Shown here: positions 1-59,925 of the stretch, in pieces
How the letters are laid out: every line of letters starts with the position of its first letter
Numbering within the stretch: position 1 is the first letter of the stretch
From: Myxococcota bacterium
Lineage (GTDB): Bacteria > Myxococcota_A > Polyangia > Fen-1088
Assembly: GCA_025934105.1 (NCBI GenBank)
Contig: JAICYS010000004.1
Location: 1-59,925, forward strand
Reading direction: 5' to 3'
DNA length: 59,925 nucleotides
Translations under genes and position numbers: made by a program
The notes under the pieces: model-generated
Told to the model about the DNA's origin: nothing
What the model saw: the letters and a program-made list of their open reading frames with translations, nothing else
The model's database searches: none

Positions 1-1239
1 GAGGCTCACGCGCGGAAGATCTGCAAGGTGATGGACCTGGCCATGAGGGCCGGCGCGCCGATCGGGGGCCTCAACGACTCCGGAGGCGCGCGCATCCAGG
101 AGGGGGTCGTCTCGCTGGCCGGGTACGCCGACATCTTCCTGCGCAACACGCTGGCCTCGGGCGTCGTGCCGCAGCTCTCGGCGATCTTGGGTCCGTGCGC
201 CGGGGGGGCCGTCTATTCGCCGGCCATCACCGACTTCGTCTTCATGGTCGAGTCGACCAGCCACATGTTCATCACGGGGCCGGACGTGATCCGCGCCGTC
301 ACCCACGAGAGCGTCACGAAAGAAGAGCTGGGGGGCGCCGCCGCCCACCTGCGATCCGGAGTGGCCCACCGCGCGTTTCCGAACGAACAGGCCTGCCTGG
401 AGGGGCTGCGGACGTTGCTGTCCTTCCTGCCCCAGAACAACCGCGAAGATCCGCCGCGCCTGCCGACGCGCGACCGTCCCGACCGGGCCGATCCGGCGCT
501 GGACCAGCTGATCCCGCTCGAGCCGGCCAAGCCGTACGACATGCGCGCGCTCATGGAGAAGGTCGTCGACGACGGCCTGCTGTTCGAGATCCAGCCCGAT
601 CACGCGCGCAACGTCATCGTGGCCTTCGCGCGCCTGGACGGGCGGCCGGTGGGCCTGGTCGCCAACCAGCCCAACCACCTGGCCGGCTGCCTGGACATCG
701 ACGCGTCGGTGAAGGCGGCGCGCTTCGTCCGCTTCTGCGACTGCTTCAACCTGCCGCTGGTCACCTTCGTCGACGTGCCCGGATTTTTGCCCGGCACGGC
801 GCAAGAGTGGGGCGGCATCATCCGCCACGGCGCGAAGCTGCTCTACGCGTTCGCCGAGGCGACGGTGCCGAAGCTGACGGTCATCACGCGCAAAGCTTAC
901 GGCGGCGCTTACGACGTCATGTCCTCCAAACACATTCGCGGCGACCTGTCGTTCGCGTTCCCGACGGCCGAGATCGCCGTGATGGGTCCGGAGGCGGCGG
1001 TCAACATCGTCTTCCGCGACGAGCTGGCCAAGGCGTCCGACCCGGAGGCGGCGCGGGCGCGCTACGTGAGCGAGTACCGCCAGAAGCTGGCCAACCCTTA
1101 CACCGCGGCGTCGCTGGGCTACGTCGACGAGGTCATTCGCCCGCGCGAGACCCGCGGCCGCCTGTGCCGCGCGCTGGCCGCGCTGGGCAACAAGCGCGAC
1201 ACGAACCCGCCCAAGAAGCACGGGAACATCCCGTTGTGA
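1..1239 (+). CDS. pccB: Acyl-CoA carboxylase carboxyltransferase (beta) subunit, 5'-truncated by the window edge
   Basis: This is the biotin-dependent carboxyltransferase subunit of a propionyl/acetyl-CoA-type carboxylase, which moves CO2 from carboxybiotin to the acyl-CoA in the cytoplasm. The frame is open from base 1, and the first visible residues already match the family core, so the true start lies upstream; about 100 of the usual 510-520 residues are missing. Visible family motifs are [11 protein letters not shown] near residue 24, the oxyanion-hole region [11 protein letters not shown], and [11 protein letters not shown] followed by AYGGAYDVM in the C-terminal half. The protein ends KKHGNIPL, typical of PccB. 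The next gene starts 2 bp after the stop. The acyl specificity cannot be read from the sequence; propionyl-CoA is the default for this subfamily. Confidence 0.93.
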
Positions 1240-1241
1240 CC

Positions 1242-3020
1242 ATGCGGGCCGGCCTGCTCGCCGTGGTTCTGGCCCTGGCGGCCGCCGGCTGCGCGACGGC
1301 GCCGCAACCGATCACCAAGATCGTGAACGGGCGGGTGATCGAGACCCGCGCCGTCCCGGCGGAGGCCTACGAGCACGTGGCCCGCGCCGATCTGTACGAG
1401 GAAGAAGAGCGCTGGCAGGACGCCGCCGACGAGCTGCAGCGCGCGCTGCCCATCGACCCCGACGCCGCCGAGGTGCGCGCCGAGCTGGCCGAGCTGTTCA
1501 TGCGCCTCGGCCGGCCGGACGACGCCGACGAACAGGTGCAGCGCTCGCTGGCCGTGGCCCCCACCGTGGCCGGCTACCTGGCGGCCGCGCACCTGGCGGA
1601 GGCCAAGGCCGAGAGCACCGGGCAGGCGCACGCGAAGGCGGGCGCCGCCATCCCCGCGCTGACGGCGGCCTGCCGGCTGGCGCAAGCCGACCAGGACGCC
1701 GACGAGCTCGAGGCCACGCACCTCCAGTTGGCCGACGCGCAGGTCGGCGCCCTCGATCTACCGGCCGCCCTGAACACGGTCCGCAAGCTGGTCGAGGCCT
1801 TCCCCGAGACGCAACGCGGGCGCGAGCAGCTGGCGTCGCTGGCCTGGGCGCTGGACGCGCGCGACGAGGCGACGCGCGCGCTCGAGGGCGCGCTGGACGA
1901 CGAGCCGGCGGACGTCGAGGCGCGGGTGCTGCTGTCCGAGCTGGAGGCCGCGACGGGCGACGACAAGGCCGCCAAGGCCGGGTTCCACGACGCCATCGAT
2001 CGCGTCGACGTCCCGCTGGAGATCGCGACGGCGTTTGCCGGCTGGCTGGTCCAGCGCGGCGAGGTGGCCGAGGCGCAGCAGCTGGCCGACGTGCTGATCG
2101 GCGACGTGCCGGACCTGGCCGCCCTGGAACAGGCCGCGCTGCTGGAACGCACCGTCAAGCAACCCGAGCGCGCGCTGGCCCTGGCCGAACGGGCGCGCAA
2201 GATGGGGGCGGGCGCCGGCGAGGTCGCCCTGATGACCGGCGCGGCGCTGGCCGCCAAAGGCGACCAGACCGGCGCCGTGGCCGCTTACCTGGGCGTGGCC
2301 CGCGGCGATCCGCAGTTCTTCGAAGCGCACCTGCGCGCGGCGGAGCTGTTGCGCGACCGGGGCAAGCTGGACGACGCCGGCAAGGCGCTGGACCAGGCGG
2401 CCGGCATGGCGTCGGACGATGCGCGCGCGGTCGATCTGGCCGTGGCCCGCAGCCAGCTGGAAGAAAGGCGCGGCGACGCCGCGCGCGCCGCCCGGGTGCT
2501 GGACGACGCGCTGGGCGGGAAGCTCGGCGACCGGCGGTTGGTCGACCGGTTGGTGCTCGAGCGCGCTTCGGTGGACGATCGGCGCGGCGACTGGCAGCGG
2601 GCCGCCGCGCGGGTCGAGGAGATCCTGGCGCACGAGCCGCGCAACGTCGAAGCGCTGAACTTCGCCGGGTTCGTGGCCGCCGACCACGGCGCCGACCTGC
2701 CGCGCGCCATCAAGCGCCTGCAGGCGGCCATGTCCCTGTCGCCGGGGACGGGCGGCATCGTCGACAGCTTGGGGTGGGCTTACTTCAAGTCGGGCGACCT
2801 CGCCCACGCGGGCACGTTCCTCGAGCAGGCCGGGCGGCTGGAGCCGGGTGACGCGGAGATCCTGTCGCATCTGGGGGACCTTTACGCCCGCCGGCAAGAG
2901 CGCGAGCGCGCGCTGGCCGCCTACCGGCGCGCGCTGCAGCTCTCGCCCAGCGATCGCGTCGCGCACGACCTGAACGACCGGTTGCGCACCCTCGACGCCA
3001 AGAGCGCGGCCGGACGATGA
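1242..3020 (+). CDS. TPR-repeat lipoprotein
   Basis: A 592-residue protein with a lipoprotein signal peptide (LAAAGC, predicted lipidated Cys17), followed almost entirely by alanine-rich tetratricopeptide-like helical pairs. The clearest TPRs are at the N-terminus (about residues 45-110) and in the last 150 residues, where motifs such as GWAYFKSGDLAHAG and AILSHLGDLYARR appear. Such proteins are usually scaffolds held at the inner or outer membrane. The ATG sits 2 bp after pccB, and the stop overlaps the next start by 4 bp (ATGA), so it is probably translated with the lipoprotein that follows. That pairing suggests a role in envelope or lipoprotein handling. No specific function is recognisable. 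Confidence 0.82.
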   Translation: MRAGLLAVVLALAAAGCATAPQPITKIVNGRVIETRAVPAEAYEHVARADLYEEEERWQDAADELQRALPIDPDAAEVRAELAELFMRLGRPDDADEQVQRSLAVAPTVAGYLAAAHLAEAKAESTGQAHAKAGAAIPALTAACRLAQADQDADELEATHLQLADAQVGALDLPAALNTVRKLVEAFPETQRGREQLASLAWALDARDEATRALEGALDDEPADVEARVLLSELEAATGDDKAAKAGFHDAIDRVDVPLEIATAFAGWLVQRGEVAEAQQLADVLIGDVPDLAALEQAALLERTVKQPERALALAERARKMGAGAGEVALMTGAALAAKGDQTGAVAAYLGVARGDPQFFEAHLRAAELLRDRGKLDDAGKALDQAAGMASDDARAVDLAVARSQLEERRGDAARAARVLDDALGGKLGDRRLVDRLVLERASVDDRRGDWQRAAARVEEILAHEPRNVEALNFAGFVAADHGADLPRAIKRLQAAMSLSPGTGGIVDSLGWAYFKSGDLAHAGTFLEQAGRLEPGDAEILSHLGDLYARRQERERALAAYRRALQLSPSDRVAHDLNDRLRTLDAKSAAGR

Positions 3021-3817
3021 GGCGCGCGTTCCTGCTGGCGGCCGCGATGGTGCTGGCGGCCGGATGCCGGCGCCAGGGGCCGATCGCGCGGCCGTACCCG
3101 CCGCCCGCGGCCGCCGAGCTGCTGGCCGCGCTGAAGGCGCGGCAGCGGGCGGTGCCCGGGATGAGCGCCCGGGTCCGCGCCACCAGCTGGCTGTCCGGCG
3201 AGCGGGTGCGCGCGACGGTGAACATGCTGGTCGAACGGGACGGACGGCTGCGCTTCGAGGCCGAGGTCAGCCTGCAAGGCACCGTCGCGACGCTGGCCAC
3301 CGACGGCGGGACGTTCGCGCTCCTGGATGCGCGCAAGAACGAGCTGTCGCGCGGCCCGGCCTGCCCGCAGAACGTCGCCTCGTTGATCCGCATTCCGCTG
3401 GCGCCGGCGGACGTGGCCGCGGTCCTGCTGGGCGACGCACGGCTGCCGGCGGCCGACGACGCCCGGGTGGACTGGGACCCGGCGGCCGGCGCCGACGTGC
3501 TGTCGCTGCCCGAGGGCGGCGGCGCGGTCCTGCAGATCCAGTTTCGCGGAACGGGCGCCGATCGCCGGCTCATCGGCGCCGGCGTGCTGGGCGCCGGCGG
3601 CGCGCGGCTCTGGCGCTCGTCGTACGAGGACTTCGAAGCGGCGAACGGCGAATGGCTGCCGCGCACCGTCCGCTTCGCGGAGGGAACCGGCAGCTTCGAC
3701 GACGGCGTCGAGATCCGGTTCCGCGAGCGCACCGTGGGCGGCGCGGCGCCGCCGGGCGCCTTCACGCTCACGCCGCCGCCCGGCGTGACCGTGCGCGACG
3801 TGGGCTGCGGCGGGTGA
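3017..3817 (+). CDS. LolA/LolB-like (DUF4292-type) lipoprotein
   Basis: A 266-residue predicted lipoprotein (signal VLAAGC, Cys17). The body is beta-rich and resembles the LolA/LolB/DUF4292 lipoprotein-carrier fold: an amphipathic helix after the Cys, then a phrase around ARVRATSWLSGERVRATVN, alternating strands, and a C-terminal segment RTVRFAEGTGSFDDGVEIRF. By analogy it may bind or insert acylated cargo at the outer membrane, but sequence similarity in this superfamily is weak, so the function is inferred. Its ATG overlaps the TGA of the TPR lipoprotein, which indicates translational coupling. About 145 bp follow before the next gene, and I see no convincing terminator there. Confidence 0.68.
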   Translation: MRRAFLLAAAMVLAAGCRRQGPIARPYPPPAAAELLAALKARQRAVPGMSARVRATSWLSGERVRATVNMLVERDGRLRFEAEVSLQGTVATLATDGGTFALLDARKNELSRGPACPQNVASLIRIPLAPADVAAVLLGDARLPAADDARVDWDPAAGADVLSLPEGGGAVLQIQFRGTGADRRLIGAGVLGAGGARLWRSSYEDFEAANGEWLPRTVRFAEGTGSFDDGVEIRFRERTVGGAAPPGAFTLTPPPGVTVRDVGCGG

Positions 3818-3961
3818 TCGGGTTTCTGACCCGCCTGGCCGCGCGCCAATCAGTTTTCTGAGCGGGGGGCGCCGATCCGCCCGCCGACGGGGCGGGTCGT
3901 CGCGGTGCCGGCCATGGCCCGACGTTTGCTGTGCTCCGAGGCCGTGCTGGAGGACCTGTCG

Positions 3962-5200
3962 ATGAAACGAGCGTTGCTTCTGTTTGCCGCGTCGTGGCTG
4001 CCCGCCTGTCAATCGTCGTCGTTGACGCCCGAGGCGACGGATCCCCCACCACAGGGACAACAGCAGCTCGCGGCCGCCACGGTGGCGGATCCCTGCGCCG
4101 GCTTCATGACCGCCGACGCCTGCGCGGGTGCCGGCACCGGGTGCGCCTGGACGCCGGTGGCTTGCCCGGCCGGCGCGAACTGCCCGGCCGCCGTCTGCGC
4201 GACGGCCGACCCTTGCGCCGCCCACGCCGACGCCGAGGCGTGCGCGATCGACACCCGCTGCGCCTGGACGGCGCTCGCGGCGGCGGGCACCGCGCCCGTG
4301 CTCTGCCCGGTGGGCCACGACTGCGCGGGCGGCGGGTACTGCTGGGAGCTGCCGGCGCGCAACGGCGGCTGTGGCTGCGTGCAGCCGCTGGCCTGCCCCA
4401 AGGACGGCACCTGCCCGCCCGTGGCCTGTGACTGCCCGCCGCCGGCCGGCACCGGCGGGGGCTCCAGCGGCGGGGGCGCCGTCTGCAGCTGCGCCTGCCC
4501 CGCCTGCGCGCCCGGTGAGGCCTGCCCGCCCTGCGCGTGTGATTGCGGCGGCGGCGGGGCCGGAGGGGGCGGCGCGGGCGGCGGTGAAAGCTGCGGAACG
4601 GGGAGCACCGGCACGGGGACGTGCACCTGCGCCTGTCCCGCGTGCGCGCCCGGAGCCGACTGTCCGCCCTGCAGCTGCAGCTGCGGATCGGGCTCGACGA
4701 CGACCATGACGGTGCCGACGATGGGGACGGCGACGGGGGCGGCCGGCAGTGGGACCGCCAGCTCCGGCGGCGCGACCGCCGGCGGGGCCAGCGCACCGAC
4801 GGCCCCGGGTTCCTCCTCCCCGCCGGCGACGTGCAACTGCCCGGCCTGCCCGGCCGGAACCGCTTGCGCCCCGTGCGACTGCAGCGCGCCACCGGACTCT
4901 TGTGGGACGCACACCGACGCGACCTCGTGCAACGCCGACGGCGCGAACTCGTGCGCCTGGATTCAGTTGGGGATCGCCTGCTTCACCACCCCCTGCCCGT
5001 CGGGGACCTGCGTGCGGATGCCTCAGCCGGTGGACGGCGGCACGGGTGGCGGCGGCTGCGGCTGCGCCTGTCCCGCCTGCCCGGCGGGCGCCAGCTGTCC
5101 GGCCTGCACCTGCAATTGCTGTCCGGCCCCGTCGGCCGGCGCCGGCGACGCGATCTCGACGCCCCCCTCGCCGCAGCCGGTCACCACGGTCGCGCGCTGA
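3962..5200 (+). CDS. Cysteine-repeat, Gly/Ala-rich predicted lipoprotein of unknown function
   Basis: A 412-residue secreted protein of no family I recognise. I chose ATG 3962 because it has a GGAGGA Shine-Dalgarno at 3949-3954 and starts a signal peptide ending LPAC (Cys16). The mature part alternates two cysteine modules. Three copies resemble D-P/S-C...C...C-A-W (near residues 40, 85 and 310). Four copies resemble CxCPACxxGxxCPxCxCxC (DNA near 4482, 4621, 4833 and 5059), separated by glycine/serine/threonine linkers. The regular even-numbered cysteines suggest disulfide-bonded knots or metal binding on the cell surface. It lies alone between the lipoprotein pair and metK. Composition bias and repeats make the function unknowable from sequence alone. 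Confidence 0.75.
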   Translation: MKRALLLFAASWLPACQSSSLTPEATDPPPQGQQQLAAATVADPCAGFMTADACAGAGTGCAWTPVACPAGANCPAAVCATADPCAAHADAEACAIDTRCAWTALAAAGTAPVLCPVGHDCAGGGYCWELPARNGGCGCVQPLACPKDGTCPPVACDCPPPAGTGGGSSGGGAVCSCACPACAPGEACPPCACDCGGGGAGGGGAGGGESCGTGSTGTGTCTCACPACAPGADCPPCSCSCGSGSTTTMTVPTMGTATGAAGSGTASSGGATAGGASAPTAPGSSSPPATCNCPACPAGTACAPCDCSAPPDSCGTHTDATSCNADGANSCAWIQLGIACFTTPCPSGTCVRMPQPVDGGTGGGGCGCACPACPAGASCPACTCNCCPAPSAGAGDAISTPPSPQPVTTVAR

Positions 5201-5337
5201 ACACCGCTCGCGTGGGTTGGCTCGCCGGCGCGGTGGCGCGCCGTTTTGGCGGCTCGCCGGCATTGACTCGCGAAGGCGCCGCTGGGAGACTCCCGGTCCT
5301 TCGATCTCAATCCGCCAGTTTTTAAGGAGCCTCCGAC

Positions 5338-6594
5338 ATGTCCGAGTACCTGTTCACCTCCGAGAGCGTCACTGAAGGCCACCCCGACAAGCTGTGCGAT
5401 CAGGTGTCGGACGCGATCCTCGACGCGCTGATCAAGGACGACAAGGGCTCGCGCGTCGCCTGCGAAACGCTGAGCAAGACCGGGTTCGTGATGGTGGCCG
5501 GCGAGGTGACCTCGTCGTCGCGCATCGACATCCCGAAGATCGTCCGCGGCGTGGTCAAGGACATCGGGTACAGCAGCTCGGACATGGGCTTCGACTGGAA
5601 GACCTGCGGCATCCTGGTCGCGCTCGAGCAGCAGTCTCCGGACATCGCGCAGGGCGTGGACGGCAAGGGTGTCTACACGCGCGACGAGCAGGGCGCCGGC
5701 GACCAGGGCATGATGTTCGGCTACGCCTGCGACGAGACGACCGAGCTGATGCCGCTGCCGATCATGACGGCGCACAAGCTCTCGAAGAAGCTGGCCGACG
5801 TGCGCAAGAAGGGCGTGGTCGACTTCCTGCGCCCGGACGGCAAGAGCCAGGTCTCGGTCCGCTACGGCGCCGATGACCGCCCGCTGGCGATCGACGCGGT
5901 CGTGATCTCGACCCAGCACAGCGAAGACGTCAAGTACAAGACCTTGAAGGAAGCCGTCATGGAGGAGGTCATCCGGCCCGTCCTGCCGACCTCGCTGGTG
6001 ACGTCGAAGACCAAGTTCTACATCAACCCGACCGGCCGCTTCGTCGTCGGCGGGCCGATGGGCGACTCGGGGCTGACCGGGCGCAAGATCATCGTCGACT
6101 CGTACGGCGGCATGGGCCGGCACGGCGGCGGCGCCTTCTCGGGCAAGGACCCGTCGAAGGTGGACCGCTCGGCCTGCTACTACGCGCGCTACATCGCCAA
6201 GAACGTGGTGGCCGCCGGCCTGGCGCGCCGCTGCGAGGTGCAGGTCGCCTACGCGATCGGCGTGGCCGAGCCGGTCTCGCTGCTGGTCCACACCTTCGGC
6301 ACCGGCAAGATCGCCGAGGACCGCCTGGCCGAGATCGTGCGGGCGAACTTCGACTGCCGACCGGGCGCGCTGATCCGCGAGCTGAACCTGCTGCGGCCCA
6401 TCTACCAGAAGACCTCGAACTACGGTCACTTCGGCCGCCAGGACCCGGACTTCTTCTGGGAGAAGACCAACAAGGCCGACGCGTTGAAGTCCGCCGCGCG
6501 CAAGTTCGAGGGTGCCAGCGGCCAGACCAACGGCACGACCAAGCCCGCTGGCAAGGCCAAGCGCGGCTCCGGCCGCGCCGTCGCTGAAGCCTGA
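5338..6594 (+). CDS. metK: S-adenosylmethionine synthetase (methionine adenosyltransferase)
   Basis: Makes S-adenosylmethionine from ATP and methionine in the cytoplasm. At 418 residues it is longer than the usual 385-400 because of a basic, low-complexity tail after residue about 390 ([14 protein letters not shown] at the end). Family motifs are intact: [18 protein letters not shown] near the N-terminus, [12 protein letters not shown] (ATP-binding), and [17 protein letters not shown] (P-loop-like signature) around residue 260. AAGGAG-type Shine-Dalgarno (AAGGAG, 5324-5329) lies 8 nt ahead of the ATG. I looked for a SAM or SAH riboswitch in the 137-bp leader and could not fit a known consensus. 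No partner of the methyl cycle is adjacent. Confidence 0.97.
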
Positions 6595-7025
6595 GAAAAG
6601 AAGAAATCGGTGCGGCCCTTTGTCGCGGGCCGCTGACGGCGCGGGCGGCCTTGTCTTGGCGGCACGCGCCGGCGACGCCGTTCGCTTTGCGGCCCACTTC
6701 ACCCACGGGCCGGATTGCCGCCGGCGGGCTGCGCGGGCCTGCACTTCCGTTCTCACTGGCCCCGAGCCGGCTCAGGTCCGGTTCTCCGCCCGGCTTTGCC
6801 AGCGGCTGGCTGGCCGGCTTCTGTCCGCTGGACCGAACGGCATTGCGCGTGGGAGCACGGCCTTGCGCGTGGACCGCTTCGGGGCCGAAGCGACGGCACC
6901 GTTCGCAGAGCGCGCGGACCAGCCGATCGCCAGCGGCACCTGCAACCACCACGATCTCGGCGCGCTGGGCGGCGCCGGGGAACAGGCGCGCCATCAGTTC
7001 AAGGTGAAAGCGGCTGCCGGGAAGC
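6595..7025. other. 431-bp convergent intergenic region without a convincing gene
   Basis: Lies between the convergent metK and dacB stops. It contains a perfect 7-bp hairpin (GCGGCCC / GGGCCGC, 6612-6633, 8-nt loop) just after metK. There is no following T-run, so it may assist transcript ending but is not a canonical Rho-independent terminator. Open frames here on both strands are arginine/proline/alanine-rich and look like high-GC shadows. Confidence 0.55.
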
Positions 7026-8801
7026 TCAGTGGGGCGCGGCGGGGAAGAGGGGGCGCCGCGGAGGGGCCGAGGGCGCGGCAGGCGCCGCCGGTGACGCCAG
7101 CTCTTCCTCGCCCTCGGTCGGTTCTTGAACGCCTTCGACGTCCACGTTGGCCGGGCTGGCCGGCGCCGGTGAGGCGATGGCGGCCGGCAGCGCGCCTCGC
7201 GCCTCGCGCACGTACCGCATCATCGCGTTCACGCAGGTGACCTGGGCGCTGCGCACGGCGTGCAGGCTGCGCCCGCGCAACCCTTCGACCAGGATCGAGA
7301 ACGCCAGCACGTCGGGGCCGTCTCCCACCAGCCCGGACAGGCACGACTTGCCCGACAGCGTCCCCGTCTTGGCTCGCACGCGCTCGGCGGCCAGGGTCCC
7401 CTTGAACCGGTTGCGGGTGGTGCCGTCCACACCGCCCACCGACAGCGACTGCAGCAACTCGGGCCCGACGCGCGGGTCCAGATAGAGCGCCCGCAGCAGG
7501 GCCGACATCGCGTCGGCGGTGATCCGGTTGGCGTGCCCCAACCCCGACCCGTTGCGCGGCACGTAGCTGGACGGCGGAAGCCCCAGCTCGCCGATCACCT
7601 CGCGCAGCAGGCGAATGCCTTTGTCCTCGGTGGCCGGACCGCCGTAGACCTCGGCCCCCGCCGCCTCCAGCACGCGTTCGGCGTAGTCGTTCTCCGAGTC
7701 TTTGTTGATCTTGCGCAACAGGATGCCGAGCGGCGCCGATTCGTGCAGCGCCAGCAGCGGCGTGACGTGGCCGGCGCGCGGCGGTGGGGCCGGCGCCACC
7801 CGGGCGTCGGCGCGGGCCGAGATGCCCGCCGAGCTCAGCGCCGCACGCAGCAGCGCCGCCGCGAAGAGCGCCTGCTGGGGCGCCCGGCGGCGCAGCACCA
7901 GCCCCGGGCGTCCCAGGGTGACCCGCCCGTCGACGTCGATCTGGATCCGGCCGCCCGTGACCGACAGCCGCACGCTGACCCGCGGGCGCCCCTTCGGCTT
8001 GGTGCGGACGTTGTCGTGGATCACGAACGACGGGTCGGCCGGTTTGGTCGTCACCGCGGCGCGGGCGCCCGCCTCCGCGCCCGGGCGCACCTGGATCCAG
8101 ATCAGGCCGTGGTTGACGACCAGCGGCGCGCGCGGCGAGAGCTTGGACAGCGGCGCCTCCCGATCGGGGTCGTCCGCCGTCTCGGCCGGCGACTCCTCGC
8201 CGTCCTCGTCGAGCACCGGCTCGTCCGCGCCCAGGCGCCGCGGGTCGGCCACCACGGCCCCGGCGATGCTGCGCACGCCCCGGCGGACCAGCGCCGCCGC
8301 CATCGCGTCGAGGTCGATGGCCGTCACCGTCGGGTCGCCGCTGCCGCGCAGGTAGACGTCGCCCACCACCACGCCGTCTGGCCCGGGCACCGGGCCGGTC
8401 AGCTCGGTGCGAAACCGCCACTCGGCGCCCAGGCGCATCAGCGCCGTGGTCGTGGCCAGCACCTTCTGGTTGGACGCCGGGTCCATCAACACCTGTCCGC
8501 GGGTCTCGAAAAACACGCGCCCCGTGCGCGCCTCGATGACACGCATCCCGACGCGCGTCCGGCGCAGCACGCTGTCGTGCAGGATCTCGCGCAACGCCCC
8601 CTGCATGCGCACGATGCGGTCGTGGTCGCGGTCGTCGGGCGGCGGCTCGGGGGCGATCTCGGTCACCCGGCCCGCTTTGGCGGGCGCCGGCCCGCGGGTC
8701 GGCTCGCCGCGCTTCATCATGCCGCGGTGCCGGGGCGGCGCCGCGGCCGCGGGCGGGCCCGCCATGGACAGCAGCAGCAACGCGATCCAGCCGCGCCTCA
8801 T
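7026..8801 (-). CDS. dacB: D-alanyl-D-alanine carboxypeptidase/endopeptidase, PBP4 (S13) family
   Basis: A periplasmic low-molecular-weight penicillin-binding protein that trims peptidoglycan stem peptides or cuts cross-links. The 591-residue product starts at 8801 with a signal peptide (MRRGWIALLLLSMAGPPAAA). The S13 catalytic motifs are in order: SxxK as ASNQKVLATT near residue 135, SxN as DSENDY in the middle, and KTG as AKTGTLSGK in the C-terminal third. The protein is longer than E. coli PBP4 because of a charged N-terminal linker and a proline/alanine-rich C-terminal tail. Its start overlaps the stop of the SUMF1-fold gene by 4 bp, so the two are co-translated. Confidence 0.9.
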   Translation of the reverse strand: MRRGWIALLLLSMAGPPAAAAPPRHRGMMKRGEPTRGPAPAKAGRVTEIAPEPPPDDRDHDRIVRMQGALREILHDSVLRRTRVGMRVIEARTGRVFFETRGQVLMDPASNQKVLATTTALMRLGAEWRFRTELTGPVPGPDGVVVGDVYLRGSGDPTVTAIDLDAMAAALVRRGVRSIAGAVVADPRRLGADEPVLDEDGEESPAETADDPDREAPLSKLSPRAPLVVNHGLIWIQVRPGAEAGARAAVTTKPADPSFVIHDNVRTKPKGRPRVSVRLSVTGGRIQIDVDGRVTLGRPGLVLRRRAPQQALFAAALLRAALSSAGISARADARVAPAPPPRAGHVTPLLALHESAPLGILLRKINKDSENDYAERVLEAAGAEVYGGPATEDKGIRLLREVIGELGLPPSSYVPRNGSGLGHANRITADAMSALLRALYLDPRVGPELLQSLSVGGVDGTTRNRFKGTLAAERVRAKTGTLSGKSCLSGLVGDGPDVLAFSILVEGLRGRSLHAVRSAQVTCVNAMMRYVREARGALPAAIASPAPASPANVDVEGVQEPTEGEEELASPAAPAAPSAPPRRPLFPAAPH

Positions 8802-9496
8802 TTGCCGCCCGCGCAGCGGAAGCCGAGGTCCCCGTCGCGGTGGTCCGGCGCCCAGGCGTTGCGGTTGGCGGCGCGCGGCCCCACGAAGAAGCTGCAGCAT
8901 GAGCCGCCCCGCACCACGCGCCGGGTGGGGTCCGCGTCGTACTTGTCCGCGACCCATTCCCAGACGTTGCCCCCCAGATCCAGCGCGCCGTACGGGCTGG
9001 CGCCCGCCGGATACGATCCGACCGCGACCGGATGGCCGGGGTTCTTTCCGGCGCACGGTCCCTCGCCTTCGAAGCTGCCCCAGTTGGCCTTCGCGCAGTC
9101 GGCATCGTTGCCCCAGGGATACTCGCGCCCGTCGGTCCCGCGCGCGGCCTTCTCCCACTCGGCCTCGCTGGGCAATCGGCCGCCGGCGAACCGGCAATAG
9201 GTCTGGGCGTCGTTCCAGTCGACGCCGGTCACCGGCAGGTTCGCGTCACCCTCGGCCGCCGCCGCGGGCCGGCACTTTGCGGCCTGCACGCACTGCGCGT
9301 ACGCCGCGCGCGAGACCTCGGTGCGGTCGATCGCGAACGCCTTCAGCGTGACCTTGCGGACCGGGCGTTCGTCTTCCTCGCCGCGGGTGCTGCCTTGCGT
9401 GAACGGGCCGGCCGGAACGGTGACCCGATCGTGCGCCGGACGACCCCCGCGGGCGGCCGCGGAGATGCAGATCGCGGCCAGAACCCAGCGGACCAT
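8798..9496 (-). CDS. SUMF1/formylglycine-generating-enzyme-fold secreted protein
   Basis: A 232-residue protein with an N-terminal signal sequence and a complete small SUMF1 (FGE-sulfatase) domain: VPAGPFTQGSTRGEEDERP at the start, WNDAQTYCRFAGGRLPSEAEWEKAARG in the centre, GNVWEWVADKYD, and a final VVRGGSCC...GFRC. True formylglycine-generating enzymes carry a spaced Cys pair in the final block. Here the two cysteines are adjacent (RGGSCC), so I infer a SUMF1-fold binding or other catalytic role rather than sulfatase maturation. It is transcribed ahead of dacB with a 4-bp overlap, which suggests a periplasmic, cell-wall-linked function. Confidence 0.85.
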   Translation of the reverse strand: MVRWVLAAICISAAARGGRPAHDRVTVPAGPFTQGSTRGEEDERPVRKVTLKAFAIDRTEVSRAAYAQCVQAAKCRPAAAAEGDANLPVTGVDWNDAQTYCRFAGGRLPSEAEWEKAARGTDGREYPWGNDADCAKANWGSFEGEGPCAGKNPGHPVAVGSYPAGASPYGALDLGGNVWEWVADKYDADPTRRVVRGGSCCSFFVGPRAANRNAWAPDHRDGDLGFRCAGGK

Positions 9497-9507
9497 CGCG
9501 CCGGATT

Positions 9508-10479
9508 TTAATCGAGGCGGGCAATCAACGCGCGCGCCTGATCGGCCCAGGGCGCCGATTCCGGCTCGAGCGACAGGTACTGCTCCAGGTGGACGCGTGC
9601 CGCGGCGCGCCCGCCCAGCCGCTCGAGCGCGACGGCCAGGTTGTAGTGGGCGTCGGCGAAGTCGGGCGCCGCCTGCAACACGCGGCGCAGCTCAGCCACG
9701 GCCAGCTCCAGATCGCCGTTCTCCAGCACCAGGTTCGCCAGGTTGAAGCGCGCCTCCGGCTGGTCGGGGTCCAGCGCCAGCGCCGCCTCGTACGCCTCGC
9801 GCGCCGCCGAGACCTCGCCGCGCCGGTAGGCCAGGCTGCCCAGGTTGGTCCGCGCCGCCGCCAGGCCCGGGTCCAGCGCCAGCGCCTCGCGGTAGCACCG
9901 CTCGGCCTTGGCCTCCGCGTCGGCGCCGCCGTGCATCTCGGCGCGCGTCCCTTCGACGAACCACTCGTACGCGCTGCGTCCGGCCGCCCCTTCGTCCGGG
10001 TGGTCCAGCAGCGCCACCGCGGCCGCGGGCGGCGGCTTCGGCGACCCCGAACGGGCCAGGTCCCCCAGGCCGAAGTCGAACACCTTCTGGCCGGTGGCTT
10101 CGAAGGCCATTCCCTCGTCGACGACGACCAGCTTGGCGCCGTCGAACGCGACCCGCATCCGCTCCAGCGGGCGGTCGACGTGCGGCAGCGCGGACCGGAC
10201 CCCGTCGATGGCCTTGCGGATCTCGGCGGTCTTGAATCCGCGCTCGGTCAGCTCCTTGGCGGCCTTGACGCTGACCAGATCCTGAAACGAGTAGACCAGC
10301 TTGCCCGCGCGCCGCGCCGACGGACCGACGAACCCGACCTGCGCCCAGTACCGCAGCTTGCTCTCGGTCACCCCCAGGATCTTGGCGGCGGCGGCGAAGG
10401 TGTAGGTGGTCGATCCCGCCGGCGCGCTGTCCTCGCCCACGGCCTGCTCTTCCAGCGTCGTCGCGGGCGTCTCCGTCAT
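9508..10479 (-). CDS. MerR-type HTH protein fused to TPR repeats
   Basis: A 323-residue protein combining an N-terminal MerR-like winged-helix domain (about residues 20-90; AAKILGVTESKLRYWAQVG is the HTH) with a linker and at least three TPRs from about residue 195 (for example AARTNLGSLAYRRGEVSAAR). MerR family members usually carry a small effector domain; a TPR array instead suggests partner-protein sensing. ATG 10479 was chosen because it overlaps the stop of the upstream gene (ATGA, 10476-10479). The two genes are therefore coupled, and the upstream product is a candidate partner. DNA-binding target unknown. Confidence 0.8.
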   Translation of the reverse strand: MTETPATTLEEQAVGEDSAPAGSTTYTFAAAAKILGVTESKLRYWAQVGFVGPSARRAGKLVYSFQDLVSVKAAKELTERGFKTAEIRKAIDGVRSALPHVDRPLERMRVAFDGAKLVVVDEGMAFEATGQKVFDFGLGDLARSGSPKPPPAAAVALLDHPDEGAAGRSAYEWFVEGTRAEMHGGADAEAKAERCYREALALDPGLAAARTNLGSLAYRRGEVSAAREAYEAALALDPDQPEARFNLANLVLENGDLELAVAELRRVLQAAPDFADAHYNLAVALERLGGRAAARVHLEQYLSLEPESAPWADQARALIARLD

Positions 10480-11051
10480 GTCGCCTCGGAGAAGCTGGCC
10501 TCGACGTCGATGTCGATGAACACCTTGGCTGCCTGCGCGCGGATCGCGACGTGGGTGCGCACCGTGCTCGGCCGCGCCCCGCAAACCCGCGCGGCCTCGC
10601 GCGCCGCCAGCACCTCGACGCTGGTCATCGCCTGGGCGTCCGCCTGCAGCAGATCGGCCAGCCGCCGGGCCGTCCCCGCGTCGCAGGCGTCCCGCAGCAA
10701 CAGCTCCAGCGACGGCAGGTCGATGGTCAGCATGGTCGACCCGAAGTAGGCGTCGCGGCCGTTCCGGCTGCTGCGCTGCCCCTCCGAGATCACCTCGGCC
10801 CGCGACAGCACCAGGTCCAGCGCCGTGCGCGACAGGCGCTCGCGCACCTCGCGCTCGAACAGCGCGATGCGGGTCGCCCGGGCCATGGGCCGCGTCGACG
10901 GAGCCGGGCTGCGCCCGGCCTCCTCGCGGGAGGTCCAGGGCACCCGGCCCGGGGTCCGGTCCGTTCGCCGGGTTGCCCCGACGTCCTCCGGCGCGCGGGC
11001 CGGATCATCCCCCGCGGGCTGGGGATTCGAAGAACGCCGACGCTCCGTCAT
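10476..11051 (-). CDS. Conserved-looking hypothetical protein coupled to the MerR-TPR regulator
   Basis: A 191-residue protein I do not recognise. The first 55 residues are polar, Arg/Pro-rich and probably disordered. The rest looks globular and mostly helical (IALFEREVRERLSRTALDL) with a final beta-like segment AKVFIDIDVEASF. No membrane segment or catalytic motif is seen. ATG 11051 is preferred to an in-frame TTG at 11057; an internal Met near residue 56 is a second alternative that would remove the disordered part. It is divergent from the NtrC-type regulator at 11102 and overlaps the MerR-TPR gene by 4 bp, so I infer they act together. Confidence 0.6.
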   Translation of the reverse strand: MTERRRSSNPQPAGDDPARAPEDVGATRRTDRTPGRVPWTSREEAGRSPAPSTRPMARATRIALFEREVRERLSRTALDLVLSRAEVISEGQRSSRNGRDAYFGSTMLTIDLPSLELLLRDACDAGTARRLADLLQADAQAMTSVEVLAAREAARVCGARPSTVRTHVAIRAQAAKVFIDIDVEASFSEAT

Positions 11052-11101
11052 TCGCAAGGCGCGAGCGTATCAAGACTCGCGCACCCGGCGCAAAAACCGT
11101 T

Positions 11102-12592
11102 ATGCTCGACCTGCGCATGGCGCAGGAGCTGGACCTCGGGAAGTACCCCGTCCTGGTGGTGGACGACGAGTCGGACAACCTGGACGCGTTCCGCTTCAAT
11201 TTCGGCCGTACCTTCAAGCTGCTGCTCGCCGGCAGCGGCGAGGAGGCGCTGGCGCTGGCCCGGCAGCACGAGGTGGCGGTCATCGTCACCGACCAGCGCA
11301 TGCCCAAGATGACCGGCCTGGACCTGCTGAAGGCGGCTCGCGAAATCCGCCCGGACGCGGTCGGGATCATCGTCACCGCCTTCACCGACGTCGACGTCCT
11401 CATCGAAGCCATCAACCTGGGGCGCATCTATCGATACGTCACCAAGCCCTGGGACTCGAAAGAGCTGCGGGGCGTGCTGACCCACGCGGTTGAGCGCCAT
11501 GCCCTGGTCCGCGACAACCGCCGCCTGCAGGAACAGCTGGACGCCTACGTCGGCATGCTCTCGAAAGAGGCGCACAGCGCGTTCAGCTTCGGCGCCGTGG
11601 TGGGCGAATCGCCCGCGTTACGCGACGTCCTGGCGCGCGTCGAGCAGGTGGCCCAGACCGCGTCGACGGTCCTTTTGCGTGGAGAGACCGGCACCGGCAA
11701 GGAGATGGTGGCGCGCGCCATCCACATCAACAGCGCCCGCGAATCCAAGCCGTTCGTCCGGGTGAACTGCGCGGCGCTGGCGCCGGGCGTGCTGGAGTCC
11801 GAGCTGTTCGGCCACGAAAAGGGCTCGTTCACGGGCGCGGTGGCGCGCCGGCTGGGCAGGTTCGAGATGGCCGACGGCGGCACCCTGTTCCTGGACGAGG
11901 TCGGCGACCTGCCGCTGGACGTCCAGGTCAAGCTGCTGCGCGTCCTGCAGGAGCGCGAGCTCGAGCGGGTGGGTGGGGCCGAGACCATCCGGGTCGACGT
12001 GCGCATCGTCTCGGCCACCCACCGCGACCTGGAAAAACAGATCGCCGACGGCACGTTTCGCGAGGACTTCTACTATCGGCTGAACGTGTTCCCGATCTTC
12101 CTGCCGCCGTTGCGCGACCGCACCAGCGACATTCCGCTTCTGGCCGAGCACTTCCTGCAAAAGTACGCGGCCGGCGCCGGCAAGGCGGTCCGCGGGCTGG
12201 ACGCCAGCGCCGTGGCCGCGCTTTGCGCTTATCCCTGGCCCGGCAATGTGCGCGAGCTCGAAAACGTGATCGAACGGGCGCTGATCCTGGCCCGCGGCCC
12301 CGAGATCACCGCCGCCGACCTGGAGTTCACGCGACGCCCGCTGCCCGGGGTCCCGGCCGCCGCCAGCCGCCCCGGCGATCCGGCGCGCCCGCTGGGCGAG
12401 CGCCTGCAAGAGCAGGAACGCGCCGCCATCGTCGCGGCGATCGACGCCGCCCAGGGGAACATCGCCCACGCCGCGCGCGCGCTGGGGATCAACCGGTCCA
12501 CGCTGTACTACCGCCTGCGCAAACATGGCCTCGAGCATCTGCTGCCCATGAAGGACGCCGCCGATCCCGGCGGCGCGGCGTCGGGATCCTGA
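11102..12592 (+). CDS. Sigma-54-dependent NtrC-family response regulator
   Basis: A 496-residue transcription activator with the standard three parts. The receiver domain (about residues 12-130) has the acidic pair VVDDE and phospho-acceptor Asp in IVTDQRMPKM, plus KPW. The central AAA+ domain has Walker A GETGTGKE, the sigma-54-contact loop ESELFGHEKGSFTGA, Walker B TLFLDEVGDLP and the arginine-rich EDFYYRLNVF. A Fis-type HTH closes the protein (AARALGINRSTLYYRLRKHG). The sigma-54 loop reads GSFTGA rather than GAFTGA. ATG 11117 is an alternative start, favoured if TATGCT (11101-11106) is the -10 element. No sensor kinase is adjacent; gshB follows by 12 bp. Confidence 0.94.
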   Translation: MLDLRMAQELDLGKYPVLVVDDESDNLDAFRFNFGRTFKLLLAGSGEEALALARQHEVAVIVTDQRMPKMTGLDLLKAAREIRPDAVGIIVTAFTDVDVLIEAINLGRIYRYVTKPWDSKELRGVLTHAVERHALVRDNRRLQEQLDAYVGMLSKEAHSAFSFGAVVGESPALRDVLARVEQVAQTASTVLLRGETGTGKEMVARAIHINSARESKPFVRVNCAALAPGVLESELFGHEKGSFTGAVARRLGRFEMADGGTLFLDEVGDLPLDVQVKLLRVLQERELERVGGAETIRVDVRIVSATHRDLEKQIADGTFREDFYYRLNVFPIFLPPLRDRTSDIPLLAEHFLQKYAAGAGKAVRGLDASAVAALCAYPWPGNVRELENVIERALILARGPEITAADLEFTRRPLPGVPAAASRPGDPARPLGERLQEQERAAIVAAIDAAQGNIAHAARALGINRSTLYYRLRKHGLEHLLPMKDAADPGGAASGS

Positions 12593-12604
12593 CACAATAG
12601 GCAC

Positions 12605-13549
12605 ATGAAGCTGCTCTTCGTCATGGACCCGCTGGCGCGCCTGCAGATCGCCGGCGACACGACGTTCGCGATCATGCTGGCGGCGCAGGCCCGCGGGCAC
12701 GAAATCTGGTTCTGCGAGCCGCGGCACCTCTCGCTGGAGCACGCCGACGCGGTCGCGCGCGCCTGGCCGGTGACGGTCCGCCGCATCGTCGGCGATCACT
12801 ACATCCTGGGGCCGCAGGCGACGGTGCCGCTGGCCAGCTGCGACGCGGTCTTCATGCGCAAGGACCCGCCGTTCGACCTGGATTACTACTTCGCGACCCT
12901 GCTGCTGGAACGCGCGCGCGGCAAGACCCTGATCATCAACGACCCGCGCGGCCTGCGCGAGCAGAATGAAAAGCTGACCGTGCTGGAGTTCCCCGACCTC
13001 TGCCCGCCCTCGATCGTCACGCGCGAGGCGAACCGGCTGCGGTCGTTCCTGGCCGAGCAGGGAGGCGAGATGGTGGTCAAGCCGCTGGACGCTTCGGGCG
13101 GGTTCGGCGTGTTCCACGTGAGGCAAGGCGACCCCAACACCGGCGCGATCCTGGAACAGTCGACCAACCTGGGGCGGCGCTGGACGATGGCGCAAAAGTA
13201 CCTGCCGGAGGTGCGGCGCGGCGACAAGCGGATCTTGCTGTGCGACGGCGAGCCGTTGTGCGCGGTGCTGCGCGTGCCGGCGCCGGACGACGCGCGCGGC
13301 AACCTGCACGTGGGCGCCAAGCCGATGGCGACCAAGCTGGACGACCGCGACCAGGCCATCGTGCGGACGCTGGGGCCGCGGCTGCGCGAGTGCGGCCACT
13401 TCTTCGTCGGCCTGGACGTCATCGGCGGCTGGCTGACCGAGGTGAACGTGACCAGCCCGACCGGCATCCTCGAAGCGAACGTGCTTTACGACGACGCCTA
13501 CGAGGTGAAGGTCGTCGAGAAGCTGGAACAGAAGATCGCCGCGCGGTGA
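12605..13549 (+). CDS. gshB: Glutathione synthetase, prokaryotic ATP-grasp type
   Basis: Ligates gamma-glutamylcysteine to glycine using ATP. The 314-residue length matches bacterial GshB. Recognisable blocks are MKLLFVMDPL at the N-terminus, VFMRKDPPFDLDY, INDPRGLREQNEKL, the ATP-grasp loop VVKPLDASGGFGVF, and the C-terminal metal/substrate block LTEVNVTSPTGI. No gamma-glutamylcysteine ligase is present in the window. It follows the NtrC-type regulator on the same strand, and its stop overlaps the GTG of the porin-like gene (GTGA), so the barrel protein is translationally coupled. Confidence 0.96.
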   Translation: MKLLFVMDPLARLQIAGDTTFAIMLAAQARGHEIWFCEPRHLSLEHADAVARAWPVTVRRIVGDHYILGPQATVPLASCDAVFMRKDPPFDLDYYFATLLLERARGKTLIINDPRGLREQNEKLTVLEFPDLCPPSIVTREANRLRSFLAEQGGEMVVKPLDASGGFGVFHVRQGDPNTGAILEQSTNLGRRWTMAQKYLPEVRRGDKRILLCDGEPLCAVLRVPAPDDARGNLHVGAKPMATKLDDRDQAIVRTLGPRLRECGHFFVGLDVIGGWLTEVNVTSPTGILEANVLYDDAYEVKVVEKLEQKIAAR

Positions 13550-14619
13550 AGCACGCGGCGGCGGTGCCGTTCGCGCTGCTGATCCTGGCCGGCACCGCGC
13601 GCGCCCAGGACGGCGGACCGCTGCGGCTGCTCGTGCAAGTCGACGGGACCGCGGCGGTCCGGCCCAGCCCGCTTCAGGATCCCGAGGACCCGCCCGACCG
13701 GATCGGCTGGCGGGTTCGCCGCGCGCGGGTGGGCGACGAGGTGACGGCGCACGACGTGCACCTGCGGGTGCTGTTCGAAGGGCGGGCCGACACCGCGGCC
13801 GGCGTACCGTTCCCCGGGCTGGCGGGCGGGCAGCTTCCGTTCGGCGGCGCCGTGCGCCTGACCGAGACCTTCGTCGGGTGGGCGCCGCATCGCGGGTTCG
13901 AGCTGGACGCCGGGTCGCTGCGCGTCCCGTTCTCGCTGTCACGCCAGGTGGACGAAGGCGACCTGCGCCTGCCGGAACGGCCGGCGTTCGTGGACGCGTT
14001 CACGCCCGATTTCCGCACCGGCGTCTCGATGGGCGGCGACCTGGGCGAGCTCCTCTATCAGGCGGCCCTGTTCAGCGCCGATCGCGCCGTCGACGAGCGG
14101 CTGTTCCGCGCCGGCCTGCTGGCCGCCGGGCGCCTGGTGGCCGAACCGCTCGGGCCGGTCGGACGCCACCCCTGGTGGCGCGGCGCGGACGACCCCTGGT
14201 ACGGCTGGTTCCGCTTCGCCGCCGGTGTCTCTGTCATGTACGGAACGCTCGACGCGCCCCGCACCCTGGCCGTCGACCCGGAGTTCACCGCTCAGTGGCG
14301 AAAGCTGGTCGTCTCGGCCGAGTACTTCGTCTCCACGCGGTTCGAACCGGGGACGTCGTTCGGCGAGACCGGCGTGCAAGGTGCCGCGCTGGAACCCGGC
14401 CTGACCTGGCTCAGCGCCCGGGGCACCGAGCTCGTGGCCGCGCGCGCCGAATGGCAGCGGGTGGGCGGGGCGAATCTGTGGGGCGCCGGCCTGGCGGTGA
14501 CCGGCTGGGAGGCCGGCTCACACGGCCGCGTCACCGTCGGCGCCGAGCGGCGCTGGTCGGACGTCCCGCCGGCCGGCAGCTACTGGTTCATCCTCCGGCT
14601 GACGCTGGCGGTGAACTGA
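13546..14619 (+). CDS. Outer-membrane beta-barrel, OprO/OprP porin-like
   Basis: A 357-residue exported protein starting at a GTG that overlaps the gshB stop. It has a short signal peptide (LLILAGTARA) and a body of alternating strands with aromatic girdle residues. It ends with a classic barrel C-terminus (SYWFILRLTLAVN). Phrases such as RVRRARVGDEVTAHDVHLRVLFEG and GSLRVPFSLSRQVD resemble phosphate-selective porin O/P proteins. I infer a diffusion channel in the outer membrane; the substrate is unknown. Coupling to gshB is unexpected and may be only operon fusion. Confidence 0.75.
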   Translation: MKHAAAVPFALLILAGTARAQDGGPLRLLVQVDGTAAVRPSPLQDPEDPPDRIGWRVRRARVGDEVTAHDVHLRVLFEGRADTAAGVPFPGLAGGQLPFGGAVRLTETFVGWAPHRGFELDAGSLRVPFSLSRQVDEGDLRLPERPAFVDAFTPDFRTGVSMGGDLGELLYQAALFSADRAVDERLFRAGLLAAGRLVAEPLGPVGRHPWWRGADDPWYGWFRFAAGVSVMYGTLDAPRTLAVDPEFTAQWRKLVVSAEYFVSTRFEPGTSFGETGVQGAALEPGLTWLSARGTELVAARAEWQRVGGANLWGAGLAVTGWEAGSHGRVTVGAERRWSDVPPAGSYWFILRLTLAVN

Positions 14620-14625
14620 CCGGCG

Positions 14626-15672
14626 CTATCTCCGGCGTCGCTTGTGGACCGGCTTGGGCGCCAGGTCTTGGTCGGTGGCCGACGGAGGCGGCGGCGCGGG
14701 CTTTTGCTCAGGGTGCTTCTTGTCCGGGCAGCCGTTCTTGACCGGATCGCTCGAGGCCGGGCCCGGCCGGGTTGGGCAGGCGTCGTCGGCGTCCGAGATG
14801 TTGTCGTTGTCGGTGTCGATGAACGGGCAGCCGGGGCGCTTCGGATCCGGACGGTCGCCGGGCGGCGTGACCGGGCAGGGGTCGTCGACGTCGGCCACGC
14901 CGTCGCCGTCCTCGTCGTTCTCGGGACAGCCGGGGCGGAACGGATCCGGGTGCTTGCCGACCGGCACCGTCTTGCACTGATCCTCGTCGTCGGCCACGCC
15001 GTCGCGGTCGGTGTCCGGGATGGTGATGTGCCAGATGCCGCGCCGGACGGGCCGCGGGGACGGCGCGCTGGCCGCCTCCGCCGCCCGCCCAAAATGGTAG
15101 GTCGCGCTGGCGCCGAGGCTCCAGGCCAGGCCGTCGTTGCTGGTGTTCCGGTCGGGGTTGATGAAGTCGGCGAACCGGAAGTAGGGCCCGACGCTGAACC
15201 CGGGCACCACCGGGAGATTGAACTCGGTGCCGATGCCCAGCTCGAACCCGAAACACCAGGCGTATCCCGTCGAGGCGGGGCCCAGCGCCAGATCGGCGAA
15301 CGCCAGTCCCCAGGGAGCGACCACCGGCTCGTAGCGCGCGCCCAGCCCGAACAGCAGCGCGTGATTCGGCCCGGGCAGCCAATACTGATGGAGGGCGAGC
15401 AGCGCCGCGAAACCGCGGCTCACGTCCAGGGTGCCGCGCAGCCCGGTGAAGAACAGGGTGCCGTCGGGTCCGGGCGATCGATTGAAGTCCGTGATGGTCC
15501 CGCCCACGCCCAGGTCCAGTCCCAGCGCCGAACGCATGGTCCAATCCGCCGACGGCGGCGGCGCCGCCTGGTCGCGCGAAAAAGAGGGAGCCGCCTGAGC
15601 GACGCCGGCCAGCAACGCGACAGCCGCGGTAATTCCGAAGAGGACCCGACGAAGCGGCGCGGGCACGGTCAT
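14626..15672 (-). CDS. Outer-membrane protein with thrombospondin type-3 repeats
   Basis: A 348-residue exported protein. It has a signal peptide (LLAGVAQA), a beta-barrel-like N-terminal domain to about residue 215, then three calcium-binding type-3 repeats (DTDRDGVADDEDQC, EDGDGVADVDDPC, DTDNDNISDADDAC) between residues 225 and 320, and a basic Pro/Lys/Arg tail. TSP3 repeats normally link the barrel to a C-terminal OmpA peptidoglycan-binding domain. That domain is absent here, so the protein ends just after the linker and a basic tail. A TATAGT hexamer on the minus strand (15684-15679) lies 6 nt before the ATG, which suggests a leaderless transcript. Confidence 0.82.
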   Translation of the reverse strand: MTVPAPLRRVLFGITAAVALLAGVAQAAPSFSRDQAAPPPSADWTMRSALGLDLGVGGTITDFNRSPGPDGTLFFTGLRGTLDVSRGFAALLALHQYWLPGPNHALLFGLGARYEPVVAPWGLAFADLALGPASTGYAWCFGFELGIGTEFNLPVVPGFSVGPYFRFADFINPDRNTSNDGLAWSLGASATYHFGRAAEAASAPSPRPVRRGIWHITIPDTDRDGVADDEDQCKTVPVGKHPDPFRPGCPENDEDGDGVADVDDPCPVTPPGDRPDPKRPGCPFIDTDNDNISDADDACPTRPGPASSDPVKNGCPDKKHPEQKPAPPPPSATDQDLAPKPVHKRRRR

Positions 15673-15721
15673 GGACCGACTATATTGCCAGAACCTCGAC
15701 CGGACGAAAGTTCGACGAGGG

Positions 15722-16234
15722 TCAGGGCAACCGCGCACTGCGCAGCCGCGAGAAGAAACCACGCAGGAGGGCCGCCCCTTCGGCCGCCAGAACCCCGGCG
15801 ACCACCTCGACGCGGTGATTGAGGCGAGGGTCGTCCACCAGCGAATACAGCGTCCGGACGGCGCCGGCCTTCGGGTCGTCGCAACCGAAATAGAGCCGCT
15901 TGATCCGCGCGTTGACCAGCGCCCCGGCGCACATCGGGCAGGGCTCCATCGTGACGAACAGCTCGGCGTCGCAGAGCCGCCAGCTCCCCAGCGCCGCCGC
16001 CGCCCGCCGCAGGGCCAGGATCTCGGCGTGGGCAGTGGGGTCGGCCCCGGTCTCCCGCTCGTTATGGGCGACCGCGATGATCTGCTCGCCGATCGCGACC
16101 ACCGCCCCGACCGGGACCTCGCCCCGACCGGCCGCCTCCTGGGCAGCCCCGAGCGCGCGCCGCATGAACGCAAGCTCGCGCTCGCCGGCTGCCGGGGCCG
16201 GCCCGCTGAACGACAGGGAGGCAGCGGTGGTCAT
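15722..16234 (-). CDS. tadA: tRNA-specific adenosine deaminase (A34 to inosine)
   Basis: A 170-residue zinc-dependent deaminase that makes inosine at the wobble base of tRNA-Arg(ACG). The catalytic Zn site is clear: HAE in PTAHAEILALRRAA and PCPMC in EPCPMCAGALV. RIKRLYFGCDDPKAGAV is also typical of TadA rather than of cytidine deaminase. It is divergent from the M48 protease gene; only 28 bp separate the two start codons, so they share a promoter region. Confidence 0.92.
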   Translation of the reverse strand: MTTAASLSFSGPAPAAGERELAFMRRALGAAQEAAGRGEVPVGAVVAIGEQIIAVAHNERETGADPTAHAEILALRRAAAALGSWRLCDAELFVTMEPCPMCAGALVNARIKRLYFGCDDPKAGAVRTLYSLVDDPRLNHRVEVVAGVLAAEGAALLRGFFSRLRSARLP

Positions 16235-16262
16235 CGGGAGGGCTTATTCTATTATCATTCCC

Positions 16263-17189
16263 GTGGCCAGACCCGAGGTGGATCTGTCGTTCGCGCGCTA
16301 CGTCGCGGCGCGGAAAGGCGAGGCGTCGGCCCGTTCCCGCGAGGGGGCGGCCTATGCCTATTCCGGAGACATCAAGGTGCGCGCGGCGCTGGACCGGGTT
16401 CGGCCGGTCACGCTGGCCGTGGAGGCCGCCGTCCGCCTCTGGCAGTCGATCGAAAAGGCCCGGATGCTGGGGACCTCGATCAAGGTGACGGCGCGCCAGT
16501 TCCCGCGCATCGCGAAGCTGGCCGAACGGTGCGCCGACACGCTGCGCATCCCGCTGCCGACGCTGTACGTGTCGCCCAACATCGGCTCGCTGAACGCGCA
16601 CACGTTCGGGACCGCCGAGGACCCGTACATCGTCATCAACGCGGCCCTCATCGACCACCTGTCCGAGACCGAGCTCTTGGACGTGATCGGGCACGAGTGC
16701 GGCCACATCCAAAACAATCACGTGGTCTACATGACCACGCTGCACTTCCTGACCCACGCGGCGAACGTGTTCCTTCGCTGGAGCGTGCGCCCGGCCGTGC
16801 TGGCGCTGAACGGCTGGGCGCGCCGGGCCGAGGTCACCTGCGACCGCGCCGGGCTCATCTGCACGCGCGACCTGGACGTGTCGATCGGCTGCCTGGTCAA
16901 GCTGGCCCTGGGCTCGCACAAGCTCTACAAGGACGTGAACTTGGACGAGTACCTGGCACAGCTCGACGAAGCGCAAAAGGGGGTGGGGCGGTTCGACGAG
17001 CTGACCCAGCGCCACCCGTACCTGCCCAAGCGGGTGCAGGCGCTTCGCCTGTTCGCGCAAACGACCTACTTCAAGTCGCTGACCGGCAGCGCGCGTCACG
17101 AAGCCGACGCCGGGGGCGCCGCGCCGGCCGGCACGTCCAAGCAGGAATGTGACGCCAAGGTCGCCGAGCTGCTGTCGGTGCTGCGGTGA
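16263..17189 (+). CDS. M48-family zinc metalloprotease
   Basis: A 308-residue peptidase with the HEXXH zinc motif as GHECGH (His144, Glu145, His148) and the downstream Glu ligand in AEVTCDRAGL (about Glu190). The preceding VSPNIGSLNAHTFG block is typical of the M48 group. There is no N-terminal signal. A moderately hydrophobic stretch after the active site (HFLTHAANVFLRWSVRP) may touch the membrane. Start GTG 16263 is inferred: TATTAT at 16250-16255 lies 7 nt upstream and no Shine-Dalgarno is near, so the message may be leaderless. Its stop overlaps the GTG of the first dynamin-like gene, which links the protease to the two GTPases. Confidence 0.85.
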   Translation: MARPEVDLSFARYVAARKGEASARSREGAAYAYSGDIKVRAALDRVRPVTLAVEAAVRLWQSIEKARMLGTSIKVTARQFPRIAKLAERCADTLRIPLPTLYVSPNIGSLNAHTFGTAEDPYIVINAALIDHLSETELLDVIGHECGHIQNNHVVYMTTLHFLTHAANVFLRWSVRPAVLALNGWARRAEVTCDRAGLICTRDLDVSIGCLVKLALGSHKLYKDVNLDEYLAQLDEAQKGVGRFDELTQRHPYLPKRVQALRLFAQTTYFKSLTGSARHEADAGGAAPAGTSKQECDAKVAELLSVLR

Positions 17190-18988
17190 GCGCCGCCACT
17201 CCGGGCGACGAAGGGGGCCTGGACGCGCGCAAGCAGGCCATCCGCGGCGCGCTGGCCGAACTGGGCGCGCTGGCCGATCGCGCCGGCCTGCCGTTCGCCG
17301 CGCGCGACATCCGCGAGACGCGCCTGCCCAAGCTGGACGACGAGCGGTTCGTGGTCGTGGTGCTGGGCGAGTTCAATCACGGCAAGTCGACCTTCATCAA
17401 CGCGCTCTTGGGCGCGCCGCTGCTGCCGGTCGGCATCACGCCGACCACCGCCGTGCTGTCCCACGTCTCGTACGGCCCGCGGCGGACCGCGACGCTGGTC
17501 GGCGAGGACGGCACGCGCCGGCCGGCCGACGCCGCAACGCTGGAAGATTGGCTGACCGTGGAAGGCGAGGGTCCCGGCAAGGCGGCGGTCCACCACGTCG
17601 AGCTGACCGAGCCGGTGCCGTTGCTGCAGAACCAGGTGACGCTGGTCGACACCCCGGGCGTCAACGACATCAACGAGCAACGGGCGGAGATCACCTACGG
17701 CTACCTGCCGCGCGCCGACGCCGCCGTGTTCCTGCTGGACGCGACGCAGATCCTGACCGCGTCGGAGCGGCAGTTCCTCGAGGAGCGGATCCTGCGCTCG
17801 ACGCGCGATCGCCTGCTGTTCGTGATCGCCAAGACCGACCTTCTGAGCGACGCCGAGCTGGACGAAACCGTGGCCTTTGCCCGCAAGCACCTGGCCGCGA
17901 TCGTCCCCCAGCCGGCCATCTTCCCGGTCTCCGCCAAGCGCGCGCTGGCCGGCGATCGGGGCGGCTCGGGGCTGGACGCGTTCGTGGCGGCGCTGGGCGC
18001 CACCGTCGAAAATCAGCGCCGCAAGCTGCTGCTGGACAACGCGCTGGCGGACGCCGGCCGGCTGGCGGGGTTCATCCGCCAGAGCCTGGCCATCCGCCGC
18101 CGCTCGCTGGAGCTGCCGGTCGCCGAGCTGGAACAGCGCATCGGGCGCGCCAAAGAGCGGCTGACGTCGGGCAAGAAGGTGCTGGAGACGGCGGCCACGA
18201 CGGTGCGCGCCGAGACGGCGGCGCTGAAGGCGCGCGTCCGCCAGGACCTGGCCGATTTCACGGCACGGCTGCGCGAGTCGCTGGTGGCCGACCTCGAGAC
18301 CGCCGACGCCGGGGACATCCGGCGGTACCTGTCGTTCTTCGTGCAGGACACCTGGAAGGCCTGGACCGAGGCCGAGGGCCGGGTGATCGCCGCCGAGCTG
18401 GAACATCTGGCCGAGACGGTGATCCAGGTGGCGAACGAGAACGTGCGCGAGGTGATCGAAGGGGTGTCGACCGAGCTGGGCCCGGCGGAGACCAAGGTCG
18501 ACATCAAGGTGGACACGCTCAAGTACGACGCCTCGGTGTTCGCGCTGGGCGCGCTCGGCACCACCGTGTTCCTTTTCGTCGACGGGCTGGTGGGGGGCGT
18601 GCTGACGCTGGCCGCGCCGCTGCTGGCGTTCCTGTTGCGCGGCCGCGTCGCCGCGCAGGTGAAGGCCGAGGCCAAAGCGCAAGCCCCGCAGGCGGTGGAC
18701 CGGGTAGCGGCCCTGGTGGGCCCCAAGCTGGACGAGATCGTCGACGGGTTTGGCGCGCGGCTGCTCGAGTTCGTGGTGCAGGCCGGCGACGCGCTGGCGC
18801 GCGGCATCGCCGACGTCCTGGATCGCGCGCTGGTCGAGCGCCGCGCCTCCGACGCGGCCACCGCCGCCAAACCCGACGTGGCGGGCGTCGACGCCACGGT
18901 GGCCGACCTGCGGAAGCTCGAAGAGCGCATCGCCGACATCCGGCAGAAGATCTGGACCCCCGGCGCCGACGACCCCGCCGCAGGCTGA
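17186..18988 (+). CDS. Bacterial dynamin-like GTPase (first of a pair)
   Basis: A 600-residue large GTPase. GTP-binding motifs: P-loop GEFNHGKST (residues 61-69), switch-I threonines in TPTTAVLS, DTPGV at 155 and AKTD at 215-218. A long helical stalk-like region follows, with alternating charged heptads. A strongly hydrophobic segment at about residues 452-492 (TTVFLFVDGLVGG...LLAFLLRG) could be a membrane-inserting paddle or transmembrane hairpin. Bacterial dynamin-like proteins remodel or protect membranes and often occur as tandem pairs. GTG start overlaps the protease stop, and the stop overlaps the next ATG (TGATG), so three genes are coupled. Specific role unknown. Confidence 0.88.
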   Translation: MSAATPGDEGGLDARKQAIRGALAELGALADRAGLPFAARDIRETRLPKLDDERFVVVVLGEFNHGKSTFINALLGAPLLPVGITPTTAVLSHVSYGPRRTATLVGEDGTRRPADAATLEDWLTVEGEGPGKAAVHHVELTEPVPLLQNQVTLVDTPGVNDINEQRAEITYGYLPRADAAVFLLDATQILTASERQFLEERILRSTRDRLLFVIAKTDLLSDAELDETVAFARKHLAAIVPQPAIFPVSAKRALAGDRGGSGLDAFVAALGATVENQRRKLLLDNALADAGRLAGFIRQSLAIRRRSLELPVAELEQRIGRAKERLTSGKKVLETAATTVRAETAALKARVRQDLADFTARLRESLVADLETADAGDIRRYLSFFVQDTWKAWTEAEGRVIAAELEHLAETVIQVANENVREVIEGVSTELGPAETKVDIKVDTLKYDASVFALGALGTTVFLFVDGLVGGVLTLAAPLLAFLLRGRVAAQVKAEAKAQAPQAVDRVAALVGPKLDEIVDGFGARLLEFVVQAGDALARGIADVLDRALVERRASDAATAAKPDVAGVDATVADLRKLEERIADIRQKIWTPGADDPAAG

Positions 18989-21621
18989 TGGGCATCCTCG
19001 ACCGCATCGCCGGACGGCTCGAGGAGCTGGGCACGGACCGGCGGGTGGCCGTGGCGGCCGAGGTCGAGCACGCCCGGGACGTCGCGCCGCTGGACCCCGC
19101 CGAGGCCGAGCGGCTGCTGCGCGACCTGGTGGCGCGGGTGCCGGAGGCCGCCGAAGCCCACCTGGCGCTGGGCGAGCTGCTGGCGGGCCGGGGCCGGCTG
19201 GAGGAGGCCATCGGATCGCTGGGGCGCGCGGTCGATTTGGCGTCGGGCCACGCCGAGGCCTGGTGCGCGCTGGGCGAGACGCTGGGCAAGCTGGGGCGCG
19301 CCGAGCCCGCCCGCGACGCGCTTCATCGGGCGCTGTCGCTGGCGCTGGATCCGGCGTTGCGCCGGCGCGCCCACGCCGCGCTGGGGAACGTGCACGCGGC
19401 GGCGGGCTGGCTGGCCCAGGCGGCGCGCGAGCTGGCGAAGGCGATCGAGCTGGCGCCCCCGGGCGACGACGACCGGCAGGTGGCCGTCGCGTACGGGCGG
19501 GTGCTGGCGCGGATGGGCGAGCCCGAAGCCTCCGAATGGCTGACGCGAGCGGCGCGGGCTGACGGCGCCGACCCGTCGCTGTTCGGCGAGGCCGCGCGCG
19601 CCACGCGCGATCAGGCGCGCGCCGAGGCGCTCCTGCGCGAAGGCCTGCGCGGCGCGCCCGACAACGTCGCGCTGCGGGCGGACCTGGTCGGCTGGCTGCT
19701 GGCGGCCGGCTGCGGCGACGAGGCCCTGCCGCTGGCCGAGGAGACGACCCGCGCGGCGCCCGACGACCCGCGGTCCTGGCGGGCCCAGCGGCAAGCCCTG
19801 GCCGCCGCCGGCCGCTGGACCGACGCGCTGGCCGCCGCCGAGAAGGAGCGGGAGCTGGGCGCGCCGCCGCCCTTCGCCGATCGGGTGGCGCTGGCCCTGG
19901 GCGCGGAAGATCCCGATCGGCTGCGCGAACTGGCCCAGGCGGCCGATGCGGCTGACGGCGGGCTGTTCCTGGCGCTCGGTGCGTGGGTGAGCGGCCGCGC
20001 GGCGGAGGCCGATCGTTTGCGGTTGGGGCGGCTGGCTCCCGGTCCGGCCGCCCGCCGGTTCATCGCCCGGCCGGCGCTGGCCCCACCGCCTTCGGGCGAC
20101 CTGGCTGGCCTCCTCGGCTGGGCGCACGAGCTGACCAGCCACACGCCGGCGCTGCTCGGCCTGGCGCCGGCGGCGGCCCGCGCGCTGGAGGCGTTCGATC
20201 GGCCGCTGCTGGTGGCCGTGATGGGTGAGTTCAACGCCGGCAAATCGTCGTTCGTGAACGCGGTGTGCGGCGCGGATGTCGCGCCGACCGGCGTCACGCC
20301 GACGACGGCGACCATCAACGTGCTCCGCTTCGGTGAGCGGCCCGAGACGCGCGTGGTGCGCCACGACGGCAGCACCGAGGAGGTCCGCGCGGCGGACGCC
20401 GCCACCTTCCTGGGAAATTTGCGCGACGAAGAGGCGCGCGCCATCCGCTCGGTCGAGATCTTCTTGCCGGTCGAGGCCCTCCGCCGCGTCGAGATCGTCG
20501 ATACGCCCGGCCTGAACGCCATCCGTCCCGAGCACGAGCGGGTGGCCCGCGACTTCTTGCGCGACGCCGACGCCATCGTCTGGGTGTTCGCGGCCGGGCA
20601 GGCGGCGAAGGCGACCGAGCGCGAGGCGCTGGCGGTGGCGCGGGCCGCCGGCAAGCGCGTGATCGGTGTGGTGAACAAGATCGATCTGGCCGCGCCGCAC
20701 GAGCTGAGGGCCGTCGTCCGCCACGTCGAGACGACGCTGGGGGATCTGGTCGACTCGATCATCCCGTTCTCGGCGACCTCCGCCGCCGAGGCGCGGCGAG
20801 CCGGGCGCGCCGACCCGGGGCTGGAGGCGCTGACCGCCGCGCTCGAGCGCCGGTTCCTGGGCGACGCGCGGGCGCGCACGCGGCAGACGGCGCTGGGCCA
20901 GCTGCGCCGGTTGGTCGAGAGCACCCGCGCCGCCACGCCGCCGCCCGCGCGCCCCGACTTCGCGGCCGCGCGCGCCGCCGACGCGCGGCTGCAGCGCGAG
21001 GTGCTGAGCGCGATCGACGCCGAGCGGATCGCGCTCGGGGCACGGCTGGACGCCGGCTATCGCCGGACCGCCGTCGAGGTGCGGGACTTCGTCCAGCCGC
21101 GGAGCTGGCTGTTCGGCGAGAACCGCGCCACCGCCGCCGACGAGGAGTTTCTGGCCGAGCTGCTCGAGGACGCCGTCGCCGGCGCGCTCGAAGGGACGCG
21201 CGCCGCCGTGACCGGCGCGTTGCACGCCGCCGCGGCGGACCCCCAAGCGGCGGGGCAGGGGGACCCCGACCTGGCCGCGCGGGTGACCCGCACCGTCGGC
21301 GGGGCCCTGGACATCTTCGCCGCGTACGCGCGCGGCGCCATCCAGGCCGGTGTGGTGCCCGACTTTTTCCGGCAGCAACTGCCGCGGCTGCGGCTCGAGC
21401 TGGGCGCCATTCGCGAGGCGCTGGCCCGCCGGGCGCCCAGCCCGGAAGCGCCGCTCTTCGCCGGACTCCGGCGCGAGCTGGACCTGGTCTTCAGCGAGGC
21501 GGCTGCGGCCCTGGACGAGCGCGCCGCCGACGAGGAGATGCGGGCCGTCATTCGCGAAGAAAGCCTGGCCCGCCCCCTGGACGCGCTGGCGCAGGCCGTC
21601 GCGGCGCTGGAGGCCGCCTGA
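18988..21621 (+). CDS. Dynamin-like GTPase with N-terminal TPR array (second of a pair)
   Basis: An 877-residue protein with about 330 residues of TPR-like helical pairs (AEAHLALGELLAGRGRLEEA and similar) ahead of a dynamin-type GTPase domain. GTPase motifs: GEFNAGKSS at 413-421, TPTTATIN, DTPG at 505 and NKID at 563. The C-terminal 270 residues are helical and charged. A weakly hydrophobic patch (ALDIFAAYARGAIQAG) is present, but there is no obvious transmembrane pair, unlike its upstream partner. I infer a heteromeric pair in which this member brings TPR-mediated partner recruitment and the other anchors to the membrane. It converges on mutM with 3 bp between stops. Confidence 0.87.
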   Translation: MGILDRIAGRLEELGTDRRVAVAAEVEHARDVAPLDPAEAERLLRDLVARVPEAAEAHLALGELLAGRGRLEEAIGSLGRAVDLASGHAEAWCALGETLGKLGRAEPARDALHRALSLALDPALRRRAHAALGNVHAAAGWLAQAARELAKAIELAPPGDDDRQVAVAYGRVLARMGEPEASEWLTRAARADGADPSLFGEAARATRDQARAEALLREGLRGAPDNVALRADLVGWLLAAGCGDEALPLAEETTRAAPDDPRSWRAQRQALAAAGRWTDALAAAEKERELGAPPPFADRVALALGAEDPDRLRELAQAADAADGGLFLALGAWVSGRAAEADRLRLGRLAPGPAARRFIARPALAPPPSGDLAGLLGWAHELTSHTPALLGLAPAAARALEAFDRPLLVAVMGEFNAGKSSFVNAVCGADVAPTGVTPTTATINVLRFGERPETRVVRHDGSTEEVRAADAATFLGNLRDEEARAIRSVEIFLPVEALRRVEIVDTPGLNAIRPEHERVARDFLRDADAIVWVFAAGQAAKATEREALAVARAAGKRVIGVVNKIDLAAPHELRAVVRHVETTLGDLVDSIIPFSATSAAEARRAGRADPGLEALTAALERRFLGDARARTRQTALGQLRRLVESTRAATPPPARPDFAAARAADARLQREVLSAIDAERIALGARLDAGYRRTAVEVRDFVQPRSWLFGENRATAADEEFLAELLEDAVAGALEGTRAAVTGALHAAAADPQAAGQGDPDLAARVTRTVGGALDIFAAYARGAIQAGVVPDFFRQQLPRLRLELGAIREALARRAPSPEAPLFAGLRRELDLVFSEAAAALDERAADEEMRAVIREESLARPLDALAQAVAALEAA

Positions 21622-21624
21622 CCT

Positions 21625-22449
21625 TCAACGCCGCTGGCACTTCGGGCAGAAGAAGGTCGCCCGCCCGCCGTCGACGCGGCGGCGAATGAGCGCGCCGCAC
21701 CGCCGGCACGGCCCGCCCTGGCGGCCGTAGACCAGCAAGGCGCGCGCGTTGTCCCCGCTGTTGCCGTCGGCGTCGACGTAGTCGCGCAGCGTGGTCCCCC
21801 GGCGGGCGATTCCCCCCTCGAGCACGGCGCGGATCGCGTCCAGCAGCGCCGGCGCGCGCGAGGCCGCCCGCCGCGCGGGCGTGGCCGGGTGGATGCGCGC
21901 CCGGAACAGCGCCTCGGCCACGTAGATGTTCCCCAAACCGGCCACCCGCCGCTGGTCCAGCAGGAACGCCTTCACCGGCGCGCGCGACGCGGCCAGCAGG
22001 TCGCGAAGCCGGGGCGCGTCCAGATCGCTCAGGGGATCCGGCCCCAGCGCCGCCAGGACCGCCAGCGCCGCCAGCGGTGTTCCCGCCGCCACCCAGCCAA
22101 ACCGGCGCGCGTCGGCGAACCGCAGCTCGCCGCCCCCGTCCAGCGTGAACACCACGTGTGTATGCGGGGCGCGCGGCGCCTCGGCCGGCTGCACGCGCAA
22201 GCGCCCCGTCATCCCCAGGTGCACGACGATCCCCGCGCCCGCCTCCTCGACCTCGATCAGCAAGTACTTGCCGCGCCGGTGGACGCGCCGGATCGTGCGT
22301 CCCACGGCCACCGCCCGCAGCGCGCGCAGATCGACCGGCCGATTGAGGTGCAGCGGCAAGCCGCTGCCCCAGACGGCCTCCACCCGGCGGCCCCGCAGGA
22401 CGGGCGCCAGGCCGCGGGCGATCGTCTCGACCTCGGGCAGCTCGGGCAT
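21625..22449 (-). CDS. mutM: Formamidopyrimidine-DNA glycosylase
   Basis: Bifunctional base-excision repair enzyme that removes 8-oxoguanine and formamidopyrimidines and nicks the abasic site. The 274-residue protein begins MPELPEVET, giving the catalytic N-terminal Pro and Glu. It carries the lysine of RRGKYLLIE, the HLGMTGRL helix-turn region, GLGNIYVAEALF, and a C-terminal zinc finger (CRRCG...CPKC). ATG 22449 is fixed by that N-terminus. It is the last gene of a tight minus-strand group, 2 bp after rsmA. Confidence 0.96.
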   Translation of the reverse strand: MPELPEVETIARGLAPVLRGRRVEAVWGSGLPLHLNRPVDLRALRAVAVGRTIRRVHRRGKYLLIEVEEAGAGIVVHLGMTGRLRVQPAEAPRAPHTHVVFTLDGGGELRFADARRFGWVAAGTPLAALAVLAALGPDPLSDLDAPRLRDLLAASRAPVKAFLLDQRRVAGLGNIYVAEALFRARIHPATPARRAASRAPALLDAIRAVLEGGIARRGTTLRDYVDADGNSGDNARALLVYGRQGGPCRRCGALIRRRVDGGRATFFCPKCQRR

Positions 22450-22451
22450 CG

Positions 22452-23300
22452 TCAGCTCGTCGCCGCGAAAGCGTCGGCCAGGCGCGCGAACGCCGGCACC
22501 GAGAGCTCCTCGGCCCGCTCGGTCCCGGTCAGGCCCGCCGCCGCCAGCGCCGCGGCCGTGCGCTGGTCGCCAAAGCCGGCCAGGGCCCGGCGCAGCATCT
22601 TGCGCCGCGTGGCGAAGGCGCGCTTGACCACTTCGTCGAAGAGCGCCGCGTCCTTCACGGGCGCCAGCGGCGCCGGGCGCGGGACCAGGCGCAGCACCGA
22701 CGACATCACCGCCGGCGCCGGGTGAAACGAGCCGGGCTTCACGTCGAACAGGATCGCCGCCTCCGCGTTCTGCGCGACGGCCACCGTCAGCCGCCCGTAG
22801 ACGCGGCTGCCGGGCGGCGCCGTGATCCGCTTGGCCATCTCGCGCTGGATCATGATCACCGCGCGCGCGATCGCCCCGGCACGCCCCGCTTGCAGCAACG
22901 CCACAATGAGCGCGCTGGCGATCTGGTACGGAAGGTTCCCGACCACCACCAGCGGGCGCCCCGCCTGCCGCGCTTCGGCCACGAAATCGAAGTGCGCGGC
23001 GTCCGCCGCCCGAACCTCGACGCGGGCGCCGGCCAGCTCGCCCTGCAGCACCGTCACCATGTCCGGGTCGCGTTCCACGGCCACCACCCGCGCCGGCGGC
23101 GGCTCCAGCTCGGCCAGCGCGCGGGTCAGCGCGCCCAGCCCGGCCCCGATCTCGACCACCACGTCGTCGGGCCCGGCCTGAGTGGCGGCGGCGATGCGCG
23201 CCAGGACGGCCCGGTCGCGCAAGAAGTTCTGCCCCCACGACTTCTTGGCGGCCAGACCGTACCGCGCCAGCGTGCGGCGCGGATCTTCGCCGGCCGGCAT
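22452..23300 (-). CDS. rsmA: 16S rRNA adenine(1518/1519) dimethyltransferase
   Basis: Dimethylates two adjacent adenines near the 3' end of 16S rRNA during 30S maturation. The 282-residue protein has KKSWGQNFL at the N-terminus, the SAM-binding motif EIGAGLGALT, the acidic VERD, the catalytic NLPYQIAS and FHPAPAV. ATG 23300 overlaps the last base of the tsaD stop (TGATG arrangement), indicating coupling. Confidence 0.96.
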   Translation of the reverse strand: MPAGEDPRRTLARYGLAAKKSWGQNFLRDRAVLARIAAATQAGPDDVVVEIGAGLGALTRALAELEPPPARVVAVERDPDMVTVLQGELAGARVEVRAADAAHFDFVAEARQAGRPLVVVGNLPYQIASALIVALLQAGRAGAIARAVIMIQREMAKRITAPPGSRVYGRLTVAVAQNAEAAILFDVKPGSFHPAPAVMSSVLRLVPRPAPLAPVKDAALFDEVVKRAFATRRKMLRRALAGFGDQRTAAALAAAGLTGTERAEELSVPAFARLADAFAATS

Positions 23301-24328
23301 CAATCGCGAATCAGCGGCTGCCCGACTTCCAGGGGCAGGCCGGGATCGACCGCCAGGTCCAGCCCGGCGCGCTGGCCGCGCTGGAACAGCGCCGTCCCCT
23401 CGGCGGCGATCATGGCGGCGTTGTCGGTGCACCGCTTGGGCGGGGGAATGAACAGCGCAAACCCGTCCGCCTGCGACGCGGCCGCCAGCGCGTTGCGCAG
23501 ACCCCGGTTGGCCGCCACCCCGCCGCACACAATCAGCGTGTCCAGCCCCTCCCGCTGCAGCGCCCGCCGGGACTTGCGCACCAGCACGTCGACCACCGCG
23601 GCCTGGAAGCTGGCGCAGAAGTCGGCCAGTGCCTGCGCTTCCGGCACGCCCGTTTGCGCCAGACGCGTCGCCACCGCCGTCTTCAGCCCCGAGAAGCTGA
23701 AATCCAGGTCGTCGCGGGCGGGCAGCGCCCGCGGCAATTCGACGGCGCCCGGATCGCCGGTGGCCGCCAGCTTGTCGATCTTCACGCCCCCCGGATATCC
23801 CAGGCCCAGCAGCTTGCCGACCTTGTCGAACGCCTCGCCGGCCGCGTCGTCGCGCGTCGAGCCCAGCAGCCGGGTGCGCCCCGGCTCGTCGACCCGGATC
23901 AACGCCGTGTGTCCGCCGGAGACCAGCAGCGCCAGGTGCGGGAACTTGGGAACGGCGTCGTCGGTGAGAAAGACCGCCGCCAAGTGTCCAGCCAGGTGGT
24001 TGACGCCGATCAGCGGCTTGCCCAGCGCGAACGCCAGCGACTTCGCCGTCTCGACGCCGACCAGCAGCGCGCCCACCAATCCGGGACCGCACGTCACCGC
24101 GATGGCGTCCAGATCGGCGAAGGCGAGCCCGGCGTCCGCGACCGCCCGCCGCAGCACCGGCACGATGGTCGCCAGGTGCTGGCGCGACGCGACCTCCGGA
24201 ACGACGCCTCCGTACTGGGCGTGCACCAGGATCTGCGACGCGACCACGTCCGCGCGCACGCGCCGGCCGTCCTCGACGACCGCCGCCGCCGTCTCGTCGC
24301 ACGACGTCTCGATCCCCAGCACCAGCAT
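23300..24328 (-). CDS. tsaD: tRNA N6-threonylcarbamoyladenosine transferase subunit TsaD
   Basis: Catalytic subunit of the complex that transfers the threonylcarbamoyl group to A37 of ANN-decoding tRNAs. The 342-residue length and motifs match the family: GIETSCDETAAAVV at the N-terminus, the metal-binding NHLAGHLAAV, LVSGGHTALI, DDAAGEAFDKVG and GGVAANRGLR. Start 24328 overlaps the stop of the receiver-PATAN-TPR gene by one base. The other subunits (TsaB, TsaE, TsaC) are not in this window. Confidence 0.96.
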   Translation of the reverse strand: MLVLGIETSCDETAAAVVEDGRRVRADVVASQILVHAQYGGVVPEVASRQHLATIVPVLRRAVADAGLAFADLDAIAVTCGPGLVGALLVGVETAKSLAFALGKPLIGVNHLAGHLAAVFLTDDAVPKFPHLALLVSGGHTALIRVDEPGRTRLLGSTRDDAAGEAFDKVGKLLGLGYPGGVKIDKLAATGDPGAVELPRALPARDDLDFSFSGLKTAVATRLAQTGVPEAQALADFCASFQAAVVDVLVRKSRRALQREGLDTLIVCGGVAANRGLRNALAAASQADGFALFIPPPKRCTDNAAMIAAEGTALFQRGQRAGLDLAVDPGLPLEVGQPLIRD

Positions 24329-26760
24329 CAGGGCTTCCCCAGCCGCTCGACGATGGCTTGCACGTCGGCCGCCTTCGAGCCGTGCGGCTCCAGCTCGAGA
24401 TATCGCTGATAGGCGTGCTTGGCTTCGCTCATTTCTCCGGCGTCCTGGTGAATCCCTGCGATGACGAGATACGCGTCGGCGAGCTTCGCGTCCAGCTTGA
24501 CCGCGCGTTCAGCGGCGGCCAACGCCTCCGGCCGCCGGTTCCGATTGAAAAGAACGTGCGACAGGATGCCGTTCGCCTCCGCCGAATCCGGGTTCGCGTC
24601 GCGCGCCGCCGTGCAAGCCGCCTCGGCGTCCTTCATGCGCGCCTCTTGATACGCCATCCGGCAGGCGCCCAGCAACGCCGGCGCCTCGCTGGCCCAGGCT
24701 CGCGCCAGCTTCGGGTCGGCCACCCGCTCGTCGATCCCGTCGCGGGTCGCCACGGCCGCCCGCTGGACGTCCAGCTCGGCCCGCGCCGCCGGCCGGGGCA
24801 TGGGCGTGGACGCAACCGGCGCCGCGCCGGGATTGGGCCTGGCGTCGCCGTCGTCCGAGCCGCCGCCGTGACGCATCCCCAGGACCGTCGCGCCGGCCAC
24901 CAGCATGACCAGGGCGGCCAGCGACCCCAGCAGCCACCCGCGGCGCCGGCGCGGCACCGCGAGTTCGTCCTCCGGCTCGGGCGCCGGGACGCGGCGGGTC
25001 TCGGCGGCCCGCTCGATCGCGGTGGCCCGCACCAGCTCGGTGGTGGCCCGCGGCGAGGGCTCGAGCGGCGGCCCGTCGACGAGAGGCGGCGGCTCGTCCA
25101 GCGCACGGGCGCTCCCGGGTGGCGTCAGCGACTGCGACGGGCGCACGAAGAACCGCGCGTTCTCTTCACGCAGGTGCGCCAGCCGCTCTTCGGCGGCCGG
25201 CGAGGTGCTGGCCCTTGGGCTGCGCGCCCGCATGATGATTTCGCCGGACGCCGCGCGCTTTTCGGGGACGGTGGGCAGCGCGGAGTCGCCGCCGCCGATC
25301 GCCGGGGCGGTGTCGCCGATCGCGCCCGCCAGGCGCCGCGGGTCGAGGATCGGCGTGGCATCCTCGTCGATCTTTTCTTCGATCTTTTCTTCGGGCACGG
25401 CCACCGCTTGGACGGCGGGTTCGAACGCCGGCGGCGCTGCCTCCTCGTCCGCGGCAGGCGCGGCGGTCCGCGCGCCCTCGGCCAGTTCTTTGCCCAGCCC
25501 CGGCAGCGTGGACGGCCGCGACGATGGGGGGTCCGGCGGCGGCTCTTCGTCCGCGTTCAGCCGATCGGTGAAGCGCGCCTTCAGCTCCTCGTCGACGGGC
25601 TCGGGCGCGTCCTCCGCCAGGAGGTCCAGCGGCTCGGGGGCGCGCGCGTGAAGGCCGGACGTCGCGTCGGGCGCGTCGGCGAACAGTTCACGCTCGTTGC
25701 GGGGCGGCACGCGGAACGGACCGGCTGCGTCGGACAGCCAGCCTTCCATGTCGCTGCCGACGATGTCGTCGTCCGAGACGGAGATGCTCGCGTCGTGAAT
25801 GATTCGTTCGTGGCAAAGCCGGCCGATGACCGCCGCCGCGTGCAGGTCGGGAAGGCCGGAGTCGTCGATGACGTGCAGCAGGGTCCGCATGCCGTCGAAC
25901 AGCCGCAGGACCCGGTTCACCTCGTCGGGAATGTCGGCCAGCCGCTCGGCCAGGACGCGGTAGTCGACCTCGAAGATGGTGTCGAGCGCGGGCAAGCCCG
26001 CCAGCAGGCGCTGCCACTCGTCGACGCGCGCCAGCGCCTCGATCAGCAGGTCCTGCGCCGGCATCTCCACGATGTCCTTGCGGCGGATGTTCTTCCACTC
26101 GACCTCGAGCCGCCCGGCCGTCCAGCAGAACAGGCGATAGACCGCGTCGCGGCCCGACAGGCGCCCGACCTCCGCGTCGACGACGTTGCCCTGGCGAAAG
26201 TAAATTTCGCCGCGCGCCCCGCTGGGCGCCGTGATCGACGCCAAGCCCGATTTCTGGTGCGCGGCGGCCGCGCGAATCAGATCGACCAGCGGCAGATCGC
26301 CGATGTCGCTGACGAACCGCCCGCCGACGCCCGTCGGTTCGGACGCGCGCGCGGACAGCTCCAGACGCTCGCGCTCGCGCCGTTGCAGCAAGGCGCGCGC
26401 GCGCGCCACCACCTCTTGGACGTAGATCGGTTTGACGACGAAGTCGTCCGCGCCGGCCTCCAACCCGCGGGTCTTGTTCTCCAGGCCCGGCTCGGCGATG
26501 AACACCACGGCCGGTGCCAGCCGCTCCGTCGCCTGCTTCGCCCGGCGGCACAGCTCGAGCCCCGCCGGGTCCACGGCGCCGGCGATGACCAGGTCGGGCC
26601 CGTCAGCCAAGCGGCGCAGCCCCTCGTCGGTGGTGCTGGCCACGCTGACGACGAACCCCGCGTGGCGCAGGCTGTGGTCCAGGATGCCGCGGAGAGCTTC
26701 GTCCTCCTCGACGATCAGAATCGTCTGCGCCGCCCGCTCCGGTCTGCTCTGCGTCTCCAT
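24328..26760 (-). CDS. Degenerate receiver + PATAN/DUF4388 + transmembrane + TPR protein
   Basis: An 810-residue multidomain protein. Residues about 12-130 are a receiver-like fold whose usual phospho-acceptor position reads DLVIAGAVDPAG, so it probably is not phosphorylated in the standard way. Residues about 145-260 match the PATAN/DUF4388 type (FVSDIGDLPLVDLIRAAA). A long Pro/Glu/Ala-rich low-complexity linker follows, then one transmembrane helix at about 605-628 (GWLLGSLAALVMLVAGATVL) and C-terminal TPRs. The layout suggests a cytoplasmic sensor region linked through the inner membrane to a periplasmic TPR array. A perfect TATAAT on the minus strand lies 21 nt ahead of the ATG. It heads the tsaD-rsmA-mutM unit. 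Confidence 0.8.
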   Translation of the reverse strand: METQSRPERAAQTILIVEEDEALRGILDHSLRHAGFVVSVASTTDEGLRRLADGPDLVIAGAVDPAGLELCRRAKQATERLAPAVVFIAEPGLENKTRGLEAGADDFVVKPIYVQEVVARARALLQRRERERLELSARASEPTGVGGRFVSDIGDLPLVDLIRAAAAHQKSGLASITAPSGARGEIYFRQGNVVDAEVGRLSGRDAVYRLFCWTAGRLEVEWKNIRRKDIVEMPAQDLLIEALARVDEWQRLLAGLPALDTIFEVDYRVLAERLADIPDEVNRVLRLFDGMRTLLHVIDDSGLPDLHAAAVIGRLCHERIIHDASISVSDDDIVGSDMEGWLSDAAGPFRVPPRNERELFADAPDATSGLHARAPEPLDLLAEDAPEPVDEELKARFTDRLNADEEPPPDPPSSRPSTLPGLGKELAEGARTAAPAADEEAAPPAFEPAVQAVAVPEEKIEEKIDEDATPILDPRRLAGAIGDTAPAIGGGDSALPTVPEKRAASGEIIMRARSPRASTSPAAEERLAHLREENARFFVRPSQSLTPPGSARALDEPPPLVDGPPLEPSPRATTELVRATAIERAAETRRVPAPEPEDELAVPRRRRGWLLGSLAALVMLVAGATVLGMRHGGGSDDGDARPNPGAAPVASTPMPRPAARAELDVQRAAVATRDGIDERVADPKLARAWASEAPALLGACRMAYQEARMKDAEAACTAARDANPDSAEANGILSHVLFNRNRRPEALAAAERAVKLDAKLADAYLVIAGIHQDAGEMSEAKHAYQRYLELEPHGSKAADVQAIVERLGKP

Positions 26761-26832
26761 CGATTGCCGCTGTCGTCCGGCATTATATGCGTTCCGGAGC
26801 CGCCCTTCCCGTTCGGCGCAATATGCTGATAG

Positions 26833-27879
26833 CTATTTGATGAGTTCCGGGGCGTGTCGTTCGAAAATCTCGGCCACCGGCGCCATCTCCGGCGGCGCCT
26901 GCCGCATCGCCTGCGCGATGTACCCGGCCGTCGGCGGGATCCAGCGCAGAAACGCCGGGTTCTTTCGCACGCGATCGATGAACACGAACCGCCCAATGTC
27001 CTTCAGCTTGCGCTGAAGGCTCTGGAGCAGGAACAGCCGGCGAAACTCAGCCTGGTGTGAAACCCCCGCTGCCGCCATGAAGTCTCCGACCAGCGTGGTG
27101 ACTTCGTCGGGCGAGAGCACGACGTACGAGTCTCGGAGCAACGCAACCAGGTCGTACGCTTCGGTGCCAAGCAACGCGTCCTGGAAGTCGATGACCCGCA
27201 GTTCGTCGCCGAGCACCATCAGGTTCCGGCTCTGAAAGTCGCGGTGGACCAGGACGGCCGGCGCTGCGGCGAGCTCGCGGGCGAGCCACTCGAACGCCCC
27301 GTCGAGGGCGGACCGCTCGGCGGCCGCCAGCCTGGCTCCGCGCTGGGCCTCGAGGTACCACTCGCGGAAGTGGTCCAGCTCCCACCGCAGCAGCGGCTCA
27401 TCGAACCGACGCCCAAAGGCAACGCAACTCGGGTCGGCGTTCTGCCGTCCGAGCTGCTGCAGGCGGGCGATGTGCGCGATCGCGGCGCGGTAGAGCGGCC
27501 GCCGCGCCGCCGGGCTCGCGTCCTTGACGACCGACTCGAAGGTGTGGTCGCCAAGGTCTTCGAGCGCAATGAGGCCGCGGGCCAAATCGGCCTTGTAGAC
27601 GCGGGGGACCGGGATACCTCCCGCCTCCAGATAGCGCTGCACGTTCAGGAACGGGAGCTCAGGCGGAGCGCCGCCTCCCGTCGCTTCCTCCGACTTCAGG
27701 GGTTCGTCCGGCAGCTCCATGATGACCACGCTGGCGGGGGTTCCCCCGGCGACGCGCACGCGGTGGTAACGGCGGCTGGACGCATCCCCGACCAGCGTCT
27801 CGACCGCGCCTTCCGCGCCGCCGGTCACCTCGCGAACGAACGGGACCAGAACGTCGGCCAGGCGCGCTTTGTCCAGCAT
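26833..27879 (-). CDS. amgK: APH-fold sugar kinase, AmgK-like (cell-wall recycling)
   Basis: A 348-residue aminoglycoside-phosphotransferase-fold kinase. GDASSRRYHRV near the N-terminus, the catalytic loop VHRDFQSRNLMV and the metal-binding VIDFQDALLG match AmgK, which phosphorylates N-acetylmuramate/N-acetylglucosamine at C1 in the peptidoglycan-recycling bypass of de novo UDP-MurNAc synthesis. AmgK usually sits beside the nucleotidyltransferase MurU; no MurU is present here, so the assignment rests on sequence alone. TATTAT on the minus strand (27893-27888) is 8 nt ahead of the ATG, consistent with a leaderless message and a promoter shared with divergent rsmG. Confidence 0.8.
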   Translation of the reverse strand: MLDKARLADVLVPFVREVTGGAEGAVETLVGDASSRRYHRVRVAGGTPASVVIMELPDEPLKSEEATGGGAPPELPFLNVQRYLEAGGIPVPRVYKADLARGLIALEDLGDHTFESVVKDASPAARRPLYRAAIAHIARLQQLGRQNADPSCVAFGRRFDEPLLRWELDHFREWYLEAQRGARLAAAERSALDGAFEWLARELAAAPAVLVHRDFQSRNLMVLGDELRVIDFQDALLGTEAYDLVALLRDSYVVLSPDEVTTLVGDFMAAAGVSHQAEFRRLFLLQSLQRKLKDIGRFVFIDRVRKNPAFLRWIPPTAGYIAQAMRQAPPEMAPVAEIFERHAPELIK

Positions 27880-27886
27880 GGGCCGT

Positions 27887-27893
27887 GATAATA
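27887..27893. promoter_or_regulatory. Overlapping -10 elements of a divergent amgK/rsmG promoter
   Basis: The 7-bp stretch GATAATA reads GATAAT on the plus strand (9 nt before GTG 27902 of rsmG) and TATTAT on the minus strand (8 nt before ATG 27879 of amgK). The two hexamers share almost all their bases, so the two transcription starts should compete. No clear -35 match was found on either side. Confidence 0.5.
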
Positions 27894-27901
27894 CGTGCGT
27901 C

Positions 27902-28519
27902 GTGGGCCGCACAACAACGGAGACTGACGCCCGCGCGGAGCTGGATCGCCTCGCCGCCGACTGGCACGTCGAGTTGGCCGAAGCGGAGGCCGCACCGTTG
28001 GTCAGGTTCGCCGAGTTGCTGATGGAATGGAACGCGCGCATCAATCTGACCGGCGCGAAGACCGTGGGCGGACTGATCGCGGACCACCTGCCTGACGCGT
28101 TCGCCGTTGCGTCCGTACTGAAGGAGCCGGCTGACGTCGTGGACGTGGGAAGCGGCGGTGGGCTGCCGGCGATCCCGCTGGCGCTGTTGCGCCCCACCCT
28201 GCGGCTGACCTTGGTCGAGCCGCTGGCGAAGAAGGCCGCCTTTCTGCGGACGGCCGTCCGGGAACTGGGTCTCGGGGCGCGAGCGGAGGTTCAAGCCTGC
28301 CGGGCGGACGGGCTGGCGCAGGGCGCCTTCGACGTCGCCATGTCCCGCGCGACCTTCGCGCCGCCGGTCTGGCTGACCGTGGCTCGGGGCCTGGTTCACC
28401 CCGCCGGGCGAATCCTGGTGCTCACGGTCCCGGGCAGCGCCATCCCAGGACGGAGGCTGACTTACCACCAAGGTCGGCGAGAGTTGATCGAGACGACCCC
28501 CGAGGACCGTTCCACGTGA
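27902..28519 (+). CDS. rsmG: 16S rRNA (guanine-527-N7)-methyltransferase
   Basis: Methylates G527 of 16S rRNA with SAM. The 205-residue reading has the RsmG blocks: ELLMEWNARINLTGAKT, the SAM site VVDVGSGGGLPAIPLAL and SRATFAPP. GTG 27902 was chosen because GATAAT lies 9 nt upstream and there is no Shine-Dalgarno. In-frame ATG 27878 (213 residues) and TTG 27869 are alternatives that would run into the divergent amgK gene. In many bacteria rsmG is followed by parA-parB. Here the stop codon lies inside a parS-like site and no par genes follow. Confidence 0.93.
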   Translation: MGRTTTETDARAELDRLAADWHVELAEAEAAPLVRFAELLMEWNARINLTGAKTVGGLIADHLPDAFAVASVLKEPADVVDVGSGGGLPAIPLALLRPTLRLTLVEPLAKKAAFLRTAVRELGLGARAEVQACRADGLAQGAFDVAMSRATFAPPVWLTVARGLVHPAGRILVLTVPGSAIPGRRLTYHQGRRELIETTPEDRST

Positions 28520-28523
28520 AACA
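28508..28523 (+). other. parS-like ParB-binding site 1, overlapping the rsmG stop
   Basis: CGTTCCACGTGAAACA: 15 of 16 bases match the hybrid site TGTTCCACGTGAAACA, which combines the arms of the Bacillus parS (TGTTTCACGTGAAACA) and the Myxococcus form (TGTTCCACGTGGAACA). The core CACGTG and both AAC/GTT arms are intact. The rsmG TGA codon (28517-28519) lies within it. Confidence 0.85.
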
Positions 28524-28897
28524 TCCAGTCGGAACGGCGGCAAGCCCGGCGGGCCCCCCCGGGCCACCGAGGACCGTTCGCGCTTCACGAGGTCGAAGCG
28601 CCGCCACATCCGAGTCGGTCGGCGAATGGGTCTGCGGCTCTGCAATCCGGATTCGCTCGCCTGCCCCAGCGCGGCGCGGTGGTGGGTCCAACGCGACCTG
28701 CCCCGACGATCCGATGTCCTTTATGGAGGCCCTATGAGGGCTTCTTGCAGCCCACGCCAACGGCAATGTCGGTCGCTCGGTCCCGCCGTCTGGCGCGCAC
28801 GCCCGCGGGACGCCCGGCCGTCGGCCCTAAGGCTGGCTGAGCCGTCCTACACCGTTGATTTGTCCAACGGCCGGCCCGCCGCCGCGGGGTGGCCGGA

Positions 28898-28913
28898 TGT
28901 TCCACGTGAAACG
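28898..28913 (+). other. parS-like ParB-binding site 2
   Basis: TGTTCCACGTGAAACG: 15 of 16 bases of the hybrid consensus, only the last base differing. It is 390 bp from site 1 in the same orientation. Confidence 0.85.
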
Positions 28914-29130
28914 TCGCCCCTCCTGAATCCGGCGGCTGGTGTTGACCTCGACCAAGGTGCGCGCCTGGCCGCGACGCTCAGCTTGGCGCCCCGCACTTCG
29001 CGGAACGGTCAGTCGTACCAACTTGAAAGCCGCCCAGACGTCGCCCACCGTTCCTGGCTGGCCTCCCCCCGGATCCCCTCGCGTCCAGGCTTCCCGCTGC
29101 CCGGCGGCGCGAGTCGGGGCGCGTTCACTC

Positions 29131-29270
29131 TCGCCTCGGCTACGACGGCCGATTTCGCCACTCCCCTGCCCGGCGCCGCGAATTCCGGCGCATGCACGCG
29201 CGCCTCGGCCATGCCGACCGATTCCGCCACTCCCCTGCCCGCCGCCGCGATTCCGGACCCATTCACTCGG
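29131..29270 (+). repeat. Imperfect 69-bp direct repeat in the parS region
   Basis: The 16-mer GCCACTCCCCTGCCCG occurs at 29157 and again at 29226, exactly 69 bp apart, within a longer imperfect duplication (CGCCTCGGC upstream, CCGCGA-TTCCGG downstream in both copies). A partial third unit may begin near 29260. The 69-bp period is a multiple of three, but no real gene is recognised here. Confidence 0.6.
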
Positions 29271-29448
29271 AGTTGGCCCCTGTCCCATGCCAGCCGAAGG
29301 CTCGCGGAAGCAGCTCCTCCGGAGCTCCTTCCCGCCGATCGTCTGCCAGCATCCGTCCTGCCGGAAACCGGCTGCTCGTCGGCCTGCCCAAGTGTCCGGG
29401 GCCCCAACGGCTCCCGTAATCCAAGCGCCCGGGGCGTGCTCCCCGGTA

Positions 29449-29464
29449 TGTTTCACGTGGAACA
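29449..29464 (-). other. parS-like ParB-binding site 3, just upstream of bioF
   Basis: Reads TGTTTCACGTGGAACA on the plus strand, which is the exact reverse complement of the hybrid consensus TGTTCCACGTGAAACA. It lies 5 bp before the bioF Shine-Dalgarno (GGAGG, 29470-29474), so bound ParB could also affect bioFD expression. Confidence 0.87.
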
Positions 29465-29479
29465 TCGACGGAGGCTCCC

Positions 29480-30640
29480 GTGAGGGGGTTCGACGATCTG
29501 CTCGAAGTGGAGCTTCGTGACCTCGAGCTCCGACATGCCCACCGCTCCTGCCCCGAGGTCGCCGGGAGCTCCCGCGTCCGCATTCGCCTGGCCGCCTCGC
29601 AGGCCGTATCGTTTGCCTCGAACGACTATCTCGGCCTAGCCGCCGACCCACGCCTGGCAACCGCCGCCGCCCAAGCCGCACGATCCCAGGGATACGGATC
29701 GTCCGCCGCGCGTCTGGTCTCCGGCGACCTGCCCGCCCACCGCGACCTCGAACGTTCGATCGCGGGGTTCGTCCGCCGAGATGCCGCGCTGGTGTTTCCC
29801 TCAGGCTACCAGGCAAACATTGGCGCCCTGACGGCCCTGACCGGGCCTGAGGACCTGATTGTCTCCGACGCGCTGAATCACGCCAGCCTCATTGACGGCT
29901 GCCGCCTGTCGCGGGCTCGCGTCGCCGTTTACCCTCACGGCGACGTCGCGGCGGCCGACGCGCTCCTGAACGATTCCTCAGCCCGGCGCCGGCTACTCCT
30001 CACGGAGTCGCTTTTCAGCATGGACGGCGACACCGCGCCCCTGGCCGACCTGATGGAGGTCGCCGATCGACGAAATGCGATCCTGGTCGTCGACGAGGCG
30101 CACGCTCTCGGCGCCCGAGGTCCGGGCGGCCGAGGCCTCTGCGCCGAAGCCGGGGTCGCGCCCGACGTCCTGATCGGGACCCTCGGAAAGGCCTTTGGTG
30201 CCGGCGGCGGATTTGTCACCGGCAGCTCGAGCCTCCGAAACCTCCTCATCAATCGAGCCCGCACGTTCATCTTCACCACCGCCCTCCCGGCGCCCGTCGC
30301 TGCCGCCGCCGACTGCGCGATCGGGATTGCCGCTGGCCTCGACGGAGACCAGCGGCGGCAACACCTGATGGCCCTCGGCGACAGGCTGGCCCGCCGCCTC
30401 ACGGCCATTGTTCCCCAGAACCCGGTCCGGACCGGGCCCATCCATCCGTTCCTGCTCGGGGCGAACGATCGGGCCCTCGCCGTCTCGAACGCTCTGCGCC
30501 TGCGCGGCATCTTCGTTCCGGCCATTCGGCCGCCCACCGTTCCGACCGGCACAGCCCGCCTCCGGATCACCCTGTCGTCGGCCCACAACTTCGACGAGGT
30601 CGACCAGCTGGCCGACGCACTGAAAGAGGCTTCGGCGTGA
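29480..30640 (+). CDS. bioF: 8-amino-7-oxononanoate synthase
   Basis: PLP enzyme of biotin synthesis that condenses L-alanine with pimeloyl-ACP/CoA. The 386-residue protein has the AONS family blocks FASNDYLGLA, GYGSSAARLVSGD, FPSGYQANIG, SDALNHASLIDG, VVDEAHALGARGPGG and the PLP-lysine loop IGTLGKAFGAGGG. GTG 29480 has a GGAGG Shine-Dalgarno 5 nt upstream. It overlaps bioD (GTGA), forming a two-gene biotin unit. Paralogous alpha-oxoamine synthases exist, but adjacency to bioD settles the call. The parS-like site just upstream is unusual. Confidence 0.93.
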   Translation: MRGFDDLLEVELRDLELRHAHRSCPEVAGSSRVRIRLAASQAVSFASNDYLGLAADPRLATAAAQAARSQGYGSSAARLVSGDLPAHRDLERSIAGFVRRDAALVFPSGYQANIGALTALTGPEDLIVSDALNHASLIDGCRLSRARVAVYPHGDVAAADALLNDSSARRRLLLTESLFSMDGDTAPLADLMEVADRRNAILVVDEAHALGARGPGGRGLCAEAGVAPDVLIGTLGKAFGAGGGFVTGSSSLRNLLINRARTFIFTTALPAPVAAAADCAIGIAAGLDGDQRRQHLMALGDRLARRLTAIVPQNPVRTGPIHPFLLGANDRALAVSNALRLRGIFVPAIRPPTVPTGTARLRITLSSAHNFDEVDQLADALKEASA

Positions 30641-31350
30641 GCCGTCTCGCGGGCCTGTTCATCACCGGAACGGACACCGGGGTCGGCAAGACGGCCGTGG
30701 CGGTCGCGCTGCTCCGATGTGCCCTTCGACGAGGCCGGAAACCGATCCCCCTCAAACCGGCCGAGACCGGGTGCGTGCCGGACGCGGAAGACGCCCATCG
30801 TCTGTGGGACGCGGCCGGCCGACCGGTCGGGGAACACGAGGTCTGCCCGCACCGCTTTCGGCTCCCAGCCGCGCCCGCCCAGGCGGCGCCACCCGAGGGA
30901 AAGCGACTCGCCCTGGACGAGGTTGTCGCCCACGCCCGCAGCCTGGCCGCCCGCGGAGACTGGTTGCTCGTCGAGGGCGCCGGTGGCCTGCTGGTCCCCT
31001 ATGGTGACGACTGGACCGCGGCCGACCTGATCCAGCGGTTGGGGCTACCCACTCTGGTGGTGGCCCGCACCGCCCTCGGTACCATCAACCACTCCGCCCT
31101 CACCGTCCGAGAGCTCCAACACCGAAACCTCCCCATCGCCGGACTGATCCTGAATCGAATCTCGCCGGAGGAGCAACCGCAAGAGGCCGGCAGCTTCCGA
31201 TGGGTGGCCTCGGGGACGGGACTCGACCCGCTGGGTCCGCTGCCGTGGATCCCCGAGCCCCGCACCCCCGATGTGCTCGCCGACGCCCTCGAACAGTGCC
31301 TGGGCGCGGCGAGCCTCTCGGCCCTCTTCGGCGACCCGAGCGCAAGCTGA
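30637..31350 (+). CDS. bioD: ATP-dependent dethiobiotin synthetase
   Basis: Closes the ureido ring of dethiobiotin from diaminopelargonate, CO2 and ATP. The 237-residue protein has the P-loop GTDTGVGKTAVAVAL, KPAETGC, the VEGAGGLLVPYGD switch and VVARTALGTINH. The GTG start overlaps the bioF stop by 4 bp. bioA and bioB are not in the window. Confidence 0.95.
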   Translation: MSRLAGLFITGTDTGVGKTAVAVALLRCALRRGRKPIPLKPAETGCVPDAEDAHRLWDAAGRPVGEHEVCPHRFRLPAAPAQAAPPEGKRLALDEVVAHARSLAARGDWLLVEGAGGLLVPYGDDWTAADLIQRLGLPTLVVARTALGTINHSALTVRELQHRNLPIAGLILNRISPEEQPQEAGSFRWVASGTGLDPLGPLPWIPEPRTPDVLADALEQCLGAASLSALFGDPSAS

Positions 31351-31628
31351 TCCGGACCGGACCGGACCGGCAGCCGGCTATTGGCTGTGGCTGCCGAGCG
31401 CTATGCGACCGTTCGCCGGTTCCGCGGCCCGCGGGCCGGGGCGGCAGCGACTCGGCCGGCGGCGCCCCGGGCCAGTCGGAGAGCCCGTGTTGCCCAGCCT
31501 GCCTAGCAAATCAAATATGCCGGCTGAGGCGGCGGCGGAAACCGCGCTCACGACCAGCCCGCCTTGCCCGACCTGCTCCGCGATTTCCCGACGGTCCGAG
31601 CAGGCGGTTTCGGCCAGCTCTGACGCGA

Positions 31629-32126
31629 TCAGGGCGCCGTCTGGTCGGCGCGCGCCTTCGGGTAAATGACCACCCGCCGAAAGAGCCCCTCGCCGTCCGA
31701 TTCGGTGCGAACGCCGGGGTGATCGGCCAGCGTGACGTGCACGATCCGCCGATCGTGCGGGTTCATCGGCTCGACCGGCACGGGCCTGCCGCTTTTGACG
31801 GCCTTGTCAGCCAGCCGGCGCGCGAGGTCGGCCAGCGAGTCCTCCCGCCGGCCGCGATAGCCCTCCGCATCGACGACCACACCCGGCCCGTCGTTCGGCT
31901 TCTTGCTGATGATGCGGTTGATGATGTACTGCAGCGCGTCGAGAGTTGCGCCCTTCTTTCCGATAATCAGTCCCGACTCGGCCCCATGCGCGTCCAAAAA
32001 AATGCGCTCGCCGTCATCGAAGGCGCTGACCTCGGCCTCGATCCCCATGCGCTCCAGAATTTCGCGAAGCACTTTCGCAGCGGCCTCGCGTCGCTCGGAC
32101 AAAGCGGTCGTCGTAGCAGTCGACAT
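31629..32126 (-). CDS. jag: KH-R3H RNA-binding protein Jag/KhpB
   Basis: A 165-residue RNA-binding protein with a KH domain (GLIIGKKGATLDALQYIINR, about residues 52-71) and a C-terminal R3H motif (NPHDRRIVHVTLADH). The N-terminal Jag domain is short (VLREILERMGIEAEVSAF). In most bacteria jag lies directly after yidC. Here it is about 11 kb from yidC, on the opposite strand and on the other side of dnaA, which implies a local rearrangement. No Shine-Dalgarno is evident. It is preceded 9 bp upstream by a small basic open frame on the same strand. Confidence 0.9.
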   Translation of the reverse strand: MSTATTTALSERREAAAKVLREILERMGIEAEVSAFDDGERIFLDAHGAESGLIIGKKGATLDALQYIINRIISKKPNDGPGVVVDAEGYRGRREDSLADLARRLADKAVKSGRPVPVEPMNPHDRRIVHVTLADHPGVRTESDGEGLFRRVVIYPKARADQTAP

Positions 32127-32135
32127 TGTGCAGAC

Positions 32136-32363
32136 TCAGAACGTGAAGCTGGCGATTGGCGATGGCAACGGCGGTGGGACCACAGGCGCGGGCGCCGGCG
32201 GCTTGGCAAGGCCCGACGCCGGCGGAGGCGTCGCCACGCGAACCGCTACCGTCGCCGGGCGGGTCGCTGCTGGTTTGCGCGAGGCGCCGGCGCCAGCCGG
32301 GGGCTTGGTCGCCTTCGCGCGGGGCTTCCCTGCGGCGTTCCGCAATGGACGGGCCTTGGCCAT
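32136..32363 (-). CDS. Possible small Lys/Ala/Pro-rich protein upstream of jag
   Basis: A 75-residue open frame starting MAKARPLRNAAGKPRAKAT, ending 9 bp before the jag start on the same strand. The first half is strongly basic (Lys/Arg/Ala/Pro), like a nucleic-acid-binding or disordered tail. The second half is Pro/Val-rich. The 350-bp stretch between jag and pepA otherwise holds no gene. Without a recognisable domain or a good Shine-Dalgarno it may be only an untranslated leader. Confidence 0.35.
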   Translation of the reverse strand: MAKARPLRNAAGKPRAKATKPPAGAGASRKPAATRPATVAVRVATPPPASGLAKPPAPAPVVPPPLPSPIASFTF

Positions 32364-32476
32364 CGAGCAGCCGAAGCTACTTCCGCCCTGGGCAGCCTGT
32401 CAACAGCGCCCCGCGCTTGTCTTTGCGTGCCGCGGCTCCTATCCTTGACCCGCCGGCGGTCTCGCCGCGCTCATCG

Positions 32477-33958
32477 ATGCTCGATCTCACCGTCGGTCAC
32501 GGGGACCCACTCACCGAACCTGTGGAGCTGTTGGCCGTCATCTGCGGCGACGGGGACCTCGATCAGCCGCTGCTGAAACAGCTGGACGACCGTCTGGAGG
32601 GTCTGGTCCGACGCGCCGCTGCCGAGGAGCGGTTTCGCGGAAAGCTCGGCCAAACGCTCAGCTTCCATACCCGAGGGGCCGTGTCGCCCCGTCGCCTGCT
32701 GCTGGTCGGCGCCGGCGCCATCGCGCGGGAGGGAGAACGGAACCTGCGCGTCGCGGCCGGCTCGGCCGTCCGCGCGGCGGCCGCCTCGGGCGCCACACGC
32801 GCCTCAATCGCCTGGTGCAACGCCGGCGGAGGCGCTGCGGCGCTCGAAGCGGCGGCCGAAGGCGCCTTGCTGGGCACCTATCGCTTCGACAAATACCTCA
32901 CCGGAGAACGCGCCCAACACTCCAATCTATCGGGCGTAACGTTGCACGCGCCGGCCGCGCTGGAAGGAGCGGAGCAGGCCGTTGCGCGGGCGCGCAGCAC
33001 CGCCCGAGCGGTCGCCCGCGCCCGCGACCTGGTCAACGAACCGGCCGGCTACCTCACGCCCAGCCGGATTGCCGCGTCGGCCGAGTCGTGGGCACGGGGC
33101 GCCGGCCTCACGACCGAGATCCGCGGCCGGGCCGAATGCGCGGCGTTGGGCATGGGATTGTTCCTGGGGGTGGCCCAAGGCTCCGACGAGGAGCCGCGGT
33201 TCATTCACCTTTCCTGGAAGCCAACCAACGCTCGCCGGCGAGTGGTTTTGATTGGCAAGGGCGTCACGTTCGATTCGGGCGGCCTTTCGTTGAAGACCAA
33301 CGAAGGAATGCTCGACATGAAGACGGACATGGCCGGCGCCGCAGCCGTGCTCGCCGCGACGGTGGCGGCCGGCGAAGAGAAGCTGCCGATCGAGGTCCAT
33401 GCCCTGGCCGCCTGCACGGAAAACATGCCGTCCGGCCGTTCCTACAAACTGGGCGACGTGTTGCGCTCGATGGACGGAAGGACCGTCGAGATCAACAACA
33501 CCGACGCCGAAGGACGGCTGACGTTGGCGGACGCCATCACCTTCGGGTTGCGCTTGCAACCGGACGCGCTGTTGGACTTCGCGACGCTGACCGGCGCGTG
33601 CATGGTTGCGCTGGGTCCGCACATCGCCGGCCTGATGAGCAACGACGACGCGCTGGCGGGTGAATTCCTGGCGGCGGCTGAAACGGCGGGCGAGGAGATG
33701 TGGCGGCTCCCTCTGCCGCCCAGATTGGCCGAGCAATTGAAATCGGAGATCGCCGACATGCGCAACACCGGCGAACGCTGGGGCGGCGCTTTGACGGCCG
33801 GGCTCTTCCTGAAGGAATTCGTGGGCGCCACGCCCTGGGTTCACGTCGACATCGCCGGGCCCTCCAGCACAAGCAAGGAATTCGGCCACCTCGGCAAAGG
33901 GGGCACCGGGTTTGCCGCCTCGTCGATCCTTCGCTACCTCCGCCGCAACAGCGTCTGA
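32477..33958 (+). CDS. pepA: Leucyl aminopeptidase (M17 family)
   Basis: A cytosolic two-metal aminopeptidase releasing N-terminal residues from peptides. The 493-residue protein has the M17 C-terminal catalytic domain: VLIGKGVTFDSGGLSLK, MKTDMAGAAAVLA, the signature NTDAEGRLTLADA, and HVDIAGP near the end. The N-terminal 160 residues are the less conserved non-catalytic domain. ATG 32477 was chosen because the product then begins at the expected N-terminal domain; the open frame extends upstream over the jag leader. cdnL follows on the same strand after its own promoter. Confidence 0.94.
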   Translation: MLDLTVGHGDPLTEPVELLAVICGDGDLDQPLLKQLDDRLEGLVRRAAAEERFRGKLGQTLSFHTRGAVSPRRLLLVGAGAIAREGERNLRVAAGSAVRAAAASGATRASIAWCNAGGGAAALEAAAEGALLGTYRFDKYLTGERAQHSNLSGVTLHAPAALEGAEQAVARARSTARAVARARDLVNEPAGYLTPSRIAASAESWARGAGLTTEIRGRAECAALGMGLFLGVAQGSDEEPRFIHLSWKPTNARRRVVLIGKGVTFDSGGLSLKTNEGMLDMKTDMAGAAAVLAATVAAGEEKLPIEVHALAACTENMPSGRSYKLGDVLRSMDGRTVEINNTDAEGRLTLADAITFGLRLQPDALLDFATLTGACMVALGPHIAGLMSNDDALAGEFLAAAETAGEEMWRLPLPPRLAEQLKSEIADMRNTGERWGGALTAGLFLKEFVGATPWVHVDIAGPSSTSKEFGHLGKGGTGFAASSILRYLRRNSV

Positions 33959-34007
33959 CAACGTTCTGGCGCGCGCGGCGCGGCATTTCTGTCCGTCGGG
34001 GAAGCCA

Positions 34008-34036
34008 TTGATTCTCTGGCCCGGCCGTGATAGATT
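34008..34036 (+). promoter_or_regulatory. Sigma-70-type promoter of cdnL
   Basis: TTGATT (34008-34013), 17-bp spacer, TAGATT (34031-34036). Predicted start about 34043, giving a leader of about 37 nt that contains the AAGGAG Shine-Dalgarno of cdnL. Confidence 0.6.
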
Positions 34037-34080
34037 TCGCGGGCCTTGAAAACCGTCTTCAACAAGGAGCCAACGTAGTC

Positions 34081-34572
34081 ATGGAGCCGACTTTCAGAGT
34101 GGGTGATCTGGCCGTCTATCCGGCCCACGGCGTGGCGCAGATTGTCGGCATCGAGACGCGTGAGATCTCGGGGAACAAGCAGACGTTTTACATTCTGAAG
34201 ATCCTCGAGAACGGCATGAAGATCATGATCCCGACCCGCAACGCCGGCGCCGTCGGTTTGCGCGAGTTGATTCGCGCCGACGAGGTCGACGAGGTGTTCG
34301 AGATTTTGAAGAGCCGCGAGGTCGCCGTTGAAGGGCAGACCTGGAACCGCCGCTATCGCGAGTACATGGAGAAGATCAAGACCGGTTCGGTCTTCGAGAT
34401 CGCCGAGGTGCTCCGCGATCTGCAGCGGCTGAAGGGCGACAAAGAACTCTCTTTCGGCGAGCGCAAGATGCTCGACACCGCGCGCACGCTGCTGATCAAA
34501 GAGATCGCCGTCGCGACCAAATCGAAAGAGGTCAAGATCGAGGAAAAGCTCGATCGCATCTTCTCCTGCTGA
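34081..34572 (+). CDS. cdnL: CdnL/CarD-type RNA-polymerase-binding transcription factor
   Basis: A 163-residue protein matching the CarD_CdnL_TRCF family over its whole length: N-terminal Tudor-like RNAP beta-binding domain (FRVGDLAVYPAHGVAQIVGI, about residues 5-60) and a helical DNA-interacting C-terminal domain (WNRRYREYMEKIKTGSVFEI). It has no HMGA-like tail, so it is CdnL rather than the longer myxobacterial CarD. Family members stabilise the promoter open complex and are essential in Myxococcus and mycobacteria. ATG 34081 has AAGGAG at 34064-34069. It is a single-gene unit with its own promoter and terminator. Confidence 0.94.
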   Translation: MEPTFRVGDLAVYPAHGVAQIVGIETREISGNKQTFYILKILENGMKIMIPTRNAGAVGLRELIRADEVDEVFEILKSREVAVEGQTWNRRYREYMEKIKTGSVFEIAEVLRDLQRLKGDKELSFGERKMLDTARTLLIKEIAVATKSKEVKIEEKLDRIFSC

Positions 34573-34600
34573 TCGCGCCACGCTTCGGCGTGACCTCGAG

Positions 34601-34633
34601 CCCCGGCCCGGACCCGTCCGCGCCGGGGTTTTT
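34601..34633 (+). terminator. Rho-independent terminator of cdnL
   Basis: CCCCGGC (34601-34607) pairs with GCCGGGG (34622-34628), with an inner GGAC/GTCC stem, followed by TTTTT at 34629-34633. It lies 28 bp after the cdnL stop. Confidence 0.82.
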
Positions 34634-34785
34634 CGTTTGCGCACTCGGCCGCCACCCGTCCTGACCGACGCGTGATATCGGTCGGACCGGTCCGTGCGAA
34701 GATTTTTTGTTTGCGCAGGAAACCGCGGCGGCCGCGCGCCGATACCTTTTCGTTCAGCCGCTCTCGTTGCGGAAAGGAGATCCCC

Positions 34786-35169
34786 ATGAGCATCTTCAGC
34801 ACGATCGCCTCGGACCTTGGCAGCGTCTTCAGCGATCCCGGCAAGCTCGTCACGGACGTGGTGGACGCCCTGCTTCCCGACAAGCTCAGATCCATCGGCG
34901 ATCTGGCCGGCGGCGTGGCCGACGGTCTCCTGGGCAAGGAGTCCCAGGCGCTGACTCACTTCCAGGACGGGCTGCGCGACCTGCCCGAGCTCCTCGGCGA
35001 TCCAACTCCGCCGGCGGCCGCCCTGCAGACCGCGGCCGACGGAACGGAGACTTCGAACGCCGGCCCCGCCACGGCGGGCGACCTCGGGCCCACCAACCAG
35101 ACATTGCCGTCACTGATCGTGGCGCTCCAGGAGAGGCAGACGTCGCTGGCCCAGAGTCTCCGCGTCTGA
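34786..35169 (+). CDS. Small hypothetical protein
   Basis: A 127-residue protein with no family I recognise. A strong AAAGGAGA Shine-Dalgarno (34773-34780) precedes the ATG by 5 nt, which argues that it is a real gene. The N-terminal 70 residues alternate hydrophobic and acidic positions (SDLGSVFSDPGKLVTDVVDALLP is the type of pattern). The remainder is Thr/Ala/Gly-rich and probably disordered. It contains no cysteine or membrane helix. It converges on gyrB, and its stop is followed at once by a tandem repeat made from gyrB 3' sequence. Confidence 0.72.
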   Translation: MSIFSTIASDLGSVFSDPGKLVTDVVDALLPDKLRSIGDLAGGVADGLLGKESQALTHFQDGLRDLPELLGDPTPPAAALQTAADGTETSNAGPATAGDLGPTNQTLPSLIVALQERQTSLAQSLRV

Positions 35170-35173
35170 GCCG

Positions 35174-37922
<2,749 letters not shown>

Positions 37923-37941
37923 GTGAAACCGCGGCCGGCAA

Positions 37942-39042
37942 TCACGGGATGCGCCTCAAGCTGCCGCCGCGCACCTCGAAGTCAATGCGGTCGCCGCCGG
38001 CCGGAACCAGCTCGGGCTCGGTCACGGAGATCAGGGTCTGGCACTGGAGGCGCCCCACCACCTCGAACAGCAGCGCCCGGCGGCGAGCATCCAGCTCGCT
38101 CGGCACATCGTCCAGCAACAACACCGGTGGATCCCCGAGCCGCTCGCCGATCTCCATCAGCTCGGCCAGCTTCAGCGCCAGCATCAACGATCGGAGCTGG
38201 CCCTGCGACGCTTGCCCGCGCGCCAGGGAGCCCGCGAAGCCGATCTCCAGATCGTCGGTTTGCGGGCCGAAACCGGTGAAGCGCCGGCGCCCGTCCAGGG
38301 CCCGCCGCTGCGCCAGACCGCGCGCCAGGGCCAGGCGGACGGCCGTCTCGTCGCCGGCGGATTCCACCTCCTCGTGGCTCCGGTAGGTGAGGGAGACCGG
38401 GATGTCGCCGTGCAGCTCGCGGAAGAGCGCGGCAAAACGGGGCGCCAGCGCACCCGCCAGCGCGCGCCGGCGCACCACCACGCGCGCGCCGGTCCGCGCC
38501 AGCTCTTCATCGAAGGTGTCCAGCAGGGCCGGCTCGACGGCGCCCCGTTTGAGGAGCGCGTTCCGGTTGCGCAGCACCTTCTGGAACGCCGAAGCTTCGC
38601 CGTAATAGCCGCGCTCCAGGTTGAAGATAGCCAGATCCGCGAAGCGGCGACGGGCCGCCGGGGCGGACCGCGGCAGCAACAGGTCCTCGGGAACGAACAG
38701 GACCACCCGCAACGTCCCCAGGGCCGCCGCCGTGCTGCGAACCAGCTTGCCGTCGAGGCGAACCGTCCGCACCCCCGGCGCCAGGTCCAGCTCCAGCCGC
38801 CGCGACAGCGCGGCTTGATCGATCTCGGCCCGCAGGCGCGCCCCCGCGCCACCCCGCTGGATCAAGTCCTCCGCGTTGGTGGTGCGAAACGACCGGAAGG
38901 CGGCCAGGTAGTAGGCGGCCTCGATGACGTTGGTTTTTCCCTGGCCGTTGTCGCCGGACAGGACGGTCAGGCGCTCGCTCGGCTCCAGGCGCAGGGGCGC
39001 CAGGTTGCGCCAGGCCTGCGCCGCCAGCTCGCGGATCCGCAC
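37942..39042 (-). CDS. recF: DNA replication and repair protein RecF
   Basis: SMC-like ATPase that helps load RecA at gaps. The 366-residue protein has Walker A SGDNGQGKTNVIEA at the N-terminus, the ABC signature-like block LARGQASQGQLRSLMLALKLAE and Walker B PVLLLDDVPSELD. It begins 1 bp after the dnaN stop, the classical dnaA-dnaN-recF arrangement. Confidence 0.96.
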   Translation of the reverse strand: MRIRELAAQAWRNLAPLRLEPSERLTVLSGDNGQGKTNVIEAAYYLAAFRSFRTTNAEDLIQRGGAGARLRAEIDQAALSRRLELDLAPGVRTVRLDGKLVRSTAAALGTLRVVLFVPEDLLLPRSAPAARRRFADLAIFNLERGYYGEASAFQKVLRNRNALLKRGAVEPALLDTFDEELARTGARVVVRRRALAGALAPRFAALFRELHGDIPVSLTYRSHEEVESAGDETAVRLALARGLAQRRALDGRRRFTGFGPQTDDLEIGFAGSLARGQASQGQLRSLMLALKLAELMEIGERLGDPPVLLLDDVPSELDARRRALLFEVVGRLQCQTLISVTEPELVPAGGDRIDFEVRGGSLRRIP

Positions 39043-39043
39043 C

Positions 39044-40147
39044 TCACAGGCGCATGGGCATGACCACGCAAACGTAGTCGCTGCCGTCGCTGGGCCGGAC
39101 CACCGCGGGGTCCAGCTCGCCCGCCAGCTCGACGCGCACGTCGGGCGTTTCGATCTCGGCCAGCAAATCGATGAAGTAGCGCGCGTTGAACCCGATCTGC
39201 ACCGGCGTCCCCTTGTAGGCGATGTCGATCTCCTCGCGCGCAGCGCCCAGGTCCGGGTTGTCGCTCTCGATGCTCAGCTTGCCCTTGTCCAGGCCAAACC
39301 GCACGCCCGAGGTCTTGTCCGAGGACATCAGCGACACGCGCCGAAGCGCGTCCAGGAACGTCAGGCGCGGCAGCACGAAGGCGCGCTCGTTGTCCTTGGG
39401 GATGACCTGCTCGTACGGCGGGAACTGGCCTTCGATCAGCTTCACCGAGATGCCAACGTCGTCGGCCTTCAACACGAAGTTGCCGTCGTGAATCCCGATG
39501 GCCGTCGGCGCGTCGCGCGTCTCGATCGCCCGCCGCAGCTCGACGATGCCCTTGCGCGGGATCAGCACGCCGGCGGCCAGCTTGGGGCCCCCCGGCAGTG
39601 CCCGCGCCGCCTTGGACAGCCGGTGTCCGTCCGTGGAGACCATCCGGGCGATGTTGCCGTCCGACTCGAACAGCACGCCGGCCAGATGCTGGCGGGTCTC
39701 GTCCAGCGAGACGGAGAAAATCGTCTTGGCGATCATGTCGCGCAGCGCGGCCGTCTCGACCGAGAACGTCTGCGCCTCGGCGATGGCCGGCAACTTCGGG
39801 TAGTCGCGATCCGTCACGCCGACCACCTTGAATTCGACCTTGCCGCTCTTGATTTCGGCCCAGTTCTGTTCGGTCCGCTTCACCCGGACCTCGTCGTCCG
39901 GCAAGCCTTTCACGATCTCGTAGAGCTGCCGCGCCCCGACGGTCAGGCCGCCCTCCTTCTCGATCTTGGCGTTCAGCGTGACCTGCGTCGAGACGTTCAG
40001 GTCGGTGGCGCCGCACAGCAGCTTGTCCTTGCCGTCGGTGCGCAGGAGGACGTTGGCCAGGATGGGGAGCGTGCTCTTACGATCGGCGATCCCCTGGGCA
40101 AGGTACAGACCGCGAAGGAACTCGTCCTTCCGAATCTTGAACTCCAT
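39044..40147 (-). CDS. dnaN: DNA polymerase III beta sliding clamp
   Basis: Ring-shaped processivity clamp of the replisome. With start ATG 40147 the protein has 367 residues and begins MEFKIRKDEFLRGLYLAQG, as expected; AAGGAG lies just upstream, which favours it over an in-frame ATG at 40168. Family blocks include STLPILANVLL, LPAIAEAQTFSV, STDGHRLSKAARALPGG and the C-terminal PVQIGFNARYFIDLL ending VVMPMRL. It is followed 1 bp later by recF and preceded by the candidate origin region. Confidence 0.96.
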   Translation of the reverse strand: MEFKIRKDEFLRGLYLAQGIADRKSTLPILANVLLRTDGKDKLLCGATDLNVSTQVTLNAKIEKEGGLTVGARQLYEIVKGLPDDEVRVKRTEQNWAEIKSGKVEFKVVGVTDRDYPKLPAIAEAQTFSVETAALRDMIAKTIFSVSLDETRQHLAGVLFESDGNIARMVSTDGHRLSKAARALPGGPKLAAGVLIPRKGIVELRRAIETRDAPTAIGIHDGNFVLKADDVGISVKLIEGQFPPYEQVIPKDNERAFVLPRLTFLDALRRVSLMSSDKTSGVRFGLDKGKLSIESDNPDLGAAREEIDIAYKGTPVQIGFNARYFIDLLAEIETPDVRVELAGELDPAVVRPSDGSDYVCVVMPMRL

Positions 40148-40456
40148 CCGTGGCTCCTTTGTCTCCATTCAAACAGGAACCCTCAGAGGGCTCCTTGGAC
40201 CTCCCGCGCGGACTCGGCTGGGCACAGCCCATTCCGTCAACGCGGCTCTCTTCTATCTTTTTATTTAGATATTAAAAAGCAGATGTATTAGGGGCTGTGG
40301 GTTCTGTGGAGAACATCGGTTCTCCGTCGAGAAAGGGTGCTCCCGACCTTGTGGAGGGACCGGGGTGGGAACGGCTCCGAAGAAGTGGACGAACGGCCGG
40401 ACGGGGTTATGAGTGCTTCGTCCACACGTCCATCCACAGGACCCTGTGCACACACT
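40148..40456. other. Candidate oriC segment: AT-rich tract and DnaA-box-like sites between dnaA and dnaN
   Basis: A 40-bp tract at 40251-40290 has only 7 G/C bases, in a genome near 70% G+C, a strong candidate DNA-unwinding element. DnaA-box-like 9-mers follow it: TGTGGAGAA (40305-40313, reverse complement TTCTCCACA), TCGTCCACA (40418-40426), CCATCCACA (40430-40438) and CTGTGCACA (40444-40452). A perfect 7-bp inverted repeat GGAGAAC/GTTCTCC (40308-40325) overlaps the first box. The dnaN promoter must also lie here. No gene is seen. Confidence 0.7.
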
Positions 40457-41821
<1,365 letters not shown>

Positions 41822-41874
41822 CGTCCCCACCTGTCCACAGCCAGTGGTTCGAAAAATCCCTCAGGATTTCGGGC

Positions 41875-41906
41875 TCTATCACGCGGGATTCCTCTCTTTG
41901 TCCACA
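41875..41906 (-). promoter_or_regulatory. Candidate dnaA promoter with a DnaA box over the -35
   Basis: On the minus strand TGGACA (41904-41899), an 18-bp spacer and GATAGA (41880-41875). The 9-mer TTGTCCACA (41898-41906) on the plus strand is a good DnaA box and contains the whole -35 element, so DnaA binding should repress its own gene. Confidence 0.6.
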
Positions 41907-42237
41907 GCACATGGCGATACGAAGCCATCCCCTTCGGCCCACTCGGCGCGCGTGCCGGTTCGGGCCACCTCGGTCACCGCGCGAGGGGTGCGCGCGCAGT
42001 GCAGGTTCTGTATCAAACCGCTGCTCTACGCTTCAAGCGGCAATCCCGGACACGTCGGGCAAGCTCGCGAAAATCAGTCGAATAATTTTTTCAGGGTTGT
42101 TGCGGAAGCCAATCCGGGGCCCGGCGCGGACCCGGCGAAGGGCGCGTAAGTTAGCGCACCGGCGGGTGTTTTTCTGTCCGCGGCAGAGCTCTTCACAGGG
42201 CCGCGTTGGAATTCACGCCATTTTTTTGCCGTCGCGT

Positions 42238-42268
42238 GCGCTGATGCCCGTGTCATGGGCATCAGCGC
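42238..42268 (+). repeat. Perfect 12-bp inverted repeat
   Basis: GCGCTGATGCCC and GGGCATCAGCGC separated by 7 nt (GTGTCAT). It is not followed by a T-run on either strand, so it is not a terminator; a protein-binding site or origin structure is more likely. Confidence 0.75.
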
Positions 42269-42374
42269 GCGCCTCCATCGCCCCAATCCCAGAACCTCCG
42301 TCGGAGATCGGGTGCCCTCATGACGAACACCCGACACCGAAACGCGCATCCTCCGTCGGAAACGGACACCTGCA

Positions 42375-42404
42375 TTGACAGGGGCCGAGGGGGGGTGCTA
42401 TGCA
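42375..42404 (+). promoter_or_regulatory. Candidate rpmH promoter
   Basis: Perfect -35 TTGACA (42375-42380), 18-bp spacer, and TATGCA (42399-42404). The predicted leader to the rpmH GTG is about 45 nt and includes GGAGG at 42448-42452. Confidence 0.55.
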
Positions 42405-42457
42405 GTTCGGCCTTTGCGGGCGCGTGACGTCCGCCAGAAGGACACCCGGAGGACGCC

Positions 42458-42607
42458 GTGAAGAGGACCTTTCAACCGCACCGCAAGAGCCGCAAGCGCA
42501 CGCATGGATTCCGCAAGCGGATGAAGACGCGGTCGGGCCGAGAAGTGTTGCGGCGGCGCCGCCGCAAGGGCCGGCGCCAGCTGACCGTCTCGATCGCCAA
42601 GAAGTAG
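42458..42607 (+). CDS. rpmH: 50S ribosomal protein L34
   Basis: A 49-residue, highly basic protein starting at GTG with GGAGG 5 nt upstream. The sequence [20 protein letters not shown] followed by [10 protein letters not shown] is diagnostic of L34. It heads the rpmH-rnpA-yidD-yidC cluster and diverges from dnaA, the usual bacterial order around the origin. Confidence 0.96.
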
Positions 42608-42626
42608 GGTCTCGCGGAAGGGCTCC

Positions 42627-42977
42627 ATGTCCGCCGAAAGGGGCGAGCGGCTGCCACCGGCGGCGCGCGTACGACGGCGGCCGGAGTACCTGAGCATCCA
42701 GAACCGGGGCAGGCGAATCGGCGGCGCGCACCTGCTGCTGTTCGGCCTGCCGGGGACCGGGAGGCTCGGAATCACCGTCAGCCGGAAGATCGGCGACGCG
42801 GTCGAGCGCAACCGGGTCAAGCGCTGGGTTCGCGAATGCTTCCGGCGGGCGCGCGGCCAGTTCCCGCCGGACGTCGACCTGGTGGTCGTGGCGCGGCCCG
42901 GCGCGGCGGATGCCGGGTTCGGGCCGGTGTGCCGCGAGCTGAAAGCGCTGGCGGCTCGCTTTGGGGCGCCCCGATGA
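42627..42977 (+). CDS. rnpA: Ribonuclease P protein component
   Basis: Basic protein subunit of RNase P, which with the catalytic RNA trims the 5' leader of pre-tRNAs. The 116-residue protein carries [20 protein letters not shown] and [10 protein letters not shown], the RNA-binding signature. It begins 19 bp after rpmH and its stop overlaps the yidD start (ATGA). Confidence 0.93.
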
Positions 42978-43192
42978 AGTGGGTGCTGCTGCGCCTGCTC
43001 CGCCTCTACCGGCGGGTGCTGTCGCCGGGGCTGTCGCCGCGCTGCCGGTTCGAGCCGTCCTGCTCGGCCTACGCCGAAGAGGCCATCCGCGTGCACGGCG
43101 CGCTCCGGGGTGGAGCCCTGGCCGTCTGGCGGCTTCTCCGATGCCAACCTTTCGCTCGGGGTGGTATAGACCCGGTTCCCGGGCCGCGGTGA
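42974..43192 (+). CDS. yidD: Membrane protein insertion efficiency factor YidD
   Basis: A 72-residue small membrane-associated protein with the family core [19 protein letters not shown] and SAYAEEAI. The N-terminal amphipathic helix ([14 protein letters not shown]) likely binds the inner membrane. Its start overlaps the rnpA stop, and yidC follows 20 bp later, with which it is thought to cooperate. Confidence 0.92.
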
Positions 43193-43212
43193 CGGAGCGG
43201 GAACAATAAAAC

Positions 43213-44865
43213 ATGGAAAAGCGGGTCATCCTCGCGGTCGTCCTCTGCGTCGCGGTCCTGATGCTCTGGACGAAGCTGTTTCCGGTGAAGCCGCCGGCTC
43301 CTTCGACCAACCAACCGGCGGCCACGCAGCCGGCCGCACCCGCGGCGAGCGGGGGGGCCGTTCCGCCTACTCCGGCGGCCGGCCTGGCCGCGGCGGCGCC
43401 CGCGAACCCGGCGGCCAACCGCCCCGAGCAGCTGGTCACGATCGACACACCCGAGGTGCAGTTCGTGTTCAGCAGTCTCGGTGGTCGCCTGGCCCACGCC
43501 CGGCTGCGCGCGCCGAAGTACCTGGCCCGGCCCCATGACCTGTCGAGCGGCCGCGATCTGGTCGACACCCTCGGGCCCCGTGAGGCGCCCTTCGGCACGA
43601 CCTTCCCCGACTCCGGGTTTACGGCGCCGGCCGACGGCGCCTGGGAGGTCAGGCGCCCTGATGCGCGGACCGTCGTGTTCGCGGTGGACAGCGGCACCGC
43701 CCACATCGAGAAGCGCTACATCGTCGACACGACCCAGTACCGCGTCCACCTGGACGTTTCGGTGGCGAACCGCGGCCAGCAGCCGGTCAGCCACCACCTG
43801 GCGCTGTCGCTGGCCGGCCATCAAGACCCCGAGAAGCGGGGCGGTGGCTTCATGTCGGGGTCGTCCGCCAATCTGTCGTCGGTGCTGTGCGCCGTCGACG
43901 ACAAGGTCGAGCGCCGGCCGATCGAAAAGCTGACCAAGGACCCGCTGGACAAGCTGGGCACGATCCGTTGGATCGGCTCCGACGAGAAGTTCTTCCTGCT
44001 GGCCGCCGTTCCATATCCCGAGACGCCGCCGCAGCAGCGGCGTTGCGCCACCACGCCGCTGCCCGACGGGTCGGGGCGGATCACCCTCTCGTTCGCGGAG
44101 CGCAGCGTGGCGCCGCAGGCGACGACCACGTACTCGTTCGCGATCTTCGCCGGTCCCAAGATCATCACCGACCTCGACGCGGTCCGGCCCGGCGGCGAGG
44201 ACGCCAAGCTGGATCAGGCGGTCGACGTCAGCCTGGCGTTCCTGTCACGCCCCATCCTGTCGCTGCTCAAGCTGTTTTACAGCTTCGCGCACAACTGGGG
44301 GCTGGCGATCATCCTGCTGACCCTGTTCATCAAGCTGGTCACCTTCTACCCGACGCAGAAGTCGCTGCTGTCGGCCAAGAAGATGCAGAAGCTGGCGCCG
44401 AAGATGAACGCCATCCGGAAGAAGTACGAGAACGACCGCCAGCGGCAGTCCGTCGAGACGATGAACCTCTACAAGGCGCACGGCGTGTCGCCGTTCGGCG
44501 GCTGCCTGCCCAGCCTCATCCAGATGCCGATCTGGATCGCGCTCTACTCGACGCTGAACTATGCCGTCGAGCTCTATCGCGCGCCGTTCGTGTTCCACAT
44601 CCACGATCTCACGGCCAAGGACCCGTTTTACGTCACGCCGCTTCTGATGGGCGGGGTGATGTTCCTGCAGATGCGGATGTCGCCCTCCGGCGCCGACCAG
44701 CAACAGCAGCAGATGATGTCCTACATGATGCCGGTGATGTTCACGGCCTTTTCGCTGTTCCTGCCCGCGGGGCTCGCGCTCTACATGCTGACCAGCTATC
44801 TGATCGGCATCCTGCAGCAGCTCTACGTGAACTATCTGGATCGCAAGGGCGCCACCGCCGTCTGA
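43213..44865 (+). CDS. yidC: Membrane protein insertase YidC
   Basis: Inserts proteins into the inner membrane alone or with SecYEG. The 550-residue protein has the Gram-negative layout: N-terminal transmembrane helix (ILAVVLCVAVLMLWTKLF), an Ala/Pro-rich linker, a large periplasmic domain (residues about 70-330) and a five-helix insertase core with LFYSFAHNWGLAIILLTLF, PTQKSLLSAKKMQKLAPKM and SLIQMPIWIALYS. In the first core helix the groove position usually held by Arg appears to be Lys (LFIKLVTFYP). jag, the usual next gene, is not here. Confidence 0.96.
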   Translation: MEKRVILAVVLCVAVLMLWTKLFPVKPPAPSTNQPAATQPAAPAASGGAVPPTPAAGLAAAAPANPAANRPEQLVTIDTPEVQFVFSSLGGRLAHARLRAPKYLARPHDLSSGRDLVDTLGPREAPFGTTFPDSGFTAPADGAWEVRRPDARTVVFAVDSGTAHIEKRYIVDTTQYRVHLDVSVANRGQQPVSHHLALSLAGHQDPEKRGGGFMSGSSANLSSVLCAVDDKVERRPIEKLTKDPLDKLGTIRWIGSDEKFFLLAAVPYPETPPQQRRCATTPLPDGSGRITLSFAERSVAPQATTTYSFAIFAGPKIITDLDAVRPGGEDAKLDQAVDVSLAFLSRPILSLLKLFYSFAHNWGLAIILLTLFIKLVTFYPTQKSLLSAKKMQKLAPKMNAIRKKYENDRQRQSVETMNLYKAHGVSPFGGCLPSLIQMPIWIALYSTLNYAVELYRAPFVFHIHDLTAKDPFYVTPLLMGGVMFLQMRMSPSGADQQQQQMMSYMMPVMFTAFSLFLPAGLALYMLTSYLIGILQQLYVNYLDRKGATAV

Positions 44866-44894
44866 GGGCCGCGCCCCGTGTTAACCTCTCGCCG

Positions 44895-45092
44895 ATGAGC
44901 GGCCCGCGGCCGACCGGTTCACCGACAGAGGGCTCGACGCCGGACCTCCAGGCCGCTGCGCACCGGCTGGCGGCGCTGGCGGACCGGTTGCGCGCCGTGC
45001 GCACGCAGCTGGCCGGGAACGCCGGCGAGGGGACCAGGCCGGAACAGCGGCCTGGCGAGGCGGGCGACCGGTCGGAGGACCAGCCGCATTGA
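44895..45092 (+). CDS. Possible 65-residue helical protein
   Basis: A short open frame from ATG 44895 whose TGA overlaps the TTG start of the transaldolase-like gene by 3 bases. It has a polar N-terminus, one amphipathic helix (LQAAAHRLAALADRLRAVRT) and an acidic/Gly-rich tail. No family is recognised. The exact start/stop overlap supports translation and coupling, but the size and composition leave doubt. Confidence 0.42.
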   Translation: MSGPRPTGSPTEGSTPDLQAAAHRLAALADRLRAVRTQLAGNAGEGTRPEQRPGEAGDRSEDQPH

Positions 45093-45670
45093 AACTGTTC
45101 GTCGACTCGTCGGACCCAGGCGAGGTCCGGCGCTGTTTCGAACGTGGATGGGTCGAAGGTGTGGCGACCGGGCTCTCGGCGGCTGATCGTGCGCTGGCCG
45201 ACCTCTGCGCGAGCACGCGGGGGCCGATCACGGTGGCCGTCCAGGGCGCCGATTGGCGCGCCATGCTGGACGAAGCGCGCGCTCTGTGGCGGCTGGACGC
45301 GCGGGCGATCGCGCGGCTGCCGGCCAACGTCGACGGCGTGAAAACGGCCCGCGCCTGCGCCGAGCAGGGGATCGCGACCCACCTCGAGGGGTGCGATTCA
45401 CCGGCGCAGGCGGTGCTGGCGGCCAAATCCGGCGCGCGCTACGTCTCGCCGCTGGCGGGCGCGTCGCTGGGCGTCAACGAATTGATTCGTGGGATGGCTG
45501 CGATGTTCCGGACCTACCGGCTGCCCGCCGAGGTATTCGTGCTGACGGTCCGCAGCCCGAGCCAGGTCGTGGACGTGGCCCTGGCCGGCGCGGCGGTGGC
45601 CGCCGTGCCGGCGGCGGTGCTGGAGCAGGTCATCAAGTCCGACCCGCCGGGCGGAGGCGTCTCGAAGTAG
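45089..45670 (+). CDS. Transaldolase/fructose-6-phosphate-aldolase-like protein lacking catalytic residues
   Basis: A 193-residue TalC/FSA-type barrel, recognisable from MKLFVDSSDPGEVRRCFERG, a mid-domain ITVAVQGADWRAMLDEARAL, and AAKSGARYVSPLAG. Key residues of the family are changed: the Schiff-base lysine of the K-I-P motif is Arg76 in ARLPAN, and the T-N-P-S-L loop reads ATGLSA (Asn to Gly28). The enzyme is therefore probably inactive as an aldolase. TTG 45089 overlaps the preceding small ORF; GGAGG lies at 45074-45078. It precedes trmB by 4 bp. Confidence 0.75.
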   Translation: MKLFVDSSDPGEVRRCFERGWVEGVATGLSAADRALADLCASTRGPITVAVQGADWRAMLDEARALWRLDARAIARLPANVDGVKTARACAEQGIATHLEGCDSPAQAVLAAKSGARYVSPLAGASLGVNELIRGMAAMFRTYRLPAEVFVLTVRSPSQVVDVALAGAAVAAVPAAVLEQVIKSDPPGGGVSK

Positions 45671-45674
45671 CGCC

Positions 45675-46301
45675 GTGCCCCGAGTCCGCCAGCACGTCAA
45701 TCCCCTGAAGTCCGACCTGCTCGAGATCGCGGACGTGCCGCGCATCGTGCCCGGGGCTGGGCAGCCGCTGGAGGTCGAGCTGGGGGCCGCCGAGGCGCAC
45801 TTCCTCATCGACCGCGCCGGCGCCGAGCCGGAGGCGCTGTTCGTCGGCGTCGAGATCCGGCGGGAGCTGGTCGAGGCTACCAACGCCGACTGCGCGCGGC
45901 GCGGGCTGCGCAACGTGCGCCTGGTGTTCGCCAACATCTCCGTCGACCTGCCGCGGCTGTTCGCGCCGGGCAGCGTCCGGCGCTTCTTCCTGAACTTTCC
46001 CGACCCCTGGTTCAAGAGCCGGCAGCACAAGCGGCGGGTCATCAACCCGGAGCTGGTCGCCGAGCTGGCGCGCGCCCTGCAGCCCGGCGGCGAGCTGTAC
46101 GTCATGACCGACATCTTCGCGCTGGCGCTGGATGCGATGGCGGCGCTGGAGACGTCGCCCGCGTACGCCAGCGCGTCGGGCGCCTGGACGTTCGCGCGCC
46201 ACAACCCTTACGGCGCGAAGTCGCGGCGCGAGCGGCAGTGCGAGCAGGAAGGCGCGCCCATCTGGCGGCTTCTATATCGCCGCGTCGATTCCGCCGTCTG
46301 A
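45675..46301 (+). CDS. trmB: tRNA (guanine-46-N7)-methyltransferase
   Basis: SAM-dependent enzyme forming m7G46 in the tRNA variable loop. The 208-residue protein has the TrmB signatures EVELGAAEAHFLI (motif I, with a modified G-x-G), GVEIRRELVEAT and FLNFPDPWFKSRQHKRRV, plus ELYVMTDIFALA. GTG 45675 follows the transaldolase-like stop by 4 bp. Its 3' end overlaps the convergent pectinesterase gene by 30 bp. Confidence 0.93.
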   Translation: MPRVRQHVNPLKSDLLEIADVPRIVPGAGQPLEVELGAAEAHFLIDRAGAEPEALFVGVEIRRELVEATNADCARRGLRNVRLVFANISVDLPRLFAPGSVRRFFLNFPDPWFKSRQHKRRVINPELVAELARALQPGGELYVMTDIFALALDAMAALETSPAYASASGAWTFARHNPYGAKSRRERQCEQEGAPIWRLLYRRVDSAV

Positions 46302-47690
46302 GGCGTCCGCCCCGGGACCGCTGTTCTGGTACTCCCACAGGCGGTTGCCGTCGGCGCTGAAGGGGCGGGCGGTGGTTGCGGCGGGTGACCACGGGGCCGC
46401 GGTTCGGATCTGGGGACCGAGGACCGAGCCCCGGACCAGGGCCTGGCCGTTGGGCGAGGCGCCGGGCATGTAACACGCGACGCCCTCGTCCCACGCGCGG
46501 CCGAGCGCGATGAGGTTGGCGGGCGTGCCGGCGGCCGCCGTGAACGTGCTGCCGGTGACCAGGAAACCGTAGGGGTTGCCGGCCGCCGTGCTGGGCGCCA
46601 GATAGTTGCCGCCCTTCGCCCCCTGGCGCGCGGTGAGGACGTTCAGCGTGCAGCCGTCGAAGACGGCCGTGCCGCGCCCGAACACGAAATCCACGTCCCC
46701 TTCGACGTACGACGACTTGAAGTAGGCCCGCGCCACGGTCAGGGTGCTGGGCGTCTTCACGTAGAGCGTGTCCTGGTTACCCAGCACGCGGACGTTCTCG
46801 AAAATGAGCTGGTCGCCCTGGGTCATCAGCGCGACCGCCTGGTTCGAGCCGGAGGCCGCCTCGGCGTAGTCGTTCGCGAAGGTGAGGTTCTTGGCGCGAA
46901 ACCCGCTGGCGAAGGCCGCGAACGTGGCGCTGCCGCTGGTCCCGTAGGAGGTCCCGCTGCCGCCGCTGCACGGGTTGGTGCCGGCGTCCAGCGGCTTGCC
47001 GGCGGCGTTCGCCGCGACGATGGTGACCGCGGTGGCATCGCTGTCGGCGCCGTAAAGCGTGATGGGCGGGGCCGTCTTCGGCACGCAGACCACCTCGCGG
47101 TAGGTGCCCGGCTTCACCAGGATGAAGACGCGGCTGCTGCTGGTGGACTGGGCGGCGGCGGTGACGGCCGCCTGCACGGTCGCGTGCGAGCCGGTGCCGT
47201 CCGGGGCCACGGTGTAGGTCGGCAGGAAGGTCGCGACGTCGCCGGCGCCGGCCGTCGGGTCCCAGTCGTCCGTCACCAGGCTGCCGATCGTCCCGGCCTG
47301 CGCCAGATAGGCGAGGGTCGTGTAGCGCGCGGCGTCCGCGCTCCGCAAGAGCGGGCGGGCCGGCGTCCCCGACAAGCTGAGACCGGGCGCGCCCGCGCCG
47401 CCGTCGGGCGTCACGCACCCGGCGGAGCCGCCGCCGGGGCCGGAGCCGCCGAATCCCGCCCCGGCGCCGGAGGTCCCGCCGGAGCCCGCGCCGGACCACC
47501 CGCCCGCGCCGTCGAGGCCGGAGCCGGCCGCCCCGCCCGTTGCGCCCGTCACGCCCGTCGAGGCGAGCGTCCCGGCCGCCCCGCCGGCTCCCCGGTTCGC
47601 TGTTCCCTGGCTGCCTCCGCAACTGTTCCCGGTCGCGGCCAGCGCCGCGCCGCCCAGCCACAAGGCCACCCGCACCGCCGTCGGTCGCAT
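46272..47690 (-). CDS. Secreted pectinesterase (CE8)
   Basis: A 472-residue exported carbohydrate esterase that removes methyl groups from pectin. It has a signal sequence, about 75 residues of Gly/Ser/Ala-rich linker, and then a parallel beta-helix domain. CE8 motifs are present: GTGSHATVQAAV, GNQDTLYV (catalytic Asp), YVEGDVDFVFGRG (second catalytic Asp) and LGRAWDEG (binding Arg/Trp). A Cys at residue 24 follows the signal but the lipobox is imperfect, so lipidation is uncertain. It overlaps trmB by 30 bp tail to tail, which suggests recent insertion or loss of a spacer. Confidence 0.9.
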   Translation of the reverse strand: MRPTAVRVALWLGGAALAATGNSCGGSQGTANRGAGGAAGTLASTGVTGATGGAAGSGLDGAGGWSGAGSGGTSGAGAGFGGSGPGGGSAGCVTPDGGAGAPGLSLSGTPARPLLRSADAARYTTLAYLAQAGTIGSLVTDDWDPTAGAGDVATFLPTYTVAPDGTGSHATVQAAVTAAAQSTSSSRVFILVKPGTYREVVCVPKTAPPITLYGADSDATAVTIVAANAAGKPLDAGTNPCSGGSGTSYGTSGSATFAAFASGFRAKNLTFANDYAEAASGSNQAVALMTQGDQLIFENVRVLGNQDTLYVKTPSTLTVARAYFKSSYVEGDVDFVFGRGTAVFDGCTLNVLTARQGAKGGNYLAPSTAAGNPYGFLVTGSTFTAAAGTPANLIALGRAWDEGVACYMPGASPNGQALVRGSVLGPQIRTAAPWSPAATTARPFSADGNRLWEYQNSGPGADASDGGIDAAI

Positions 47691-47735
47691 CGATTCCGGA
47701 GTTGTCGGAACCGAGCGCCGCGGCTCAGGCGCCCG

Positions 47736-49739
47736 TCAGCCCCCGCCCAGCGAGAGGCGAATCTCCTCGAGATCCTGGATGCGATCGCGGATGGCGGCCG
47801 CCTTCTCGAACTCCAGCGCTTCAGACAGCTCCAACATCTGCTTCTTGAGCGCGGCGATGGTGCGCGGCAGCTCCTCGAGGGCCACCTCGCTTCCCGCGGC
47901 CTGCTTGGCCGCGCGGGCGACGTCGACGTAGTCGTCTTGCGCCGTCCCGGCCAGCGCGGCGATGGCCTTCTCGATCGTCTTCGGCGTGATGCCGTGACGC
48001 TTGTTGTGGGCTTCCTGGGCCGCCCGCCGCGCCGCCGTGACCTGGATGGCTTTGCGCATCGAGTCCGTCTCGCGGTCGGCGTACATGATCACCTTGCCGC
48101 GCACGTTCCGCGCCGCGCGCCCGATGGTCTGGATCAGCGACCGCTCGGCGCGCAGGAACCCCTCCTTGTCGGCGTCCAGGATACCGACCAGCGACACCTC
48201 GGGCAGGTCCAGCCCCTCGCGCAAAAGGTTGATCCCGACCAGCACGTCGAACTCGCCCAGCCGCAGGTCGCGCAGGATCTCGATCCGTTCCAGCGTGTCG
48301 ATGTCGGAATGCAGGTACCGCACGCGGACGCCGAGCTCGGTGTAGTACTCGGTCAAATCCTCGGCCATCCGCTTGGTGAGCGTGGTGACCAGCACGCGGT
48401 CGCCCATCTTGATCCGCTCGCGGATTTCGCCCAGCAGATCGTCGACCTGGCTGCCCACCGGCCGCACCTCGATCTCCGGGTCCAAAAGGCCCGTCGGGCG
48501 GATGATCTGCTCGACGACGACGCCCTCCGAGCGCTGCAGCTCGTACTCGGCGGGCGTGGCCGACACGAACACCGCCTGGGCGGCCCGCGCCTCCCATTCG
48601 TCGAAGCGCAGCGGCCGGTTGTCCAGCGCCGACGGCAACCGAAACCCGAAGTCGACCAGCGTCTCCTTGCGCGAGCGGTCGCCTTTGAACATCGACGCGA
48701 TCTGGGGAATCGTCTGGTGCGATTCGTCGACGAACAGCAGGTAGTCCTTGGGGAAGTAATCCAGCAGGGTGGGCGGCGGCTCGCCGGCGGCGCGCCCCGA
48801 CAGGTGGCGCGAGTAGTTCTCGATCCCCTTGCAGCGCCCCATCTGCTCGAGCATCTCCAGGTCGTAAAGCGTCCGCTGCTGCAGCCGCTGCTCCTCGACC
48901 AGCTTGTTCTCGGCCTTGAGCTGCGTCAGCCGCTCGCGCAGCTCTTCCTTGATCCCGTTCATGGCCCGCGTCAGCTGGTCGGCCGGCGTGACGTAGTGCG
49001 AGCCGGGAAAGATCGAGACCTCGTCGATCTTGCGCAGCACCTTTCCGCGCAGCGGGTCCACCTCGGAGATGGCGTCGATCTCGTCGCCGAACCACTCGAC
49101 CCGGATGGCCTTCTCGCGCTCGTAGGCCGGGAAGATCTCGACGGTGTCGCCGCGGACGCGGAAGGTGCCGCGCGAAAAATCGACGTCGTTGCGCTCGTAC
49201 TGGATCTCGACCAGCCGCCGCAGGACCGCGTCGCGCCGCACCTCGACCCCGCGCGCCAGATCCAGCTTCATCCCCAGGTAGGCTTCGGCGGCGCCGATGC
49301 CGTAGATGCACGACACCGACGCCACGATCAGCGCGTCCCGCCGGGTGAGGAGCGCGTAGGTCGCCGCGTGGCGCATGCGGTCGATCTCTTCGTTGATGAG
49401 CGAATCCTTCTCGATGTACGTGTCCGTCGACGGGACGTACGCCTCGGGCTGGTAGTAGTCGTAGTAGCTGACGAAGTAGTGGACCGCGTTGTCCGGGAAC
49501 AGCTCCTTGAACTCCAGGTAGAGCTGGTGGGCCAACGTCTTGTTGTGCGCCATCACCAGCGTCGGGCGCTGAATCTTCTCGACGACGTTGGCCACCGTGA
49601 ACGTCTTGCCGCTGCCGGTGATCCCCAGCAGCACCTGCGACGGGTCGTTGCGCCTGATGCCGGCGACCAGCTCGTCGATGGCCCGCGGCTGATCGCCCAT
49701 CGGGGCCAGCTGGGTCTTGAGGCGGAAGGGCGTCGGCAA
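47736..49739 (-). CDS. uvrB: UvrABC system protein B
   Basis: Damage-verifying helicase-like component of nucleotide excision repair. TTG 49739 is preferred to ATG 49700 because it restores the conserved [15 protein letters not shown] start; the product is 667 residues. Motifs: Walker [12 protein letters not shown], the beta-hairpin [41 protein letters not shown]-type motif VI ([14 protein letters not shown]) and the C-terminal UvrC-binding coiled coil ([19 protein letters not shown]). It diverges from thiE with 18 bp between starts. Confidence 0.97.
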
Positions 49740-49744
49740 AACGC

Positions 49745-49750
49745 TATAGT
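49745..49750 (+). promoter_or_regulatory. -10 element of thiE
   Basis: TATAGT ends 7 nt before the thiE ATG, so transcription should start at or within a base or two of the start codon. No -35 match is at a suitable distance. The divergent uvrB promoter must overlap this site. Confidence 0.5.
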
Positions 49751-49757
49751 GTACGCG

Positions 49758-50408
49758 ATGAAAATCCGCGGGTACTACGCCATCCTGGACGCCACGCCGC
49801 CTCTCCTCGAGGAGGACGCGGCGCTGCTGGCGGCCGCGCGCCGGCTGCTCGGGGGCGGCCCGTCGTGCCTGCAGTTGCGTGCCAAGGGCTGCGGCGCCCG
49901 GGCCATGCTGCACGGCGCGCGCCGGTTGCTTCCCCTCTGCCGCGAGCACCGGGTTCCGTTTTGCGTCAACGACCGGCTGGACGTGGCGCTGGCGGCCGCG
50001 GCGGACGCCGTTCACCTGGGGCAGGACGATCTGCCGCTGGCCGATGCGCTCCGCATCCGGGGCGAGCTCGGCCGGGGCGACCTGGCGATCGGATTTTCGA
50101 CGCACAACCGCGAGCAGGCGATCGCCGCCGCCGCCGCCGGCGCCGACTACATCGGCTTCGGGCCGATCTTCGCGACCACCAGCAAGCTCGACCCCGACCC
50201 GGTGGTCGGCCTGGACGCGCTGGCCGACGTCTGCCGCGCGGTGTCCGTCCCGGTGGTGGCCATCGGCGGGGTGGCCCTGTTCAACGTCCCGGCGGTCGCC
50301 GCCGCCGGCGCGTCGGCCGTCGCGCTGATCTCGGCCATCGCGGGCGCGCCCGATCCGGCCGCCGCCGGCCGCGAAGTCAACGCCGCGTTCAGCTTCGCCC
50401 CCGGCTGA
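49758..50408 (+). CDS. thiE: Thiamine-phosphate synthase
   Basis: Joins HMP-pyrophosphate and the thiazole phosphate to give thiamine monophosphate. The 216-residue TIM barrel has [51 protein letters not shown] and VVAIGGVA, all diagnostic of ThiE. It lacks any Shine-Dalgarno and is probably leaderless. No other thiamine gene is adjacent. Confidence 0.92.
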
Positions 50409-50569
50409 CCCGGAGCGCCCGCGCCCGCCGCCGGCCCGTTCGCGGGCGCCGCCGGCAGCCGGCCAGCCGGCACGACGGTGAAGCCGGGCCCAGGACCGGC
50501 GTCCGGGCCGTCTTCGTGCCGGCGCCTCCGAACCGGGGCTCGGTCACGTCCGCGCCGGCCGCGGCCCGG

Positions 50570-51403
50570 TCAGCTGGTGCAGGCGGACCGGGGCAGCTTG
50601 GCGATCGACTTCAGCTCGCCGCGGGCGTCGGACGCGCGATGCGACTTGGGGAACCGCTTGACCAGGTCCGAGAGCAGCGCGCGCGCGTCGGTGCAAAAGT
50701 GCAGCTGGACGAAGGAGAGCGCGAGCTGCCACATCGCCTCCGGCACTTCCGGGGACGTCGAGTAGGTGTTCAGCACCTTCTGAAACTCGGCCGCGGCGTT
50801 CGGGTACTTCCCCTCTTGCACGAACGACATGCCGATGGCCACGTAGGCCTGCGGCGCGCGCGGGTCCTGCGGGAACCGCTGGACGAACACGCGGTAAAAC
50901 CGCCGCCCTTCGTCGCGCTGGCCCGACGCCAGCCGCTGTCCGGCCTGCGTCCAGAGCTGGTCCTTGTCGGTCGGCATCTCGGGGGCGACGCGATCGACGA
51001 TCTTGTTCTGCGTCTGCTCGAGGGCCGCCAGCCGGGTCTCCAGCCGGTTCTGAGAATCGGTGTCCTGGCGGGTCTGCTGGTCGACGTTGTGGGCGATCTC
51101 TTCGATGCGCCCCTGCAGCGCCGCGATGTCCTGCTCGGACTTGGCGACCTTGGCCCCGACGTCGGCCGAGTTGCGCGTCAAAAGGGCCGTCGCCTCGTCC
51201 AGCACCTTCTTCAGGCGGACGACCTGCTCTTTGTACTCCTTGTCGCGCTTGTCGATCTCGTCCAGGCGGGTGCGGAGGACGGCGATGTCGGACTGCATCT
51301 GCTGCCCCTCCGTCGTGGTCACGCACGCGGAGGGGCCGAGCAGCCCCAGCAGGCCGAAGGCCGCGACGGCCAGGCGCGATTTACTTCCAGGTGAAGTCGA
51401 CAC
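50570..51403 (-). CDS. cpoB: CpoB/YbgF-like coiled-coil TPR lipoprotein
   Basis: A 277-residue envelope protein. It has a signal ending GPSAC (Cys27), a coiled-coil segment at about 35-115 (MQSDIAVLRTRLDEIDKRD and following heptads) and three TPRs at about 145-270 (DQLWTQAGQRLASGQRDEG). This is the architecture of CpoB, which coordinates PBP1B and the Tol machine during septal constriction. GTG 51403 lies inside the 3' end of the preceding pal-like gene (23-bp overlap), the usual pal-cpoB order. tolQRAB are not in the window. Confidence 0.85.
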   Translation of the reverse strand: MSTSPGSKSRLAVAAFGLLGLLGPSACVTTTEGQQMQSDIAVLRTRLDEIDKRDKEYKEQVVRLKKVLDEATALLTRNSADVGAKVAKSEQDIAALQGRIEEIAHNVDQQTRQDTDSQNRLETRLAALEQTQNKIVDRVAPEMPTDKDQLWTQAGQRLASGQRDEGRRFYRVFVQRFPQDPRAPQAYVAIGMSFVQEGKYPNAAAEFQKVLNTYSTSPEVPEAMWQLALSFVQLHFCTDARALLSDLVKRFPKSHRASDARGELKSIAKLPRSACTS

Positions 51404-52142
51404 GGCGGTCCTGCGCCCAGCTCGGCTCGTCGGTTCCCTTGGCGTCCAGCGATCCGCGCGGCAGGACCGACAGCTTGTTTCCGTCGAGCCCCAGCCGCCC
51501 CAGATGGTCGCGCACCGACTGGGCGCGCTTCTCCGACAGTGCCAGGTTGTATTCCTGGGTGCCGCGCGGGTCCGCGTGGCCGACCAGCGTCGCCGGACGG
51601 CCGACCTGCTTGAGGCAATCCGCGTCGTGCGCCAGCGCGGCCGTCGCCTCGGTCGTGAGGGCCGACTCGTTGAAGTCGAAGAAGACCGGGTCCAGCTTGC
51701 ACTGGGTGGGCGGCGGCGGCGGCGTCCTCTCGGCCGTGCAGAAGCCGTTCAGGCAGTCCTCGTTCTGGGCGCAGTCGTTCTCGGTCTTGCACGCCTTCTT
51801 CGCGGTGCAGCTCCCGGCCACGCAGTGCTGTCCGCCCGGGCACTCCCGGTCGGAGGCGCAGGCGCGGCACCGGTTGGCGATGCACTCCTGGTTGGCGGGG
51901 CACTGGGCCTTGCTGGTGCAGTAGCCCGCGATGGGCTCGCACTTGCCCGCGTTGCACTGGTTGCCGGCCGGGCAGTCATTCGTGTCGCGGCACTGCTGGC
52001 ACTTGTTCGCGACGCAGAATTCCTTGGGGTGGCAGTCCTTGTCCGTTTCACAGGACGGATAGTCCGGCTTGCACCCGGCCAGCAGCGCGCCGGCAATCAG
52101 GACCAGCAAAGCGCTAGGAAGCCGAAGACCCTGTCTTCGCAT
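51381..52142 (-). CDS. Pal/OmpA-domain lipoprotein with a disulfide-rich N-terminal domain
   Basis: A 253-residue lipoprotein (signal ALLAGC, Cys24). Residues 30-140 form a cysteine-rich region with repeated CxxDxDC/CxxNKC units (for example KEFCVANKCQQC, NQCNAGKCEP). Residues 150-253 are an OmpA-like peptidoglycan-binding domain (PVFFDFNESALTTEA, VGHADPRGTQEYN, LGLDGNKLSVLPRGS). Normal Pal has no Cys-rich domain, so this is a fusion. Its position directly upstream of cpoB with a 23-bp overlap supports a Pal role in the Tol-Pal system. Confidence 0.85.
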   Translation of the reverse strand: MRRQGLRLPSALLVLIAGALLAGCKPDYPSCETDKDCHPKEFCVANKCQQCRDTNDCPAGNQCNAGKCEPIAGYCTSKAQCPANQECIANRCRACASDRECPGGQHCVAGSCTAKKACKTENDCAQNEDCLNGFCTAERTPPPPPTQCKLDPVFFDFNESALTTEATAALAHDADCLKQVGRPATLVGHADPRGTQEYNLALSEKRAQSVRDHLGRLGLDGNKLSVLPRGSLDAKGTDEPSWAQDRRVDFTWK

Positions 52143-52336
52143 GTGAGAACCCCCGGAACGGGAATGAGGAGCGGACCAGAACCGCAGAAAAGACCGCCAG
52201 AACCGTACGTTTGGTTGCTCTCAATGTCAACGCGATCTCCGTCGAGGAAAAATGTCATGTCCGGGCAGCCCCCGACAGCGATTCGGCTTTGGTCCCGGTC
52301 CGTGGTATTTGAAGGGGCCCGGTCGGACGCCCCCGC

Positions 52337-52969
52337 GTGAAGTGGTTCATCGTTCACCTCTCGACCCTGACGCCGCTGGGGGCTTACACCTGGCTGGGCG
52401 GGATCTTGCTGTTGTGCGGGCTGGGGCTGCCGATCCCGGAGGACATCTCGCTCATCGCCGCCGGATATTTTTCCTGGCGCGGCGCGCTCGACATCACCAA
52501 GGCCTTCCTGGTCTGCTTCGCGGCCGTCCTGGCCGGCGATTCCCTGGCGTTCTTCCTGGGGCGGCATTTCGGGCGCCGGGTGCTGGCCAGCCGCGTGGCC
52601 CGAAAATATTTCACGCCGCGCCGGCAGCTGCGGGTGCGCGCCTACTTCCGCAAGTTCGGCAGCAAGGTCATCCTGGTCGGCCGGTTCACGCCGGGGCTTC
52701 GCTTCACGATCTTCTTCACCGCCGGCACCCTGCACCTCCGGCCGCCGGTGTTCCTGATCTACGACTTTTCGGCGGCCGCGTTCACCGTGCCGATCCTCGT
52801 CTACACCGCCTGGCTGTTCGGGGGGCAGATCGATCGGGTGATCAGCTATGCCCGACACACCGAGCACGGCATCGTGGTGGCCGTCATCATCGGGGCCATC
52901 GTGGTGGCCGCCAAGGCCTGGCGGCGGCACAAGCGGATGATCGCCGCCCGCACCGCCTGCGAGCCCTGA
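52337..52969 (+). CDS. DedA-family membrane protein
   Basis: A 210-residue inner-membrane protein of the DedA/VTT superfamily, members of which flip phospholipids or undecaprenyl phosphate. It has hydrophobic helices and the re-entrant-loop motif LGLPIPEDISLIAAGYFSW, then AGDSLAFFLGRHFGRRV and FGSKVILVGRFTPGLRF with the conserved acidic and Arg residues. GTG 52337 was chosen. It is divergent from the pal-like gene with a 194-bp intergenic region in which I see nothing definite. Confidence 0.9.
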   Translation: MKWFIVHLSTLTPLGAYTWLGGILLLCGLGLPIPEDISLIAAGYFSWRGALDITKAFLVCFAAVLAGDSLAFFLGRHFGRRVLASRVARKYFTPRRQLRVRAYFRKFGSKVILVGRFTPGLRFTIFFTAGTLHLRPPVFLIYDFSAAAFTVPILVYTAWLFGGQIDRVISYARHTEHGIVVAVIIGAIVVAAKAWRRHKRMIAARTACEP

Positions 52970-52973
52970 AACG

Positions 52974-54086
52974 TCAGGCTCCCGGCTGCGGTTCCTGCTG
53001 GGTCATGCAGTGCAGGGTCCCCAGCCCCCACACCAGGTCGACGGCGTGGATGCCCACCACCGTCCGGGCCGGGAACAGCTCGGCCAGGATGCCCAGCGCG
53101 CGCCGGTCGTTCGGATCGTTGAAGGTGGGGACCAGCACCACCGTGTTGCCGACGTAGAAGTTCGCGTAGCTCGCCGGCAGCCGCACACCGTCCAGCGCCA
53201 CCGGCGCCGGCATGGGCAGCGCGACCACGCGCAGGCGCTGGCCGGCGGCGGTCGTCGCGCCCTCAAGCCGTTCGCGGTTTTCGCGCAGCGGACGGTGGTT
53301 GGCGTCGGCCGGGTTGGGCTCGTCGGCCAGGACCACCGTCCTTTCGTCGACGAAGCGGCAGAGGTCGTCGACATGGCCGTGCGTGTCGTCGCCCGCGATG
53401 CCGCGGCCCAGCCAGATGACGTGCTGGACGCCCAGGTGGTCGGCCAGCACCGCCTCCAGCCCCGCTCGCGGCAGGCCGGGGTTGCGGGCCTGGACGGTGT
53501 CCAGCAGGCACTCCTCGGTGGCCAGCAGCGTGCCGGCGCCGTTCACGTCGACGGCGCCCCCCTCCAGCACCACGCGCCACGGCTTGCCGCCAATCTCGAC
53601 CGCGGGCTTCCACTGGCGCAGACGGTAGCGGCGCGCGATGCGATCCGGCAGCGCGTCGTCCCGCTTGTGGTTGGGGTACTTCGCCCAGCCGTTGAAGCGC
53701 CAGTTGGTCACCGCCACCTCGCCCGCGGCGTCCTTCACGAACAGCGGGCACGTGTCGCGCGTCCAGCTCCGATCGGTCGGCGCCCGCAGGAAGTCGACGC
53801 GCGCCGGATCGACGCCCACGCGCTCGAGCAGGGCCCGGGCGCGCCCCTCGACGGCGGCGTCGTGCGACAGGATCCGGACGCGCTCGCCGCCGGCCAGGTG
53901 GCGGACCACCTCGCCGTAGACCCACGGGATGGGCGCCAGCTTGCCCGGCCAGTCGCGCGGCTCGTGCGGCCAGGCCAGCCAGGTGGCGGCGTGCGGCTCC
54001 CATTCGGCCGGCATGCGGAACCCCAGCGCGGCGGGCGTCGCCGGGTCGGCCGCCCGCGCGCGGCCGCGCCTAGGCGCTGCCGTCAT
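52974..54086 (-). CDS. aguA: Agmatine deiminase
   Basis: Converts agmatine to N-carbamoylputrescine and ammonia. The 370-residue protein of the PPAD-type guanidino fold has MPAEWEPHAATWLAWPHEP at the start, TDRSWTRDTCPLF, GGAVDVNGAGTLLATEECLL, DDTHGHVDDLCRF and the catalytic Cys in GLGTLHCMTQQ. ATG 54086 was preferred to an in-frame upstream start at 54116; it overlaps the aguB stop by 17 bp, so the two enzymes of the pathway are coupled. Confidence 0.95.
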   Translation of the reverse strand: MTAAPRRGRARAADPATPAALGFRMPAEWEPHAATWLAWPHEPRDWPGKLAPIPWVYGEVVRHLAGGERVRILSHDAAVEGRARALLERVGVDPARVDFLRAPTDRSWTRDTCPLFVKDAAGEVAVTNWRFNGWAKYPNHKRDDALPDRIARRYRLRQWKPAVEIGGKPWRVVLEGGAVDVNGAGTLLATEECLLDTVQARNPGLPRAGLEAVLADHLGVQHVIWLGRGIAGDDTHGHVDDLCRFVDERTVVLADEPNPADANHRPLRENRERLEGATTAAGQRLRVVALPMPAPVALDGVRLPASYANFYVGNTVVLVPTFNDPNDRRALGILAELFPARTVVGIHAVDLVWGLGTLHCMTQQEPQPGA

Positions 54087-54978
54087 CGTCGATGAAGCGG
54101 CGTGTGATCGCCCCATAGGCGTCGATGCGGCGATCGCGCAGGAACGGCCAGTGGCGGCGGACCTCTTCCTGGTGCTTGCGGTCGACGGTCACGATCAGCG
54201 TCTCTTCTTCCGTGCGCGAGGCCTCGGCCAGCACCACGCCGAACGGATCGGCGACGAAGCTGCCGCCCCAGAACTCGATCCCCTTGCCGGTGGTGTTGGC
54301 GGGCTTTTCGAAGCCGACCCGATTCACGGCGGCCACGTAGACGCCGTTGGCGATGGCGTGGGCCCGCTGCGCCGTCTGCCAGGCCGTGGCCTGCCCGGCC
54401 CCAAACTCGGCCTTCTCGTCGGGGTGCCAGCCGATGGCGGTCGGGTAAAAGAGGACGTCGGCGCCGGCCAGCGCCGTCAGCCGGGCCGCCTCGGGATACC
54501 ACTGGTCCCAGCAGACCAGCGTGCCGATTCGCCCGCAGGCCGTGTCCCAGGCGCGGAACCCCAGGTCGCCGGGCGTGAAGTAGAACTTCTCGTAGTAGAG
54601 CGGGTCGTCCGGGATGTGCATCTTCCGGTACTTGCCCAGCAGCTTGCCGTCGGCGTCGATGATGGCCGCCGTGTTGTGGTAGACGCCGGCCGCGCGCCGC
54701 TCGAACAGCGAGCCGACCACGACCACGCCCGCCTCGCGCGCCGCCCGCGCCAGCGCCTCCGTGCTGGGGCCGGGGATCGGTTCCGCCAGGTCGAACACCG
54801 CGTGGTCTTCGCTCTGACAGAAGTATTGCGTCCGGAACAGCTCGGGCAGGCAGACCAGGTTGGCGCCCTGGCGGCCGGCGGCGGCGATGCGCTCGACGGC
54901 ACGCGCCAGGTTGTCGGCGGGATCGGCCGTGCAGCGCATCTGCACCAGCGCGATCTTGAACGTGGCGGGCGTCGGCAC
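54070..54978 (-). CDS. aguB: N-carbamoylputrescine amidase
   Basis: Nitrilase-superfamily amidase that hydrolyses N-carbamoylputrescine to putrescine, CO2 and ammonia, completing the agmatine route started by aguA. The 302-residue protein has the Glu-Lys-Cys triad in LPELFRTQYFCQS, GKYRKMHIPDDP and GTLVCWDQWYPEAAR. GTG 54978 gives the normal N-terminus (FKIALVQMRCTADP). Agmatine itself would come from arginine decarboxylase, which is not here. Confidence 0.95.
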   Translation of the reverse strand: MPTPATFKIALVQMRCTADPADNLARAVERIAAAGRQGANLVCLPELFRTQYFCQSEDHAVFDLAEPIPGPSTEALARAAREAGVVVVGSLFERRAAGVYHNTAAIIDADGKLLGKYRKMHIPDDPLYYEKFYFTPGDLGFRAWDTACGRIGTLVCWDQWYPEAARLTALAGADVLFYPTAIGWHPDEKAEFGAGQATAWQTAQRAHAIANGVYVAAVNRVGFEKPANTTGKGIEFWGGSFVADPFGVVLAEASRTEEETLIVTVDRKHQEEVRRHWPFLRDRRIDAYGAITRRFIDDDGSA

Positions 54979-55104
54979 GGCGTAACTATTGTCGCCGCCC
55001 CCAGCGGCGTCAATCGGCGTTTGCGGAGCCGAGCTTCGCCCGCGCGCGCGTCGCGGCGGCACCGACGGGAGCCCCTTCGGCGGTCCCGTCGATCCAGGTT
55101 CACG

Positions 55105-55842
55105 TCACCGCAGCAGCAGGTCCAGCGTGTTGGCCAGCAGCCGCTCCCAGACCGGGCGCGCCGTCGCGTAAAGGCGCGCGGTGTCGGCGACGATGCGCGC
55201 CGTCGCGCCGTCGCCCAACGCCGCGCGCGCGAACGCGGCATCCGCGCGCGCCCACAGGCCGATGGTCTCCTGTTCCAGCTCGCAGTGGAATTGGAAGCCG
55301 ACCTGGCGTCCCAGCCGGAAAGCCTGATTCGCGCAGGTGGCGGTCGAGGCCAGGTGCGCCGCGCCGGCCGGCAGATCGAAGGTGTCGCCGTGCCAGTGCA
55401 ACACCAGCGGCTGCGGCGGCAACCCCGCCAGCAGCGGCTCGCGCGCGGCGTCGATGAGGTCGACCGTTCCCCAGCCGACCTCGCGCGCGGGCACCGGCTG
55501 TCCGCCGGGCCCAGGGCGCGTGTTCGGGTACACGCGCGCCCCGGCGCCGGCCGCCAGAAGCTGCGCCCCCAAGCAGATGCCCAGCACCGGGGCGTCGCGC
55601 GCGATCAGCTCTCGCAGGAGCGCGATCTCCCGGCCCAGGAACGGCCAGCGCGGGTCGCCCGCGTCGCCCACCCCCATCGGGCCTCCCATGAGCACCAGCA
55701 GCTCGTCGGGGGCCAGGTCGGGCGGCACCGCCTGGCCGGCGTAGACCGCGCGCACGTCGCAGCCGATCCCACGCGCCGCCAGCGCCCCGACCAGCAGCTC
55801 CGGTCCTTCCGTCTTCGTGTGCTGCAGGACGATCGCGCGCAT
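55105..55842 (-). CDS. Class I glutamine amidotransferase-like protein
   Basis: A 245-residue stand-alone GATase domain with catalytic Cys in LGICLGAQLLAAG and His/Glu in GFQFHCELE. Such proteins are often annotated as GMP-synthase-like, but no synthetase domain is present. The relatives in polyamine contexts include gamma-glutamylputrescine hydrolase, and the agu genes lie 126 bp downstream on the same strand. I infer a link to amine metabolism with low certainty. It starts 2 bp after the pseudouridine synthase stop. Confidence 0.82.
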   Translation of the reverse strand: MRAIVLQHTKTEGPELLVGALAARGIGCDVRAVYAGQAVPPDLAPDELLVLMGGPMGVGDAGDPRWPFLGREIALLRELIARDAPVLGICLGAQLLAAGAGARVYPNTRPGPGGQPVPAREVGWGTVDLIDAAREPLLAGLPPQPLVLHWHGDTFDLPAGAAHLASTATCANQAFRLGRQVGFQFHCELEQETIGLWARADAAFARAALGDGATARIVADTARLYATARPVWERLLANTLDLLLR

Positions 55843-55844
55843 GG

Positions 55845-56753
55845 TCAGTCCCGCATCTTCGCCCAGGCGGGGGGGGGCGCTTCAATCGACATCGTCTCGC
55901 CCGAGCGCGGGTGCCGAAAGTGGATCGCCCAGGCGTGCAGCCTCAGCCCGGTCTCCGGGGCGGCGCTGCCGCCGTCACCGTAGAGCGGGTCGCCGACGAT
56001 CGGGTGGCCGGCCGCCGCCAGGTGTGCCCGGACCTGGTGCGCGCGCCCTTTCGAAAGCCGCACCCGCACCAGGCTGGTCTGGCCGCGCGGCTCCAGCAGC
56101 TCCCAGGTGGTGTGCGCCGCCAGCGGCGCGCGCCCGCCCCCGACGCGCACGCGCGCGCCGCGGCGCCCGGCGCGTCCGATCGGTTCCAGCGACTCGCCCG
56201 CGCCGGCGGCGCCGTGCACCTCGGCCAGATAGATCTTCTCGCAGCTCGGGTCGGCCAGCGCGCGCCGCAACGCGCGCCAGGCGTCCGGCCGGCGCGCCGC
56301 CAGCAGCACCCCGCTGGTCGCGGTGTCCAGCCGATGCACCAGACCGCCCTCGCGCGGGTCGGGTGAGGCCGCCGCGCACTCCGGGAACCGCCCCACCAGC
56401 GCGTTGGCCGCCGTCCCTCGCTCGCCCGCCGACAGCGGGTGAGAGGGGATTCCCGCCGGCTTGGCGACCGCCACGAAGTCCGCGTCCGCCAGCAGCACCT
56501 CCAGCGCGGCGGCCGCTTCGGGCGTCACCCGGCGTCCTTCGGGCGTCTCGGCCCCGCTCCGGGCGTCGTCCACCTCCAGCGTTTGACCGGCGCGAACCCG
56601 GTCGCCCTTTCGCGCGGGCCGACCGTCGAGGCGCACCGCGCCGGCGGCGACCAACCGGCGGGCCGCCGCCACCGACAGCCCGGGGATGGCGCGCGCGACA
56701 GCTCCGTCGACGCGGGCGCCGGCCGCGTCCGGCTCGATCGCGAACCGACCCAC
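55845..56753 (-). CDS. RluA-family RNA pseudouridine synthase
   Basis: A 302-residue enzyme isomerising uridine to pseudouridine in rRNA or tRNA. It has an N-terminal S4-like RNA-binding segment (SVAAARRLVAAGAVRLDGRPA) and the RluA catalytic domain with VAVAKPAGIPSHP, the catalytic Asp in GLVHRLDTATSGVLL and GRAHQVRAHLAAAGHPIVGD. GTG 56753 was chosen, 8 bp after the mltD stop. The exact target (RluA, RluC or RluD type) cannot be told from sequence. Confidence 0.9.
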   Translation of the reverse strand: MGRFAIEPDAAGARVDGAVARAIPGLSVAAARRLVAAGAVRLDGRPARKGDRVRAGQTLEVDDARSGAETPEGRRVTPEAAAALEVLLADADFVAVAKPAGIPSHPLSAGERGTAANALVGRFPECAAASPDPREGGLVHRLDTATSGVLLAARRPDAWRALRRALADPSCEKIYLAEVHGAAGAGESLEPIGRAGRRGARVRVGGGRAPLAAHTTWELLEPRGQTSLVRVRLSKGRAHQVRAHLAAAGHPIVGDPLYGDGGSAAPETGLRLHAWAIHFRHPRSGETMSIEAPPPAWAKMRD

Positions 56754-56761
56754 GCGACCCG

Positions 56762-58966
56762 CTACTTCTTCTTGGCGGCCGGGCGCGCGGGCTTGCCGGC
56801 GCCCGACTTGCCCGTGGCCGACTTGCCGGCGCCCGACCTGCCGGGGGCCGACTTGCCGGCGCCCGATCGGGGCGCCGCGGCCAGCCGCGCCTTCTTCTTG
56901 GTCTCGTCGCCGCCGTGCGCCGCCGCGCCGGCCCTTCGGGACGCCGGCTCGGCACTGGCGTGGGCCGACCCGACCTTTCGTTCGGGGCGGCGCTCGCCCG
57001 GCGTCAGCCCGCGCGTCACCTCGTGCGGCGCCTCGCCGGTCGGCGAGTAGACGACGATCCGGTCGCCGGCGTGCAGCTCGGTGTTGTACGAGAAGCGATT
57101 GATGCGGGCCAGGTCGCCCGGCGTCAGCCCGTAGCGCCGCCCCAGCTTCGCCAGCGTGTCGCCGGACCTGCAGGTGTACGTGAGGCGCTTCTTGCCGCGG
57201 CGGGCGGTCTCCAGCTGCAGGAACTCTTCCGAGCCCAGCGTGACGACGCGGACCCGGGCGGGATCCAGCAGCATCACCCCCGACGGGTCGAAGTCCTTGC
57301 GCACGAAGACCTGCAGGATCATTCCGGCGTGCAGCTTGGCCACCGGGTCGAGGTTGTTCCACTCGACCAGGTCGTCAGCGCGGACGCCGAACACGTCGGC
57401 CACTTCGTCCAGGCCGTCACCCTCGCGCGTGCGATAGAAGACCCGCTCGCGCCCGTCGTAATTGAACGAGCGATCCGGCACGGCGACCAGCACCGTGTCA
57501 TCGTCGGCGCCGCGCTGGCCCTCCTTGGCCCCCTCGTCGGACGAGGAGCCCTGTTCGCTCTTGGCGGCGACGGCGGAGGCGCGGCGCGGAACGACGATGG
57601 TCGTTCCGCCGCGCAGCTCGATCGAGTCGCGGACGCCGTTCATCTTGCGAAGCTGCTTGGCGGACGTGCCGTGCGCTCGGGCCACGTCGTCCAGCGTCTC
57701 GCCGAAGCGCAGCACCACCGTCTCGACCTTGTCGCTGTCTCGATTCTTGTCGATGCTGGCCGCATAGACGGCCGCGGTGCCGGGCGGCAGCCGCACCTTG
57801 GCCGCTGCTCGGTCGGGCGGCGTGCGGTCGCGGATCAGGTCGGGGTTCAACGCCTCGATGACTTCCGGCTTCGTTCCAGCGGCCCGCGCGATCGTCGCCA
57901 GCGCCGTGCCGGGCGCCACGTCGACCTCCTCGTACGCGAACGGCGCGTCCGCCGTGACGTCGCCGAATCCGAACGCGGCCAGATTGTGCCCGACGATCGC
58001 GGCCGCCAGGATCTTCGGCACGTAAAGCGTGGACTCCCACGGCAGGCCCGCCTCGTGCCGGGTCAGCTCCCAGTAGTCGTTGGTGTTGTACGACGTGATC
58101 GATCGCAGCACCGAGCCGTAGCCGGCGTTGTAGGCCGCGAACACCAGGTACCAGGAGCCGAACCGGACGTAGAGATCCTTCAAGTACCGCGCCGCCGCCT
58201 CGACGGACCGCTCGGGATCCCGCCGGGCGTCGACCCAGTAACTGACCTCCAGGCCGTAGGCGCGCGCGGCGCTGGGCATGAATTGCCAGATCCCGCCGGC
58301 GCCGACTCGCGAGCGGGCGCCCGTGTCGAAGCCGCTCTCGACCATCGCGACGTAGAAGAGATCCTTGGGCAGGCCCTGGCGGACCAGCTCCTTTTCGAAC
58401 AGGTCGCGGTAGCGGCCCGCCCGGCGGAGCCATCCCGACATGATCAGGTGCCCCTTGGGATCGTTCTTGAAGTAGTCGAGATACCGCAGGACCTGCGCGT
58501 CCCAGCGCACCGGCAGGTCGGGCAGCGCCAGGCTGCGCAGCCATTCGGAATCCGGAGGTGGGGCGGGGCGATCGGCGGTGATGGGGCGCGGCGAGCGCAG
58601 CTCGGCGGGGACGTCGCCGCTGCCGCCCCATTCGCCGGGCAGCGAGCTGGGGGGAAGCACGCCGTCCTCGTCGGAGGCGCTGGCCGCCGCGCCGCGGCCG
58701 GGCCGCGGGAAGGTTGCTTCTTCGAACCGGCGGATCTCGCGCAGCTCGGGGCTCTCCACGGCGGCGGCGCTGTCGTCGTCGTCGACGGGGGAGCCGCGCA
58801 CGGCGCGGCGTTCGGCCAGGCTGCGCTCGGGCGGATCCGCCGGCCCGGTCACGGGGTGCGCGGGCGCCGCGTGACCGGCGGCGGGCCGCGCGGCGACCAA
58901 AAACGCCAGCGCGATCGTCGAACCGGCGACCGCGCGCCGCGCGCGCGTGTGAACAGACACCGCCAT
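56762..58966 (-). CDS. mltD: MltD-like membrane-bound lytic transglycosylase with LysM repeats
   Basis: A 734-residue periplasmic enzyme that cleaves peptidoglycan glycan strands with formation of anhydro-muramyl ends. It has a signal sequence, a low-complexity linker, and a GH23 domain at about 170-330 with catalytic Glu in VAMVESGFDTGARS and GIWQFMPSAARAYGLEV and FAAYNAGYGSV. At least three LysM-type repeats follow between 375 and 640. The C-terminal tail is very basic and repetitive (KSGAGK/RSGAGK units), unlike E. coli MltD. A TACGAT hexamer lies 9 nt before the ATG on the minus strand. RluA-type and GATase genes follow. Confidence 0.92.
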   Translation of the reverse strand: MAVSVHTRARRAVAGSTIALAFLVAARPAAGHAAPAHPVTGPADPPERSLAERRAVRGSPVDDDDSAAAVESPELREIRRFEEATFPRPGRGAAASASDEDGVLPPSSLPGEWGGSGDVPAELRSPRPITADRPAPPPDSEWLRSLALPDLPVRWDAQVLRYLDYFKNDPKGHLIMSGWLRRAGRYRDLFEKELVRQGLPKDLFYVAMVESGFDTGARSRVGAGGIWQFMPSAARAYGLEVSYWVDARRDPERSVEAAARYLKDLYVRFGSWYLVFAAYNAGYGSVLRSITSYNTNDYWELTRHEAGLPWESTLYVPKILAAAIVGHNLAAFGFGDVTADAPFAYEEVDVAPGTALATIARAAGTKPEVIEALNPDLIRDRTPPDRAAAKVRLPPGTAAVYAASIDKNRDSDKVETVVLRFGETLDDVARAHGTSAKQLRKMNGVRDSIELRGGTTIVVPRRASAVAAKSEQGSSSDEGAKEGQRGADDDTVLVAVPDRSFNYDGRERVFYRTREGDGLDEVADVFGVRADDLVEWNNLDPVAKLHAGMILQVFVRKDFDPSGVMLLDPARVRVVTLGSEEFLQLETARRGKKRLTYTCRSGDTLAKLGRRYGLTPGDLARINRFSYNTELHAGDRIVVYSPTGEAPHEVTRGLTPGERRPERKVGSAHASAEPASRRAGAAAHGGDETKKKARLAAAPRSGAGKSAPGRSGAGKSATGKSGAGKPARPAAKKK

Positions 58967-59020
58967 TGTCGGCGGATCGTAGCGGATCGAGTCGGAGACG
59001 ACAAAATTCCGCGCATTCGC

Positions 59021-59048
59021 TTGAATGTTCCAAGCAGGGTGCTATAGA
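59021..59048 (+). promoter_or_regulatory. Sigma-70-type promoter of tatA
   Basis: TTGAAT (59021-59026), 16-bp spacer, TATAGA (59043-59048). The ATG of tatA begins 10 nt after the -10 element ends, so the leader would be only a few nucleotides. It faces the mltD promoter region on the other strand. Confidence 0.65.
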
Positions 59049-59057
59049 TGCCCCGTT

Positions 59058-59279
59058 ATGCCCTTCGGCATGGGCTTCGGCGAGCTGTTGCTCGTATTGA
59101 TCATCGTGGTCGTCGTCTTCGGCGCGTCCAAGCTGCCTCAGCTTGGCGACGGGCTGGGCAAGGCGATCAAGAACTTCAAGCGTGCGGTGAACACGCAGGA
59201 CGAGATCGACGTCTCGCCCACCACGAAAAAGAACGAGCTCGACGACGAAGCCGGCAAGTCCGGCAAATCCGGCAGCTGA
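59058..59279 (+). CDS. tatA: Sec-independent protein translocase subunit TatA
   Basis: Pore-forming subunit of the twin-arginine translocase that exports folded proteins. The 73-residue protein has an N-terminal transmembrane helix ([14 protein letters not shown]), the hinge and amphipathic helix ([20 protein letters not shown]) and an acidic tail. ATG 59058 was chosen; an in-frame ATG at 59070 would give a product starting MGFGE. TatB and TatC are not in the window. Confidence 0.93.
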
Positions 59280-59476
59280 AATCCGGCAGCCGTTTCCGTC
59301 TCTCGTTCGACGTGGCCGCGTTTCCGTCCGAACGCCGGTAGGTTTTTTTCGTATCCCGCGATCGACGGGATGCGTCTACGTAAGTGATTGTTGCGACTAG
59401 GCTTTTTACCGCGTCACGGAAACGTCAGTTGTATTACATGATTGACGCGGCAATTTGGCTATGACACCCTAAGCCA

Positions 59477-59824
59477 ATGAGCACTGCACGCACGATCAAA
59501 CGGTACGCGAATCGGAAGCTCTACGACACACGCGACAGCCGCTACGTGACGCTCGATCACATCGCGGCGATGGTGCGTGCGGGAGACGATGTTCGCGTCG
59601 TCGAGAACACCACGCGGGCCGACCTGACGACGGCCACCTTGGCGCAGATCATCTTCGAAGAAGAGAAGAAGACGCCTCGCCTGTCGGTGGCCGGCCTGCG
59701 CAAGATCATCCAGGGCGGCATGCCGGCCGCCGGCGCGCCGCCGGTCGCGGGCGCGCCCCCTGTTCCGGCGGCGCCGGGCAGCGGCACGGCCGGGTCGGGC
59801 GGCGTCGGCGGCGCCGCCGCCTAA
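59477..59824 (+). CDS. PhaR-type N-terminal-domain protein (polyhydroxyalkanoate regulator-like)
   Basis: A 115-residue protein whose first 70 residues match the PHB accumulation-regulator N-terminal (DNA-binding) domain: [20 protein letters not shown] and [16 protein letters not shown]. The remainder is a Pro/Gly/Ala-rich tail; the usual PHA-binding C-terminal domains of PhaR are missing. The upstream 200 bp are AT-richer than the surroundings, but I could not fit a clean promoter. A role in polyhydroxyalkanoate control is inferred from family only. Confidence 0.85.
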
Positions 59825-59925
59825 CCGCTTCGGTTCGCGGCGGGTCGATCGCGCCCGTCGCGGGAGGTTCGGAACCGTCTCAGGGTTCCGAAGTCCTTAG
59901 AAATCGAAGCCGCCGGAGAGCGAGA

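Follow-up and report, generated by a model that had tools for sequence, protein, structure and literature searches.

An M48-fold protein encoded with two dynamin-like GTPases in bacteria: a possible dynamin partner whose protease active site has repeatedly been lost

What does a protein with the fold of an M48 protease do beside two dynamins, and does it have to cut them to do it? Bacterial dynamins are common, and little is known of their partners and regulation. In OMA1-OPA1 an M48 protease is paired with a dynamin, and the original prediction for the present locus was a similar, protease-controlled remodelling of membranes. The window, that is, the whole stretch of 59,925 nucleotides from a Myxococcota bacterium that was analysed, carries at 16263-21621 of the + strand three overlapping genes, for an M48-fold protein, the dynamin-like GTPase DLP1 and the TPR-dynamin DLP2; ORFs, Pfam and hydropathy confirm the HEXXH protease, the dynamin with a hydrophobic segment and the TPR-GTPase that had been proposed. 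The features of the locus are as follows.

16228..16255, + strand: promoter-like site, TGGTCA-16-TATTAT; its end is 8 nt upstream of the M48 start codon
GTG 16263..TGA 17189, + strand: M48-fold gene, 308 aa
16692..16706, + strand: HECGH zinc-binding/catalytic motif (H144, E145, H148)
16830..16832, + strand: E190, third zinc ligand (AEVTCDRAG)
GTG 17186..TGA 18988, + strand: DLP1 gene, dynamin-like GTPase, 600 aa
17366..17389, + strand: DLP1 P-loop GEFNHGKS, residues 61-68
18530..18655, + strand: DLP1 hydrophobic hairpin, residues 449-490 (hydropathy; conserved in Myxococcota DLP1s)
ATG 18988..TGA 21621, + strand: DLP2 gene, TPR-dynamin, 877 aa
19045..20070, + strand: DLP2 TPR superhelix, about residues 20-361 (Pfam, model, Foldseek)
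20224..20247, + strand: DLP2 P-loop GEFNAGKS, residues 413-420
20800..21618, + strand: DLP2 helical stalk, residues 605-877 (predicted structure)

The M48 and DLP1 genes overlap by 4 nt (GTGA) and DLP1 and DLP2 at TGATG; the GTG start at 16263 is backed by the aligned start of an 83%-identical relative. The promoter-like site, the sole sigma-70-like site in 15600-22000 (against 0.1 expected), lies within or adjoining the 28-bp gap that separates the M48 gene from the divergent tadA. No terminator-like site was found between the three genes, and the one inside DLP1 is at chance level. We read the three genes as a single operon behind the promoter-like site.

The 308-aa protein matches Peptidase_M48 (Pfam, 5e-23), and its HExxH, E190 and C-terminal HPxxxxR are all intact. 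The M48 fold, HExxH and downstream Glu that characterize peptidase family M48 are together in the window protein, a combination broken in 23 relatives; the protein is a putative metalloprotease for which cleavage is possible. Hydropathy gives no transmembrane segment. Foldseek searches with its AlphaFold2 model (pLDDT 86.9) return ZMPSTE24/Ste24p and HtpX as the best matches, with modest E-values. When the family profile was compared with four E. coli M48 proteins, HtpX scored 54.9, LoiP 32.6 and YcaL 28.1 bits, and BepA gave no match. An OMA1-type identity was rejected, as the family is no closer to LoiP and YcaL, the OMA1-like M48 proteins of E. coli, used as stand-ins for OMA1, than to HtpX, and the window protein has no transmembrane anchor. 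HtpX itself was rejected as well (NCBIfam HtpX, 41.8 bits against a cut-off of 341; no transmembrane helices). A tree of M48s places the dynamin-linked family apart with weak support; a single clade of all linked M48s is not rejected (p-AU 0.30), one Clostridia copy (L238) grouping with unlinked M48s.

Both GTPases belong to the dynamin superfamily (Dynamin_N, 1e-29 in DLP1 and 4e-26 in DLP2, the latter with TPR families), with the P-loop, DTPG and G4 Asp of a dynamin-type GTPase domain (G1-G4) conserved in each; the GTPase motifs are kept across all DLP1s compared. The solved structures nearest to DLP1 are BDLP1 (2j68), Cj-DLP1 (5owv_A) and IniA (6j72), and its hydrophobic hairpin is likely a membrane paddle. 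The DLP2 model (pLDDT 80.6, pTM 0.58) combines the TPR superhelix, a GTPase domain and a long helical stalk; its top PDB match in Foldseek is Cj-DLP2 (5oxf_C), followed by IniA and BDLP1, and hydropathy finds no transmembrane or hydrophobic segment in it. A helical neck/trunk and a membrane tip in one partner are thus indicated by the DLP2 model and Foldseek and by the hydropathy hairpin of DLP1, and DLP1/DLP2 are putative GTP-dependent membrane-binding or remodelling proteins. The TPR-dynamin, flagged as unusual in the original prediction, proves real by Pfam and model, and several families of the class share it; a literature search, whose coverage mostly excluded subscription journals and preprints, turned up no paper on such a fusion. 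A ribonuclease HII-like gene lies 3' of the TPR-dynamin in several of these families (L110, L111, L127, L128, L129, L207).

The linkage of protease fold and dynamin is conserved among relatives, a refutation test that the original prediction had set for itself and passes, and reaches two more phyla. Of 79 resolvable Myxococcota DLP1 loci, 77 have an M48 gene directly upstream in the same orientation, at a median gap of about 63 bp, three further loci ending at contig edges and falling outside the 79; in the two exceptions (G051, G082) the M48 gene is kept on another contig. In G082 the unlinked copy (L048 / G082:C93) lies downstream of a gene encoding cNMP-binding and patatin phospholipase domains. 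Conversely, when GTDB genomes were scanned with the M48 protein as query, 49 relatives came up, with a dynamin adjoining in 48. Strong DLP1 occurs in 31 of 59 relatives and the M48 subfamily in all 31; five more, family f6, have a divergent DLP1 with a divergent M48, and in the remaining 23, five from the window's own family among them, neither is present. These counts are of genomes, mostly metagenome-assembled, with gene calls outside the window from a simple purpose-written caller, and the loci and genomes are evolutionarily non-independent. None of five other Myxococcota dynamins is linked to M48, and sister M48 proteins with HELGH or HEIGH are without dynamin linkage. Likewise, no dynamin is annotated alongside distant plasmid M48s (Tsukamurella, Thermus, Rhodococcus, Bernardetia), and no M48-dynamin fusion was seen among the loci read. 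One genome with an M48-linked cluster also has three clustered dynamin-like proteins without an M48 gene (L126:2387-10051, G034:C83); elsewhere, three tandem M48 homologues, HELGH being present in one only, adjoin two P-loop proteins (L239:6143-8614, G330:C5).

The same M48 subfamily adjoins dynamins in Chloroflexi and Clostridia, so that the linkage is found in three phyla, although strong matches are rare (2/118 Chloroflexi and 5/121 Clostridia genomes). The order is M48-DLP-DLP in Chloroflexi (L062 and, independently, G416, G482 and G443; G452 is cut by the contig end) and DLP-DLP-M48-DLP in Clostridia (L063-L079, G299); G282 and G361 are arranged differently. Because gene orders differ while the partners are the same, a functional tie, rather than one inherited arrangement, is indicated. 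Small zinc-ribbon proteins recurrently adjoin the dynamins and the M48 gene in the Clostridia clusters L063-L079. In L237:5905-12973 (G282:C15), an M48 gene (HECGH) and a gene for a 555-aa hairpin protein without a Pfam GTPase match, possibly a pseudo-GTPase dynamin, precede two dynamins.

If the M48-fold protein acted solely by cutting, its active site should not be dispensable, and it is here that the relatives speak most clearly. Active-site states were scored in the DLP1-anchored Myxococcota set (78 genomes) by reading H144, E145, H148 and E190; the first genome scan, with HECGHIQN as a single pattern, was left out of these counts. All four residues are intact in 55/78 genomes, and HExxH and/or the third ligand is lost in 23/78. 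The cultured Lujinxingia vulgaris (locus L050) has an intact active site. The replacements include QQCGH with E190V in the window's own family (G008), RECGR with E190D or V (G019, G027, G035, G051), RQFGK (G058), HHCGH (G025), RTLGY (G057), RQLGH/RALGH (G166, G222, G254) and HQLGH (G033, G041), a natural E-to-Q change that keeps all zinc ligands; in f6 the motif is absent, the clade being very divergent and its motif alignment less certain. On the DLP1 tree there are at least 7 changes of active-site state, 6 of them forced by well-supported branches. Counted as irreversible, the losses number 11 or 12 depending on the root, and 8 without f6 and long branches; if catalysis cannot be regained, the active site was apparently lost separately about 8-12 times. 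That the replacement residues differ between lineages argues that the losses are independent, and that several are common to different genomes or genera argues against assembly errors.

The catalytically dead copies remain full length and, G051 aside, linked. The dead pair G035/G027, compared over 264 codons, gives a dN/dS of 0.025, where active pairs give 0.03-0.19, this one low-divergence pair being the source of the strong constraint; for G041/G033 and G022/G038 it is about 0.3, the same as for their dynamins. Outside f6, dead copies lose E145, E190, N111-A112, Q79 and mostly H251-P252, and keep F10, Y31-A32, P48-V49, G147, N151, H153, W185, T192, D194-A196 (including R195), R257, A260 and F264. 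N111-A112 aligns with what, by analogy with BepA N105-F110 (PMC8423444), would be the M48 edge strand. Judged from these residues, selection on the dead copies is shifted away from the cleft, and the retention of D194, R195 and R257 may reflect fold maintenance alone. DLP2-bearing lineages account for 15/17 scorable dead M48 copies against 10/46 active ones; in the comparison of catalytic loss with DLP2 presence 2/4 independent pairs differ, which is not significant.

A dead partner kept under selection implies that cutting cannot be the sole job of the protein. We put at about even chances a model in which the operon encodes a membrane-remodelling complex, with the M48-fold protein as a dedicated binding or assembly partner of DLP1 and proteolysis as an option. 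Through its hydrophobic hairpin DLP1 would hold on to the cytoplasmic membrane, DLP2 would be the soluble dynamin that partners DLP1, with the TPR arm bringing in further proteins, and the M48-fold protein would be a dedicated cytosolic partner of both. Using surfaces away from the catalytic cleft, the M48-fold protein may bind DLP1 or intermediates in DLP1 assembly, and so help in the assembly or regulation of DLP1; in genomes with a surviving active site, the window's own included, it may also cleave DLP1, DLP2 or misassembled forms for quality control. Binding would be the constant role, and proteolysis an ancestral extra, kept here and repeatedly discarded elsewhere. A counterweight is that the active site is conserved in most of the lineages scored, which suggests that proteolysis matters in many of them. 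More tentatively, and with slightly less confidence, we propose a widespread bacterial dynamin complex with an obligate M48-fold third subunit, repeatedly a pseudoprotease, that serves as a catalysis-independent chaperone or regulator of dynamins. Natural active, E-to-Q and dead versions of the partner amount to an experiment already set up on the control of a dynamin by a protease fold, and the same series bears on how proteases turn into pseudoproteases.

The same data can be read as OMA1-like control, in which membrane stress leads the protease to cleave a dynamin and so switch its activity, the dead copies being secondary decay. The intact residues of the window protein and of most Myxococcota copies fit this reading, HExxH is also intact in the linked copies read from Chloroflexi and Clostridia, and protease and GTPases, all predicted to be cytosolic, would be able to meet. 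However, the repeated losses occurred with the gene and its position retained under purifying selection, the M48 protein is neither OMA1-type nor membrane-anchored, and the dynamins lack a cleavable N-terminal anchor. We consider such control unlikely, and, as far as the comparison of genomes goes, the OMA1 analogy put forward in the original prediction fails as a general mechanism.

A role of the co-transcribed M48 protein in general membrane-protein quality control, without contact with the dynamins, is less probable still. HtpX-type M48 relatives do carry out general quality control, and HtpX is the E. coli protein that scores best against the family profile; yet one M48 subfamily is exclusively paired with DLPs across the three phyla in different gene orders, M48 and DLP1 are absent together and present together even when unlinked, and the pseudoproteases would be incapable of the proteolytic version.

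The genomic setting bears on a last reading. The neighbours of the operon are housekeeping genes (tadA, fpg, ksgA, tsaD, rnhB), and in the window's class the cluster adjoins fpg-ksgA-tsaD and/or rnhB in several families; since this synteny is common to several families, the locus looks old and vertically inherited, and not like a defence island. Bacterial dynamins can protect membranes (DynA), and weak PADLOC matches to LeoA/LeoBC might suggest an anti-phage or other conflict system built on dynamins, but these matches fall mostly over generic GTPase regions, the neighbours keep their synteny across families and no dynamin-linked plasmid or phage copy was seen in the plasmids and phages examined, so that we regard this as very improbable. 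PADLOC, plasmid and phage searches gave no convincing defence-system identity, and membership of LeoA/LeoABC was also rejected (LeoA/HP0731 NCBIfam, 26.6 bits against a cut-off of 325; PADLOC matches partial). By eye, from the translations, gyrB, recF, dnaN, dnaA, rnpA and yidC lie at 35347-44865, and the replication-origin region is seemingly within the window, with the dynamin operon about 20 kb away.

The attractive mitochondrial analogy is thus replaced by a testable alternative, and the differences from OMA1-OPA1 are of several kinds: OMA1 belongs to another subfamily and is anchored, many of the bacterial partners are catalytically dead, and OPA1 has an N-terminal membrane anchor, which neither DLP1 nor DLP2 has. 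BDLP1 and IniA share with DLP1 the GTPase, helical trunk and membrane paddle, and an M48 partner is undescribed for either; in literature that mostly excluded subscription journals and preprints, we found no description of an M48 protein with a bacterial dynamin. LeoA/B/C of E. coli are likewise tandem bacterial dynamins, with weak profile matches to ours; unlike the window operon, they lie in a pathogenicity island, and a protease and TPR are unmentioned in their description (PMC4159319). Bacterial dynamins typically work as heterotypic pairs with adjacent genes (PMC6104087; PMC4159319), and a close parallel is Cj-DLP1/Cj-DLP2 of Campylobacter, two different dynamins adjacent in an operon (PDB 5owv/5oxf, PMC6104087). 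The dynamin pair of the window is of this heterotypic kind, as DLP1 matches chain A and BDLP1, and DLP2 is best matched to chain C in both sequence and fold; in contrast to the Campylobacter operon as described, an M48 partner and a TPR array are present here, and DLP1 has a clear hydrophobic hairpin. For the M48-fold protein, the comparison is with BepA, an M48 protein of E. coli that promotes LptD assembly and breaks LptD down when it stalls, in chaperone-like and protease roles (PMC8423444). The likeness is functional only, an M48 fold with protease-independent action, for BepA is periplasmic with LptD as its client and the window protein is predicted to be cytosolic and is linked to dynamins; nonetheless, this duality is a comparable precedent within M48 for a partner that binds and, in some lineages, may also cut.
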